This document shows, one piece after another, positions 1 through 34,915 of a stretch of 34,915 bases of DNA (position 1 is the first letter of the stretch; the number at the start of each line of letters is the position of its first letter). The stretch is taken from positions 1 through 34,915 of the IMG/VR virus record IMGVR_UViG_3300036790_000823; one strand, given 5' to 3'. The translations under genes were made by a program, and so were the position numbers. Below the pieces are notes generated by a model. The model was not told where the DNA came from. It saw only the letters and a program-made list of their open reading frames with translations, and did no database searches. Source of the DNA: a virus.

Positions 1-180
1 TCACACCGCCCGCTTGAGCGCCGCCCGCGCCTGATCGTCGGTCGCCTCCGCGGCCTCGATCTCCCGCTGGAGCCTCATGGCGAGGAGCGGATCGTGCGGG
101 CGGATCGACTCCGGCTTGCGGCGCGCTGGCTGTCCGTCGGCGCGCGCGGCCAGGAAGGAGAGGTAGCTGGCGCGGGTCAC
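1..180 (-). CDS. Small hypothetical protein at the left edge
   Basis: 59 residues from a GTG overlapping the previous stop (GTGA); its own stop is the first three bases of the window, so it is complete. The sequence TRASYLSFLAARADGQPARR and LAMRLQREIEAAEATDDQAR is basic, then helical and charged, with no recognisable motif. Coupling to the previous gene suggests that it is real, but it is short. Confidence 0.5.
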   Translation of the reverse strand: MTRASYLSFLAARADGQPARRKPESIRPHDPLLAMRLQREIEAAEATDDQARAALKRAV

Positions 181-440
181 GCCGGCACCCAACGGCCGTT
201 GCGAATGAATCCGTGGTGCCCGCACGTCCGGCACTGGATCGACGGGGACAGGGTGAGCGGATCTCGCGATTCGACGATCCACGACGGATGGCCCTCGGCG
301 CCAGCGACGCCGCGGAAGCCTACCCAATGGCCCTGGTCGCCGCAGGTCGGATGGGTCTCATGGAGTCCGCACTCGACACCGTCGGCATTGACGACGAAGG
401 AGACCGAGACGCCGTGCCCGATGTCGATCGCGTCGCTCAC
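177..440 (-). CDS. Small zinc-ribbon-type phage protein
   Basis: 87 residues starting on the endolysin stop (ATGA). Cys24 and Cys33 lie in the N-terminal half and a C-terminal CRTCGHHGFIRNGRW holds a CxxC with His residues. The phrase DPLTLSPSIQCRTCGHHGFI is one I associate with small phage proteins of unknown role. It also recalls the LxPSI...C...H...I...G...W ending of the DUF6527 family, though I am not sure it belongs there. A metal site is likely. The function is unknown. Confidence 0.7.
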   Translation of the reverse strand: MSDAIDIGHGVSVSFVVNADGVECGLHETHPTCGDQGHWVGFRGVAGAEGHPSWIVESRDPLTLSPSIQCRTCGHHGFIRNGRWVPA

Positions 441-1087
441 GCCAAACCCCCCGTCCCCAGCGCCGCCGCGATCGTGACCCCCGCCGCCGCGCCGAGGAAC
501 AGCTTCCGGTTATCCGCATTCCGCGCCAGCGAGCCGTTGCTCATCTGGCATTCCGCGGCGCACGTCGTCCAGTCCTGCGCGAGCGCCGCCGCGTCGAACT
601 TCGGGAACATCCCCTCGAACGAGCCCCCCATCGCCCAGGACATCGACAGCGCGCCGAGCTGCGCGCACGCGGGCCACGACTCCGCGGCCGGGAAGCGCCG
701 CACGAGGTCCGCCCAGAGCTCGGCCAGCTTCGCGTCCGTCAGCCGGTCGATGTCGGCCGGGTAGAGCCGGATCGTCGTGAGGGGCGCGCACGCGACGGAC
801 TGCACCGATGGCCACGCGTTTTTGACGGCCCACCAGGCGGCGCGGATCGCGTCAGGACTGGCGAGCGTCGCGTCCGTGACCGACACGTGCCACCCGAGCG
901 AAAGCGCCGGCCCAGGCCCCGTGGCGGCGCCCAGCGGGTCCCCGGCGTGCTCGCGGCGTTGGCCGTCGTCGACGAGGTTCCCCCTGCCGCACGTTACGAG
1001 CGAATATCTGTCCGTGTACAGGTACCCGAGCTCGCCCTCGAGGGGGTCCGTGAACGAATCCCAGCACGCCAGGACTTCGGGATTCAT
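437..1087 (-). CDS. Endolysin, T4-lysozyme-type muramidase
   Basis: 216 residues. It cleaves peptidoglycan glycan strands at the end of infection. SFTDPLEGELGYLYTDRYSL followed by VTCGRGN gives Glu17, Asp26 and Thr32, the same spacing (9 and 6 residues) as Glu11-Asp20-Thr26 of T4 lysozyme. The C-terminal SWAMGGSFEGMFPKFDAAAL, AAECQMSNG and ARNADNRKLFLGAA fit the rest of the fold. It is longer than T4 lysozyme (164 residues), with extra sequence at about 40-110. No signal peptide is visible, so it depends on a holin. The start overlaps the receiver stop (ATGA). Confidence 0.9.
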   Translation of the reverse strand: MNPEVLACWDSFTDPLEGELGYLYTDRYSLVTCGRGNLVDDGQRREHAGDPLGAATGPGPALSLGWHVSVTDATLASPDAIRAAWWAVKNAWPSVQSVACAPLTTIRLYPADIDRLTDAKLAELWADLVRRFPAAESWPACAQLGALSMSWAMGGSFEGMFPKFDAAALAQDWTTCAAECQMSNGSLARNADNRKLFLGAAAGVTIAAALGTGGLA

Positions 1088-1461
1088 TCGGTCATCTCCC
1101 GGATCTCGCTGAGGAGCCGGCCCGCGTCGACGGGCTTCGGCAAAAACCGCGTACTGCCGTCGCGGATCCGCTGCGCGCGCACGGCGGTGTCGTGGATATA
1201 GCGCTCGCTGTACCCGCTCACGACGATCACCGGGATGCCACGCGGGATCTTGTTCCAGACGTCGACGCCCGTCATGAGGCCGTCGAGCTCGAGGTCGAGC
1301 AGCACGAGGTCGACGCGCTCGGTGCGGATCAATTCGATCGCGCCTCGCGCCGTCCAGGCCGAGCACACGGTGTGGCCGGCCTCGCGGAGGAGTGTCGTGT
1401 ACAGATCACGGAGCGGGTGGTCGTCCTCGACGACGAGAACCTGCAGGGGTGTTGCGGTCAT
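1084..1461 (-). CDS. Single-domain response regulator (CheY-like receiver)
   Basis: 125 residues, a full receiver domain and nothing else. All phosphorylation residues are present: the acidic pair Asp13 and Asp14 (VVEDDHP), phospho-acceptor Asp56 (LVLLDLELDG), Ser82 (VIVVSGYSE) and Lys109 (FLPKPVD). Receivers take phosphate from a histidine kinase and signal by binding partners. There is no output domain, and I see no kinase in the window. It starts 4 bases after the lipoprotein stop and its own stop overlaps the endolysin start (ATGA), so it is expressed with lysis genes. Acting on a host kinase is the likely but unproven role. Confidence 0.92.
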   Translation of the reverse strand: MTATPLQVLVVEDDHPLRDLYTTLLREAGHTVCSAWTARGAIELIRTERVDLVLLDLELDGLMTGVDVWNKIPRGIPVIVVSGYSERYIHDTAVRAQRIRDGSTRFLPKPVDAGRLLSEIREMTE

Positions 1462-1465
1462 GGGA

Positions 1466-1720
1466 TCACGGCCACTGCTTGGACGCGGCGTCGCACGGGA
1501 CGCCGCACGCCGAGACGGCCCCGCCGTCGAAGAGGCACTGGAGCCACGCCTCACGGTCGGGAAGCGCCATCTCGGCCGCGACCGCCGCGGGGCCCGTGTC
1601 GTCCGGCGCGAGGCACCCGGACGCGACGAGCTCCTGGTAAATCTGGTCCGCCGTGGGCGCGACCGGCTTCGAACAGCCCGCCGCGACCACGAGCGACACC
1701 AGGACTGCGGCGCGCGTCAC
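1466..1720 (-). CDS. Small Cys-containing lipoprotein
   Basis: 84 residues from a GTG overlapping the previous stop (GTGA). TRAAVLVSLVVAAGC is a lipoprotein signal with lipobox Ala-Ala-Gly-Cys16. The mature part has Cys36, Cys62, Cys72 and Cys76 and a helical middle (PTADQIYQELVASGC). It is the second small minus-strand lipoprotein in the lysis cassette, so it is an alternative o-spanin candidate. It could also be a periplasmic inhibitor. I do not recognise the family. Confidence 0.65.
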   Translation of the reverse strand: MTRAAVLVSLVVAAGCSKPVAPTADQIYQELVASGCLAPDDTGPAAVAAEMALPDREAWLQCLFDGGAVSACGVPCDAASKQWP

Positions 1721-2748
1721 GGGGACGGCCAGAGGGGCGCGAGCGCCTCGGAGGCGGCCGTGACGGCCTGGTCGCGGACGAGCAGCGGGTGCATGGTGCC
1801 GAGCGCGCCCGCGACGGCGGCCTGCGCCTGCGCGAGCGTGGGGGGCGCCGTGGGGGCCGGTGCCGGAGGAGCGGGCGGCGTCGGCGAGGGAGAGGGCGAC
1901 GGGGACGGGAGTTTGCCGCCGAACAGCTTGTTGAAGTCGTTGATGAGGTCCGCGTACGCGAGCCCGCTCGGCGTCTGGCCGCTGTTCTTGTTCACCCAGT
2001 CGGTCGTGATGCGGACCGCGCATCCGCCGCCGGCCGCATCCGAGCAGAACTTCGGGAAGGCCGCCCAGGTGATCGTGCCGATATAGCCCCAGGTCATGAC
2101 CTGGACGCCTTGCGAATTGGCGCCGACGATCGCGACGTTGTTGGAGTTGTACGCGCACGAGCCGATGCAGTGGCCCTGCCGCATGTCGGGCGTCGCGACG
2201 TCCCAAACGAAGCCGTTGCCGCTCGGGAACGGATTGGTCCACGCGTCCGGGAGGCCGCCCCAGATCTTGAGGTTGCCGAACGCGCTGATCGCGAACTGCA
2301 CCTCCGCCTGATTCGTGGCGTCCACCTCGGCGTAGCCGGCCAGTGTGGTGCCGTCCGCGTACGGGTGCGCGCACCAGTAGTTGAGGTCGACGATCGGGTC
2401 GGTCCCCTGGTCGGTCGACGGATCGACCGGGTCGTAGCCAGTGATCGCCGAGTAGGCCGCGATCGTTTGGTCCGCCGTGTACGCGTAGAGCGTGCCGGCG
2501 TTGCCCGTCATGACGCCGACGAAGTGCGCCTCTTCGGCGAGCACGCAGTCGCCGAGGGTATCGTTGCCCTCGACGTTCGTGATGACGCTCATGGCCGGAG
2601 CGCTGTAGTCGACGGATGCCGGCGACGTCGGGAAGTTCGACGTGTCGAGGTAGCTGGCGAGCCGGATGCGCGGGCGGTGCGGCGACGGAAGCTTGCACGC
2701 GCCGACGATGAAGTGGCGGTTGCGATGCGGATCGAAGATGGTTTTCAT
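1717..2748 (-). CDS. Papain-like cysteine peptidase-type protein
   Basis: 343 residues with the best ribosome-binding site here (GGAGG, 8 bases before the ATG). NVEGNDTLGDCVLAEEAHFV puts candidate nucleophile Cys68 in the Asn-x(5-6)-Gly-Asp-Cys-x-x-Ala pattern of papain-like proteins. QGHCIGSCAY supplies a candidate His193, and VMTWGYIGTITWAAFPKFC resembles the later TWG...W...F motif. There is no signal peptide. Residues 280-305 are a Pro/Ser/Ala linker leading to a small helical C-terminal domain. It may cut peptidoglycan peptides or a host protein. Catalysis is not proven by sequence alone. Confidence 0.65.
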   Translation of the reverse strand: MKTIFDPHRNRHFIVGACKLPSPHRPRIRLASYLDTSNFPTSPASVDYSAPAMSVITNVEGNDTLGDCVLAEEAHFVGVMTGNAGTLYAYTADQTIAAYSAITGYDPVDPSTDQGTDPIVDLNYWCAHPYADGTTLAGYAEVDATNQAEVQFAISAFGNLKIWGGLPDAWTNPFPSGNGFVWDVATPDMRQGHCIGSCAYNSNNVAIVGANSQGVQVMTWGYIGTITWAAFPKFCSDAAGGGCAVRITTDWVNKNSGQTPSGLAYADLINDFNKLFGGKLPSPSPSPSPTPPAPPAPAPTAPPTLAQAQAAVAGALGTMHPLLVRDQAVTAASEALAPLWPSP

Positions 2749-2752
2749 TGGA

Positions 2753-3829
2753 TTACCTCCACGCCTTGATGACGGCTGCCTCGTGAGCGACGAGCGTGGG
2801 CGCCTGCGCGGCACCCGACTGCCCGACCGGCTGCCACTGCGCGAGCAGTGCCGCGACCTTGCCCACCGCGTCCTGCACGGCCGCGACGAGCGCCGCGTAG
2901 TTGACGGGCGCGGTCTGCGCGGCATTACCGGCCGCGATGGCGTCCTCGAGCGCCGAGACCGCGGTCGACAGCGCCGCCGTCGCGTCGTTGTAGGCCGCCG
3001 TGGCGGCAGGCTGCTGCGCGACCGGGATGAGCGGCTCGACCACGGCCCACACGCTGGCGGCCGTATCGACGAACGTCATCACGTACTCGACGAAGAGCGC
3101 ACCGTCCGTCTCGATCTGCTGCCACTGGGCCTGCGTGCACCCCGGCGTCGTCGCCGCGACGGCCCCGAGCATCAGCGTCCCGAGCGCGATCGGCGTCACC
3201 CACACGAAGCGGCGCCGCTTGAGCGCCTTCGGCTCCTTCGGGAACACCAGGGTCTCACGCGCGGCCGTGGGCGGCATCTTCAGGGTCGGCATGGGGCCTC
3301 GGTTCGAGGCGTCGGGATTGCCGCCCGTCGTGCTCGACGGAGGCGAAGGCGGCGTGCGTCCGCCGAGATCGTCGATGATGCCGACGAGCGCCTTGGCCCA
3401 CGCGGGCGCGTTGGCGTGCGAGAAGATCGCCGTCAGGAGACCATCGAGGAATCCGCTCGCGACCGCGGCGAGTCCCATGTTGACGAGGGCGTCCGTCCAG
3501 CTGGTGCCCGACTGCACCGAGGAGACGAGTCCGAACACGAGGCCGCCCGTCGCCGAGATGACGCTCAGCCACTGCGGCGGGATCGTGATCGGGAAATTCG
3601 AATCCGGCGACGCAAGCTTTCGCACGTAGAGGCTGACGATCAGGATGATGGCCAAAAAGTGCCGACTGCTCGCGGCGTCGATGAGGTCCTGCAGGACGCT
3701 CGACGGCGCGGGGCTCGGTACGGGCGCCACCTGCGCGGCGGCCCCGAAGCCGGCGCCCATGCAGAAGGCGAACACGAGGCACACGAGTGCGGTCTTGCGC
3801 CACGCGGGGCGCGCGAGAAATGCGGTCAT
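2753..3829 (-). CDS. Multi-pass membrane protein with an internal lipobox-like region
   Basis: 358 residues; CAGGAG lies 4 bases before the ATG. An N-terminal signal (residues 12-32, TALVCLVFAFCMGAGFGAAA) precedes further hydrophobic stretches at about 57-70, 85-105 and 112-137. Residues 158-200 are a Pro/Ser linker. Then KRRR at 204-208 is followed by a hydrophobic segment ending in AATTPGC at 226-231, like a lipoprotein signal inside the chain. The last 110 residues are Ala-rich helices. It reads like a holin-type membrane half fused to a lipoprotein-like half. The role in lysis is inferred from position. Confidence 0.65.
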   Translation of the reverse strand: MTAFLARPAWRKTALVCLVFAFCMGAGFGAAAQVAPVPSPAPSSVLQDLIDAASSRHFLAIILIVSLYVRKLASPDSNFPITIPPQWLSVISATGGLVFGLVSSVQSGTSWTDALVNMGLAAVASGFLDGLLTAIFSHANAPAWAKALVGIIDDLGGRTPPSPPSSTTGGNPDASNRGPMPTLKMPPTAARETLVFPKEPKALKRRRFVWVTPIALGTLMLGAVAATTPGCTQAQWQQIETDGALFVEYVMTFVDTAASVWAVVEPLIPVAQQPAATAAYNDATAALSTAVSALEDAIAAGNAAQTAPVNYAALVAAVQDAVGKVAALLAQWQPVGQSGAAQAPTLVAHEAAVIKAWR

Positions 3830-3848
3830 GGGACTCCTGGGTTGCGGA

Positions 3849-4112
3849 CTACAGAGACCTGAGAGCCGCGACGGCTGCGGCCGCTGTCGCGACTCCCGAG
3901 ACGACTCCGGCGATGGTGCCGAGGACGTTGAGGATGTTGAGGACGTCGGCGAAGGTGTCGTGGGACTTCGTCCACGACATGTCGGCGTACGTTTGGACGA
4001 GCGCCGCTTGCTGGGCGGGTGAGCACGCGAAAAAATCGAGCCACTCGTCCGCGGTGAGGCCCGTCTTGCAGGCGAGCGCCTGGACGCCTTCGTCGTACGT
4101 CAGGGCGTGCAT
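3849..4112 (-). CDS. Small protein with a hydrophobic C-terminus
   Basis: 87 residues, overlapping the lipoprotein gene by 13 bp. The N-terminal 55 residues are soluble (ALTYDEGVQALACKTGLTAD, FFACSPAQQAALVQTYADMS). The last 28 residues (ILNVLGTIAGVVSGVATAAA and on to AALRSL) are a Gly/Ala-rich hydrophobic helix. Short tail-anchored proteins of this type occur in phage lysis cassettes. It could be a pinholin-like or antiholin-like factor, but nothing in the sequence is decisive. Confidence 0.55.
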   Translation of the reverse strand: MHALTYDEGVQALACKTGLTADEWLDFFACSPAQQAALVQTYADMSWTKSHDTFADVLNILNVLGTIAGVVSGVATAAAAVAALRSL

Positions 4113-4339
4113 CGGATGCTCGCGTCCGGGACGCTGCCGCCGTGGCGGGACAGGATCGAAGCTTCGGAACAGAAGGCTCCGCGCTCGAGCGCACGCGCGG
4201 CCCCGCCGTCGAGCATCTGGTCGGCGAGGAGGTTCAGGCGGACGGCGTCGGCGGTCGATGCCTGATCGGCGGACGTCCAGGAGCCGCCGCAGGCGGAGAG
4301 GCAGAGAGCGGCGAGGATGGGGGCCGTTCGCATGGTCAT
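4100..4339 (-). CDS. Small lipoprotein, outer-membrane spanin candidate
   Basis: 79 residues. The signal RTAPILAALCLSAC ends in lipobox Leu-Ser-Ala-Cys17, so the mature chain of about 63 residues is probably outer-membrane attached. It has Cys57 and Cys77 and no Pro-rich stretch of the Rz1 type. Coupling by ATGA to a gene for a membrane-anchored coiled-coil protein and the lysis context make an o-spanin role plausible. A different lipoprotein role, such as surface exclusion, cannot be ruled out. Confidence 0.6.
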   Translation of the reverse strand: MTMRTAPILAALCLSACGGSWTSADQASTADAVRLNLLADQMLDGGAARALERGAFCSEASILSRHGGSVPDASIRCTP

Positions 4340-4740
4340 CGCTTCGGCGTCGGCGTGTCGGTCCGGGAATCGCTCCGCACCGACAGCATCACGGTCCGGT
4401 CGATCTTCTCGACCTTCGAGTCGAGCTGCCTGAGAGCGCTCGACTGGCCCTCGTTCTGCTGCGCGATGGCCTTCATCTCACGCTCGAACGCGTCGCTCGT
4501 CAGCGCGGCATCGAGGCGCTTGTCGGTGAAGAGCCGCCACTCGAGGATCTTCTGGACTTGCCCCCAGAGCCCGACGCTTCCCTTGCCGTCGCCGTACGTC
4601 GACTCCTCGAGCGACTTGAGGCGTTCGTTCGTGCGTCGGTCGGCGGCGACGCGCGCGGCCTGCACGATGCCGAGCAAGATCACGATTGCGCCGGTGCCGG
4701 CCGAAATCATGAGGGCTAGCGGGTCGGTCTCGGCGCTCAT
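4336..4740 (-). CDS. Membrane protein with coiled coil, holin candidate
   Basis: 134 residues. One membrane segment lies at about 10-30 (LMISAGTGAIVILLGIVQAA), followed by a charged helical region with a coiled-coil pattern (ERLKSLEESTY, AFEREMKAIAQQNEG, LRQLDSKVEKIDRT) to the end. An N-terminal anchor with a long helical domain is also the plan of an inner-membrane spanin (Rz-like). The next gene, which starts on its stop codon (ATGA), encodes a small lipoprotein, as in Rz/Rz1 pairs. I therefore weigh i-spanin and holin about equally. Confidence 0.6.
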   Translation of the reverse strand: MSAETDPLALMISAGTGAIVILLGIVQAARVAADRRTNERLKSLEESTYGDGKGSVGLWGQVQKILEWRLFTDKRLDAALTSDAFEREMKAIAQQNEGQSSALRQLDSKVEKIDRTVMLSVRSDSRTDTPTPKR

Positions 4741-4771
4741 GCGGTACTGCTCCTTCGGGACGTGACGACAA

Positions 4772-5089
4772 TCAGGCGCCCGCGTGCACGGCCACGAGAC
4801 ACGCGATGCAGGCGACGATGGCGATGGCCGTGACGATCGCCATGATGCGCACCGCCACCATGGCCTTCGCGGGGTCGCTCTTCAGGAGGCGGTCGAGCTT
4901 CTGGTGGACGAGCAGGCGGTCCGCGGCGTTGGCCTCGATGGCGTCGACGACCGCGGGCCACTGCTGCCGGAGCCAGAGGAGGTGATTCGCGTACGCCATC
5001 GCGAGCTCGCGGTGGTCTGGCTCGCTCGATAGCTCGGGGAGCGTCGGCAGGGTGCGGCGGAGGGGCGGGATCGACGATTGAGCGGCCAT
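4772..5089 (-). CDS. Small protein with a C-terminal membrane anchor
   Basis: 105 residues; AGGTGA precedes the ATG. The first 75 residues are soluble and helical (LAMAYANHLLWLRQQWPAVV, RLLVHQKLDRLLKSD). Residues 79-104 are a membrane segment (AVRIMAIVTAIAIVACIACL). This cytoplasmic-domain-plus-tail-anchor layout is found among phage lysis accessory proteins, including some holins and inner-membrane spanin or antiholin types. It opens the lysis cassette directly after the fibre gene. The precise role is unknown. Confidence 0.65.
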   Translation of the reverse strand: MAAQSSIPPLRRTLPTLPELSSEPDHRELAMAYANHLLWLRQQWPAVVDAIEANAADRLLVHQKLDRLLKSDPAKAMVAVRIMAIVTAIAIVACIACLVAVHAGA

Positions 5090-5101
5090 GTCACCTCGAC
5101 G

Positions 5102-7747
5102 TCAGAAGCCGTAACTCTTGACCACTTGGAAGACTTGGGCGCCGCTCGTCCCGGTCGGGAAGTTGCCGAAGCAATCCACCTGCACCTGGACCGACGTGGC
5201 GGGCACGCTCACCCAACCGTGCCAGCTGCCGCCCGCGTTATTGACGCTGAGAGCTGCGACGCTGATCGACCACGACGCCTCGAGCGTGCTGCCCACGAAG
5301 ACTTGGAACGACACGCTGCCTGGAGCCGAGCCGCCAGACCCAAGCCCTACGGTGGGGACATCCACCGAGATGTCGAGGTGTCCGGCGCGCGCCGTGAACG
5401 TGTTGGTCGTCGCCGTCGTGCCGGCCGTCGCGCACGTGCTGTTGTAGCTGCTGTCGTACTCGTCGAATAGATTGCCCGGGAGCGACGAGACCCACGTCGA
5501 CCCGTTGCTCGTCAGCACGTTGCCGGCGGCGCCCACGGCGTTCAGCCCCGTGCCGCCGGAGAGCTGGCTGAGCGGGCCACTGCAATCGAAGTCCGATCCG
5601 TCGTACACGAACGCGCAGAGCGCCGACGGCGTGTTCACCGTATGCCCCAGGATCTTCCCGACCGTCAGCGGCACCGTCGACCCCGACAGCGACCCCTGCG
5701 ATACGTCGCCTCCCATCGTGACCGTCGAGCCGTTGAGCGCGCCCGAAATCGAGTACCACTCACCCGTGCCGCTCGGCTGCGTGAGCGAGACCGTGATGGC
5801 GCCCGTCGACGTCGAGGCGGAGAGCGGCGGCGTGGCGCTCAGCGATGTGACGCCGGTGTTGCTGCACGTCACGGCCCCCGTGGTCGGACTGCACGACAAT
5901 CCCGCGCCGGCCGTGACCGATGTCGCGCCGGTGTTTGTGCACGCGACCGCGCCCGTCGTGGGCGAGCACGCCATCCCCGAGCTGCCCGTCACCGACGAAA
6001 CGCCGCCCGTGACGGTGCTCGAAACCGTGTACGAGGGACCACCGGTGACGCTGATGCCGCTCCCCGCCGTGATGGTCGTGCAGGTGGCGCAGCCGGTACC
6101 GGCGGGCGTGTCGCATCGAGGCGAAGCGCGCCCGGTGAGGTACGTCCCCGAGGTCGGGCAGAGGTCCGAAGGTGTAGGTGTGGACGTGCCGCCGGTCTGC
6201 CGATTGACGTAGCCGCTCGAAAGGTCCTGGCCCAACGCGATGCCATCGAAACCGCCCGCCGACACCGCAAGGTCGAGCGCGGCCGGCGTGATCGCGATGT
6301 TGCCGTGCAGGAGTTCAAACTCCGTTGTGCGGTCGATGGCGGTCCCCACGGTGTCCGTGAAGATCTCCATGTTGGTCACGCCGTAGAACGAGCGTGTCGC
6401 GAGGCACGTCGTGGAGACACACGCAGGGTAGTCGTCGCTCGAGTATACGATCTGACCGTGCCCGACTTCGGTGAAGTAGTGTCCGTAAAACGCGCTGTCG
6501 TTGTCGGGGTTGATAACGCCTCCTCCGACCTCGATCGAACCGTCCGAGTACACGTACTTGTAGCCCGAGTCGTCGCCGGTACCGAAGAAGCGAATAAACG
6601 AATGGCCGATCGCGTCTCCCGTCACCGTCGATCCGAATCCGTGCGACTTGAGTTCGACGCCGGTGAAGCTTCCGCCGGTCACGAAGTCGTCGAACAGGCT
6701 TGGGCCACCAGGCGCCAGGACGTCGAAGGTAGAGCAGGAGTCGAGTGTCGTGGACTGCGCCGTGTCGATCCAATCCTGAGACAGCAGATCGTTGTATAGA
6801 TACGTCTGCGTCGCGCCCGTCGTGAACTTCACGTCGTACAGAAACGCGTTCGCGATATAGGTCGGTGACAACGCGACACGCGAGCTGATCGTCACGGAGT
6901 CGCCATTGGCCCACGTGTCGAGCTCCGAAAATGAGATGTCGGTCGGCTGCGTGATGAGGGCCACGTTGCCGGTCACGATCGAATCGACGCTCGCGCAGGA
7001 TGGATGCGTCGTGTTGCAGATCACGTCGTCGACGTAGCCGGCAGCGCCCGATCCAAGGTTCGCATTGAGGGCTTGGCTCCCGGGTCGGTTCTTCGCGACC
7101 ACGCCAGAGAGCGTCACGGTCGCGACGGTCGTGAGGTCACCCTGAATCGTGAACGCGGCGCCGGCCGTCGTCTGCGGATGCACGGAGAACGTCTCCGCAG
7201 TATCCGTGGCGTGGACGTGCCACGTCGTATTTTGCGGTTGCCCTGGGTCTTCGCTTTGGAGGCGCGCCTGGACCTCGGCGATCGTTTTGCACGAATGGGC
7301 GGCGTCGACGCACGTGTTGTTGTCGCTGCCCGTCGATAAATTGAAGTGCCAGTCGGGCACGAGCCAGCTCGTCTTGCTCGGCGGCACCGGCGCGAGCGCG
7401 GCCATCATGGGCCGCCGGCCGGCGTCTGTCGCCACGTAGTCCCGCTCGGCGCTGAGCGACCCAAGGCACCGCATCAGGTCCGGTCCGTCGACGGCGTCGT
7501 GCGTGCACGCCAGCACCTGCGGGTCGACGTGGGGCGTCGTCTTGGCCAGCACGGGCCCGCGGGGGTGCGGAGGACCGAAGGCGCGCGCGAGGGCGGACGG
7601 CGGCGGTGGGTCGGGGCGCGGCGACGGAACGGCGGCGGGGCGTGGCGCGCCCGCGTCCGTCGAGGCGTCGGGGCGAGGGACCGGCGGCCGTCCGCAGCCG
7701 CAAAGCGCCACGGCGCACGCGAGAATCAGCGTGACAAGACTGCGCAT
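5102..7747 (-). CDS. Beta-helix fibre-like protein with a lipoprotein signal
   Basis: 881 residues; the ATG has GAGGTG 5 bases upstream. Residues 1-18 (RSLVTLILACAVALCGC) look like a lipoprotein signal, and residues 19-60 are a Pro/Asp/Ala linker (PRPDASTDAGAPRPAAVPSP). At about 139-165 the segment STGSDNNTC to CKTIAEVQARLQ resembles the entry of a pectate-lyase-like beta-helix, which fills residues up to about 560. Three 25-residue beta repeats follow. The C-terminal part (LSQLSGGTGLNAVGAAGNVL and a 130-residue beta domain) is like tail fibre ends. It could be a virion fibre with a misleading N-terminus or a phage-encoded surface lipoprotein. No catalytic site was identified. Confidence 0.75.
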   Translation of the reverse strand: MRSLVTLILACAVALCGCGRPPVPRPDASTDAGAPRPAAVPSPRPDPPPPSALARAFGPPHPRGPVLAKTTPHVDPQVLACTHDAVDGPDLMRCLGSLSAERDYVATDAGRRPMMAALAPVPPSKTSWLVPDWHFNLSTGSDNNTCVDAAHSCKTIAEVQARLQSEDPGQPQNTTWHVHATDTAETFSVHPQTTAGAAFTIQGDLTTVATVTLSGVVAKNRPGSQALNANLGSGAAGYVDDVICNTTHPSCASVDSIVTGNVALITQPTDISFSELDTWANGDSVTISSRVALSPTYIANAFLYDVKFTTGATQTYLYNDLLSQDWIDTAQSTTLDSCSTFDVLAPGGPSLFDDFVTGGSFTGVELKSHGFGSTVTGDAIGHSFIRFFGTGDDSGYKYVYSDGSIEVGGGVINPDNDSAFYGHYFTEVGHGQIVYSSDDYPACVSTTCLATRSFYGVTNMEIFTDTVGTAIDRTTEFELLHGNIAITPAALDLAVSAGGFDGIALGQDLSSGYVNRQTGGTSTPTPSDLCPTSGTYLTGRASPRCDTPAGTGCATCTTITAGSGISVTGGPSYTVSSTVTGGVSSVTGSSGMACSPTTGAVACTNTGATSVTAGAGLSCSPTTGAVTCSNTGVTSLSATPPLSASTSTGAITVSLTQPSGTGEWYSISGALNGSTVTMGGDVSQGSLSGSTVPLTVGKILGHTVNTPSALCAFVYDGSDFDCSGPLSQLSGGTGLNAVGAAGNVLTSNGSTWVSSLPGNLFDEYDSSYNSTCATAGTTATTNTFTARAGHLDISVDVPTVGLGSGGSAPGSVSFQVFVGSTLEASWSISVAALSVNNAGGSWHGWVSVPATSVQVQVDCFGNFPTGTSGAQVFQVVKSYGF
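5780..6004 (-). repeat. Three 75-bp repeats in the fibre-like gene
   Basis: The units encode about 25 residues each. The first two share CSPTTGAV, then a cysteine and NTG, after a VT-G-G/S-S-G stretch. The third is divergent (SLSATPPLSASTSTGAITVS). Each of the first two units has two cysteines, which could form disulfide rungs. Confidence 0.7.
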
Positions 7748-7807
7748 TCGTGCACCTCGCGCGCCGCGGGGGCGAGCGTTACCGTGGTGATATGGGGACT
7801 TCGGACC
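7748..7807. other. Divergent intergenic gap
   Basis: This 60-bp gap separates the minus-strand fibre gene from the plus-strand cassette. It should carry signals for both directions, but no clear promoter is visible. The ribosome-binding sites of both genes occupy its ends. Confidence 0.35.
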
Positions 7808-8041
7808 GTGGCTAAGGCGGCGTTCTGCACGCGCTGCTACCAGGTGGGCTTTCCGCGCAAGGAGACGAAGGGCTCGTTCCTCGTCGAGGTCGCGCTCTGG
7901 ATCTTCTTGATCGTGCCTGGGCTGCTTTATTCGCTCTGGAGGCTCAGCACGCGGCACCCGGTCTGCCGGGCATGCGGCTCACCGGAGCTCGTGCCGCCGA
8001 CATCCGATCGAGCCCGGATGCTCGCGGGAGCGCGGTCGTGA
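7808..8041 (+). CDS. Small membrane protein with a split zinc ribbon
   Basis: 77 residues; the GTG start has GGGGA 9 bases upstream (in-frame GTGs at 7784 and 7787 are alternatives). Cys7 and Cys10 (FCTRC) and Cys53 and Cys56 (VCRAC) form two zinc-knuckle halves around one membrane segment at about 25-44 (LVEVALWIFLIVPGLLYSLW). The layout GSFLVEVALW...IVPGLLYSLWRLS...CxxC matches a family of small bacterial membrane proteins of unknown role that I recall from many genomes. It is co-translated with the Cys-rich lipoprotein. The pair looks like an inserted cargo cassette rather than a phage structural gene. Confidence 0.75.
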   Translation: MAKAAFCTRCYQVGFPRKETKGSFLVEVALWIFLIVPGLLYSLWRLSTRHPVCRACGSPELVPPTSDRARMLAGARS

Positions 8042-8463
8042 GGCGCGCCGCTGGAGCGGCGCTGCTCGCGCTCGCGGCTTGCGGCGGGGGCGCTGTGAGT
8101 TTGGGGGACGGCCCGCAGGGAGCGCCTGCGGGAACGAGCGGACTTATCGCCGAGCTCGGGCCCGACTGGTGCGCCTCGGATGCGGCGATGTGCGCGGTCG
8201 TCGACGAGGGCGCGAGCAGCGCATGCGGCGCGGTTCCGAACGGCGAGATCGGCTGCTGCTGCCAGACCGCCGCCGTGAAGCAGATGACGCTCGTCGCCAT
8301 CCCGGGCGGCACCGCGGACCCCTGCACCAAGGCCGGCGTGGGGGATTCCCAACACCCGTCGTGCGTCGAAGCGACGGCGTCGTGCGGCGCCTCCGAGATC
8401 GAGGCGACGGCGCAGTGGGCTCCGACGGGCGTCGAGGAAGACGTCGTGTGCTGCTGTCACTGA
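8038..8463 (+). CDS. Cysteine-rich lipoprotein
   Basis: 141 residues on the opposite strand to the phage operon. The GTG start overlaps the upstream stop (GTGA) and has GGGAG before it. Residues 1-15 (RRAAGAALLALAAC) are a lipoprotein signal with lipobox Leu-Ala-Ala-Cys15. The mature part has 12 further cysteines (45, 52, 63, 73-75, 96, 109, 116, 138-140), including two CCC triplets. It must lie in the periplasm or outer membrane, where up to six disulfides could form. Lipoproteins carried as extra genes in phages often block superinfection or change the host surface. I do not recognise this one. Confidence 0.75.
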   Translation: MRRAAGAALLALAACGGGAVSLGDGPQGAPAGTSGLIAELGPDWCASDAAMCAVVDEGASSACGAVPNGEIGCCCQTAAVKQMTLVAIPGGTADPCTKAGVGDSQHPSCVEATASCGASEIEATAQWAPTGVEEDVVCCCH

Positions 8464-8467
8464 CGCG

Positions 8468-10489
8468 TCAGGTCCAGCGAAGGATCGCGCCGTCGTACAC
8501 GGCGCGGAACGTTCCGCCTGTGGGCTTCGTAAAATAGGCGGTCGTCGTCGCCGAGAGGCTCGTGTCGTTCGTGTCCTCGACCGTGTAGGCGGCTCCCGAC
8601 GGAACGTTGAGCGTGACGCGGTTGGCTTCGAGCGTCGATGGCGTCGGCTGCCCCGAGCGCTGCAGGTCGTGCTTGAAAATCAGCTCGTACCCGGGCTGGA
8701 TCGTCGGCGGGAGGGCGATAACGTCCCCGGCCACGAAGAGGACCATGGTCGAGTAGGCGGAGGATGGCGGCAGCGTCGCGGTCCCGCCGCTCGTGGAGAT
8801 CGGTGTGCCGGCGCCGCCGCCCACGGGCGACGAGGACCCGCCGCCCCCCCCCACGCTGCCACCGCCGTTGGTCTGCCATGCGGAGACGGCGCCCGGTCGC
8901 GCGATGCCGATCGTGCCCGGGTACTCCTCGGCGACGAAGGAAAGGTCTCCGTTCGGATCCTCCTGCACGGACCGGATACGGACCGGGAAGTTCACGAGCC
9001 CGAGGTTCGGATCGCTCAGCGTCACGAGCGAACCAGGAAGGAGAAGGATGTACCGATACGACGTCTTGAATGTGAAGGTCAGACGGATATAGGCCATCCG
9101 CTTGGCGAAGAGGTCGAGAGAGATCGCCCCCACGACCGTGTCGCAAACGGCATCGCCCTGGACGTCGCTGGCGTCGCGCAGTCCGTACAGGCCGATGAGC
9201 GTCTCGTCCTTCCACTCGATCGGGTTAGTCGCGTAATCGACGTTCCGATCGGAAATCTCGATGCGGACGCGGTTGTAACAGTCGATCGGATCCGCGCGGT
9301 CGACCTGCAAGCCCGGGTCGAGGTAGTCGCTGTTCGACAGGTTGTAGGCCGGGGTGGTATCGGGCGTGTACGTGAAGCCGCCCGCGCTGAGGCTCTCGTC
9401 TCCGAGAGGCACGAAGAAGAAACCGGTGCCTCCGTAGTAAATCCACGTGTTGGTGAGGAGCGCAATGTTGTCAACGAAATCGGTGGCCTTGTCCTGGCCA
9501 GTCAAGAGTGGCGAAAGCCATAGGCCCTGCGCGCCGCAGTAATTGCCGTACGTCGTGAGGCTCGTCGAGTCCAGGTCTCCGGTCTGCAGCCCCATGCCGT
9601 ACGAGACGTTGGTCAGAAAGTCCTCGACGATGTACGCCGGGGAGCTGTCCTTACCGAGCCCGTACGAGTCTCCGGCCGATGCTCCCGAGCCCGTCTTGCA
9701 CGCCTCGAAAGACTGCTGCGGCAAGCTGCCGTCATGACCGCGGTCGTGAAATGGGGTCGCTATGATGGCGATCCCTCTGTATGGCAGGTCCTGGCCTGGG
9801 TAGATGCCCGCCGTCGACGACGCGCTGAAGAACGGCCACGCCGTCTGAGAGCTCGAGCCGGGCGCCACGTAGTAGTAGGGGCTCGGAGGATTCGGGTACG
9901 GAGCGCCCGCCAGCGCCTGCGGATTGGCGAATATCTGACTCCACTGGAGAGCCGTCTGCCCGCTGCCGTTCCACATGCGGTTGATGCCGTTGAGCGAATT
10001 GAGCGGGGCCGTGGAGTCGATCGGTCCTTCGCAGAGGGCGAGCATGGTCGGCACGTACAGCGTGCTGTTGCTGCTCGACAGGTCCGTAGACCCAAACGCG
10101 AACGTGTCTCCGAAGCCTCCGCCGAAGTCGACAATGAGCACGCCGACGAACACGGCACCGAACGCGAAGGCGCTGGCGTCGACCGGGTTCGTCGGGTTCA
10201 CGGTGTTGATTTGCCCAACGCTCATGATTCCGAATCCAACCGGCGTGGAGGCCACGATCGGCAGGAGCGCACTCCCGGAGTTGCTGTTCGGATAGTCGCG
10301 CGTCAGGTCGCTCTGCCAAATCACGTTGGGGGTGATGCGGCGTGTTCCCCAGTGGAGCGGGATGGGAATCGACTGCGCCGACGTGTAACGCTGGATGCCC
10401 GTATACGAAGGCGTGCCGGAGACGGCGAGCGTTGCGCGATTCGGGTCGACGACAAACGTCGACTGACTCCTGAAAAACAGGCCGCTCAC
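8468..10489 (-). CDS. Tail tip / central hub protein (host-specificity protein)
   Basis: 673 residues from a GTG overlapping the DUF2163 stop; a GTG six bases upstream is an alternative, and open frame further upstream is shadow. The N-terminal SIPIPLHWGTRRITPNVIWQ and the GAVFVGVLIVDFG region are typical of hub proteins. So is the late block with VDRADPIDCYNRVRIEISDR, LDLFAKRMAYIRLTF and LLLPGSLVTLSDPNLG. A Gly/Ser linker at about 542-563 leads to a 110-residue beta domain at the C-terminus, likely the receptor-facing part. No NlpC/P60 peptidase gene separates it from DUF2163, unlike in gene transfer agents. Its stop meets the stop of a plus-strand gene within a 10-base palindrome. Confidence 0.85.
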   Translation of the reverse strand: MSGLFFRSQSTFVVDPNRATLAVSGTPSYTGIQRYTSAQSIPIPLHWGTRRITPNVIWQSDLTRDYPNSNSGSALLPIVASTPVGFGIMSVGQINTVNPTNPVDASAFAFGAVFVGVLIVDFGGGFGDTFAFGSTDLSSSNSTLYVPTMLALCEGPIDSTAPLNSLNGINRMWNGSGQTALQWSQIFANPQALAGAPYPNPPSPYYYVAPGSSSQTAWPFFSASSTAGIYPGQDLPYRGIAIIATPFHDRGHDGSLPQQSFEACKTGSGASAGDSYGLGKDSSPAYIVEDFLTNVSYGMGLQTGDLDSTSLTTYGNYCGAQGLWLSPLLTGQDKATDFVDNIALLTNTWIYYGGTGFFFVPLGDESLSAGGFTYTPDTTPAYNLSNSDYLDPGLQVDRADPIDCYNRVRIEISDRNVDYATNPIEWKDETLIGLYGLRDASDVQGDAVCDTVVGAISLDLFAKRMAYIRLTFTFKTSYRYILLLPGSLVTLSDPNLGLVNFPVRIRSVQEDPNGDLSFVAEEYPGTIGIARPGAVSAWQTNGGGSVGGGGGSSSPVGGGAGTPISTSGGTATLPPSSAYSTMVLFVAGDVIALPPTIQPGYELIFKHDLQRSGQPTPSTLEANRVTLNVPSGAAYTVEDTNDTSLSATTTAYFTKPTGGTFRAVYDGAILRWT

Positions 10490-11373
10490 GGAGACACCGT
10501 AGCGGGTGCGGGCACGAACGGGAACGCGCCATAGTTGACGAAATTCCCGTAAAACACGCAGGCGGTGGCCGTCTTGTCGCACCCCTGGAAGACCGTGAAT
10601 GTGTCGCCGGCAGACGGCGCTGCAATGAGCGGATAGGCGAGCGTGACGGCGTTCAGGCCGTTGGCGATGATGGATCGGACCTGTCCCGAGGCGACCCCGG
10701 ACGTCATCCGAAGCGTCCCACCCTTGAGTGTTTGCCCGAGAATGGGCAACACCGTCGAGGATGTGACGACCGAGCGTGTCGATACTGGGCTGGAGCCGAC
10801 GACGCGCGAGGTCGTGTACGTCGCCGCGCTGAGCGTACAGCCTGCGTCGCAAAAGGAGTGACGGCAGCTCGCCTGAAAGAGATTCCGCGGAGCGTTGACG
10901 TCGAGCCGAGAACTCTTCGCCCGAGCCTTGACGAGCGCCCGCGCCCCCACCATCGTCGCGGCCCCCGCGTCGCCGAGGAACAGATCCACCGTCCCCCACG
11001 TCGAGGTGTCGCCCGGCGTCGGCATGAAGACGCGCTGCAAGAAGAACGTCGCGCCGTCGAACAGACCGTTGATGACCTGCGTCTGAAGCGGAGGCCCGCT
11101 CGCGAAGCTCGGCGCGTTGCTGTCGATGTTGAGTTCGAGGGTGTCGACCGACATCGTGTTCTGCACGGACCACTGCCCGCGCGAGATCCACGGCTGGGCG
11201 GGCGAGAAGACGTTGGAGCCGACCGTCAGCGTGGAGTCGTAGGACGTCCACCGGTAGACCGTGCCGCTCAGCAACGTGAGCGTGACGAGGTCCGCAGACG
11301 ACGCGGGCGGTACGAGCGCGCCGGACGCCAACGCGTTCTTGAGCGCCGTCGACGCGGCTCGGAGAAGCGACAC
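10486..11373 (-). CDS. Baseplate hub protein, DUF2163 family
   Basis: 295 residues from a GTG, one base after the previous stop. DUF2163 proteins (gene transfer agent g13-like) form the tail hub. Diagnostic is NLFQASCRHSFCDAGCTLS with Cys170, Cys175 and Cys179. Near the C-terminus, GCDKTATAC has Cys265 and Cys272, followed by GNFVNYGAFPFVP. Equivalent cysteines in the gene transfer agent protein bind an iron-sulfur cluster, so the same is likely here. The N-terminal half (TLTLLSGTVYRWTSYDSTLT, GQWSVQNTMSVDTLELNI) is standard for the family. Its stop overlaps the hub gene start (GTGA). Confidence 0.93.
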   Translation of the reverse strand: MSLLRAASTALKNALASGALVPPASSADLVTLTLLSGTVYRWTSYDSTLTVGSNVFSPAQPWISRGQWSVQNTMSVDTLELNIDSNAPSFASGPPLQTQVINGLFDGATFFLQRVFMPTPGDTSTWGTVDLFLGDAGAATMVGARALVKARAKSSRLDVNAPRNLFQASCRHSFCDAGCTLSAATYTTSRVVGSSPVSTRSVVTSSTVLPILGQTLKGGTLRMTSGVASGQVRSIIANGLNAVTLAYPLIAAPSAGDTFTVFQGCDKTATACVFYGNFVNYGAFPFVPAPATVSP

Positions 11374-11374
11374 G

Positions 11375-12082
11375 TCAGGCCCCCTGCCGGCAGCTCTGGA
11401 GCTTCACCGTGGAGTTGAGCCAGTACGTCGACGCGAACTTCTCCCATGTCGAGGAGTCGTCGGCGAACCGACAGTAGTAGTAGAAGCCGAAGTCGGCCGC
11501 GATGGTCTGGCCGGCTCCAGGGGCCGACGTGAAGGCGATTCGTGGACTCCCCGGGAAGCTGTTGTCGATCACGTAATCGGCCGGCGTGTGGACCAGCGTG
11601 CCGTTGACGAACACCTGCTCGGTTGCCGTGATGCCCGGGTAGACCGTGGGCGCCCAGTCCTCGAGCGGCGTCGCCTGCTGGACGTAGCCGACGGGCTCCG
11701 TGCCGAATCCGCCGCCGGTGTTGCCGAAGCTCCGCACCACGATGAATGTGTCGGTCGAGCCGTCACCCGTGCCGATGGCCTGGTGTCCGTGCTGCGGGTA
11801 GTTGTCGTCTTCGTTGAAGAACAGGAACCGCCCCAGCGATCCGCCCACGCTGAGGAAGAACCCCAACATGGTCTGCAGCTGGCCGCCGACCGTCAGATCG
11901 CTGCGCAGGACCTCGTAGGTGAGCTCGAACGTGTGGAGTGGGTATTGCGCAAGCGCGATCGTGACGGACGCGCCCGACATCGTCGTTTGCGTCTGATTGA
12001 AAAACGTCGGCGTCCACTTGACGTTGTAACCGAGTCCGAGGATCGATTGCTGATCGCGGTCGGGGTAGATCGGCAGCGTCAT
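11375..12082 (-). CDS. Distal tail protein, DUF2460 family
   Basis: 235 residues, 3 bases after the tape measure. DUF2460 proteins form the distal-tail ring; the equivalent in the Rhodobacter gene transfer agent is g12. Recognisable features are the N-terminal LGLGYNVKWTPTFFNQTQTT, a HTFELTYEVLRSD segment, LGFFLSVGGSLGRFLFFNED, then DGSTDTFIVVRSFG and YVQQATPLEDWAPTVYPGIT. A late VFVNGTLVHTPADYVIDN leads to IAFTSAPGAGQTIAADFGFY and WEKFASTYW. The match of order and motifs is good. Together with the next two genes it forms a GTA-like tail tip. Confidence 0.9.
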   Translation of the reverse strand: MTLPIYPDRDQQSILGLGYNVKWTPTFFNQTQTTMSGASVTIALAQYPLHTFELTYEVLRSDLTVGGQLQTMLGFFLSVGGSLGRFLFFNEDDNYPQHGHQAIGTGDGSTDTFIVVRSFGNTGGGFGTEPVGYVQQATPLEDWAPTVYPGITATEQVFVNGTLVHTPADYVIDNSFPGSPRIAFTSAPGAGQTIAADFGFYYYCRFADDSSTWEKFASTYWLNSTVKLQSCRQGA

Positions 12083-12085
12083 GGC

Positions 12086-14542
12086 TCAGAGCTTTCCGTC
12101 TCGCGTCTGCTGCTTGATCCAGGCGCGCATGGTGTCTCCGTTCGACCGCAGCATCTGGTCGAGCGTCGCGCTCTGTGGCGCGTGCACGGTCGGCGCGTAG
12201 TGAAACGTCGAGCCGCCTTTGCCGCCCGCGCCTCCACTGGCGATGATGTTCTGCACGCCCTGCGAGAGGTGCGCGGGGAGGATCATCTCCTTGGCGTGCG
12301 CGTAGACCAGCTGGTCTTGGTCGAGCACCATGCCGCCCGAGGCGTGCGCGAGGCTCGACAGCCCGAGGATGAAGCCTTCCATCGCAGTCGCGGCCGCGAT
12401 CGCGAGCACGGGGCCCACGATCGGGATGCCGGCTTGCGACGAGGCCGCGTTCGCGGCGCCGACGCCGGCAGCGGTCGATATCTGCGCGGCCCCGCTCGTG
12501 GCGGCGGTGCTCGACGCCAGCAGCGCATTCGTGATCTGAGCGACTGCCCACTTGTCGACGATCTCCGCGGTCATCTGCGCGAAGTTGTCGGCGATGCTGA
12601 GGAACATCGTCTTCATCGAGTCGCCGAAGCTCTTGCCGTGGCCGATCATGTCGGCGATCGCCGTCTTGAACGGTCCCGACAGCGCGGTCGCGCCCTGCTG
12701 CACTTCCGCCAACGTCTTGGCCCGCTGTTCCTTCGCGGCGTCGTCCTTGATCTTCGACTCGTCCTTCGAGAACTTCTGCGCGAGCTTTTCGCGCGCCTTC
12801 ATGGCCTCGTCGTAGGCTTGCGTGCCCACCGTGAGGGTCGCGATCTCGTCGTCGAGCCGCTGCAGTTCGTTGTCGGCCGCGATGCGCGTGAACAGGATCT
12901 CCTGCTCGGCCATCTTGGCGTACGTGATGGTGCCGGCCTCCTGCTTGCGCTTCAGGCCCTCGAGACTCTCGGCGAGCGACTCATTCTCGGCGGCGTTGGC
13001 GTCCGCGAGAGCGGCCTTCGCAACCTCGGCCTGCTTGCTCTCAGCTTCCTGGTCGATGCGGACGATCTCGTCCTTGTGCGTCTGCTCGAGGAGCGCGAGC
13101 TCGCCAAGAAGCCGCGTGCGTTCGGCCTTCTTGCCGGCCGCTGCGGCAATCTCAAGCGATAGATCGTCGGCCTTCTCGGCATAGGCGGCGTCTGCGAGCC
13201 GCTTCTCGTCGGCGATATAGGCGTCGGTCGTCTCCTTGCCCATCGCGAGCAAGTGCGCGTTCGTGTCCTTGGCGAGCGCGATCCTTTCAAGGTCGACGGC
13301 CTCCGCGGCCTTCAGGGCTTCTTCGTCGCTGTTGTCCTTCGGGCCCTTCTTGCCAGCGTAGAGATCGTCCCCGGCGGCCTGACCGCCCGAAGGATGCGGC
13401 GCAGGGGTCGACTTCGGCTTCTTCGCCCAAAGGGCGTCGATCTCTTTGGCGGCACCCTTCGTCTCCTGATCGATCGTCGTCGTGAGACCGGTCCAATCGT
13501 TCTTCATCTCGGCGATGCCGCCGTGGAAATCGCGACCGATGTTCTTCCACTGACCCGTGATGACGTCGTTGACGAGTTCTCCGCCGATCTTGATGCCGTC
13601 CCAAACTTCCATGAGGGACGCCGCCATGCTGGCGGCCACGACGACAACGATCGCTTTCAGCCCAATGAAGGCCGTGCCGAGTACCTTGACGGCCGTTCCG
13701 AGCGCACCGGCCATCTGCGGGCCGTCTTGGCCCATGGCATCGAAGAGTGCCGTGAAGGCCGGCGTGAGCTCCTGACCGATCAGGATCTTCTCCGCCTTCC
13801 ACGTCGTGCTCAGGTTCCCCGTGGCGTCGTCGAGTTTGCGCGTCGCATCGTCGAGGCCGAAGGACGTGATGCCCATCCGCTTGTAGATTTCGGTCTGCTC
13901 GGCGGCCGCCTCCGTAGTGGCCTTGGCGACGTCTTGGTACTCGGCGGTGTTTTTGCCGAGCAACGCCACCTCGACGGATGTACGGGCCGCGCCCCCCGCA
14001 TATTTGCCGGTCACCTCCTGAAGGCGATCCATGAGGTCGCCGCCAGTGAGGAAATGCCCGTTGGCGTCCTTGAACTGATTTTTGAGCGCGTCCGAAGCGC
14101 CGCCCGCGGAACGCAGGCTGTGTTCGAGGCGCAGCGCGATCGACTCGTACGCCTCCGTGCTGGACCCCGAGTTTTGTAGAGCCGCCGACAGGCCCGCGGC
14201 CTTCTCGGTACTGATGCCCATGACGCCCGCGAAGCGCTCGTTGGACAGCGCGAACTCTACGGCCGCGCCAGCCGTGGCCTCGAACGCGCCCTTGATCCGC
14301 TCGATGTTTTCCTGGAAGAACTCCGCGCCCTCTTTGATGTATTCGAACTCGAAGAACTCCTTCACGCGCTCCGTGAGCTCGCCGAGCTTGGTCTCGGTCC
14401 CCTCCGAAGATTCCTCGACGTTCTTCATCGAGGCGGTCATGGCCTCCGCGGCGGACTGCATGGCCGCCGCCGCCTCGGAGAGGCCGCTCTGCAGCCCGTC
14501 GATCTTGGCAAGGATCTCGACCGAGACCTGGGAATCAGCCAT
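12086..14542 (-). CDS. Tape measure protein
   Basis: 818 residues. It sets tail length and is ejected ahead of the DNA. By the usual figure of about 1.5 angstrom per residue, the tail would be about 120 nm. The N-terminus is helical (ILAKIDGLQSGLSEAAAAMQ). Hydrophobic stretches lie at about 283-312 (VLGTAFIGLKAIVVVVAASM) and 705-735 (GIPIVGPVLAIAAATAMEGF). Between them are long charged coiled coils (residues 410-640). The C-terminus has HASGGMV and AHAKEMILPAHLSQGVQNI, typical of tape measures. The ATG is 3 bases after the chaperone stop. No lytic transglycosylase motif is visible. Confidence 0.93.
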   Translation of the reverse strand: MADSQVSVEILAKIDGLQSGLSEAAAAMQSAAEAMTASMKNVEESSEGTETKLGELTERVKEFFEFEYIKEGAEFFQENIERIKGAFEATAGAAVEFALSNERFAGVMGISTEKAAGLSAALQNSGSSTEAYESIALRLEHSLRSAGGASDALKNQFKDANGHFLTGGDLMDRLQEVTGKYAGGAARTSVEVALLGKNTAEYQDVAKATTEAAAEQTEIYKRMGITSFGLDDATRKLDDATGNLSTTWKAEKILIGQELTPAFTALFDAMGQDGPQMAGALGTAVKVLGTAFIGLKAIVVVVAASMAASLMEVWDGIKIGGELVNDVITGQWKNIGRDFHGGIAEMKNDWTGLTTTIDQETKGAAKEIDALWAKKPKSTPAPHPSGGQAAGDDLYAGKKGPKDNSDEEALKAAEAVDLERIALAKDTNAHLLAMGKETTDAYIADEKRLADAAYAEKADDLSLEIAAAAGKKAERTRLLGELALLEQTHKDEIVRIDQEAESKQAEVAKAALADANAAENESLAESLEGLKRKQEAGTITYAKMAEQEILFTRIAADNELQRLDDEIATLTVGTQAYDEAMKAREKLAQKFSKDESKIKDDAAKEQRAKTLAEVQQGATALSGPFKTAIADMIGHGKSFGDSMKTMFLSIADNFAQMTAEIVDKWAVAQITNALLASSTAATSGAAQISTAAGVGAANAASSQAGIPIVGPVLAIAAATAMEGFILGLSSLAHASGGMVLDQDQLVYAHAKEMILPAHLSQGVQNIIASGGAGGKGGSTFHYAPTVHAPQSATLDQMLRSNGDTMRAWIKQQTRDGKL

Positions 14543-14545
14543 GCA

Positions 14546-14878
14546 TCACCTCAAAGGGCGCGCGCCAGGCGCCTGCCCGTTCACGGGAAAGAGGCGCATG
14601 TACTCTTCAGCGGTCTTGCGATCGCGCTCCGCCCTCTCGGCGGGATCGAGCGTTGCCCACGTCGCGGGGCGCGGCGCGCTGGACTCTTTCGGGGCCTTGT
14701 AGCCGAGCCACCGCGGGACGATGGCCTCGAGCGGAGGCTCCAGGAGCCAGTGCGCGAACATGGCCTGAATCTGGGGATACTCCAGCTCGTTCCAGACGTA
14801 GGCCCACGTCCAGCCCGTGCGCGCGCAGACCTTCGCGGTCAGCGCGGGCCAGTCGGGGAGCTCCCCGGAGCTTCCCCC
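14546..14878 (-). CDS. Tail assembly chaperone extension, reached by -1 frameshift (GT-like)
   Basis: This frame encodes about 109 residues with no usable start before its conserved part. WTWAYVWNELEYPQIQAMFA resembles the second-frame domain of tail chaperones, which carries a Trp/Tyr-rich helix. It ends in a charged helix (LDPAERAERDRKTAEEYMRL). If the ribosome slips on GGG at 14877, the product is 114 residues of the upstream frame plus 109 here, about 223 in all. The long and short forms together control tail assembly in lambda-like phages. The stop lies 3 bases before the tape measure ATG. Confidence 0.85.
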   Translation of the reverse strand, partial: GGSSGELPDWPALTAKVCARTGWTWAYVWNELEYPQIQAMFAHWLLEPPLEAIVPRWLGYKAPKESSAPRPATWATLDPAERAERDRKTAEEYMRLFPVNGQAPGARPLR

Positions 14879-15216
14879 GGTGACGCCTTCTCCTTGAACA
14901 TGCCGGAGCGCTTCATGACGACGACGACGCCGTCCGCGAGCTCGTCGAGCCCCATGGGCATATCGTCGAACTCCTCGCGCGTCAGGCCCTTGTGGCCGCG
15001 CTCGATCGCCACGAAGACGATCCTGCACATCGCCTCGACCGTCTCCTCGCTGATCGCGTTCTTGGCGATGGCCGGCATCGTGTTCATGATGAGCGGCACG
15101 ACGATCTTCAGCTGTCGCGGCACGAGGCCCGCGATCGGCCACTTGACGCCACCGAGCGCGATGGTCGGGACGTCGTCTTCGGCCAGCAGTTCTGCGTTGG
15201 GGAACATGGGTGCCAT
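14839..15216 (-). CDS. Tail assembly chaperone, lambda G-like frame
   Basis: 125 residues, starting on the tail tube stop. The G-like protein binds the tape measure during tail assembly. It is mainly helical: VPRQLKIVVPLIMNTMPAIA, AISEETVEAMCRIVFVAIER, LTREEFDDMPMGLDELADGV. The pattern of an acidic EEFDDMPMGLDEL segment before a helix is typical of the first of two tail chaperones. Near its end it crosses a run of five G, where ribosomes can slip by -1 into the downstream frame. The unshifted product ends in ASPGEAPGSSPTGPR. Confidence 0.85.
   Translation of the reverse strand: MAPMFPNAELLAEDDVPTIALGGVKWPIAGLVPRQLKIVVPLIMNTMPAIAKNAISEETVEAMCRIVFVAIERGHKGLTREEFDDMPMGLDELADGVVVVMKRSGMFKEKASPGEAPGSSPTGPR
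14855..14880 (-). promoter_or_regulatory. Programmed -1 ribosomal frameshift signal (putative)
   Basis: The zero-frame codons are CCG GGG GAA. The GGG tRNA can re-pair perfectly after slipping one base back in the five-G run at 14874-14878. Seven bases later a small stem (CGGGG and CCCCG around AGCT, 14854-14867) could pause the ribosome. The next -1 codon, GGA, opens the conserved downstream frame. Confidence 0.7.
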
Positions 15217-15989
15217 CAGATTTGCGACAGGATGCCGATGTTGCCCGAGCTGTCCGCGAAAGCCTGCCACTCGAAGTCAGGGATCGTGTAGTCGGTGTTC
15301 TTGAGCGGGAATCCGAGCTTGCTCGACCGGCATGCGTTCAGCTTCAAGTTGAACGGGTTGACGGTGCCGACGTTGTTCGGATAGCCGAGCTGCAGGAAGG
15401 CCTCGAAGGTCGGGCCGACGCCCATCAGCTGATTCGTGATGACGATCTCGTTCATCGTGGCCGTCGTGACCGTGTAGCTGTAGCTGATGAGCACCGTGAG
15501 CGTTGTATCGGCCGCCGCGAACGTGTAGACGCCGCTCGGCTCCGCAACGCTGTATTGGCCAGTCACCGGGCCCGAGGCGACTCGGAGTAGCTGGCCGCCC
15601 GTCGCGTACCGCACGCCGAGGTCCTGCACGAACGTCCCCGAGGAAGGCGGAGCGATCGTGACCTGGTAGGGCGTGGTCGGGATGGCGTGCGACTCGTTCG
15701 CGGTCACCTGCGTGCCCGCGCCGCTCGTCAGCGTGTTGCCGAAGAACAGCGAGTTGAACATGTTGATGTCGAACTCGGCGTGCTTCGCGGAGCACGTGAT
15801 CTTTCCGGCCCCGACCGCGACGTCCACCGGGAACTGCAGTTGCCCAGTCAGCTCCTTCAGGGTCCGGTCGAACGTGATCGACACGTCCTGAAGGACTCCG
15901 AATTGCGTCGGCGTGGGGGTCGTGATGTCCGTGCGCCTCGTGAAGAGGTATCCGGCTCCGAAATTGTACACACCTGTAGCGAGCGACAT
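15216..15989 (-). CDS. Major tail (tube) protein
   Basis: 257 residues. It stacks as hexameric rings to form the tail tube. The N-terminus (LATGVYNFGAGYLFTRRTDI, LQDVSITFDRTLKELTGQLQ, FPVDVAVGAGKITCSAKHAE) has the DVSITF...KELTGQ...FPV...GK pattern of tube proteins. An inserted beta region (residues 90-170) precedes the C-terminal MNEIVITNQLMGVGPTFEAF and KLNACRSSKLGFPLKNTDYT strands that end in FEWQAFADSSGNIG. It stands directly before the chaperone pair and the tape measure. Its stop and the next start overlap (TGATG). Confidence 0.9.
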   Translation of the reverse strand: MSLATGVYNFGAGYLFTRRTDITTPTPTQFGVLQDVSITFDRTLKELTGQLQFPVDVAVGAGKITCSAKHAEFDINMFNSLFFGNTLTSGAGTQVTANESHAIPTTPYQVTIAPPSSGTFVQDLGVRYATGGQLLRVASGPVTGQYSVAEPSGVYTFAAADTTLTVLISYSYTVTTATMNEIVITNQLMGVGPTFEAFLQLGYPNNVGTVNPFNLKLNACRSSKLGFPLKNTDYTIPDFEWQAFADSSGNIGILSQI

Positions 15990-16025
15990 GGCGTCGTGGC
16001 TCCTCGTCGCGCGCGTGAGCGCGAC

Positions 16026-16063
16026 AAAACGAAAAGCCCCGCGTGGCGTATGCCGCGCAGGGC
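16026..16063 (-). terminator. Intrinsic terminator between head/neck and tail genes
   Basis: Read on the minus strand, GCCCTGCGCGGC and GCCACGCGGGGC (16052-16063 and 16036-16047) form a 12-bp stem with one G-U pair and one mismatch around the loop ATAC. TTTTCGTTTT follows. It is the clearest terminator in the window. No promoter is obvious in the 36 bp before the tail tube gene, so it may be partial and set the ratio of head to tail messages. Confidence 0.8.
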
Positions 16064-16094
16064 GTGGTGATTCAGCGAAGGGTCGGCGTGAGCG

Positions 16095-16562
16095 TTAGGG
16101 GACGATGACTTCGATCGGGACGATGACGAGGTTTCGCCCGTCCCCTTGGAAGTTCTCGCCGTAGAAGACGTCGCCGCGGATGCGTGCCGACGCGACGAGC
16201 TTCCCGAGCGTCTGCACGTTCTGCGGGCTGCTGGTCGGTGGCGTGAAGGCGTCCTGCATGGCGTCCACGACGGCGTTCATCGACGTCGTCGGGACGACGC
16301 TGTCCTCTTGGGAGGTCGCGACGTAGATCCACATCTCGAACCGCATCGTGCGCTTCGGCGGAATGCCAATGAGGCCACCGGGGTCGCGCGCGTGGTCCTC
16401 GCCGGTCTGCAACTGGAAGAGTGCCGGCGTCTCGCCGGAGTCGACCTGCGTCGGGAATCGGAAGTGGCGCGAGCTCGTGACGAGTGGCAACACCGACTGC
16501 ACGGTCGTGTCGACCAGCGCGAAGAGCGCCGCCGCGACGTTCTCGCGCCCCGGGAAGCTCAC
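16095..16562 (-). CDS. Tail terminator / tail completion protein (putative)
   Basis: 155 residues. Tail terminators cap the tube and bind the neck. The order of elements fits: an N-terminal helix (GRENVAAALFALVDTTVQ), a central strand pair (TMRFEMWIYVATSQ), and a helix with SMNAVVDAMQDAFTPP. A C-terminal RGDVFYGENFQGDGRNLVIV then ends in strands. Such proteins (lambda U-like) lie between the gp10 family gene and the tail tube gene, as here. The start overlaps the previous stop by 4 bp. An intrinsic terminator follows it. Confidence 0.78.
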   Translation of the reverse strand: MSFPGRENVAAALFALVDTTVQSVLPLVTSSRHFRFPTQVDSGETPALFQLQTGEDHARDPGGLIGIPPKRTMRFEMWIYVATSQEDSVVPTTSMNAVVDAMQDAFTPPTSSPQNVQTLGKLVASARIRGDVFYGENFQGDGRNLVIVPIEVIVP

Positions 16563-17059
16563 GCTTTCTCCGCGGCTTCTTGGGCGGCGCGAGCGATCTG
16601 CGCTTCGATGTCGTCCTTCATCTCGCGAAGCGTCGAACGAAGAAACGACCGCTCGGGGAAACGAGCCTGGTACGCGCGGACCACGACCGTACGCGCCGAG
16701 ACGGGGCGCCCGAAGACCTGCGTGATCTTTCTCTCGTGCGACGGAACATCGACCTCGCCTCCGTATTCGTGGACGGCGCCGTATCGGACCTTCGTGCCGA
16801 CGCGGCCGACGATCTGGTCATCGGCTTCCTGAAACTCGGTCGCGGTCGATGCGCCGCCGACGTTGATGCTCGACGCGAGGTTGCCTGTCACGCGCTTGAG
16901 CGGGTCGCCCGAGAGCTTGCCACGGACAACATTGGTCTGGACCTGCAGCCACATCTTCCGCATCGCATCGACGACCGCTTGGCGGGCCACGGACGGGAGG
17001 CGCGCGAGACGTGCCGTCACGGCCTCGGCGCCGGTCACCTGTCCTTCGATGAGGCTCAT
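16559..17059 (-). CDS. Head-tail joining / neck protein, HK97 gp10 family
   Basis: 166 residues. The family helps complete the neck or join head and tail. Typical features are a helical N-terminus (VTARLARLPSVARQAVVDAM), then VTGNLASSINV, a VRYGAVHEYGGEVDV motif near residues 91-106, and FPERSFLRSTLREM near the C-terminus. The Tyr-Gly-x-x-His/Gln-Glu-Tyr-Gly-Gly core and the Pro-x-Arg-x-Phe-Leu motif are the hallmarks I used. It starts on the connector's stop (ATGA) and its own stop overlaps the tail-terminator start. Confidence 0.88.
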   Translation of the reverse strand: MSLIEGQVTGAEAVTARLARLPSVARQAVVDAMRKMWLQVQTNVVRGKLSGDPLKRVTGNLASSINVGGASTATEFQEADDQIVGRVGTKVRYGAVHEYGGEVDVPSHERKITQVFGRPVSARTVVVRAYQARFPERSFLRSTLREMKDDIEAQIARAAQEAAEKA

Positions 17060-17874
17060 GGCACCGGCACAACCTGCCTATAGGGCTGCAACAGCGACTT
17101 GATCGTCGCGTTCATGTCCTTCTGCGAGAAGGACGTCGTCACGTGGCCACCGAGCGACTGCGAGGCTTCGCCGATGCGATCCCGCCCCCGGAACCGCTCG
17201 CCCACGAGCTCGACGAGCGCCTGCTGGATGTCCTCCGGCGTGTAGCCGTACGTGACGACGATCTCGGCCCCCGCGTCCGCAGGCGCGAACACGTACTCGG
17301 CGTTCCCCTGCGGGTCCGTGGATAGCTGGTAGGTGCCGGCGAGCGTGGGCGTCGTCGTGATGGCCAGGAACGTCGAGCCCGTCGCGTACGCGACGCCGCC
17401 GTCCGTGTTCCACGGCCTAGAGAGGTCCGTGGCGTCGATCGTCGGGTTGCCGGACCCCGGCGTCGGCACCGTCGTGATGTCGGCCGTCTGGTAGCCGGCG
17501 CTGTAGACGACCTGAACGTTCTGGACGCCCCAGCAGAAGCCCTGGCAGGGAAGCCTCAGGAGATCGCCATCCAGTACGTAGCCGCTGCCCGTCAGGCCCA
17601 CGCGCGCCGAGACGGTCCCGTTGCCCACCGTGAGCGACGTCACGGCAAGGACGGGACGCTGCCGGAGCGCCAGCGCGCCGCGACCGTTGCCGTTGTACGT
17701 CTCGGTGACGGTGATGGGCGCGACCGGGCCCTGCAGGTATTGGGCGGCGAACGTGCTCACGGACGCGATGACGCGCGTGAGCGTGCCGTTGCTGGTCGCC
17801 GGGAACGGGCCGCCGCCCTTGGACTGCAGCCAGTCCGTGACGTTGGCGAGCGTGATCAGCGGAGCGAACGGCAC
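17056..17874 (-). CDS. Head-tail connector protein, HK97 gp6-like (putative)
   Basis: 272 residues. Connectors of this type form the ring below the portal. The N-terminal LITLANVTDWLQS and the C-terminal helical segment TPEDIQQALVELVGERFRGR match the pattern of gp6-like adaptors. A long beta insertion at about residues 50-200 (ALALRQRPVLAVTSLTVGNG, VQVVYSAGYQ, AEYVFAPADAGAEIVVTYGY) makes it more than twice the usual length of roughly 100 residues. The stop overlaps the next start (ATGA). The place between capsid and gp10-like genes fits well. Confidence 0.75.
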   Translation of the reverse strand: MPFAPLITLANVTDWLQSKGGGPFPATSNGTLTRVIASVSTFAAQYLQGPVAPITVTETYNGNGRGALALRQRPVLAVTSLTVGNGTVSARVGLTGSGYVLDGDLLRLPCQGFCWGVQNVQVVYSAGYQTADITTVPTPGSGNPTIDATDLSRPWNTDGGVAYATGSTFLAITTTPTLAGTYQLSTDPQGNAEYVFAPADAGAEIVVTYGYTPEDIQQALVELVGERFRGRDRIGEASQSLGGHVTTSFSQKDMNATIKSLLQPYRQVVPVP

Positions 17875-17883
17875 GTCGGCCCG

Positions 17884-18204
17884 TTACTTCTTCGGGGGCT
17901 GGGCGGCGGGGGCCGACGTGCTCGGCTTCATGTCGAGGATCGTCGTCGGCGCGGGCTCGGCCTTCGACTCCGCGGGCTGCGACGCTTTGAACGCCTGGAA
18001 GGCCGCCCAATCCTTCTCGCTGAGCGAGGACACCGCGGGCGCGTCGGGGCTCTCTTCGGAGCACGGCTTGAAGCCGAGGCTCTTGGCGGCCGGCACGTGA
18101 TTCGTGTGGACGATCGCGACCCCGTTCTCGTTGACGGGGTAGCTGAAACCTTCGAGCACAACGCTGTGCGTGTCGCGCTTCGGTGCGCGCATGGCGACTT
18201 GCAT
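17884..18204 (-). CDS. Small protein between capsid and connector
   Basis: 106 residues. The ATG at residues MQVAMRAPKR was chosen because GGAG lies 9 bases upstream. A GTG further upstream would start inside a hairpin. The first 50 residues are compact (MRAPKRDTHSVVLEGFSYPV, GVAIVHTNHVPAAKSLGFKP) and the rest is Ala/Pro/Ser-rich with a Lys-rich end. The LGFKP ending of the folded part resembles small phage head proteins that carry a peptide motif after the capsid gene. It may be a head completion or decoration protein. The family is not identified. Confidence 0.6.
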   Translation of the reverse strand: MQVAMRAPKRDTHSVVLEGFSYPVNENGVAIVHTNHVPAAKSLGFKPCSEESPDAPAVSSLSEKDWAAFQAFKASQPAESKAEPAPTTILDMKPSTSAPAAQPPKK

Positions 18205-18284
18205 GTTCGGAATCTCCAATGGGGTATCGAGGACGTGCGAGGACGTGCCCCGGGCGAAGACCGACGCGCGCGCGTCGACCCTCA

Positions 18285-18318
18285 CCCGGAGCGAGTCCGG
18301 GGCTCGGCCAGCGCCGAG
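18285..18318 (-). other. Two tandem hairpins just after the capsid gene
   Basis: On the minus strand the first hairpin pairs CTCGGC with GCCGAG around GCTG, 13 bases after the capsid stop codon. The second pairs CCCGGA with TCCGGG around CTCGC. Neither is followed by a T-run. They may stabilise the 3' end of a very abundant capsid mRNA or act as a partial terminator. Confidence 0.45.
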
Positions 18319-18331
18319 ACTTTCGAGTCGA

Positions 18332-19852
18332 TCAGCCGTTGCGGACGTCGTACAGAACCGCCATGGTCGGCGGGAAGTAGTGCTGGAGCACCTCGTCCGA
18401 GTAGATGCCGTGCTGCCACTTGCGGCTCACGAGCGGCCACTCGATCTGCCAGTAGTCCTGGCGCGTCCGAATCTGCATGACGTTCGAGACGTTGGACATC
18501 GGATACGGGATCGTGTCCGAGTCCATGAGGATCATGCCGGCCGGCATGTTGGGGTGGATCTTGATCTCGACCTCGTAGCCGCCCGCCATCGAGAAGCGAT
18601 TGAGGTACGAGCTGATCATCACGCCGCCGCCGATGGCGCCGCGCTGCTCGTTGAACACGATGCGCTGCGCGCCGCTCGACCCGCCCGCCAAGACCTTCTG
18701 ACTGATGTTGAGCGCTTGCTGGCTGTTGACCCACATGCGCTTGGGCGTCAGCCGGTAGTTGTCCCACCGGTCTTTGAGGGCGTTGTCGATCTCGACGATG
18801 CCGCCCGCGTTGTCGGCGGTGAGCGCCGCGCCGATGCCCTGCACGTACGCGCCCGAGTTCGGCGCGAGCGCCTGGTAGATGAGGCCATCGAAGATCGTCG
18901 AGTTGGCCGAGTTGTCGTTCGTCCCGAGGGAGCTCGACAGCTGGTTGGTCGACGCCGGCAGCGCCGTCAGAACGACGGTCGGCGCGGTCGTGATGGCGGC
19001 GAGTCGCTCGACGCCCGTCGCGGTCCCGATGTACCACGCGTACGCGGCCGCCCCGAGCACCGCGGTCGTGAGGCTCGCGGTGATCGAGTGCGTGTTGGAG
19101 CCGGTGCCGCTGGTCGTGGTCGTCGCTTCGGCCGAGACCTTGCCGGCGCCACCGCCGTAGGTGTCCGTCGAGCCGTCGGCGTTCGGCCGCGTGAGGGCGC
19201 CGAAGACGCCGCCCGCGACCGAAGCGCTCTGGTAGCCGCCGAACGACAGCGGCACGCAGGTCACGTAGTAGGCAGTGCTGTTGAGCAGCACGCCGCCCGT
19301 CGACGAGTCCGAGAGGTTCGGCAGCGTGCCGGCGAGGCCCTGCGTGAACGCGGATCCCGAGTTGCCGCCGAGGATGAGTTTCTCCTCGCCGATCATCACG
19401 CTCTCGAGGAGCGTCCGGGTGTTGACGGCCTTGATGTCGTCGAAGCCCTGGCCGGCGTACTGCGCTTCGAAGGTCACGTTGCCTTCGAGGCCGATGCCCT
19501 TGTAGGCCGCCGTGTAGTCCTTGGTCGTGATCGACTGGACTCCGCCGCGGTTGCCGTCGGTGACGCCGATCTCCATGTTGGTGGAGTTCACGGACGTGAC
19601 GGCGCGCCAGTTGGCCTGGATGCCGCCCTTGCCGGAGACGCGCGGCGTGGTGTTGCGCAGCGGCGTGAGCACCGGGTAAAGGAACTTCGCCCCGGCTTCG
19701 AGGTCGTAGAACGTCAGGCCGCTGGTGGCCGACGCGGACTCGCGGAAGGTCGCGCCGTCCTTGAAGAGGTCCATGCGCGGGTCGCCGATCTTCGACAACC
19801 GCGCTTTCTTGAGCAGGCCGACGATGTCGTCGGTAGAGAGTGCGTTACTCAT
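18332..19852 (-). CDS. Major capsid protein
   Basis: 506 residues. The ATG has GGAG 9 bases upstream. It forms the icosahedral shell. The N-terminus is a helical arm (LSTDDIVGLLKKARLSKIGD) as in HK97-fold capsid proteins. Residues 90-170 (KDYTAAYKGIGLEGNVTFEA, RTLLESVMIGEEKLIL) fit an E-loop and spine helix. The C-terminal 150 residues hold RMWVNSQQALNISQKVL, YEVEIKIHPNMPAGMILMDS, TRQDYWQIEWPLVSRKW and FPPTMAVLYDV, typical P-domain/A-domain features. A Ser/Thr/Gly-rich middle insertion (about 190-300) makes it longer than the usual 300-400 residues. Protease upstream and connector downstream fit this role. Confidence 0.9.
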   Translation of the reverse strand: MSNALSTDDIVGLLKKARLSKIGDPRMDLFKDGATFRESASATSGLTFYDLEAGAKFLYPVLTPLRNTTPRVSGKGGIQANWRAVTSVNSTNMEIGVTDGNRGGVQSITTKDYTAAYKGIGLEGNVTFEAQYAGQGFDDIKAVNTRTLLESVMIGEEKLILGGNSGSAFTQGLAGTLPNLSDSSTGGVLLNSTAYYVTCVPLSFGGYQSASVAGGVFGALTRPNADGSTDTYGGGAGKVSAEATTTTSGTGSNTHSITASLTTAVLGAAAYAWYIGTATGVERLAAITTAPTVVLTALPASTNQLSSSLGTNDNSANSTIFDGLIYQALAPNSGAYVQGIGAALTADNAGGIVEIDNALKDRWDNYRLTPKRMWVNSQQALNISQKVLAGGSSGAQRIVFNEQRGAIGGGVMISSYLNRFSMAGGYEVEIKIHPNMPAGMILMDSDTIPYPMSNVSNVMQIRTRQDYWQIEWPLVSRKWQHGIYSDEVLQHYFPPTMAVLYDVRNG

Positions 19853-19953
19853 GGCTTGTGACTCCGAATTGCGAGTGACGTGACGCTCGCAGCCCACGCG
19901 AGCGCGCACCTCCGCCGGGCGGCTCCCGGTTAGGCGTCCCGGTTGCCGTCGAA

Positions 19954-19971
19954 CTGCCGACTATTCGGCAG
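19954..19971 (-). other. Hairpin in the leader between protease and capsid genes
   Basis: CTGCCGA and TCGGCAG are exact complements around a 4-base loop, in the 167-bp gap 19853-20019. No T-run follows it on the minus strand. The gap could hold a capsid-specific promoter or an mRNA processing site, but no promoter is recognisable. Confidence 0.4.
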
Positions 19972-20019
19972 CGACGCGGATGATGCGCTGACGTTGATTG
20001 AGAGAGAGCGCGGGGCCGT

Positions 20020-22104
20020 TCAGCCGACGCGGTGAGGATTCTTGTGAACGAGCTTGAACATCGCCTCGGCGATCGAGTTCGGATCCGTCTTGGCGATCTC
20101 GGTGAGTTGCGCGGTCGCCTCGCGGGCGTCGTCTTCCGACTTGTCGAACACGCGATACGGGCCCTGCACGCGGTCACGCGGATGCGCGATCGGGAGCGAC
20201 TCGAGCTTCTGGACGCGATCGGCCAGCAGGTTGACGGCCGTCGTCGATTCGGCGATCGACTTCTCGAGTCGCGCCGTCTTGGCGCGCTCGTCGTCGAGGG
20301 CTTTCGTGAGGTCCGCCGAGGCCGCGAGCTTCTCGGTCGGCTCTTCCTCTTCGGCTTTGCCCATCGCGCAGTCGCCGTCCGCGGCCTGGCACTTGGCGCC
20401 CGCTTCGACGGCCGCGTCATGCGCCTTCGTGAGCGCGTCCATGTCGGCCGCCGAGTGGCGCGCGCCGGCCTTCGCGACCTTATCGGCCATGCCCATGCAT
20501 TTCCCGAGGCCCATCTTGGACAGATGGTCGTGCGCGGCCTGCAGGTGGTCCGTGGCGGACCCCGCGGCCTTCTCGGCCGGTTCCTGCGCGCATTCGGCGC
20601 CGCCGCCCGGGCACTTCGCGCCCGCGGCCTTCGTGAGGTTGTGGGCGTGTGCCATGTGGGCCATGGCGTTGTCGGCGGCAGCCTTCGCGGCCGGCATGAG
20701 GGCGTCGCACTTGTCGCCGATCCCCATCGCCTTGCCGAGGTGGTCGTGCGCGGCGTCGAGGTTCGCCTGGTCTTCCTTGCCGTGCCGCATTCCCGCCTTG
20801 GCGAGCAGCGCGGCGCCCTTGTCGAGCTTCACGAGCGTCGCGCGGGCGCTCATCTCGAGGAGCTCACCGAGCTCGTAGACCTCCTCGTCGTCGAGAAGCT
20901 CGTTCGTCTCCTCTTCGACCATCGAGCGGAGCGTCGCGCAGAGGTTCGCGATGTCCTCTTTGAGGTTGGCCGGGAGCGTGGAATTGTCCTTTTCGGACTC
21001 GGCCTCCCACTCGGTCGACTGCTGTAGCCACTCGAGCTCCTGCAGCAAGCACGCGAACCGCGCGACCTCGGCGAGGCCCTTGCGGAGGTACTCGGCCTTG
21101 ACGGCCTTGTCTGCGCCAGGCTTCCACGCATCCGGCAGCATGTCGTCGGCGTTGAGGGCCTTGGCGCGCTGGAGGATGTGCGCCTTGACGGCCGCCTTGT
21201 TCTTCGCGCGGCGGAAAGACTGGATGGCGTTCTGGAGATCCGACTTCGATTGGATCGGGTAGGACCCATCCCCCATCGCTTCGCCGGAAGCCGCAGCGGC
21301 CTTTCGCTCGTCGTCCGTGAAGTCGCGCTTGGCGACTGCCGGCGTCGCGGGCGTGCTGGTCGCGGGCGTCGTCGCAGCAGCCGCCGCTGCGGGCTCCGCC
21401 GGAGTCTCCGTCGCCTTCACGGCCGCTTCGGCCTTCGTGACGCTCTCGGTGAGGGCCGCCAGCGACGCCGCGAGCGCGTTCGCGGGCTCCTTGGCTTCGG
21501 CGGCCGACTTCGCAAGCGCGGTGTTGTGGGCTTCGGCTTCGGCCTTTTTCTCGAACAGCTGGCCGTCTTCCGCGACCCATCGCTGCACGGGCTCCGAGGC
21601 CGGCACGACGAACTTGCGGAGCTCCTCGACGCCGCCGTCCTTGACCATCAAGAACGTGCTGCCCGGGTTGCACGGCAGGTCGACGAGTGACCCTTCGCTC
21701 GGCTTCGCCGTGTAGCGGGTGACGTCGCCGTCCTTCCACTTCTTGACGTACGAGCCGCCGATGCTGAATCCTGTGTAGACGCCCTCGGTGACCTTGTTCC
21801 ACTCGCCGTCGTCGACGACCTTCGCGCAGACATCGACGCTCTTCGTCTTGTCGTTGCAGGCGAGCTCGGTGAACTTGCCGGCCGCGATCTTGCCGTGCAT
21901 CGCCCGCAGATTCCCGACGCTCTTGCCATCGGTGTTCTTCGCGATCTCGCCGCTCCACGCCTCGACGAGCGGCTTCGAGGACTCGTAGTCGAATACCTCG
22001 TTGCTCTTGTCGACCGTCTCGCTGGCGAGCGAGCCGTAGACGAGGCGCTGGACGGCATCGACCTTCGTGATGGGCACGAAGACGTTGAGCGGAGTCGTGG
22101 ACAT
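20020..22104 (-). CDS. Prohead protease-scaffold fusion protein
   Basis: 694 residues; the ATG is preceded by AAAGGGA. The N-terminal 170 residues read as a prohead serine protease (XkdF-like): LRAMHGKIAAGKF with candidate His70, VYTGFSIGG with candidate Ser114, and SLVDLPCNPGS. Residues 185-260 are an Ala/Thr/Pro linker. Residues 262-330 (MGDGSYPIQSKSDLQNAI, KNKAAVKAHILQRAKALNAD) form a domain common in phage scaffold-type proteins (DUF6582-like from memory). Residues 430-585 are helical and rich in His and Cys. A coiled coil follows (600-640). It probably guides capsid assembly and is then digested. The His/Cys-rich segment is unexpected in a scaffold. Confidence 0.85.
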   Translation of the reverse strand: MSTTPLNVFVPITKVDAVQRLVYGSLASETVDKSNEVFDYESSKPLVEAWSGEIAKNTDGKSVGNLRAMHGKIAAGKFTELACNDKTKSVDVCAKVVDDGEWNKVTEGVYTGFSIGGSYVKKWKDGDVTRYTAKPSEGSLVDLPCNPGSTFLMVKDGGVEELRKFVVPASEPVQRWVAEDGQLFEKKAEAEAHNTALAKSAAEAKEPANALAASLAALTESVTKAEAAVKATETPAEPAAAAAATTPATSTPATPAVAKRDFTDDERKAAAASGEAMGDGSYPIQSKSDLQNAIQSFRRAKNKAAVKAHILQRAKALNADDMLPDAWKPGADKAVKAEYLRKGLAEVARFACLLQELEWLQQSTEWEAESEKDNSTLPANLKEDIANLCATLRSMVEEETNELLDDEEVYELGELLEMSARATLVKLDKGAALLAKAGMRHGKEDQANLDAAHDHLGKAMGIGDKCDALMPAAKAAADNAMAHMAHAHNLTKAAGAKCPGGGAECAQEPAEKAAGSATDHLQAAHDHLSKMGLGKCMGMADKVAKAGARHSAADMDALTKAHDAAVEAGAKCQAADGDCAMGKAEEEEPTEKLAASADLTKALDDERAKTARLEKSIAESTTAVNLLADRVQKLESLPIAHPRDRVQGPYRVFDKSEDDAREATAQLTEIAKTDPNSIAEAMFKLVHKNPHRVG

Positions 22105-22117
22105 AGCGGTTCCCTTT

Positions 22118-22134
22118 GGCCACGCGGAGTGGCC
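22118..22134 (-). other. Hairpin directly before the capsid protease ribosome-binding site
   Basis: On the minus strand GGCCAC and GTGGCC pair around TCCGC and are followed immediately by AAAGGGA and then, 6 bases later, the ATG. It may limit ribosome access or protect the mRNA end. There is no T-run. Confidence 0.4.
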
Positions 22135-22187
22135 TGTTGCGAAAAGCGATGCGCCGCGCGGTCTCGCGCGACTGCGATGTGGAGGCG

Positions 22188-22484
22188 TCAGTAACCGAGC
22201 GTCTGGACGGTAAAGAGCGTCTCGACGATTCCCGTATCGGCCGGATCGGCGCCGGCTGCGCGCCAGCGCATGACGCCCTGTCCGCCGGGCCGTGCTGAGA
22301 TGGGGATCGTGAAGTCCGCGTGATACGCGCCCACCGAATCGCGGACGACGCTCGGCGTCAGGAGTGTCCCGTCCGGGCAATGCACCGTCAGGACGGGCGC
22401 GGGGCTCGGGTCCGCGAGGCCGACGCCGAACAGCGTGGCGGTCACGCTCGAGCGGACGGACTGGCCAGGGAGGTATCCGGTCAT
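22188..22484 (-). CDS. Small Ig-like virion protein (putative)
   Basis: 98 residues starting on the stop of the repeat-fibre gene (ATGA). The sequence GYLPGQSVRSSVTATLFGVG, VLTVHCPDG, GAYHADFTIP and GVMRWRAAG has the strand pattern of a single Ig- or fibronectin-like domain, as found in small phage head or fibre accessory proteins. Translational coupling to the fibre gene suggests that it works with it, perhaps as an adaptor. There is no signal peptide. The family is not identified. Confidence 0.6.
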   Translation of the reverse strand: MTGYLPGQSVRSSVTATLFGVGLADPSPAPVLTVHCPDGTLLTPSVVRDSVGAYHADFTIPISARPGGQGVMRWRAAGADPADTGIVETLFTVQTLGY

Positions 22485-25393
22485 GCGCTCTCCAGCGTGA
22501 CGTTGAGGAGCAAGAGCGCGCCGTCGCCTTCCGAGAGACCCAGGAGTGCCGCCGAGGCCGCGCTCATCGTCAGGAGTCCCGTCGACGTGACGGCGAAGGT
22601 GAGGAGTGGAGCCGACGATGCGGCGAAGACGAGCAGCGGGGCGCTCGTGGCGGAGAGGACGAGAGGGGCGACGACGAACGGGACTACGACCTGGCGGACG
22701 ACGTCCGTGGGCGTCGCGATGCTGTCGACGAGGGCACGGAGACCGATGTAGCCACGCAGCACGACGTCGACTGGAAGGCCCAGCGACTCCGCAATGGATC
22801 GGGCGCTCCCAGGGAAGCTACTGACGGAGTCGGCGGGGGTCGTGACCGCTTCAGTTGTCGACCGGAAGGCGTGAAGGAGGCGCGCGGCCGCGTCGGCCGG
22901 CGTAGTTACGATGTCGGATACCGAGCGTAGCGCCGCGTCGGCTCTCGAGATGGCGTCGGAAGGCGAGACAATCGAGTCCGCGAGCGCCCGTACGGAGCTC
23001 GACAAGCGCGCTATGGCGTCGTGGGGCGAGTTTACGGAGTCGGCAATGGGACGGGCGCCCACGAAGACGCGGACAACCGCATCCGATGGCGACGGGATGC
23101 TTTCGGAGATTTTGCCGGGGCTGGACGCCTGGACGGCGTCGGTCGGGGTCGGGGTCGACTCGGCGACGGCTCTTGCGGACGCGATGGCGCGCGCGATGGC
23201 ATCAGACGGAGCCGTGAGGCTTTCGGAGAGAGCGCGGAGGTCAGCTACCGCCCGCGCGAGTGCGTCCGAAGGGGTGGCGATCGAGTCGGCTACCGAGCGC
23301 AGGTGAGCGACGAGCCGCGAAGCCGCGTCGCTTGGAGACGAGACGCTCTCCGCGACGGACCGTGCTGTACCCTGCGAACGGGCGACCACGTCACTTGGCG
23401 ACGCAACGGAATCTGCAATGGACCGTCCGCCGGCAAACGACCGGACGAGCGAATCGGAGAGCGCGGCGATCGACTCGGCGACCGTTCGCACGTTCGCGAT
23501 GGCGCGCGTCAGCGCGTCGGAAGGGCCGGCGATGCTTTCAGAGACGGCGCGGGCCTCACCGCGTGTGCCGGAGACCGAGTCCGTCGGAGCAGTGACCGAA
23601 TCGCTCAGTAGGCGTACGGCGGCGTTCGATCGAGCGACGGCGTCCGCGGGGGACGTGACGCTTTCGGACGTCGATCGGGCGATCGTGGTGGCGCGGGCAG
23701 CTGCATCCGTGGGGCCCGCGAGCGCATCGGCGACCGCCCGGTGAAAGGCGGTCGTGCGCGCCGCGGAATCGCTCGGCGCCGTGACGGATTCGGATGTAGG
23801 GCGCGCTACGCCCTGGCTTCTCAGTACGGCGTCCGATGGGACGGTGATGCTATCTGCCACTGATCGAGCGGTAGCCGTGGCGCGCGAAGCGGAGTCCGTG
23901 GGCCCGGTGACCGAGTCGGACAGACTGCGGTGAAGCGCGGCCGCGCGGACGGTACTGTCGGTCGGCCCCGCAACGCTTTCGGAGACCTTCCTCAGACCGA
24001 CGAACAGGCGCGCGGCAACATCCGAAGGCGATGTGACGCTTTCCGAAACCGCGCGCGCACCTACGAACGTCCTCGCGACCGTGTCGCTTGGACCAGAGAC
24101 GCTTTCGGAGATCGCCTTGGTGTAGGCGGTCGAGGACGACGTGCCGAAGATCGAGACAGCGAGAATCGACGCCTGGTCGGCGGAGCTCTGCGTGGCCGTC
24201 GCGGTGTTGGCGCCCGACGACGTGAGGAGCTTGTCCTCCGTCATCGTGTTCGCGCCGGCCAAGAGGCGGAGCTGGAACCCGGTGCCGGCCGCGGGCGTGC
24301 CGTTCACCATGACCGCGAGCGCGAGGATCATCTCCGTCGCTTGCGTCGTCGTGAACGAGCTCGTCGTGATCGAGGTCGTGCTGTTGCTGCCCGCGGTTCC
24401 CTGAACGTCGAAGATCGGGGTCGTTGTTTTGACGCCGTAGTATTCGGCCGCGATGCATTCGAGCTGCGGACTAGACCCGCTGAGCGTCACCGTGACGGTG
24501 TTGGTATTGACGGCGGCCGCCGCGATGTTTGGCGCGGCCCAGATCGTGTGGGTGACCGTCTCGATGCTGCCCGCGTAGGAAAACGGAGTGACGATCTCGG
24601 CGTATGTATTGCCGCTCGTGTCGGTGACACTCGAAACGACACGCGTGTTGTCCGCGTGGATGATGTAGACGACGTTGCAGTTTCCGGCCGTCTGCGGAAG
24701 GTTGCTGTAGGGGATCGCGACGCTGGTCGTCGTCGTGTCGCGCTCGATGCCCTGCACCCACCCCATTGGGTCGGCCGTGAAGCTCGACGTCGTGACGACG
24801 GAGTGCGTGGCGTCTTGCCGGAGAACTACGCCCGCGGTCGATCCGCTGCTGGCCGTAAGGACCTCGCACGCCATCTCGACGAAAAGGTATTCGCCCTTCA
24901 GCGTGATCGCGGCGCCCGGAGCCCACGTGACCGTGAGGTTCTGCGCCGTAGCGGTTGTGACGTTTGACCAGCTCGTCGTGACCTGCGTGGAGCTCGTGAG
25001 CTCACGCATCCCTGTCGCGCCACTCTGATCGATCGATGCCCACACGCGGCATCGAATGGTGCCGCTGCCAGAGGCAGTTACGGTGTTGCCGATGACGGAG
25101 ATCGCGATCGTCCACGAGGCGTTCGCGAACGTGCCCGAGAGAGGAGTCTCGGTCTGGAAACACCCGTTGGTGAGCGCAGCGCCGCCGCTTGGGCGCACGG
25201 TGCTCGTGAATGTCGCGAGGGCTCGACGCGTGCCGTAGAAGAGCTCCGAGTAGGTCGCCGTGGCGGACGTGCCGGGTCGCCACCCAGTGACCATCGTGGC
25301 CGTCGACGGCGCGGTGCCGCCGATCTGGAGCGCGCCGTTCAGCGAGACGGCGCCGGCTTGGGCGTCAACTAGGTAGAGCGTGAGCGCGGCCAT
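22481..25393 (-). CDS. Large fibre-like protein with 22 tandem 21-residue repeats
   Basis: 970 residues. Residues 1-428 are beta-rich. One jelly-roll-like stretch is at about 1-200. A second, at about 215-425, has SVTDTSGNTYAEIV, NTVTVTLSG and AEYYGV, a pattern seen in many secreted and phage proteins. Residues 429-904 are 22 full copies and one partial copy of a 21-residue unit, roughly S-E-S-V-x-x-P-S-D-A-x-x-R-x(5)-R-x-V. Residues 914-963 are about five 10-residue units ending in Leu-Leu-x-Phe/Leu. No signal peptide or enzyme motif is visible. A rod or fibre that projects from the virion is the natural reading. Position in the head module suggests a head fibre rather than a tail fibre. Confidence 0.8.
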   Translation of the reverse strand: MAALTLYLVDAQAGAVSLNGALQIGGTAPSTATMVTGWRPGTSATATYSELFYGTRRALATFTSTVRPSGGAALTNGCFQTETPLSGTFANASWTIAISVIGNTVTASGSGTIRCRVWASIDQSGATGMRELTSSTQVTTSWSNVTTATAQNLTVTWAPGAAITLKGEYLFVEMACEVLTASSGSTAGVVLRQDATHSVVTTSSFTADPMGWVQGIERDTTTTSVAIPYSNLPQTAGNCNVVYIIHADNTRVVSSVTDTSGNTYAEIVTPFSYAGSIETVTHTIWAAPNIAAAAVNTNTVTVTLSGSSPQLECIAAEYYGVKTTTPIFDVQGTAGSNSTTSITTSSFTTTQATEMILALAVMVNGTPAAGTGFQLRLLAGANTMTEDKLLTSSGANTATATQSSADQASILAVSIFGTSSSTAYTKAISESVSGPSDTVARTFVGARAVSESVTSPSDVAARLFVGLRKVSESVAGPTDSTVRAAALHRSLSDSVTGPTDSASRATATARSVADSITVPSDAVLRSQGVARPTSESVTAPSDSAARTTAFHRAVADALAGPTDAAARATTIARSTSESVTSPADAVARSNAAVRLLSDSVTAPTDSVSGTRGEARAVSESIAGPSDALTRAIANVRTVAESIAALSDSLVRSFAGGRSIADSVASPSDVVARSQGTARSVAESVSSPSDAASRLVAHLRSVADSIATPSDALARAVADLRALSESLTAPSDAIARAIASARAVAESTPTPTDAVQASSPGKISESIPSPSDAVVRVFVGARPIADSVNSPHDAIARLSSSVRALADSIVSPSDAISRADAALRSVSDIVTTPADAAARLLHAFRSTTEAVTTPADSVSSFPGSARSIAESLGLPVDVVLRGYIGLRALVDSIATPTDVVRQVVVPFVVAPLVLSATSAPLLVFAASSAPLLTFAVTSTGLLTMSAASAALLGLSEGDGALLLLNVTLESA
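22505..22654 (-). repeat. 30-bp period repeat at the C-terminus of the fibre gene
   Basis: It encodes five 10-residue units: SATSAPLLVF, AASSAPLLTF, AVTSTGLLTM, SAASAALLGL and SEGDGALLLL. The preceding VPFVVAPLVL may be a sixth, more divergent unit. The pattern suggests stacked short strands, such as a C-terminal trimerisation or attachment tip. Confidence 0.7.
22682..24109 (-). repeat. 63-bp period tandem repeat, 22 full copies plus one partial
   Basis: Each unit encodes 21 residues with Glu or Asp at position 2, Ser at 3, Pro at 7, Asp at 9, and Arg at 13 and 19. Only one unit, the 16th, is short (19 residues: AESTPTPTDAVQASSPGKI). The DNA copies have diverged while the protein spacing is kept, so selection has held the period at 21 residues. 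Confidence 0.93.
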
Positions 25394-25400
25394 GGCCGGC

Positions 25401-26219
25401 CTAGATCGTGATCGTGACCGTGTTCTGGAGCGTGTCGCCGGAGACGAGCGTCGGCGGCGAAGGCTCGGCGCTCTCGAACGGCATCACACCACCCGCGGTC
25501 GTCGTGGCCGCGCCGAACTGCGCCTCGTTGTTGATCGTCTCGGTGCCGGACGCGGTCCAGAGGTGGACGAGCGTGTAGGTCGTGGCGGCCGCCGTATGCG
25601 CATATGTCCCGACCGCGCGCGCGAAACCGTTCGACGTCAGCTCGCCCGCGAGCGTCGTGTCGCTGGTGGCCGGTGAGAACACGTTGGCCGTCACGGCCAT
25701 CCACGCGGCCGGGTTTTGCCCCGGGAGGATGATGTACTGCCCCGTGGCGTTGGGCGTCGTGCCGGCCGCGCCGCTCGTCGACGTGCCGGAGTACCACTGG
25801 TCGACCGTGAGGACCGTCGACGTGTTCGATACGATGACGCCGTAGACCGTCGCGCCGGTGCCGGAGCTGTTCGCGCCGACGGCGACGATCTGGCCGGCGA
25901 GCGCCTGACCCGCCGTAGGGAACGCCGCGCCGGAGTTCGTTAGAGACGTGGCGCTCGACGCCGTGGCGGTTCCCTGCGCGGTCGCGAACGTAAACGACGG
26001 GCCCTGCCCCATCGCCTTCGCGAGCCAGTCGAGCGCGTTCGTGTAGCCGCTCGCCGTTGTGGTCGTGAGGTTAGGGCGCCACGAGCCCCTGCGGCTGCGC
26101 TTGGTGCGCCCGGCGAAGACGTCGGTCTTCCACGCCGAGATGTGGCGCTCCGGCGCGGCACTGCGCTCCGCCTCTCGGGCGGCCTGCGCGACGGTGCGGC
26201 GGTTCGATGAGCGCTTCAT
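25401..26219 (-). CDS. Beta-structured virion / decoration-like protein
   Basis: 272 residues from an ATG overlapping the previous stop (ATGA). A basic N-terminal 50 residues (MKRSSNRRTVAQAAREAERS and RTKRSRRGSWRP) leads into a Ser/Thr/Ala-rich beta region. Residues from about 165 (PAAWMAVTANVFSPATSDTT, LAGELTSNGFARAVGTYAHT, GTETINNEAQFG) match a pattern I know from phage structural proteins of unknown role. The basic arm may anchor it to the capsid or to the acidic tail of the head morphogenesis protein; this is inference. The last residues end in a strand, LQNTVTITI. Confidence 0.65.
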   Translation of the reverse strand: MKRSSNRRTVAQAAREAERSAAPERHISAWKTDVFAGRTKRSRRGSWRPNLTTTTASGYTNALDWLAKAMGQGPSFTFATAQGTATASSATSLTNSGAAFPTAGQALAGQIVAVGANSSGTGATVYGVIVSNTSTVLTVDQWYSGTSTSGAAGTTPNATGQYIILPGQNPAAWMAVTANVFSPATSDTTLAGELTSNGFARAVGTYAHTAAATTYTLVHLWTASGTETINNEAQFGAATTTAGGVMPFESAEPSPPTLVSGDTLQNTVTITI

Positions 26220-26752
26220 GACAGCACCTTCTTCGCGACGCTGAATCGCGCGTGCAGATAGTCCAGGTGGTCGGAGATCGTCGCCGGCTCGAGGTATTTC
26301 TTGACGATGTCCTCGACGTCCGCCGGGTCGATGAGGGGCTCGCCGGTGAGGTGGTGCTTGGCCTCGACGTACGGCGCGAGCGCGGCGCGGAAAGCCTTCT
26401 CGTCGGGCCCGTCGTCCGTGTCGACATCGAAGCCGACGAAGTGCTTGGGGTGCCCGTGCTCGGGCATCACGTTCGCGTCGAGGAGTTCGGCGACCAGCTG
26501 CTTGCGGTTGCAGGCGCCGAGCTTTCGCTGTCCCGGACGCGGGATGAGCTCGAAGATGGCGCGCCCGATGAGCGTCGACTCCGCGATGCAGACCGTCGTG
26601 TGCGACGGGTGTTTGCGCGTGACGCGCATGGTCCACCCGCCGTCTTGGCCGGGCTTCACGCGACCCGACTTGATGTCGGCGTCAGTGACCTTCACGTCGG
26701 CTGGCACGGTCTGCCAGTCGTAGAAGGCGGAAAGATGTACCACGACGCGCAT
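26216..26752 (-). CDS. Hypothetical protein in the head-module accessory block
   Basis: 178 residues. The ATG was chosen because AAAGGGA lies 8 bases upstream. The N-terminal 45 residues look like short strands ending in GGWTMRVTRKHP. The middle contains ELIPRPGQRKLGACNRKQLV and the C-terminal half is acidic and helical (IDPADVEDIVKKYLEP). It is more charged than its beta-rich neighbours, so it is less likely to be an exposed fibre. It could be an assembly factor or an adaptor for the surrounding virion proteins. I do not recognise the family. Its stop overlaps the next start by 4 bp (ATGA). Confidence 0.65.
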   Translation of the reverse strand: MRVVVHLSAFYDWQTVPADVKVTDADIKSGRVKPGQDGGWTMRVTRKHPSHTTVCIAESTLIGRAIFELIPRPGQRKLGACNRKQLVAELLDANVMPEHGHPKHFVGFDVDTDDGPDEKAFRAALAPYVEAKHHLTGEPLIDPADVEDIVKKYLEPATISDHLDYLHARFSVAKKVLS

Positions 26753-26775
26753 ACGTGAGTCCCTTTCGGTGGAGC

Positions 26776-26787
26776 GCCCCGCGGGGC
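26776..26787 (-). other. GC-only palindrome just before a ribosome-binding site
   Basis: GCCCCGCGGGGC is a perfect 12-base palindrome in the 53-bp gap after the hydrolase gene, followed 8 bases later (minus strand) by AAAGGGA. There is no T-run. It may modulate translation or mRNA ends. A comparable hairpin-plus-AAAGGGA leader precedes the capsid protease gene. Confidence 0.35.
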
Positions 26788-26805
26788 CACTCGTCGTCGT
26801 TCCCC

Positions 26806-28308
26806 TCAGCTGACCGACGCGCCGAAGAAGACGCCGTCGGTCTGGAAGATCGTATTGCGCACGGCCGCGCTCTGCTGGCCCTGCATGATGAGGAACGACG
26901 CGATGTCGCCCGTGAGACAGAAGCTCGGGCTGATTTGGCTGTTGTCGACGAGCGCGCCAACCACGAGGCTCGTCACTGCCGACTGCGCGGCCGAGAACGT
27001 GCCGACAGGCGTCGTGTGATCGTTGATCCACAGCGTACCGCCAGTCGCCGTGACCTCGCACGCAAACATGTATGGCGTCGTGCTCGAGGCGATCGTGGTG
27101 CTCACCGCGCCGCCCGCGAGTAGGTACTGGTAGAAGTTCGATGCGGACGCGTCGGTCCACAAGTACGGAGTCGGCGAATACCCAAACAGCGACGCGATGA
27201 CGGACGCGCTCGTGTTGTTGCCGACCACGTACGTCGTGAACGGCAGCGTGAGCGAGAGGTCCGTGACGGACGGACCGAACGCGTACGAGAAGTTTTTGCA
27301 GAAAGGGACGTCGCGCGTGCCGTCGAACGTCGCGGTCGACTTGCCGTTGTACGCCGCCTTGGACGATGTCCACGCGGGTCGCCACGTCGTCGACGCGCGC
27401 TGGATGTGATTGCTGTTGCCCGAGAGGTCGTACCAAGCGAGCACCTGGCTGTTCGCGACTCCGCCGTAGCCCGGACGACATCGGAAATACTGGCCCGGCA
27501 GCGGCGTGATGCCGTCGACGAGGAGCGCGGGCGCGGCGTTGACGGCGTCCGTCAGGACACCCGCGGCCGTCATGGCGGCGACGAACAGCGACGCGAGCCG
27601 CGCGACGCCCGCCTGCGTGAGGTGCACGTTGTCGGGCTGGAAGTAGACCGACCCGCCGCTGCCTCCTTGGCCGATGATGGGATCCGCGGTGGCGTCGACG
27701 AGGACGACGCGCACGTTGGTGGCGCCCCACGACGCGTAGTTCGCGCGAATGAGGTTCGCGTAGGCCGTGAAATCGACCGGCGTATCGGTGCGCCCCGTCG
27801 GGGTCATGACGCAGATCGCGTGCTTCGCGAGAGGGCTCGAACGCGCGTTGAGGTCGGAGCTCATCGTCGTGACGTAGGTCGCCATCAGGGTCGCGGTCGC
27901 CGACGCGCTCTGCCCGTAGATCGCGATATCGTTCGAGCCGCCGTCCGTCACGACGCACGCGGGCTGCCCGGCGATGAGGTCCTGCTCACCCGAAGGCGCC
28001 GAGAAACCGCCCCCCTGCGGGGTCGTGTACTGATTGACGATGACGGCGCTCGAGCCGGTGCCGAGCGTCGCGCCCGCGATCGCGAGATTGGGCCCGGCCA
28101 TGAAGCGCTGGCCGAGGAGCGCCGCGAGCTGACGGGGCAGCGCGTACGAGGCTTGGGTCGAATCATTGCCGGCGATGATCGAATCGCCCTGCGGCGTGAT
28201 GACGAACGTCGGTGCAAGCCCCGCGACCGGCCCCGAGGGAAACGGGCTCGCGCTCTGCATCGACGAATAGACCGTCGAGGCCAGCGAGGCCGGGTAGACG
28301 CGGCTCAC
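26806..28308 (-). CDS. SGNH/GDSL hydrolase with lectin-like C-terminal domain
   Basis: 500 residues from a GTG that overlaps the upstream stop (GTGA). The open frame continues upstream, but that part is shadow sequence. Block I is TPQGDSII with nucleophile Ser43, block III is GGSNDI (Asn126, Asp127) and block V is DNVHL (Asp226, His229), giving a complete SGNH esterase. From about residue 285, YDLSGNSNHI, ATFDG, TTYVVG and GTLWIND read as a concanavalin/LamG-like sandwich that probably binds sugar. Phage SGNH proteins usually deacetylate surface polysaccharide. Here the gene lies in the head module, so a capsid-borne enzyme is possible. The substrate is unknown. Confidence 0.85.
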   Translation of the reverse strand: MSRVYPASLASTVYSSMQSASPFPSGPVAGLAPTFVITPQGDSIIAGNDSTQASYALPRQLAALLGQRFMAGPNLAIAGATLGTGSSAVIVNQYTTPQGGGFSAPSGEQDLIAGQPACVVTDGGSNDIAIYGQSASATATLMATYVTTMSSDLNARSSPLAKHAICVMTPTGRTDTPVDFTAYANLIRANYASWGATNVRVVLVDATADPIIGQGGSGGSVYFQPDNVHLTQAGVARLASLFVAAMTAAGVLTDAVNAAPALLVDGITPLPGQYFRCRPGYGGVANSQVLAWYDLSGNSNHIQRASTTWRPAWTSSKAAYNGKSTATFDGTRDVPFCKNFSYAFGPSVTDLSLTLPFTTYVVGNNTSASVIASLFGYSPTPYLWTDASASNFYQYLLAGGAVSTTIASSTTPYMFACEVTATGGTLWINDHTTPVGTFSAAQSAVTSLVVGALVDNSQISPSFCLTGDIASFLIMQGQQSAAVRNTIFQTDGVFFGASVS

Positions 28309-28652
28309 CGGTAGAAGACCGCGATATCGTGGTCCGCCGCGGTGGCGGTCGTCTGCGTGCCCGACTCCGCCGTCGAGACGACGAGCACGAGGCCGTGCAG
28401 GAACGGCAGGCCGCCCGGTGAAAAGAAGTCCGTCCCCATCGTGACCATCGACGGCCCCGCGGGCAGCAGGATCGACAGGATGGGCGTCGAGCCCGCGCCG
28501 TCCGACGGAACCGTGGCCGCGTCGTAGACGAGCACGTAGCGCGCCGACGAATTGCGATTGCGGAACATGGCGCTCATGAGCCACGACGCGCCTTTGACCG
28601 ACCACGAGGCCGCACCCATCGCGGACGCGAAGGTGTTTTCACCAATCGACAT
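28305..28652 (-). CDS. Small putative virion protein
   Basis: 115 residues. A compact, beta-rich protein with motifs such as RYVLVYDAATVPSDG, PGGLPFLHGLVLVVSTAES and a terminal HDIAVFYR. I associate these with small beta-sandwich proteins that recur in phage structural modules, but I cannot name the family. Its stop overlaps the GTG start of the SGNH hydrolase by 4 bp (GTGA), so the two are likely co-translated. It could be a chaperone, base or decoration component for that protein. No signal peptide or membrane segment is visible. Confidence 0.6.
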   Translation of the reverse strand: MSIGENTFASAMGAASWSVKGASWLMSAMFRNRNSSARYVLVYDAATVPSDGAGSTPILSILLPAGPSMVTMGTDFFSPGGLPFLHGLVLVVSTAESGTQTTATAADHDIAVFYR

Positions 28653-28663
28653 GCGTGGCCTCC

Positions 28664-29464
28664 TCAGTCGTCGTCTTCGTCTTCGTCGTCCGAATCGTCG
28701 GAGGCGTCGTCGCTGTCATCGTCGTCGTCCGACTCTTCAAATTCGGCCGTGATGGCGCATTTGCATGCCGGATGTGCTGGCGGCGCGTCGTCGCCACTCG
28801 GGAAGTCGTCGTCCAGGTCGATCGCGCCCGCGTCTGCGTTGCCTTCGCAGTCGTCGCAGACGTCGCCATCTTCAGCAGTCGACCAGCCTTTTTCCTCGAC
28901 GACGCCGGAGGACTTCAGCGCGGCAAGCTGCCCCTGCGCGTGACTTCGAATGATCTCGGTTCTCGAAATCATCTCCGCCCGGTCCGCCGAGAACTCTCCG
29001 AGTCCTTCGATGCGGGCCGCGAGCTGCGCCGGAGAGTCGCCGGCTTCGATCGCGTCCGCGACCGCCTGCCGAATCGAGTCGCGCACCGTGTCGGTGATCG
29101 CCATGTCGGCGTCGGGGTTGTCGATGAGGTTTCCGTCGTCGTCCCACGACATGCCGACGAGCTCCGCGGCTCGCGCGCGCGCGTCCTCGACGGCCGCGTC
29201 GAACGTCTGGTCGGTGATGCCCTGGTCCGTGATGCCGATCTCGGTGAAGGTCTGGTGCACGCCGTCGCGCGCCACCGCTTCGAGCTCCACGGCGGCCGCG
29301 CTCGCGATGCCGGCCCAGTCGGCCGCGTCGACGGCGTCGCGCTCGTCTTCCTCTTCCTCTTCGGCGGCCTTGCCGAGGTGGCGAAGCTTGCCAGCGATCT
29401 GCTGGCCGATTGCGTGGAGCGCGTGTGTGATCTGGACGGTGAGTCGCTGCTCAGCCTGCGTCAC
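28664..29464 (-). CDS. Head morphogenesis protein, MuF / SPP1 gp7-like
   Basis: 266 residues. This family is a minor head protein bound to the portal and needed for correct assembly or DNA delivery. The diagnostic region runs from residue 160: DRAEMISRTEIIRSHAQGQL, then GWSTAEDGDVCDDC with Cys203 and Cys206, then PPAHPACKC with His231, Cys234 and Cys236. The Cys/His set probably binds a metal. The N-terminal third is helical. Residues 242-266 are almost entirely Asp, Glu and Ser, an unusually acidic tail that may contact DNA-binding or basic partners. It overlaps the portal gene by 14 bp, which is standard order for head modules. Confidence 0.88.
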   Translation of the reverse strand: MTQAEQRLTVQITHALHAIGQQIAGKLRHLGKAAEEEEEDERDAVDAADWAGIASAAAVELEAVARDGVHQTFTEIGITDQGITDQTFDAAVEDARARAAELVGMSWDDDGNLIDNPDADMAITDTVRDSIRQAVADAIEAGDSPAQLAARIEGLGEFSADRAEMISRTEIIRSHAQGQLAALKSSGVVEEKGWSTAEDGDVCDDCEGNADAGAIDLDDDFPSGDDAPPAHPACKCAITAEFEESDDDDDSDDASDDSDDEDEDDD

Positions 29465-31226
29465 CGCGGGACGGCGGTGCGACAGGACGACGGTTCTTTT
29501 GCGGCGCCGCCCAGTAGCCGTGGCTTTTGCGAAGTCCGGCGGGGGCGCGAAAGGTCGCGGCCGGGGCCGTCACCGCCTTCTCGGCGAACCGCCCGTTCTC
29601 CTTCTCGAGCTTCTCCGCAGCGTCCAGCTTGCCCTTCGCCTTCGCCTTCGGGTCCGGCTTCTTCTTCCCGTCGCCGTCGCCCCCGTCGCCCCCGTCGCCC
29701 CCCGCGGGCGGGGCGGCCGCCGTCTGAGTCTGCGCGCTCTGCGCCGCCTGCGCGTGCGCGGTGGCCATCGCCTGCGCGCTCTGGGTGGCCTGGTCGGACT
29801 TCGCTTGCGCGGCCTCTCCGGCCGTCGGGGCGTCGTCGTTCAGGGCGACGAGCACGTAGCCGGTGGGCGTCAGCACGCGAAGCTCGTCGCCGCCTTCGAC
29901 CTGGTCGAGGCCGAGCGTGTCGCGCGCCTCGTTGATGCGCATCAGGCCCTTGGTGACGTAGCCGGTGAGGATCGTCTCCTGAACGGCGCCGTCGACCTCG
30001 CGGTCGTCGTTCCACGCGAACTCGACCGGCACGCCCGGCCAGAAGCGCCGGATGATGCGATTGATGAGCCGCGCGGCCCAGTTCTGCACCGGCGCGAGGC
30101 CCTCTTCGATCGCGGCGTCGTGCGCGGTCTCCGCGGTCGCTCGGTTGTTCTGCGCGATGAACGGCGTCGGCGCGATCGAGAAGCAGAAGCACACGATGCG
30201 CGCCAGCCACTCGTCGGTCTTGCCGGTGAGGTCGGGGTCTTTGGTCTGCTGGTACTTCCCTCCCGGCAGAATGCGGAGACGTCGACGCGCTCCGATATCG
30301 CCGGCCAGCATGGTGTCCCAGTGCTGCTGGAACTGCGTGATCTGATCGGTCGTCCACGTCTCGGGCGCCGTCAAAAACGCATCCGGGATGTTGCCGCTCG
30401 TGAAGTATTCGAGCTGACTGAGTTGCCGCCGAAGCCCGATGTTGACCGTCGTGATGATCTGTTCGGTCGGGCTCAGGCCGTAGATCTTGTTCGTCCGACG
30501 GTTGCGCGGCGCGTAGATGAGATCGTCCGTCGTGTAGTCGACGGCCGGCATGCCCTTGAAGATCTGCTGATAGGCGACGACGGGCGGCTTCGGCGTGCGG
30601 CCCCAATCGTCGATTACCCTTTTCACTGTCAGGCCGTCGAGCGGCTGCAACGCGAGCAGCTTGCCGCCCGCGGTGCGTTCGCAGTAGATCGAAGGCGCGT
30701 CGAGGACGAAGAGATCCTCGAGCAGCTCCCGCATCCACGAGCCCCAGTCGTGCTCTTCGTCTGGATGCTCGAAGAACTCCGTGATCTCCTGAATGACGGA
30801 GTCGTCCACCGCCGCGATCGGCGTGCCGTCCGGCTTCATCTTCGGCCGGATGACCCACCCGAGCCGCTCCATCTGGTCCTTGCGCGTCTCGATGACGAGC
30901 CGCAGGACGTCGTACGTGTCCGCGAGCGACCGCATCTCCGCGAACGAGACGGGCTCGTACGCGCGCGCCTCGGGCGAGAGGTTGACGGAGAACGGGAAGT
31001 CGAGGCGGCGCCCCGCGACGTCCGGAGGCGCGATCGGCGTGAGCGGATTGCCCGGGCCGAACCAGTCGGCGCCGTTGCCCTGGACGATCCCGGGCGTCTG
31101 CGAGACCGTCCCCGTCACGTACGGGTCGGGCATCATCGGCATGGCCTGAAGCGACACCGCGGGCTTGGGCGGCGGCGCGGGGGGATTCAGGTCGCGCGAA
31201 CGACGGCCTTTCGAACGGTCGGGCAC
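29451..31226 (-). CDS. Portal protein
   Basis: 591 residues from a GTG. The portal forms the dodecameric DNA channel at one capsid vertex and binds the terminase and head-tail connectors. FAEMRSLADTYDVLRLVIET and KDQMERLGWVIRP near residues 100-140 are typical of the family. So are the clip/stem-like middle (DDLIYAPRNRRTNKIYGLSP, QITQFQQHWDTML) and the later LINRIIRRFWPGVPVEFAW segment. From about residue 470 the protein becomes Ala/Gln-rich, then Gly/Asp- and Lys-rich, so it ends in a long flexible tail. It follows the large terminase and one structural gene and overlaps the head morphogenesis gene by 14 bp. Confidence 0.93.
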   Translation of the reverse strand: MPDRSKGRRSRDLNPPAPPPKPAVSLQAMPMMPDPYVTGTVSQTPGIVQGNGADWFGPGNPLTPIAPPDVAGRRLDFPFSVNLSPEARAYEPVSFAEMRSLADTYDVLRLVIETRKDQMERLGWVIRPKMKPDGTPIAAVDDSVIQEITEFFEHPDEEHDWGSWMRELLEDLFVLDAPSIYCERTAGGKLLALQPLDGLTVKRVIDDWGRTPKPPVVAYQQIFKGMPAVDYTTDDLIYAPRNRRTNKIYGLSPTEQIITTVNIGLRRQLSQLEYFTSGNIPDAFLTAPETWTTDQITQFQQHWDTMLAGDIGARRRLRILPGGKYQQTKDPDLTGKTDEWLARIVCFCFSIAPTPFIAQNNRATAETAHDAAIEEGLAPVQNWAARLINRIIRRFWPGVPVEFAWNDDREVDGAVQETILTGYVTKGLMRINEARDTLGLDQVEGGDELRVLTPTGYVLVALNDDAPTAGEAAQAKSDQATQSAQAMATAHAQAAQSAQTQTAAAPPAGGDGGDGGDGDGKKKPDPKAKAKGKLDAAEKLEKENGRFAEKAVTAPAATFRAPAGLRKSHGYWAAPQKNRRPVAPPSRGDAG

Positions 31227-31239
31227 CTACGCGCTCGAC

Positions 31240-31959
31240 TCAGGTCGCCGAGTTCCACGTGTAGTAGACGTAGTAGCTCTTCGTGGTGCCGTTCGGCGCC
31301 GACGACGGGATCCACGTGCCTGCCACGGTGTCGACCGTGCCGACGGTCTCGTCGACAGGAGTCGACAGATCGCCCGTGGCCAGACCGGTCGACAGGGTCT
31401 CCTTGAATACAACGAGATCCGTGAAGGTCGGCGATAGCGGCAATGCGAGCGCGTTCGACTGACCGACGCCGATCGTGGTGACGTTCGTCACCGTCCCGAC
31501 GGGCGTGATACTCGTGATCTTCGCGTATGCATTCGCCGTGGTGAACGTTGCCGTGCTGGCCCCATTGACCGCGAGTGTCTCAGTGATGGTGTTGCCGCGC
31601 CCATCGGTGCCGACGAGCACGACATTGAGGCCAGCGACGGCACCGCTTTGCGTGTTCTTGACTTGAAGCTTGCACGCATATGCCGGCTGCAAGGCAATGG
31701 TGAATGCGGTACCACTGACAGGCAGCACGGCAGCGACGATCGATGTCACGTCGCTGGCGTTCGACCCCGGAAGGCCGAAGAACGCGATGTCCGAGCTCCC
31801 CGTCAAAAACCGAAATCCCGCCTTGAGCAGCGTCGCGACCTGCGAGCTGTCGACGACGACGCTGCCGTCTGCCGCCAGAGTCACGTTGCCGTAGGGCGGC
31901 CCGAGCTGAACGGTCGCAAAGGTGCCCGCGGGGGCGTACATCGTCACGGTGGTCGACAT
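31240..31959 (-). CDS. Beta-rich putative virion protein between terminase and portal
   Basis: 239 residues, Ser/Thr/Val/Gly-rich with short alternating hydrophobic strands, no signal peptide and almost no charged residues, as in phage decoration or spike proteins. Residues 24-48 hold an ADGSVVVDSSQVATLLKAGF module that also appears at the C-terminus of the large terminase. A good ribosome-binding site (GAGGAG) lies about 9 bases before the ATG. Its place between terminase and portal is where some phages encode head-associated proteins. Its function is unknown; head decoration is an inference from composition and position. Confidence 0.65.
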   Translation of the reverse strand: MSTTVTMYAPAGTFATVQLGPPYGNVTLAADGSVVVDSSQVATLLKAGFRFLTGSSDIAFFGLPGSNASDVTSIVAAVLPVSGTAFTIALQPAYACKLQVKNTQSGAVAGLNVVLVGTDGRGNTITETLAVNGASTATFTTANAYAKITSITPVGTVTNVTTIGVGQSNALALPLSPTFTDLVVFKETLSTGLATGDLSTPVDETVGTVDTVAGTWIPSSAPNGTTKSYYVYYTWNSAT

Positions 31960-31973
31960 GGTCCTGTCTCCTC

Positions 31974-31998
31974 AAAAGGGCCGCGCGTCATGCCGGCC
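31974..31998 (-). terminator. Weak terminator-like hairpin after the large terminase
   Basis: On the minus strand GGCCG and CGGCC are separated by 10 nt and followed by CTTTT. The 5-bp stem is short and the T-run overlaps the ribosome-binding region of the next gene, so it is at most an attenuator. Confidence 0.25.
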
Positions 31999-32021
31999 AG
32001 TGATGTTGTCGTGAGCGGTCG

Positions 32022-33605
32022 CTACGCGGCGCTCTTCACGAATCCGAGTCGTTGCAGCGCCTCGACGTCCTCGGGATTGACGTCGATCGCGCCGTCGAGT
32101 CCGACGCTGTAGTTGCGGTTCGCGCCGCCCATCGTCGTGCAGCGAAACTTGTCGGGCGCCAGCATGCGGACGGGCGACTCGGCAGGCGCATCGGTCGCGA
32201 CGCGCACCGCATTGCCGGAGGCCTTGGCGGCCTCACTGGCATACCAATCGAGCACACCTTGCCAGCCGACGTTGGTCGTCAAGACCGTGTAGGCTCCGGA
32301 GATCGCGTCGACGTCGTCATCGTGGGAGCCCTCGGGGAACTGCTCGAGCGTCGCGACGACCGGCTCGTTCCACGCGCCCCGCACCATGTAGACGTTGCGG
32401 GCAGTCGCCTGCGCGCTGATGGGGCCCGCCGCGACGATCTTGTTGACGCGCTTCTGGTGCGGCCGAACGTTCCAGCCGCTCAGCAGCCGCACGTACGCGG
32501 CTGCGTCGGCCTTGCCGCTCGCACCGGGCTCCTGCTCCATGCCGATCTCGACTTCGCGTCCGTCGAGTTCCGCCGTAGCTTTGATGAAGTCCTGCACCTG
32601 TCCGGGGTTGCCGCGCATCCGCGCGACGTCCTCGACGTAGACCTTGCCGTCCTTCGTGAGCGCGAGCCTTGCGCCCGAGGTCCAGTCCGGGTCTTTTCCC
32701 TTCTCGGCTTCGGTCGCGGCCTTGTCCCAATAGCGAAGTCGTCTCGCCTCGCGGGGGACTTCGGTGGCGTCGACGAAGTGGAGCCACTCGCGTCGGAAGT
32801 AGAGGCCCTTCGCGGGCTTGATGAGCCAGTCGCCTTTGCGGAGCCGTTCACGCGTGACGGGGTCGAGTACCGCGAGTGTCGCCTCGTACTGACCGTCGTC
32901 GAAAAGCTTTGGGTTGTCCTCGAGACGAGCCGGGATAAACGTCCGGTCGCGCGCCATCGGCGTGCCCTTCGGCACCACCGTATCGACGTCGTCACGTCGC
33001 AGAAAGAACAGTTCTTGTCCTGGCTCGGCCTTCGTGGCGCACTCGGGATCAAGCCACGCGCCCCAGCGCTTGAACACCCACTCGTGACCCTCGTTGCCTG
33101 GGTTACTGCCAGCGCGGACGCGACAGCGAACTCCTTTGGCGGAGCGCGCACGCGAGAACAGGTACAGATAGATCGACTCGCTGAAAGAGGTCAGTTCGTC
33201 GAAGCCGATGAACTGGAACTCCGCTCCCTGGTAGATGTGGACGTCGCTGTCGTGCTGGATGTGCGCGAACTCGACGCGCTCTCCGCCGGGAAAACGCCAC
33301 GTCTTTTTCTGCTCGTTGTAGGCGCCGCCGAGTCGCGGATACAGGTCCCACGAGTGTTTGATGAGCGACTTTTCGAGCTCCGGGAACGTGCGGCGAAACA
33401 AGATCGCGTGATACGCTGGCCCGTAGCCGCGACCGACGTATCGGATCGCATCGACGAGCAGCGCGGCCGACTTTCCGCCGCCGGCCGCGCCACCGTACAG
33501 GGCCTCGAAGCACGTCCGCGTCAGAAAGTCAGTCTGCGGGCCCGGATTCGGTCTCCAGTCCTCCGGATGCGGAGGGCGATGCATTGGGCTTGTCGCTGCG
33601 GCCAT
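32022..33605 (-). CDS. terL: Terminase large subunit: packaging ATPase and nuclease
   Basis: 527 residues. This is the motor that cuts concatemeric DNA and pumps it into the prohead through the portal. Walker A is GGAAGGGKS at residues 38-46 (Lys45) and Walker B is FIGFDE at 132-137. The C-terminal RNase H-like nuclease has candidate metal ligands Asp294 (RYWDKA), Glu357 or Glu359 (GMEQEP) and the Asp cluster at 429-433 (HDDDVDA). From about residue 485 there is an extra tail containing NYSVGLDGAIDV and LQRLGF, which resembles a small module in the next gene (see findings). ATG is taken as the start; Met8 is an alternative that reduces the overlap with the small subunit. Confidence 0.96.
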   Translation of the reverse strand: MAAATSPMHRPPHPEDWRPNPGPQTDFLTRTCFEALYGGAAGGGKSAALLVDAIRYVGRGYGPAYHAILFRRTFPELEKSLIKHSWDLYPRLGGAYNEQKKTWRFPGGERVEFAHIQHDSDVHIYQGAEFQFIGFDELTSFSESIYLYLFSRARSAKGVRCRVRAGSNPGNEGHEWVFKRWGAWLDPECATKAEPGQELFFLRRDDVDTVVPKGTPMARDRTFIPARLEDNPKLFDDGQYEATLAVLDPVTRERLRKGDWLIKPAKGLYFRREWLHFVDATEVPREARRLRYWDKAATEAEKGKDPDWTSGARLALTKDGKVYVEDVARMRGNPGQVQDFIKATAELDGREVEIGMEQEPGASGKADAAAYVRLLSGWNVRPHQKRVNKIVAAGPISAQATARNVYMVRGAWNEPVVATLEQFPEGSHDDDVDAISGAYTVLTTNVGWQGVLDWYASEAAKASGNAVRVATDAPAESPVRMLAPDKFRCTTMGGANRNYSVGLDGAIDVNPEDVEALQRLGFVKSAA

Positions 33606-34188
33606 CGTCTTCGCTTCGCTCGGGCGGAATCATGATGACGGGCGCGAATTGCACCGGGCCGCCGCCGGGGCCGCTCATCTCGACCTTCGTCTTCTGGTCG
33701 ATCTCGATGCCCTCGAACTTCGCCGCAAGCTCGGCGGCCTTCAGGGCCGACGCGTAGTCGGGCAGCCCCGAGATCCCGTGCACGTGCGTCATCGCGTGAT
33801 CGCGAACGCTGTCGCACCACGCGGCCAGTTCGGCCTTGCGGCGCTCGAGCTCTTCGGGGTCGCGCTTCAACGCCCGGTGCGCGTCGGCGCTGTAGTGGCG
33901 GATCGTCGCCTCGACGGTCCCCCAGTAGCCCGCGAGCTCGACGCGGGAGAGGTACCCGTGCCAGTTTCCCAGCGCCATCGCGGCGCAGATGTAATCGATG
34001 CGGCGGTCGAGCGGCGTTTCCGCGCCCTTAGGCGCGTCGTCGTGGTAGGTGCGGCGCGGCTCCAAGACGCCGTCCGCGGGCGGCGCTGAGGCGGGCGGAT
34101 CTGGCGGCGCGGCCGTCGGCCCAGCGGCGCTCATGGCCTCGAGCGCGAGCTTCATGGCCTTCCGCTTCGGTCGTCCCGCCATCGTCAA
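33529..34188 (-). CDS. terS: Terminase small subunit (putative)
   Basis: 219 residues. Small terminases bind the packaging site of phage DNA and hand it to the large subunit. The N-terminus is basic (GRPKRKAMKLALEAM), followed by a Pro/Ala linker. A helical core at about residues 60-160 (LDRRIDYICAAMALGNWHGY to the ELERRKAELAAW helix) includes a stretch that could be a helix-turn-helix. The C-terminal tail is disordered. The call rests mainly on its position directly upstream of, and overlapping by 77 bp, an unmistakable large terminase. The sequence itself is not diagnostic, so another DNA-binding packaging protein is possible. Confidence 0.7.
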   Translation of the reverse strand: MTMAGRPKRKAMKLALEAMSAAGPTAAPPDPPASAPPADGVLEPRRTYHDDAPKGAETPLDRRIDYICAAMALGNWHGYLSRVELAGYWGTVEATIRHYSADAHRALKRDPEELERRKAELAAWCDSVRDHAMTHVHGISGLPDYASALKAAELAAKFEGIEIDQKTKVEMSGPGGGPVQFAPVIMIPPERSEDDGRSDKPNASPSASGGLETESGPAD

Positions 34189-34427
34189 ACCCGCTTCCGC
34201 GCACTCGGCGCCGTCGGAGCCTCCGGGTCAAACGTCGTCGCCGAGGCCGGCGCCTCCGGCGGGTCGCTCGGCTTCCGGTCCCGGACGGTCCGGTAACGCA
34301 TCACGGCCCCCAGCAGCGCCACGTCCTCGGGCGTCACGAGCGTCGGCTTGCGGGCCTCCGCCCACGCGTCGGCGGCGCGCACGACATCCATGCAGGCGAG
34401 GAAGAGGCTGCGGCGTACGTTCGGCAC
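34185..34427 (-). CDS. Small hypothetical protein before the terminase
   Basis: 80 residues starting at a GTG; no strong Shine-Dalgarno sequence is visible. The N-terminal half is helical (LACMDVVRAADAWAEA) and the C-terminal third is Pro/Ala/Thr-rich and probably disordered. Its stop overlaps the start of the small terminase gene by 4 bp (ATGA), so the two are probably translationally coupled. An internal ATG at residue 12 is an alternative start. I do not recognise the family. Position alone suggests a packaging or regulatory accessory role. Confidence 0.5.
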   Translation of the reverse strand: MPNVRRSLFLACMDVVRAADAWAEARKPTLVTPEDVALLGAVMRYRTVRDRKPSDPPEAPASATTFDPEAPTAPSARKRV

Positions 34428-34591
34428 GGGTAAGGCCCGAGGCCTCGCGACCGGCCAGCGCCCCAGGAGGGAGGTGTGGCGGCGATCGCGAGAGCCTCAC
34501 CCATGCGTCTCAGTCACTCGCGTGCACGTAATAATGTGTGGTGCACGCCGAGCTCGTTACGTCTGGCGTAACGAGGTGGGCCGCAGCAGCC
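34428..34591. other. Intergenic region upstream of the terminase operon
   Basis: This 164-bp gap carries the 9-bp inverted repeat, two copies of GTGCACG (34522-34528 and 34541-34547), and a short AT-rich stretch around 34529-34538. Read on the minus strand, that stretch includes CATTATTA, a weak -10-like element. It is the most likely place for a late-operon promoter, but no convincing -35/-10 pair is visible. Confidence 0.3.
34553..34575. promoter_or_regulatory. Perfect 9-bp inverted repeat, operator candidate
   Basis: CTCGTTACG at 34553-34561 and its exact reverse complement CGTAACGAG at 34567-34575 are separated by TCTGG. It lies in the only sizeable gap (34428-34591) between the helix-turn-helix gene and the terminase operon. 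No T-run follows it on either strand, so an intrinsic terminator is unlikely. A dimeric repressor site or an RNA hairpin is more plausible. Confidence 0.4.
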
Positions 34592-34915
34592 TCAAAGCAT
34601 GTGGAGCTTGGCGAGCGCTCTGGCGTGCACGTCGAGCCTGCGGTCGTGCTCCCGCAGTTGATCGACGATCTCGCTGAAACGCCGCAAAACACGCGGGTCG
34701 ATGGGCCGGGAGGACGACATCACGTCTGCGAAAGACCGCTTGCTGATGATGTAGGTGTCGACCTGGCGACGCACAATTTCTTCGCCGTACCGCAGGTGTA
34801 ACGACTTGAGCCAACGCCATGCACGCACACGGTTCCACCCTCGGATACGCGCGACATCGGCGCTCGTGAGCTCGTCCGGCTCTCCAGCGAGTAGCCCCAC
34901 GATCGACTCATCCAC
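34592..34915 (-). CDS. Helix-turn-helix DNA-binding protein, possibly 5'-truncated by the window edge
   Basis: At least 107 residues. The reading frame is open to the last base of the window, where a GTG could be the start, but the gene may begin outside. Residues 16-40 (ELTSADVARIRGWNRVRAWRWL) read as a helix-turn-helix: a short helix, a turn containing Gly-Trp-Asn, and an Arg/Trp-rich recognition helix. The C-terminal half is charged and probably helical. It sits just upstream of the terminase genes, where phages often encode a small DNA-binding regulator or packaging accessory protein. An inverted repeat begins about 17 bp after its stop and could be its binding site, but that is inference. 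It could equally be an excisionase-like or general phage HTH protein. Confidence 0.55.
   Translation of the reverse strand: MDESIVGLLAGEPDELTSADVARIRGWNRVRAWRWLKSLHLRYGEEIVRRQVDTYIISKRSFADVMSSSRPIDPRVLRRFSEIVDQLREHDRRLDVHARALAKLHML

Follow-up and report, generated by a model that had tools for sequence, protein, structure and literature searches.

A tandem-repeat protein and its linked partner: candidate parts of a modular fibre in an uncultured phage and its relatives

The locus and its genes

The window analysed here is the whole 34,915-nucleotide stretch of the IMG/VR viral record IMGVR_UViG_3300036790_000823. Its virion genes run along the minus strand in the order terminase, a 239-residue ORF, portal, MuF, a 115-residue ORF, a GDSL esterase, a 272-residue protein hereafter called the partner, the repeat protein, a 98-residue ORF, protease, capsid, neck, tape measure and J-type tip genes (Table 1). 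Family matches identify the terminase (phrog_979, 1e-106), portal (phrog_2662, 3e-78), MuF (Phage_Mu_F, PF04233, 4e-15) and protease (phrog_9427, 1.4e-6), while the capsid was identified through related capsids and neck genes were also recognised. These matches agree with the preliminary description of this DNA, which had placed the repeat gene between MuF and the protease and capsid. The partner is encoded on the same strand as the repeat ORF and 7 bp upstream of it, and we refer to the two genes as the cassette. Small ORFs of similar size to the 98-residue one also follow the repeat gene in the gene maps of two other loci, L067 and L199 (L numbers denote the comparison loci). Elsewhere, the window (1084-1554) and L169 (18794-19201, on the 194-kb contig G007) each encode what, by eye, seems to be a small response-regulator receiver protein, with starts of the VLVVEDD or VLIVDDE type.

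Table 1. Features of the window and of the comparison loci named in the first column
Feature	Position	Strand	Remarks
Repeat protein gene	22481..25393	-	970 aa, stop codon included in coordinates; ORF and translation
N1, residues 1-215	24749..25393	-	Predicted beta-rich domain; phmmer against L233
N2, residues 216-425	24119..24748	-	Second beta-rich domain; common to other phages' repeat proteins
22 tandem units, residues 428-887	22733..24112	-	All units of 21 aa except one, which has 19
19-residue unit, residues 743-761	23111..23167	-	Lacks Arg14 and Arg20
Truncated 23rd unit, residues 888-901	22691..22732	-	LVDSIATPTDVVRQ; translation
C-terminal tail	22484..22690	-	About five hydrophobic 10-residue repeats, end GDGALLLLNVTLESA; translation
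98-aa ORF downstream of repeat gene	22188..22484	-	Weak MG2-like match only
Partner protein, 272 aa	25401..26219	-	Kept beside repeat proteins in unrelated phages
GDSL/SGNH-type esterase gene	26806..28260	-	PF00657, E 2.6e-10; start codon uncertain; possible cassette accessory
115-aa ORF between MuF and esterase	28305..28652	-	Without family
J-type tip gene	8468..11251	-	In the window's own tail module
Second conserved gene, L167	12414..13094		About 170-250 aa for the four; FYDWxPVPxDV near start
Second conserved gene, L172	3375..4124		
Second conserved gene, L173	15019..15654		
Second conserved gene, L176	2823..3323		

Relatives of the window capsid were found on 193 contigs (80 of them fetched) and at 72 genome loci, mostly of Alphaproteobacteria. 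The closest cultured one, from Brevundimonas phage Polewnik, is 51% identical, and there the interval from portal to capsid holds a single 594-residue gene and no cassette. A repeat of the same motif was not found by profile among the capsid relatives (the 80 fetched contigs and 72 genome loci); one capsid relative, L067, carries at the corresponding gene position a 20-residue form related to it. No esterase was seen adjoining the cassettes of the other loci inspected.

The repeat array

Translation of the ORF upholds the 22 copies and single 19-residue unit of the preliminary description and adds a partial 23rd copy. Fifteen units of 21 residues (428-742) are followed by the 19-residue unit, six more of 21 (762-887) and then the truncated one. 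At a lag of 21 the array is identical to itself at 129 of 294 positions, whereas 10,000 shuffles gave 34.9 on average and never more than 58. Among the 21 full-length units the acidic residue at position 3 (E or D), Asp10 and Arg20 are present in all, Pro8 in 20 and Arg14 in 19; Asp10 occurs in every unit of the array, the short one included. Positions between these had been described as free to vary. Variable they are, but not fully free, since 1, 5 and 12 are biased towards V, I or L and 2, 4, 11 and 13 are mostly small.

The units are on average only 42% identical in pairwise comparison as protein and 51% as DNA, and synonymous codons are mixed at the fixed residues: all four for Pro, both for Asp, all six for Arg, and both codon families for Ser. 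Because the codons are mixed and the units so divergent, the pattern is held by selection, as had been proposed for this gene of the virion module, and the units are old copies under purifying selection and not products of recent duplication.

Relatives and copy number

With the whole repeat protein as query, no match was obtained in viral contigs, phages or the PDB, a failure probably due to masking and to the degenerate nature of the repeat. A search with the portal yielded one relative. Scanning IMG/VR with a degenerate two-unit DNA pattern, a procedure unbiased for gene context, gave ten stretches on nine other viral contigs, each matched one to 18 times. Two pairs of these contigs share one protein each, leaving seven distinct proteins. 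Their ORFs reach 1838 residues and encode arrays of the type SESITAPSDAVARAFVGARSI. A scan with the partner alone and a second repeat pattern widened the set to about 40 phages. The second pattern, for the 20-residue form, produced 61 further loci, of which 54 have at least three instances of the spacing rule described below in one ORF and 19 have a homologue of the partner in the DNA fetched; a few of the 54 (L228, L234) are unrelated short repeats.

Counted by a position-specific score that finds zero or one unit in shuffled sequences, the array has 22 units in the window, 26 in L180, 34 in L191, 39 in L186, 50 in L181, 52 in L185 and 62 in L183. L194 has at least 15 and L091 at least four, and about two are seen by eye in L193. 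The expectation that copy number varies between relatives is thus confirmed, over a range of about 2 to 62. In L191 (15891-18416) identity at period 42 reaches 52% in the array, a sign of recent duplication of a two-unit block. In phage G011 a second repeat protein with 20-residue units like SDSVSVTDTTTRSLQANRLA (L175:18395-19849) lies directly 3' of one with mixed 20- and 21-residue units.

Neither the repeat protein nor the partner has a match in 50,697 phage records, and no PDB relative was found; neither sequence nor experiment links the protein to a characterised fibre. Membership of Pfam DUF948 was considered and rejected, the match scoring 17.7 bits against a curated cut-off of 37.2. 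The cassette type is missing from Pfam, PHROGs, the PDB and the 50,697 phage records, and by the tests made the repeat protein appears to belong to no named fibre family.

A spacing rule for charged residues

The charged residues in 18 repeat proteins obey the rule R-4-[DE]-(6 or 7)-D-4-R-(6 or 7)-R, instances of which are near zero in shuffles. The window has 17 of the form (4,7,4,6), shared with most close relatives, and its shuffles none. L199 and some of the L180 units show the variant 4,6,4,6, L195 and L201 show 4,6,4,7, and L197, L200 and L202 show 4,7,4,7; L203, with period 19, and L205, with a Trp-rich form, depart from the rule. Both intervals of four, R-x3-[DE] and D-x3-R, are invariant and the linkers alone shift by one, so that periods of 20, 21 and 22 arise as the linkers vary between 6 and 7. 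That acidic and Arg residues stand at fixed distances, as noted at the outset, holds both in the conservation of the units and in the rule. What does not hold as an invariant is an exact register of three heptads, such as a coiled-coil rod would need: units of 20 and 22 residues occur in relatives, and L180 mixes 20 and 21.

Each half unit has the pattern charge-x-phi-x-charge-x-phi. Were it a helix, an i,i+4 ion pair would lie opposite a hydrophobic stripe; were it a strand, both would lie on one face, with the small residues outside.

Terminal domains

The repeat proteins vary in their N-terminal, beta-rich domains. N1 is also present at the N-terminus of the repeat protein of L233 (phmmer, 59 bits, residues 5-202). 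N2 matches the repeat protein of L186 with an E-value of 0.006; N2-like domains occur in L186, L195, L197, L199 and L206 and, by eye, embedded between repeat blocks in L183, and a profile seeded with such domains also matches L067 (2280-3983), absent from the seed, at 0.0018. By eye, L269 and L270 have LamG-like N-terminal stretches, and in L185, L191, L200 and L216 the repeats begin almost directly at the N-terminus. It is the shaft that is constant in these proteins, globular domains being optional.

At the C-terminus, the tail of the window protein ends in LLLL; L200, L202, L216 and L217 likewise have an acidic stretch followed by LLLL, and other repeat proteins end in different repeats of 7-10 residues. 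An LLLL-type end was considered as a general feature of the repeat proteins and rejected, being found in only 6 of 63, compared with 77 of 7227 other ORFs.

The partner protein

All nine contigs found through the repeat carry a homologue of the window partner, 67-78% identical to it, and in the first five relatives for which flanks were fetched it lies near the repeat gene (64-79% identical). The phages concerned have unrelated capsids and tails: a T4-type capsid and portal occur in one, a contractile sheath in another. As sole query, the partner retrieved 27 loci, on contigs that cover all nine of the repeat contigs, and repeat genes were found downstream of almost every one. A repeat ORF lies downstream of the partner on the same strand in 45 of the 48 loci with room for one, at spacings of -79 to 5,081 bp, a count in which only L180-L206 are unbiased, L085-L091 and L214 onwards having been fetched via the repeat. 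The three exceptions are a truncated duplicate of the L191 contig, the two-unit L193 and L266, where the order is reversed. Partner matches form 41 clusters at 95% identity, fragments included. In the other direction, the partner is absent upstream of some repeat genes for which several kilobases were fetched (L224, L239). The pairing is thus strong from partner to repeat, whereas from repeat to partner it may be less than universal. Scanning about 1,180 bacterial genomes from three groups for the partner gave two weak partial matches.

On one 107,904-base contig (L189 and L091) partner and repeat gene share a strand and lie close to opposite contig ends; their distance would be about 5 kb if the genome were circularly permuted. 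In four of the large phages a second conserved gene precedes the partner (Table 1), a gene not seen in the window.

Predicted structure of shaft and partner

An AlphaFold2 monomer model of six units, built on 98 alignment rows, has a pLDDT of 36 and a pTM of 0.22, with no periodic structure. Such a score would be expected of a disordered chain and of an obligate oligomer alike. The repeats might be read as an intrinsically disordered elastic tether and not as an ordered rod; the units are rich in S, T and A, the window array has no Cys and few aromatics, and the period tolerates 19 to 22 residues. However, the retention of P, D, R and E through synonymous turnover is more than a disordered linker needs, as is a two-interval spacing rule fixed across families, and an obligate trimer would score low as a monomer too. 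We regard the tether as unlikely. Coiled-coil, helix and strand readings of the unit were compared. The unit hydrophobicity has a 3.5-residue component, core positions are V or I rather than L, and i,i+2 couplings are seen, in a covariation between unit positions that is confounded by the relatedness of the units. Together with AlphaFold2 proposing no helix, the preference for V and I and the i,i+2 couplings suggest that the units of the shaft lean towards strands.

The shaft may be compared with the triple beta-spirals of adenovirus type, which have short repeats, Pro or Gly at turns, hydrophobic alternation and a length set by repeat number. A shared fold is putative, no sequence relation was found, and pairs of the R-x3-E and D-x3-R kind are not known as a defining feature there. 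The adenovirus shaft rises by about 1.3 nm per repeat; purely by analogy, a similar rise would make an array of 22 units about 29 nm long and one of 62 about 80 nm.

The partner was modelled with a pLDDT of 59 and a pTM of 0.51. Its best match among solved structures is the fibre-tail adaptor of Ralstonia phage GP4 (8jou), at a probability of 0.99 but with an E-value of 0.043 and 16% identity over 119 columns (about 110 residues), only part of the partner. Among viral predictions the model matches minor tail, tail fibre and collar proteins and a 502-residue structural protein of phage 7-7-1. These fold matches agree, weakly, in pointing to a small beta domain associated with fibres.

Comparison with known capsid fibres

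The head fibre gp8.5 of phi29 (PMC6542822), an extended virion fibre as is proposed for the protein described here, resembles it in having a repeat shaft and small N-terminal beta domains and in being encoded by a capsid-proximal gene. Its stem repeats, however, are helix-turn-helix units of 26 residues (z 5.3), in about three copies by eye and of unrelated motif, whereas the present arrays have 22-62 units, with a period of 21 in the window; and gp8.5 is attached to the head, whereas a head attachment of the cassette product is putative. Homology to gp8.5 was rejected, given the periods of 26 and 21 and the unrelated motifs.

Long flexible capsid fibres are also known in the flagellotropic phages 7-7-1 and phiCbK, the 7-7-1 fibre gene not being named (PMC12796354). 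The proteins gp009 and gp010 of 7-7-1 and gp076 of phiCbK belong, like the repeat protein here, to the virion module and have periods of about 21-22 residues, but their motifs differ (APMADA, GDWxYPxY, GTIxVxxP). Profiles of the repeat, N2 and partner find no match in 7-7-1 or in bases 1-50000 of phiCbK. The repeat proteins of these two phages appear to be parallels, not relatives. In their own right, gp010 and gp009 (L211:4797-7240), structural proteins with repeats of about 21 residues encoded just upstream of terminase and portal, are candidates for the 7-7-1 capsid fibre; gp076 (L210:37549-45948), of 2799 residues, near the head genes and repetitive in its second half with a period of 22, is a possible candidate for the phiCbK head filament.

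Head or tail attachment

The cassette occupies a head module in the window (between MuF and protease-capsid), in L067 (between portal and MuF-protease-capsid) and in L199 (between terminase and portal). In L201 it follows a minor tail protein and in L203 the tape measure and minor tail genes; in L205 it comes after the capsid gene, beside a tail-spike-like protein, and in L167 its neighbour is tail-fibre-like. In the large phages it does not adjoin recognised head genes. Since the cassette is found in both head and tail modules, gene position is not diagnostic.

A capsid fibre, as first suggested for the window, could play a role like that of the phi29, 7-7-1 and phiCbK fibres, which act as tethers to cell or flagellum ahead of any engagement by the tail. 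The head-module placement behind the suggestion stands, and is seen in three phages, but a specifically head-mounted fibre is not supported: relatives in a tail locus, which had been named as evidence against it, are in part what L201, L203 and L205 provide. The 7-7-1 precedent, with long capsid fibres known (PMC12796354) and gp009 and gp010 bearing their own repeats just upstream of the terminase, gives it some encouragement, as does the 502-residue 7-7-1 protein among the partner fold matches, gp011, which adjoins gp010, being of that length. Yet the 7-7-1 repeats differ in motif and give no profile match, no capsid-binding domain was recognised, the L201 and L203 cassettes follow tail genes, and those of the large phages are not beside recognised head genes. 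We consider a capsid fibre possible but doubtful.

A side or tail fibre, or a collar or whisker fibre, whose gene merely happens to be placed in the head module of this phage, would suit L201 and L203, the neighbours in L205 and L167, and the partner fold matches, which are mostly to tail fibre, minor tail and collar proteins and a fibre-tail adaptor. It has to contend with the three head-module placements, the window among them, and with a tail module in the window that already has a J-type tip gene, and is best held as a credible minority view. An internal, ejected or scaffolding-type head protein instead of a surface fibre would also be expected in the head module, as in the window; but lectin-like or beta-sandwich N-termini, an esterase neighbour and tail-module relatives make this most improbable.

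A proposed modular adsorption fibre

Taken together, these results are best read as a modular virion fibre for adsorption, with a shaft set in length by copy number and a partner, moving between phages as a cassette; we give this a probability of about 0.62. N1 and N2 would be optional beta-sandwich domains borne on the long repeat shaft. The repeat and its spacing rule, the linkage to the partner, the range of copy number and the varied gene position are observed; the fibrous shape, the oligomeric state and the roles in adsorption and as adaptor are inferred. Each shaft unit would have a first rigid segment of seven residues, R-x-phi-x-[DE]-x-phi, and a second one, D-x-phi-x-R-x-phi, with three- or four-residue linkers between segments, and the partner would work with the shaft, most likely as a fibre adaptor or cap. 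In this phage the GDSL esterase perhaps assists, acting on surface glycans. The cassette would be inserted at whichever late-gene position is offered.

A bolder proposal, which we put forward tentatively and at rather less than even odds, is that these phages share a widespread new class of fibre, with a new repeat fold (R-x3-[DE], D-x3-R and linkers of three or four residues) and one adaptor, mobile between unrelated virions and ranging roughly thirty-fold in length. If so, it would name the fibre type of dozens of uncultured phages, on contigs from 35 kb to more than 190 kb, in which it is unannotated in current libraries, and the spacing rule would offer structural biologists a precise, testable repeat. 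Whatever its role, the partner is a useful marker gene and would help to find such fibres in any metagenome. Were one kind of shaft and adaptor able to serve virions of several types, that would be relevant to the way in which phages of separate lineages exchange the parts with which they recognise their hosts.
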